This document shows positions 1-7,682 of a stretch of DNA of 7,682 nucleotides, piece after piece (within the stretch, counting starts at the first letter, position 1; the number at the start of each line of letters is the position of its first letter). Source of the stretch: a bacterium (lineage in GTDB: Bacteria; BMS3Abin14). The translations under genes and the position numbers were made by a program. The stretch spans positions 39,579 to 47,260 of the forward strand of contig JARGFV010000006.1 in the NCBI GenBank assembly GCA_029210545.1, given 5' to 3'. The notes beneath the pieces were generated by a model. That model did no database searches and was not told the DNA's origin. It worked only from the letters and a program-made list of their open reading frames with translations.

Positions 1-344
1 TAGTGCCATTCCCATTTATCTTTAATTGCCACACAGTTAGCTGACATCTCATTTGCATCATGAATAATGCGGGCTAGCTCAGGACCTTCGGCTTTCAGCT
101 TCGGTCTTCGTTCTTGGGGCGTCACCAATGGCTTCCGCCGTCGCTCTTGGGGCGTCGCTTTCAGCTTTGCCCTCACGAGTCGAGCTTCCGTCTTCGTCAC
201 GCTAATTGCGTGACTACGCCGTGACAAGACGCCGTGGCAAGCCGTGATTTCCGGAATGACAGCTGTAGACTCCGCGTCACCGAGTCTCCGTGTCCGAAAT
301 GACGATTTTCCCGCCCTCTCGCCCCCTCGGTTCCCCCCCCCCAT
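1..344 (-). CDS. Doubtful open frame running off the left edge
   Basis: On the minus strand a frame stays open from an ATG at 344 through the window edge, about 114 codons. I do not recognise the product. Its first two thirds look like translated repeat DNA: the motif TPQERR appears twice because the underlying DNA is repeated. The last ~27 residues (beginning PELARIIHDANEMSANC, then ending DKWEWH) look more protein-like and lie in AT-richer DNA, so a real gene may start later, for example at the GTG at 200 or an internal ATG. A strong ribosome-binding sequence AAGGAGG (362-368) lies just after the efflux pump stop, but it is too close to the ATG at 360, which is in another frame, and too far from the ATG at 344. 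Coding status is unproven. Confidence 0.22.
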   Translation of the reverse strand, partial: MGGGNRGGERAGKSSFRTRRLGDAESTAVIPEITACHGVLSRRSHAISVTKTEARLVRAKLKATPQERRRKPLVTPQERRPKLKAEGPELARIIHDANEMSANCVAIKDKWEWH

Positions 345-384
345 TCCCCCTTACGCCCATACCTCCTTACCGATCTTCAGTCGC
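1..384. repeat. Repeat-rich left-end intergenic region
   Basis: No recognised gene lies here; the region is built from short degenerate repeats. CTTGGGGCGTC occurs at 113-123 and 146-156, 33 bases apart. GCTTTCAGCTT occurs at 91-101 and 157-167. CCGGAATGACA at 251-261 is echoed by CCGAAATGACG at 294-304. A perfect 7-bp hairpin, GTCACGC-TAATT-GCGTGAC, sits at 196-214, followed by stepped copies of GCCGTG(A/G)CAAG. On the minus strand part of the block (about 81-112) reads as 7-base steps such as CGAAGAC, CGAAGCT, GAAAGCC, resembling in style, though not in sequence, the heptamer arrays further right. A run of ten C occupies 333-342. The first 75 bases are much AT-richer (about 38% GC over 1-60) than the rest, as if a different gene or element begins there. 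Confidence 0.6.
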
Positions 385-1932
385 TCAGTCGACCCTTCCC
401 CCGCCCGGTCCCTTGCCCTCTTCCGGCCTCTGCATGAGCAGGACCAGCCCCATGACCGCGATGAGGATGATGGCGACGACGAAGAAGGCGTCGTTGAACC
501 CGAGCATGTTGGACTGGCGTATCAGTTCCCTGTAAATGGGAGCTTCCGGGGGCAGCATGAGGCCCCTCGATGCGAGAAGTCCGGCTGCCTTGGCCTTCGC
601 GGCGAGAAAGGCGGGATCGAAGGGAGTGAGGTGCTCGACCAGCCTCGCCTGGTGAAACTGGGCCCTCCGGGTCGCAACGGTGAATGCGAAGGCGATCCCC
701 ATGCTGCCGCCCAGGTTCCGGATCATGTTGTAAACGGATGTGGCCTCCCCCATCCTCTCCCTCGGTATGTGGGACAAGGTCAGGGTCGTGGTGGGGATGA
801 AGATGCACGACATGGCGATCCCGAGGGTCACCCGGGGCAGGACGAAGGTCCAGAAGTCCGTCTGGAGGTTGAAAAGGGACATGGCGTAAGTGGTTCCCGA
901 CGCGATGAGGATGCCGGTGCCGAGGATGAACTTCGGGTTCACCCTTGTCACGAGTCTGCCCACGATGGGCATGGTGAACAGGGACGCGAGCCCGCCGGGT
1001 CCCATGACGAGGCCGGCATGCATGGAAGTGTATCCCATGAGGGCCTGCAGGAAAACGGGAAGCAGGACGATGCTCCCGAACAGGTTGAAGAAGACGAAGA
1101 ACATGACGATGCAGCCGCTGGCGAAGCTGCGGTCCTTGAACAGGCTCAGGTTGATGATGGGATGCTCATGGTACTTCTCGTTGATCGCCAGGAACACCAG
1201 GGAGACGGCCGACAGGATGAGAAAACCGACGATGGTCTCCGACCCGAGCCAGTCGGAACGCTGGCCTGTGTCCAGGACGTACTGAAGGGAGCCGAGGCCG
1301 ACGGCCAGGAAGGCGAACCCTGTGTAGTCGATCTTCATCTTCTGGCGTTTCATGTAGGGCGGGTCGTGGATGAACAGGTAGCTCAGGAAGATGGCCAGGG
1401 CGCCGATGGGTATGTTGATGTAGAAGATCCACCGCCAGGACCACGAATCGGTGATGACGCCTCCGAGGAGCGGCCCCACGATGGGTCCGAACATGACCCC
1501 GATGCCGAAAAGGGCCATGGCCATGCCGTGCTCCTTGCGGGGGAACGCCTCCAACAGGATCGCCTGGCTCACCGGGACCAGGCCGCCGCCGGCAAGTCCC
1601 TGGACAATCCGGAAAAAGACGAGGCTTTCGAGGCTCCAGGCCGAACCGCACAGGAAACTGGCGATGGTGAAAAGGGCGATGGAACCGATCTGGTAACGTT
1701 TGCGTCCGAACAGCCTCGACAGCCAGCCGGACATGGGGATGACGATGGCGTTGGAGAGCAGGTAGGAGCTGATGGCCCAGGTCGCCTCGTTGATGCCCGC
1801 GGAGAGGGAACCCCTGATGTGGTCCAGGGAGACGTTGACGATGGACGTGTCGATGATCTCGATGAGGGTCGGAAGCATGACCACCAGGGCCACGATCCAC
1901 TTATTAACTTGTCGCTCAGGATTTTCAGGCAT
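385..1932 (-). CDS. DHA2-family MFS drug efflux pump (EmrB/QacA type)
   Basis: Inner-membrane proton antiporter of the major facilitator superfamily, 515 residues, the usual length for 14-helix DHA2 pumps. Seen motifs: the first-helix signature D28-T-S-I-V-N-V-S-L; loop motif A at G69 to R78 (GWLSRLFGRK); motif B at R108 to Q123 (RIVQGLAGGG); antiporter motif C around G143 to G158 (GPIVGPLLGG), followed by WRWIFYINIP. In the family, this pump joins an EmrA-type adaptor and a TolC-type channel to export hydrophobic toxicants across both membranes. Both partners are encoded just upstream on the same strand, which supports that role; the substrate cannot be told. Unusually, 557 bases holding an opposite-strand gene and repeat arrays separate it from the adaptor gene. 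Its native upstream region is replaced by heptamer repeats to within about 10 bases of the start. The ribosome-binding site is weak (GGGGA a few bases before ATG). Confidence 0.95.
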   Translation of the reverse strand: MPENPERQVNKWIVALVVMLPTLIEIIDTSIVNVSLDHIRGSLSAGINEATWAISSYLLSNAIVIPMSGWLSRLFGRKRYQIGSIALFTIASFLCGSAWSLESLVFFRIVQGLAGGGLVPVSQAILLEAFPRKEHGMAMALFGIGVMFGPIVGPLLGGVITDSWSWRWIFYINIPIGALAIFLSYLFIHDPPYMKRQKMKIDYTGFAFLAVGLGSLQYVLDTGQRSDWLGSETIVGFLILSAVSLVFLAINEKYHEHPIINLSLFKDRSFASGCIVMFFVFFNLFGSIVLLPVFLQALMGYTSMHAGLVMGPGGLASLFTMPIVGRLVTRVNPKFILGTGILIASGTTYAMSLFNLQTDFWTFVLPRVTLGIAMSCIFIPTTTLTLSHIPRERMGEATSVYNMIRNLGGSMGIAFAFTVATRRAQFHQARLVEHLTPFDPAFLAAKAKAAGLLASRGLMLPPEAPIYRELIRQSNMLGFNDAFFVVAIILIAVMGLVLLMQRPEEGKGPGGGRVD

Positions 1933-1957
1933 ATTTCCCCGGTGCTATGGGCTATGT

Positions 1958-1986
1958 ACTATGTGCTATGACAGTCGCACTGTCAG
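1958..1986 (-). promoter_or_regulatory. Possible pump promoter inside the left array
   Basis: On the minus strand, CTGACA (1981-1986) and CATAGT (1958-1963) are 17 bases apart, a passable sigma-70 pair (5/6 and 4/6 matches) pointing at the pump gene 26 bases away. The -35 overlaps the GACAGT-CGC-ACTGTC palindrome. The match could be chance in a repeat of this composition. It matters because the insert should have cut the pump off from the operon promoter or at least distanced it. Confidence 0.2.
1970..1984. repeat. Small perfect palindrome within the left array
   Basis: GACAGT (1970-1975), loop CGC, ACTGTC (1979-1984): a perfect 6-bp hairpin. It occupies the place of two heptamer units without breaking the 7-base phase on either side, so it appears to be part of the array and not a later insertion. 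Confidence 0.6.
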
Positions 1987-2056
1987 CTATGCACTACGAG
2001 CTATGTGCCAGGTCAGGCGCTGCTTGGCGCATAAATTGCTTTAAGTTTTCCCAGTT

Positions 2057-2422
2057 ATGGAGCCCAAGCATTTTGAAAAATTGAAGGTATGGAAGGTGGC
2101 CCATGAAATTTCGGTCCTCGTCTATAAAATTACTGGTAGTGGTCCGTTATCAAGAGACTTTCCACTTAAAAACCAGCTCAGAAGAGCATCCATATCTGTG
2201 CCCTCCAATATCGCCGAAGGTTATGGCCGTCATAGTAAGAAAGAGTTTTTGAAGCATCTTTCAATAGCTAACGGTTCTGTTTTTGAGGTGAGGTCCCAAG
2301 TACTTCTGGCAAAAGATGCTGGATTAATTACAAAGGACCAGGCTCAAAAACTGAGTAATATGTGTCTTGAGGTTAGTGGCCTGATCGGAGGCCTGCGTCG
2401 TTCCGTAAAAAATTCCTTGTAG
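2057..2422 (+). CDS. Four-helix bundle protein (23S rRNA intervening-sequence family)
   Basis: A 121-residue protein with the hallmarks of the S23/IVP four-helix-bundle family: LKVWKVAHE in helix 1 (residues 9-17), FPLKNQLRRASISVPSNIAE leading into GYGR (about 35-58), an EVRSQVLLA helix (77-85) and a final GLIGGLRR helix (108-115). Family members are encoded inside 23S rRNA intervening sequences of some bacteria and as free-standing genes. They are structurally related to Avd, the accessory protein of diversity-generating retroelements, and bind nucleic acid through a basic surface. Biochemical function is otherwise unsettled. It is the only convincing plus-strand gene, is AT-richer than its neighbours, and is bracketed by inverted heptamer arrays. 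No good Shine-Dalgarno precedes the ATG (upstream bases TTTTCCCAGTT), so expression may be weak. No reverse transcriptase or rRNA is in the window. Confidence 0.92.
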   Translation: MEPKHFEKLKVWKVAHEISVLVYKITGSGPLSRDFPLKNQLRRASISVPSNIAEGYGRHSKKEFLKHLSIANGSVFEVRSQVLLAKDAGLITKDQAQKLSNMCLEVSGLIGGLRRSVKNSL

Positions 2423-2447
2423 CTATGATGTTTAAACCGCATGCTCT

Positions 2448-2489
2448 CCATAGGCCATAGCCCCTAGCCCCTAGCCCCATAGCCCCAGT
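2448..2489 (-). repeat. Right heptamer array, inverted relative to the left one
   Basis: Top strand steps: CCATAGG, CCATAGC, CCCTAGC, CCCTAGC, then after a one-base slip CCATAGC and CCCAG. Read on the minus strand the core is CTATGG or CTAGGG, the same family as the left array but in opposite orientation. It ends directly against the TGA stop of the adaptor gene (2490-2492). A single extra AGCTATG at 2421-2427, overlapping the stop codon of the four-helix-bundle gene, is in the left-array orientation. Confidence 0.8.
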
Positions 2490-3671
2490 TCACTTCGTAT
2501 GAATCGTCGGCACCACACTCATCCCGACCCGCAGCAGGTCACGCACCTCACCGGGATCGTCGAAGGTGATCTTCACCGGCACCCGTTGAACGACCTTGAC
2601 GTAGTTGCCGCTGGCGTTTTCGGGCGGGAAGAGCGTAAAGGCGCTCCCCGTGCCTGACATGATGCTGTCGACGGTCCCCTTGAACTTCCGTCCGGAGTAG
2701 GCGTCGATCTTCAGGCTGGCTTTCTGCCCCGGCCTGATGAGTTCGATGCGATTCTCCTTGTAGTTGGCGACCACGTAGGCGTCTTCGAGGTTGATCAGGC
2801 TGAAGATCGGCTGGCCAACCTGCACGGCGTTGCCCACCTCCACGGACATGCGGGCGATGGAACCGCCCGACGGCGCGGTCACGGTCGTGTAGGCCAGCCT
2901 GAGGCGGGCCAGTTCCACCTGGGCCTGGCGCCTTTCGATCTGGCTGGCCTGTGTTTTCAGGGACGCGCGGACCATTTCGAGGCCCGCCTCCTCCGCTCTC
3001 ATCCGGGCACGCGCCTGGGCGACGGTACTGTCGTGGGAATCCAGGGCCACCTGTGCCTGGTTCTTCTGTTCACGGGCCGCCGTGAGGGCGGACGCGGCCA
3101 TATCAAAAGAGGTCTTTGCCCTTTCGTAGCGGCTGACCGGGATCACCTCCTGCCCGCTGAGCTTTTCAGCTCTCGCAAGGTCCAGCCGCGCCTGGTCCAG
3201 GGCCGCCTGCTTTGCCCTGGCTTCCGCCGCCCGGGCCAGGACCGCGGCCTTGAGTTCTTCACCGGCGCTCTTCGTTCCGGCGAGGGATGCCCTCGCGGCG
3301 GCTACGCGCCTTTCCTGGGCTGTCACCTGGGCTTTAAGCTCTGCCAGCCGGCCCAGTTCGGCCTGGTGAGAGGCCTGAGCCTCGGCGAGGTCTTTCTGGA
3401 GCGTTTCAGGATCGAGCCTCGCCAGTGTCTGGCCGGATTGGACGCTCTGGTTGTCGGTTACCAGGATCTCGGCGATGTGACCGGCGACCCTGGCGGAGAC
3501 CATGTGGACGGCGCCCTCGACGAAGGCGTCGTCGGTGGTCAGGTACGCCCTCGTATAACTCCTGTAAGAAAGGACCCCGGCCAGGGCGATGAGGATGATC
3601 GTGCCGGCGATGAAAAACGCCTTGCGTTTTTTCCCGTTCCGGCCGGCGTCTGGTCTGTTTTCTTCTGTCAT
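2490..3671 (-). CDS. HlyD/EmrA-type membrane fusion (periplasmic adaptor) protein
   Basis: Adaptor of 393 residues linking the inner-membrane pump to the outer-membrane channel. Seen: a short basic cytoplasmic tail, one transmembrane helix at about 18-36, then TTDDAFVEG (45-53), the EmrA-type signature. The first half of the lipoyl-like domain is at about 58-87 (VSARVAGHIAEI). A long Ala/Glu/Gln-rich coiled-coil hairpin spans about 90-260. The second lipoyl half starts at Y261 (YTTVTAPSGG), followed by the beta-barrel signature AYVVANYKEN then RPGQ at about 298-316. The ATG has a good GGGAGA site 6 bases upstream. It starts 28 bases after the TolC-type gene, so the two are surely co-transcribed. 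It ends against a heptamer array, beyond which lies the pump gene. Confidence 0.95.
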   Translation of the reverse strand: MTEENRPDAGRNGKKRKAFFIAGTIILIALAGVLSYRSYTRAYLTTDDAFVEGAVHMVSARVAGHIAEILVTDNQSVQSGQTLARLDPETLQKDLAEAQASHQAELGRLAELKAQVTAQERRVAAARASLAGTKSAGEELKAAVLARAAEARAKQAALDQARLDLARAEKLSGQEVIPVSRYERAKTSFDMAASALTAAREQKNQAQVALDSHDSTVAQARARMRAEEAGLEMVRASLKTQASQIERRQAQVELARLRLAYTTVTAPSGGSIARMSVEVGNAVQVGQPIFSLINLEDAYVVANYKENRIELIRPGQKASLKIDAYSGRKFKGTVDSIMSGTGSAFTLFPPENASGNYVKVVQRVPVKITFDDPGEVRDLLRVGMSVVPTIHTK

Positions 3672-3699
3672 GGTCTGTCTCCCGGTATCCGGAACACTG

Positions 3700-5052
3700 T
3701 CAGGGATTCTCTGACAGGCCTCCGGATCCGCTGTAACGTTCGACGAGATCGGTACCCATGGCGTAAAGCAGCCGCGCCTCCGCCCTTCGCATCCCGTAAA
3801 GCGCCGACCATTGGTTCAGTTCCGCCTGGGCCAGGGCGGTGATGGCATCGGTGACCTCCGTGGCAGACACCTCCCCCTCCGTATAGCGGGCGTGCTGAAG
3901 CCGCAGATTTTCCTGTGCCTGTTCGACCGCCTTCCCGGCGACCTCCTTGCGCTGGGTCGCGCCGGTGAGAAGGCGGTGTGAGTCGAGAGCTTCGAGACCC
4001 ACGATCCGGCTTACCTTTTCACGCCTGGCGATGAGGGCGGACAGCTCTCCGGAAGCCTGGCCCTCGGAGGCCTTGCGGGCTCCACCCGTGTAAAGGTCCC
4101 AGGTCAGGCCGATGGTGGCGGACCAGTTGTCCTCGTGCACCCTGTATGGGTTCTCCTCGTAGGAATATCCACCCCCCGCGAAAAGGCTCGGGTACCCCTC
4201 TGCTTCGCTGTGTCTCAACCTGGCTTCGGCAGCGGCGATCTCCTCGCCCAGGATCTTCAGCTCCACCCGGTTCGCCTCGGCGGAAGCGATAATCTCCTCC
4301 CTTTCGGGGAGACCGGCCAAAGGGGAAGGGAACTCAATGCCTGCCACCGGTTCGTCGAAGGGCCTCAGGACGAGGAAATTGACCCTGGAGGCGGAAAGGA
4401 CGAGGGCGTCCTGGGCGTCGATCAGGCCCAGCTGCGCGTCGGCCAGGGCGACCTGGGTCGTCAGAACGTCGTTGAGCGTTACCTCTCCGGCCTGATGCAG
4501 CGCCCGGGCGTCGACCAGGTGAAATTCATACCTCTGGACGACCTGGTCGGCCAGTGACAGGTTGCGCTGTGCCTGGAGGAGCGAAACGTAGGAGAGGATG
4601 AAATCGAGAGCCCCCTCGTTCCTCGTCATCACCGTCTGTATGGCCTGCACGCGGGAACCGGCCCGCGCGGCCTCAACGCCGGCGCGGGTTTTACCGAAAT
4701 CGGTGATCAGCTGACGGACGGTCACCCCGTAACGCAATGTCTGGTCTTCACTGAGGGGGGAGGTGCCGCCACCGAATACGGCCTCCGGCCTGTTTTCGAG
4801 CCAGGTCTGGTCGGCATAGGCGCTGACTTGAGGCTTCAGGCGTGCTGCTGCCCCCGTCCCCGCCCATTCGGCCGAGGATTGTCTCGCCCTGGCGATGCGC
4901 ATGTCATAACCCCGGGAGGCGATCACCCCCAGCCCGTCCGCAATAGTCAGGGTCTGGGCTTGTAAAAGCTGTGGAACACAAATAACGGCCATCATCAGAA
5001 GACAGGAAATTGCCCTGGATGCAGGAGTCAGGTAATGGAAGATACTTTTCAT
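3700..5052 (-). CDS. TolC-family outer-membrane efflux protein
   Basis: Outer-membrane channel subunit of 450 residues, typical for the family. It has an N-terminal signal peptide with a hydrophobic core around 14-30 and a plausible signal-peptidase I site after LLQA (residue 32). Two homologous helical repeats follow. The first contains YGVTVRQLITDFGKTRAG, a common OEP sequence, and the second contains ATIGLTWDLYTGGARKAS; both match the strand-turn-helix junction seen in TolC-type proteins. TolC proteins trimerise to form a beta barrel plus a periplasmic alpha tunnel that docks the adaptor. The gene starts 49 bases after the TetR gene, with AAGGA before the ATG, and is followed after 28 bases by the adaptor. 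No lipoprotein Cys lies at the cleavage site, so it is not of the lipidated OprM type. Confidence 0.94.
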   Translation of the reverse strand: MKSIFHYLTPASRAISCLLMMAVICVPQLLQAQTLTIADGLGVIASRGYDMRIARARQSSAEWAGTGAAARLKPQVSAYADQTWLENRPEAVFGGGTSPLSEDQTLRYGVTVRQLITDFGKTRAGVEAARAGSRVQAIQTVMTRNEGALDFILSYVSLLQAQRNLSLADQVVQRYEFHLVDARALHQAGEVTLNDVLTTQVALADAQLGLIDAQDALVLSASRVNFLVLRPFDEPVAGIEFPSPLAGLPEREEIIASAEANRVELKILGEEIAAAEARLRHSEAEGYPSLFAGGGYSYEENPYRVHEDNWSATIGLTWDLYTGGARKASEGQASGELSALIARREKVSRIVGLEALDSHRLLTGATQRKEVAGKAVEQAQENLRLQHARYTEGEVSATEVTDAITALAQAELNQWSALYGMRRAEARLLYAMGTDLVERYSGSGGLSENP

Positions 5053-5101
5053 CCTTCTTCCTTCTCCCTCCCAGTGAAGTGGCCCTGGTTTCTTTTTGTC
5101 A

Positions 5102-5704
5102 TCATTTGCCCTTCCTCGCGATCCCGTGCAGAAAGATCTCTACAAGGGAAGTTACGGTGTGCCCGATCTTCTCGTCGCTTATCTCCCTTTTCATGATGAT
5201 CGATTCGTACATGAAGGTCATGACCAGGGCCCTCAGAAAGCATCTGGCCGCGAAATCCATATCGATGGGGAGAACCTCGCCCCGGTCCTTCCTTTCATCG
5301 AGATAGCTTTTGAGGACCTCCCCGATATCGACGATCATCTGCTGGTAGATGGAGCGGACCTTCTCGGGATAATGGGTCATCTCGGAAAAAAGGATCTGGA
5401 GAAGGGGACGCCTTTCCCGGAGTGTTTCGAGGAGTTTTACCCCGATCGTTTTGAGCCCCTCGGCCAGGGGCATCTCGATCACGTCCCCGATGAGGTGCCG
5501 AATCCTGGGAAGGAAGGTGTAGGTCTTGAGCATCTCCTCGAAGAGCAGTTCCTTCCTGCCGAACTTCCTGAACAAGGTGAGTTCCGACACCCCTGCCATG
5601 GCAGCGATCTCCCTGGTGGTCGCCCCCATGTACCCCTTCTCGGAGATGAGCCGGTAGGTTGCTTCCAGCAGCTTTGCCCGTGTTTCGTCCCTCTTTTGAT
5701 GCAC
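5102..5704 (-). CDS. TetR/AcrR-family transcriptional repressor
   Basis: A 200-residue one-component regulator. The N-terminal DNA-binding domain is clear: TRAKLLEATYRLISEKGY, then the helix-turn-helix at about 29-48 (TTREIAAMAGVSELTLFRKF), followed by GRKELLFEEML. The C-terminal two thirds are helical, as expected for ligand binding and dimerisation; the ligand is unknown. Translation most likely begins at GTG (5702-5704), preceded by AAAGGAAG at 5711-5718; this gives the full first helix of the DNA-binding domain. It is first in the efflux operon and has a palindromic operator 19 bases upstream, so autorepression together with repression of the exporter genes is expected, relieved by a pump substrate. 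That regulatory logic is family knowledge plus position, not shown directly. Confidence 0.95.
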   Translation of the reverse strand: MHQKRDETRAKLLEATYRLISEKGYMGATTREIAAMAGVSELTLFRKFGRKELLFEEMLKTYTFLPRIRHLIGDVIEMPLAEGLKTIGVKLLETLRERRPLLQILFSEMTHYPEKVRSIYQQMIVDIGEVLKSYLDERKDRGEVLPIDMDFAARCFLRALVMTFMYESIIMKREISDEKIGHTVTSLVEIFLHGIARKGK

Positions 5705-5723
5705 AATTGGCTTCCTTTGTGTG

Positions 5724-5745
5724 TATGTAAGTGCCCACTAACATA
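5724..5745. promoter_or_regulatory. Palindromic TetR-type operator
   Basis: A 22-bp near-perfect palindrome: left arm TATGTAAGTG (5724-5733), centre CC, right arm CACTAACATA (5736-5745), with 9 of 10 arm positions paired. Length, symmetry and its place 19 bases upstream of the regulator's start match TetR-family operators. It overlaps the -10 element and the expected start of transcription, so bound repressor would block the polymerase. Confidence 0.72.
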
Positions 5746-5769
5746 GCAGGGAAGGGAGTAAAATGTAAA
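5740..5769 (-). promoter_or_regulatory. Promoter of the TetR-TolC-adaptor efflux operon
   Basis: Minus strand: -35 TTTACA (5764-5769), 18-base spacer, -10 TATGTT (5740-5745) preceded by TGC, giving an extended -10. The -10 coincides with one arm of the operator palindrome. The predicted start of transcription, near 5733, falls inside the operator. No competing promoter is evident in the remaining bases before the GTG start. Confidence 0.55.
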
Positions 5770-5786
5770 GATATGTGTTGTGCAAA

Positions 5787-5934
5787 GGGAGAGGAACTAG
5801 GAGCTGAGAGCTAGGAGTTGGGAGCGGGGAGCTAAGGACAAGGAACCAGGAGCAAAGGACTAATGAACTAAGAACTATGAACTATGAACTATGAACTATG
5901 AACTAAGAACTAAGAACTATGAACTATGAACCAG
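5787..5934 (+). repeat. Long heptamer array, left half (about 21 units)
   Basis: Seven-base steps with one 1-base slip near 5864. The degenerate part reads GGGAGAG, GAACTAG, GAGCTGA, GAGCTAG, GAGTTGG, GAGCGGG, GAGCTAA, GGACAAG, GAACCAG, GAGCAAA, GGACTAA. The homogeneous part (5865-5927) reads GAACTAA, four GAACTAT, two GAACTAA, two GAACTAT, ending in GAACCAG. In another rotation the unit is ACTATGA, so the core CTATG is shared with the arrays flanking the four-helix-bundle gene. The strand is strongly purine-rich. Units are most uniform in the right-hand part and decay leftward, as expected if copies were added at one side. Confidence 0.88.
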
Positions 5935-5940
5935 GCCTGA

Positions 5941-5975
5941 CTCTACTTAGCTCATAGCACCTGGCTCTTTGCTCT
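5941..5975 (-). repeat. Heptamer array, inverted right half
   Basis: Read on the minus strand from 5974, the bases fall into 7-base steps GAGCAAA, GAGCCAG, GTGCTAT, GAGCTAA, GTAGAGT. GAGCAAA occurs identically, and GAGCCAG nearly so (as GAACCAG), in the left half on the other strand. The two halves therefore face each other head to head with only about 6-10 bases between them, the layout of the arrays around the four-helix-bundle gene but with no gene inside. Confidence 0.72.
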
Positions 5976-6005
5976 AAGCTGAGCTTAGAAATCTAAGCTC
6001 AGCTT
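5976..6005. repeat. Perfect 14-bp inverted repeat over the PurF-like stop codon
   Basis: Arm AAGCTGAGCTTAGA (5976-5989), spacer AA, arm TCTAAGCTCAGCTT (5992-6005), fully complementary. It spans the TAA stop (5985-5987) and the last six codons of the PurF-like gene and abuts the inverted heptamer half. As RNA it would fold into a hairpin of about 13 bp with a 4-base loop. There is no T-run after it on either strand, so a classical intrinsic terminator is not supported; 3'-end protection or a recombination/replication structure are alternatives. Confidence 0.75.
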
Positions 6006-7466
6006 GTGATACGTCTCCACCTCTGCCTTGATCCAGTCCGGCCAGAACTCCTCCGAAATGGGGTAGGTGGCGTCCATGGCCTGGAAGGAGCCGGGACCGG
6101 TGACCGCCTCCACATTCTCCCTGGTGTTGTAACAGACACGATCGAGGCCCGTCAGTTTAGCGACACGGAGATTGATCTCGTCGAGGGACCTGTCGTAGGG
6201 GTTCTCCCCCTTGAAAGCCCTCTGCACCGCCAGTTCGTCCATACATTCCCTGCCCCTGCGCCACTCCTTGAACGACGGGAAGAACATGGGGCCGTAGGAT
6301 ATCCAGAACTCCACCCTGATCGCTCCCGAGTTGTAAACGGTCCACACGGAACCGCCCTCGCTGACACTGCCCTTGACGATGCTGTCGTCCCCCATGATGA
6401 CCTTTTTTCCCTTCAGTACAGAATCCACCCCGGCGAACTTGAGCCCCACTTCCACCTTGCGCCGGCGTATCTGGGACTCCTGGAAAGTCCGGATGGCCTG
6501 GGCCTGTTTGACCAGCCCGTGGGAGAGGGGCATTCCCAGCCCCTCGGCGATCCCGTAGGAGACGCCCCGGCCGGAATCCGGGTTGGGGATCACCACGTCA
6601 ACCTCCGGTCTGCCGTAGTATTCGGCCAGTTGGTGACCCAGCTCCTTTCGCAGGACGAAGATCTCCTTGCCCTGGTACAGGGACGCCACGTTGCCGAAAT
6701 AGACCCCCTGGAACACGTCGGGCAGGGGTGTCTCCTCGCGCAGCCTGCGGGTCTCGATCCCGCTGGGTGAGCAGATGGTCATCTCGGCGCCGACGTACTC
6801 CCGCTCCATGGTTCCCCCCAGCCTCCTGTGGGAAATGCTCTCGGAACTGGCGACGAATGCCCCATCCACCGTGCCGAAACACATCGGCTCGAACCCCCTC
6901 GTGTCGTTGAGAACGATCAGAGAGGTGTGCCGGCCGTCGTATACCAGGGCCGTAAGCGCGAAGGTCGCCCTTCCGTGGAGGGCGTCGACCAGGAGCCGCC
7001 CGGCCTCGAAAGAGATCCCCGCCCTGGTGACGCACCCGTGAAGGAGGGCGCCCATGAGTTCCGTCCTGTTGGCGGTCTCGAAGGAATACCGGTCACCCAG
7101 TTCCGCTGCCAGTTCGTCGTCCCCCACGATCCGTCCGCTCATGGTGATGGCAATTTCGCAGGGAGAATCGAACTTCGGCTTGACGAGGATAGGTTCGGCG
7201 TTCCTTTTTTCGGCGATCTTGTTCTTGGTGTAGCCCACGTTGCCGATGGCCGCCGCGGGTCCCAGCTCCTGGAACATCCTGATCATGTCCATGTCCAGGA
7301 CGTCGGCGATGCCCCCCACGCCCTTGAGGATGTTGATCCCCCGTGAGGTGCCGACAGCGATCCCCGAACCGGTCTTGCCCCGGTGCTGGAGGGCTCCCGT
7401 GGCGAGGAAAGTCTTCTGAACAAGTTCCCCGTCACCGGGGCAGTAGATACCTGTGATGCCGTCCAT
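5985..7466 (-). CDS. PurF-like protein with a non-catalytic glutaminase domain
   Basis: A 493-residue relative of glutamine PRPP amidotransferase, the first committed enzyme of purine synthesis. The N-terminal Ntn-hydrolase domain is recognisable: MDGITGIY corresponds to the family's MCGIVGI, and HRG is kept at 28-30. But the nucleophile Cys is D2, the oxyanion Asn of the family's NG pair is S110 (S-G), and the Asp of the TSDSE motif aligns with R134 (NRTEL). The phosphoribosyltransferase half is better kept: pyrophosphate loop PNPDSGR (294-300), a flexible loop with RTF and RRRK (326-337), and PRPP motif VIMGDDSIVKG with D360-D361. No Cys cluster of the iron-sulfur type ends the protein (FQAMDATYP where clostered-Cys forms have FCTACF-like sequence). 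AGGAG six bases before this ATG fixes the start; a 27-codon upstream extension lacks homology. Function is unknown: ammonia-dependent transferase, PRPP sensor, or PurF partner are possibilities. Confidence 0.85.
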   Translation of the reverse strand: MDGITGIYCPGDGELVQKTFLATGALQHRGKTGSGIAVGTSRGINILKGVGGIADVLDMDMIRMFQELGPAAAIGNVGYTKNKIAEKRNAEPILVKPKFDSPCEIAITMSGRIVGDDELAAELGDRYSFETANRTELMGALLHGCVTRAGISFEAGRLLVDALHGRATFALTALVYDGRHTSLIVLNDTRGFEPMCFGTVDGAFVASSESISHRRLGGTMEREYVGAEMTICSPSGIETRRLREETPLPDVFQGVYFGNVASLYQGKEIFVLRKELGHQLAEYYGRPEVDVVIPNPDSGRGVSYGIAEGLGMPLSHGLVKQAQAIRTFQESQIRRRKVEVGLKFAGVDSVLKGKKVIMGDDSIVKGSVSEGGSVWTVYNSGAIRVEFWISYGPMFFPSFKEWRRGRECMDELAVQRAFKGENPYDRSLDEINLRVAKLTGLDRVCYNTRENVEAVTGPGSFQAMDATYPISEEFWPDWIKAEVETYHKLSLDF

Positions 7467-7682
7467 GGAGGTCTCCTGAAAAAGTACGAAGGGCGATAAG
7501 CGAAGAAAAACCTTCCAGGCATCTTGGCACAGTGCGATGGGGAGCACAAGAAAAGGAAAGTCTTTGGGTGAATGAGATATTGCGGCGTTCTACCCTGCAT
7601 ACCATCATGGGCAACCGACCGATTTCTGCACCGGATCATGTGCACTCCTCCATTAAGCCGCCTATAGAGGGGTACGGGACCA
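7467..7682 (-). other. Leader region of the PurF-like gene; no certain feature
   Basis: No known RNA motif or confident promoter was recognised. The clear ribosome-binding site of the PurF-like gene is AGGAG at 7473-7477. Further upstream GGAGGA stands six bases before an ATG at 7637-7639, a surprisingly good initiation signal, but the frame it opens has an unremarkable composition and runs out of frame into the PurF-like gene. It could be a short regulatory open frame, the remains of a gene, or chance. A weak TTGCCC/TAGAAC pair with a 16-base gap lies shortly after it. Confidence 0.3.

Follow-up and report, generated by a model that had tools for sequence, protein, structure and literature searches.

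IVP genes between inverted short-repeat arrays: probable small mobile elements of bacteria

In the 7,682-nt stretch of bacterial DNA analysed here (the window), an emrB-like efflux pump gene and its emrA-like adaptor gene are separated by a small gene of the S23/IVP family, which is itself bracketed by arrays of heptamers. What is this array-bounded gene, and how did it come to lie between two efflux genes? S23/IVP four-helix-bundle genes are common, and to our knowledge there has been no agreed function for them since the first rRNA intervening sequences. Intergenic repeats of 6-9 nt are widespread in bacteria, and we know of no explanation for these either. Linking the two makes both testable.

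The element at the emrA-emrB junction

The features of the window are listed in Table 1. The protein encoded between the arrays is a member of the PF05635/TIGR02436 family and has a four-helix-bundle fold. PF05635 is its sole Pfam match (120 bits, cut-off 33.8), and TIGR02436 is matched with 114.7 bits (cut-off 24); the respective E values are 6e-35 and 2e-33. The AlphaFold model is a four-helix bundle with a pLDDT of 96. Its best structural matches are 2gsc (XCC0516 from X. campestris) and 2rld (from B. thetaiotaomicron), both of which deposits hold five chains, and the next best is the Avd protein of diversity-generating retroelements (DGRs); the VIA and Foldseek lists also contain many other helical bundles, which we treated as non-kin. 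The gene is AT-richer than its surroundings (43% GC, compared with 61-64% in the neighbouring genes), as a sequence-only reading of the window had stated. The same reading had taken the four-helix bundle for the only gene of a compact, array-bounded unit, and we indeed found no second ORF between the arms; the element encodes no nuclease, integrase or transposase. The emrA stop codon lies 2 nt away from the element, and the emrB start 10 nt away. The IVP gene runs antisense to the minus-strand efflux operon, which is the less common orientation among IVP loci. The RNA fold of the element is modestly stable (z = -2.0).

Table 1. Positions of the element, its neighbours and a gene-less hairpin in the window
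Feature	Position	Strand	Description and basis
Whole element	1943-2487	+	~545 bp; array, gene, inverted array; fills emrA-emrB junction
Left (5') arm	1943-2013	+	Nine heptamers, core CTATG; repeat finding, dinucleotide shuffles P < 1/2000
IVP gene	2057-2422	+	121 aa, PF05635 23S_rRNA_IVP, TIGR02436; profile matches and AlphaFold model
Right (3') arm	2448-2487	-	Five to six heptamers, core CTATG/CTAGG; reverse complement of left unit
MFS gene, emrB-like	385-1932	-	Neighbour of element
HlyD gene, emrA-like	2490-3671	-	Neighbour of element
Gene-less CTATG-type hairpin, left part	5797-5931	+	About 10 ATGAACT heptamers after degenerate ones
Gene-less hairpin, inverted part	5940-5990	-	CTTAGCTCATAGCAC...; sequence and fold

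Nine phased CTATG heptamers had been read in the left arm. Seven of them have CTATG-type cores in one 7-base phase (at 1945, 1952, 1959, 1966, 1987, 1994 and 2001), and the two in the middle turned out to be a small palindrome, GACAGTCGCACTGTC, at about 1969-1984. The right arm does carry its core on the other strand, at 2482, 2474, 2467, 2460 and 2453. Four of these cores agree in phase; the outermost is displaced by 1 base, giving one 8-base step, so that the strict 7-base phase claimed for the arrays is broken once. In 2000 dinucleotide shuffles neither arm, nor the inverted match between the arms, was ever equalled, and the shuffles together with matched windows rule out chance repeats as the source of the arrays. 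TRF and an inverted-repeat search concur, with 23-nt arms that are 83% complementary.

The gene-less hairpin at the far end of Table 1 was absent from the sequence-only reading. It lies between tetR-like and amidotransferase genes, and its RNA fold has a z of -2.1. A further stretch of the window, at 100-310 downstream of the MFS gene, contains GC-rich degenerate short repeats, with ACGCCGTGACAAG occurring twice at 216-241, and is possibly a degenerate array.

In nine relatives from the same family emrA and emrB are directly adjacent, and the gene is present at the junction in none of them. This agrees with the earlier view that the unit was inserted into the efflux operon, splitting adaptor from pump; the contrary outcome, the same gene and arrays at this junction in all relatives, did not occur. 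Four of the nine junctions have significant gene-less inverted arrays with units unrelated to those of the window (GTGTAGA, GGGGAAA, GGTAAAA and the 8-mer GTTAAGTT). One of the other five has a single array, and four are without a significant array.

Inverted arrays around IVP genes in other genomes

The layout of a gene between inverted arrays is real and general. The source genome alone contains nine IVP genes, most of the others being bracketed by differently spelt arrays, some of them 8-mers. We assembled 97 IVP loci from 98 searched genomes, and a second, independent set of 79-80 named loci was gathered with one protein as the query, a family-wide alignment being too divergent. The two sets together span more than 15 phyla, with flanking arrays of 6-9 nt. 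A strong array is present in the 250-base flanks of the 97 loci in 47% of cases upstream and 40% downstream, compared with 8.6% of control windows. The inverted match beats the direct one in 52 of the 61 two-armed loci of this set (mean inverted score 18.4, compared with 5.2 for arms paired across different loci), and 54 of the 55 two-armed loci of the second set are inverted. Over both sets, upstream and downstream arrays are reverse complements of each other in 106/116 two-armed loci; the direct orientation matches better in nine, three of which show both orientations on each side. Inverted arms with a score of at least 12 were found at 68% of 75 named loci and in 0.4% of 279 pseudo-gene windows taken from the same loci. 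A clear second arm is absent at about one quarter to one third of IVP loci, and the arms mostly consist of four to five repeat copies.

The check proposed with the sequence-only reading, 7-base periodicity around IVP genes elsewhere, has thus turned up many loci of the same layout, rather than IVP genes lacking heptamer flanks. The arrays are general; the unit is not fixed, as it varies with the locus and the protein clade, and periods of 6, 8 and 9 also occur. We rejected CTATG as a universal motif, as it is confined to a few genomes.

Nearly all of the plasmid IVP loci that we inspected have inverted arms, and several loci on viral contigs likewise. We rejected a phage origin, as a search of a phage collection gave no match. 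A few IMG/VR contigs contain an IVP, several of these with arrays; with XCC0516 as the query, the viral contigs yielded only relatives at 45-63% identity. In two IMG/VR contigs (L367 and L369) both arms around the IVP consist of AACGTTG heptamers and read alike, because this unit is self-complementary. Another genome (G019, loci L134-L141) has many copies of a pair of short, divergently oriented IVP-like genes, with heptamer arrays on the flanks and a strong hairpin, TTTTCAAAAAAAGTTC...GAACTTTTTTTGAAAA, between the two genes; this may be a form of the element with two genes.

Sequence comparison indicates that the repeat period tracks the protein clade, and that closely related proteins at unrelated sites have a common unit spelling. 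The period (6, 7, 8 or 9) changes 12 times along a tree of 93 IVPs, compared with 21.3 times with shuffled labels (minimum of 17 in 200 shuffles). Where 7- and 8-mers coexist within a single genome, the period follows the protein. Unit similarity climbs with protein identity on the gene strand only, and G exceeds C in the upstream arm on that strand at 97 of 108 loci. Eight IVPs from Desulfobacterales (62-77% identical in the pairs compared) have one common 8-mer unit, AAGGATTC/AAGGGGTC, and unrelated flanks. Close IVP relatives can also carry diverged arrays at conserved sites. The median dN/dS of the Flavobacterium IVP is 0.07, indicating purifying selection; therefore, the gene is no decaying passenger there.

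Movement, landing sites and gene-less hairpins

It is highly likely that array, gene and inverted array move to new sites as one unit, with essentially clean empty sites. One genome (G065) contains four elements that are 98-100% identical and occupy four different sites. One of them lies inside a ferritin ORF, and joining its flanks restores an uninterrupted protein (...EHERFVTGK-INDLMKLA...); therefore, some 504 bases entered without loss or clear target duplication. Plasmids of Nostoc and Calothrix provide filled and empty alleles with a flank identity of 76-96%, including reciprocal pairs within one cell. In a five-gene Nostoc plasmid cassette, the stop of gene 4 and the start of gene 5 overlap in TAATG. 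A GGGAAAA-type element occupies precisely this overlap in pNsp_c; pC052_A and pC052_B lack it and read GAGGTAATGGGATTTG there. In pNsp_a, from the same strain as pNsp_c, a TCAGGAG-type element lies between genes 3 and 4, a junction that is empty in pNsp_c, and gene-less TCAGGAG hairpins at genes 2-3 are present in some copies of the cassette and missing from others. Further filled and empty pairs come from Calothrix (at an integrase junction) and from nrdB-nrdA. The gmk-nadD element of Flavobacterium is inherited in many species; other relatives lack it, and one species has the element on the opposite side of gmk. Target duplications are none or just 3-5 nt, which could be microhomology.

The occurrence of one unit at different sites with empty alleles is the general mark of a mobile element, and the IVP units bear it. 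Mobility, which had been no more than inferred from the window, gains from the four near-identical copies at different sites, and the empty alleles that had been asked for now exist for ferritin, gmk-nadD, Nostoc, Calothrix and nrdB-nrdA.

Gene-less hairpins of matching unit are dispersed in genomes with IVP elements, and they far outnumber the gene-bearing ones. In sampled stretches of genomes, arrays of period 7 or 8 number 4.8 per 100 kb where an IVP is present and 0.57 in IVP-free genomes. In 400 kb of the source genome we counted 59 such arrays, mostly gene-less. IVP units from sister genera match 45 of these 59, compared with 19.8 for shuffled units; there is no excess for units from other families (32 compared with 33) and only a slight one for the genome's own IVP units (15 compared with 11.6 shuffled). 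In other genomes, the IVP unit of the same genome ranks first among 30 genomes for 7 of 18 arrays. In one Flavobacterium, gmk and nadD are separated not by an IVP but by a gene-less 8-mer hairpin, whose unit resembles that of the genome's own IVP element elsewhere.

Two other genomes are worth recording. The G065 contigs C5, C7, C9, C21 and C24-C26 carry more than 30 gene-less relatives of IVP element ends, partly as 201-bp tandem arrays. The 1-Mb genome G076, in which no IVP was detected, has several CTATGGT arrays, so arrays can outlast the gene or form in its absence.

That most arrays have no gene also suits an account in which the hairpins came first: slippage and template switching at quasi-palindromes would make intergenic inverted heptamer arrays, and IVP cassettes would later drop into their loops, for example by recombination between arrays of one common unit. 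The gene-less hairpins with unrelated units at emrA-emrB in relatives (significant in 4/9), and those at gmk-nadD, would be expected on this account. We nevertheless consider it improbable, as array and gene together entered hairpin-free sites in the ferritin gene and at the Nostoc TAATG junction, the unit goes with the protein across unrelated sites in Desulfobacterales, and the period goes with the protein within one genome. Clean, hairpin-free empty sites in near-identical backgrounds, which also count against it, have already partly been found.

The elements sit at the stop codon of the upstream gene, mostly within operons and usually in the same direction. At 49 named loci with a co-directional upstream ORF, the left array begins a median of 2 nt from the stop codon of that ORF, and 86% of these starts fall within -15 to +25 nt of it; arrays hold stop codons in all frames, and a spurious ORF could therefore end at an array. 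The annotated cases (gmk, the Nostoc cassette, cas and suf) concur with this placement. According to ORF calling, upstream gene and IVP are co-directional in 48 of 54 loci. Gene pairs split by IVPs include cas6-cas4, cas10-cmr3, nrdB-nrdA and sufA-sufB. Three cyanobacterial CRISPR operons are split in this way (cas6-cas4 twice and cas10-cmr3; L351, L354 and L358). The cas6-cas4 junction of a Dolichospermum locus (L373, about 721-985) has a palindromic insert, GTAGGTTGGGTTGA...AACCCAACCTAC, and its close relative Anabaena sp. 90 has an IVP element there instead.

Placement at stop codons inside operons, and the strong purifying selection at a fixed site in Flavobacterium, could also mean that the arrays serve as cis-regulatory hairpins, whether attenuators, terminators or RNase III sites, bound by an IVP that controls its operon or its own mRNA, mobility being incidental. 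RNase III does cut IVS hairpins in rRNA (PMC4990558). This interpretation is unlikely given the presence/absence polymorphism and the multi-copy spread; in addition, the neighbouring genes are functionally unrelated (efflux, cas, nrd, suf and gmk-nadD), and the site changes while the unit stays.

Possible mechanism and relation to known systems

The best explanation of the window is probably a small mobile IVP element, in which reverse-complementary short-period arrays hug one Avd-like four-helix-bundle ORF. We also think it rather likely, with somewhat less assurance, that the IVP reads its own repeats. The protein, a probable homopentamer, would recognise them in the hairpin, formed either by RNA or by single-stranded DNA, perhaps with one repeat per subunit, the arms mostly having four to five copies. 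Recognition would lead to the propagation of autonomous and gene-less copies alike, as RAYTs do for REPINs. Cutting and joining would have to be done by an enzyme from the host or from a different element, for which the leading, albeit tentative and rather doubtful, candidate is a Y1 single-strand transposase working in trans. Y1 transposases/RAYTs are present in 32 of 38 IVP genomes and 31 of 60 other genomes (p=0.001), an association that may be confounded by genome content; G073, a complete genome, contains an IVP but lacks Y1. Subterminal hairpins, and insertion that duplicates the target barely or not at all, would be in keeping with such an enzyme.

A retroelement-like route, in which the IVP recruits a reverse transcriptase as DGR Avd does, the element RNA is copied and the arrays are extended by template slippage, has the common Avd fold (VIA Z 14.7 to 8ub7) and a weak Avd HMM match (E 3.6e-4) in its favour, and we reject it as very improbable because reverse transcriptases (RVT_1) are not enriched in IVP genomes (9/38 compared with 12/60, p=0.80) and none was detected in the source genome, in G065 with its recent copies, or in the complete genomes G001 and G070. 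The same counts lend no support to templated extension, which the sequence-only reading had suggested as the way in which the arrays are made.

More broadly, we give an even chance to a bacteria-wide class of mobile element that carries no catalytic gene. The period and spelling of its self-complementary arms would be read, and perhaps also set, by a small Avd-like protein that mobilises itself together with hundreds of gene-less hairpins, and rRNA intervening sequences and the cyanobacterial and Xanthomonas heptamers would belong to the class as members or derivatives. If true, this would add a transposase-less class of mobile element with programmable ends, one that remodels the junctions of operons (efflux, cas, nrd, suf and gmk-nadD), and it would give rRNA intervening sequences a simple origin. 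Since the protein clade would predict the repeat period and unit, the repeats bound and the hairpins spread by a given protein would be predictable, and clade-specific repeat length and spelling may explain many of the puzzling 7-letter repeats of bacteria. Our searches of the open-access literature yielded no account of inverted short-repeat arrays around IVP genes, and nothing connecting the heptamer repeats of Xanthomonas, cyanobacteria or others with IVP genes; such absence is no proof.

The closest architectural parallel is RAYT/REPIN, where a gene is bracketed by inverted repeat motifs and gene-less inverted pairs are dispersed between genes (PMC3116915). IVP elements have this architecture in common with RAYT/REPIN, but unlike RAYTs they have no Y1 HUH transposase and no known catalytic site, and unlike REPINs they end in tandem arrays whose period and spelling vary by protein clade. 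An insertion sequence has a transposase and fixed terminal inverted repeats common to its copies; IVP loci have neither, and their units differ. Foldback transposons are eukaryotic and have long inverted ends composed of short sub-repeats. Their copies have one common repeat sequence, whereas each IVP lineage has its own. DGR Avd (4dwl, 8ub7) resembles the IVP in fold and weakly in sequence; the surroundings of the window IVP, unlike those of a DGR Avd, contain neither a reverse transcriptase nor a target gene, and no template/variable repeats.

Several known heptamers, namely Xanthomonas GGGAATC, Nostoc GGGGAYT, the cyanobacterial STRRs and Beggiatoaceae TAACTGA, form 7-nt intergenic arrays like the arms of IVP elements. 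We know of no gene partner proposed for them so far. GGGAATC forms 70 inverted pairs in Xcc and 75 in Xac (PMC4692102), TAACTGA heptamers are found in Beggiatoaceae (PMC4679880), and STRRs occur in cyanobacterial RNase P RNA (Vioque 1997, as cited in PMC2858038). X. campestris does have an IVP, the XCC0516 mentioned above, and GGGAATC and the other heptamers are candidate derivatives of IVP elements.

Finally, the 23S rRNA intervening sequences (IVSs) of Coxiella and Leptospira and the IVP elements have one protein family, as well as complementary ends enclosing the S23p ORF. ORF-less IVSs also exist. Unlike IVSs, IVP elements lie outside rRNA at hundreds of loci, with locus-specific units, periods of 6-9 and dispersed gene-less copies. 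Two conserved 23S motifs were sought in 372 loci and found in none. We therefore rejected the window element, which lies between efflux genes, as an IVS in 23S rRNA, and the IVP elements described here fall outside the definition of an IVS because none is in rRNA. In the Coxiella IVS, of about 430 nt, the complementary ends pair into a stem whose loop holds the S23p ORF; this ORF is preceded by tandem heptamers (GACAGAT), the number of which varies between strains (PMC4990558). Given these complementary ends, the enclosed ORF and the variable heptamers, the Coxiella IVS is very probably an rRNA-resident member of the IVP element class.
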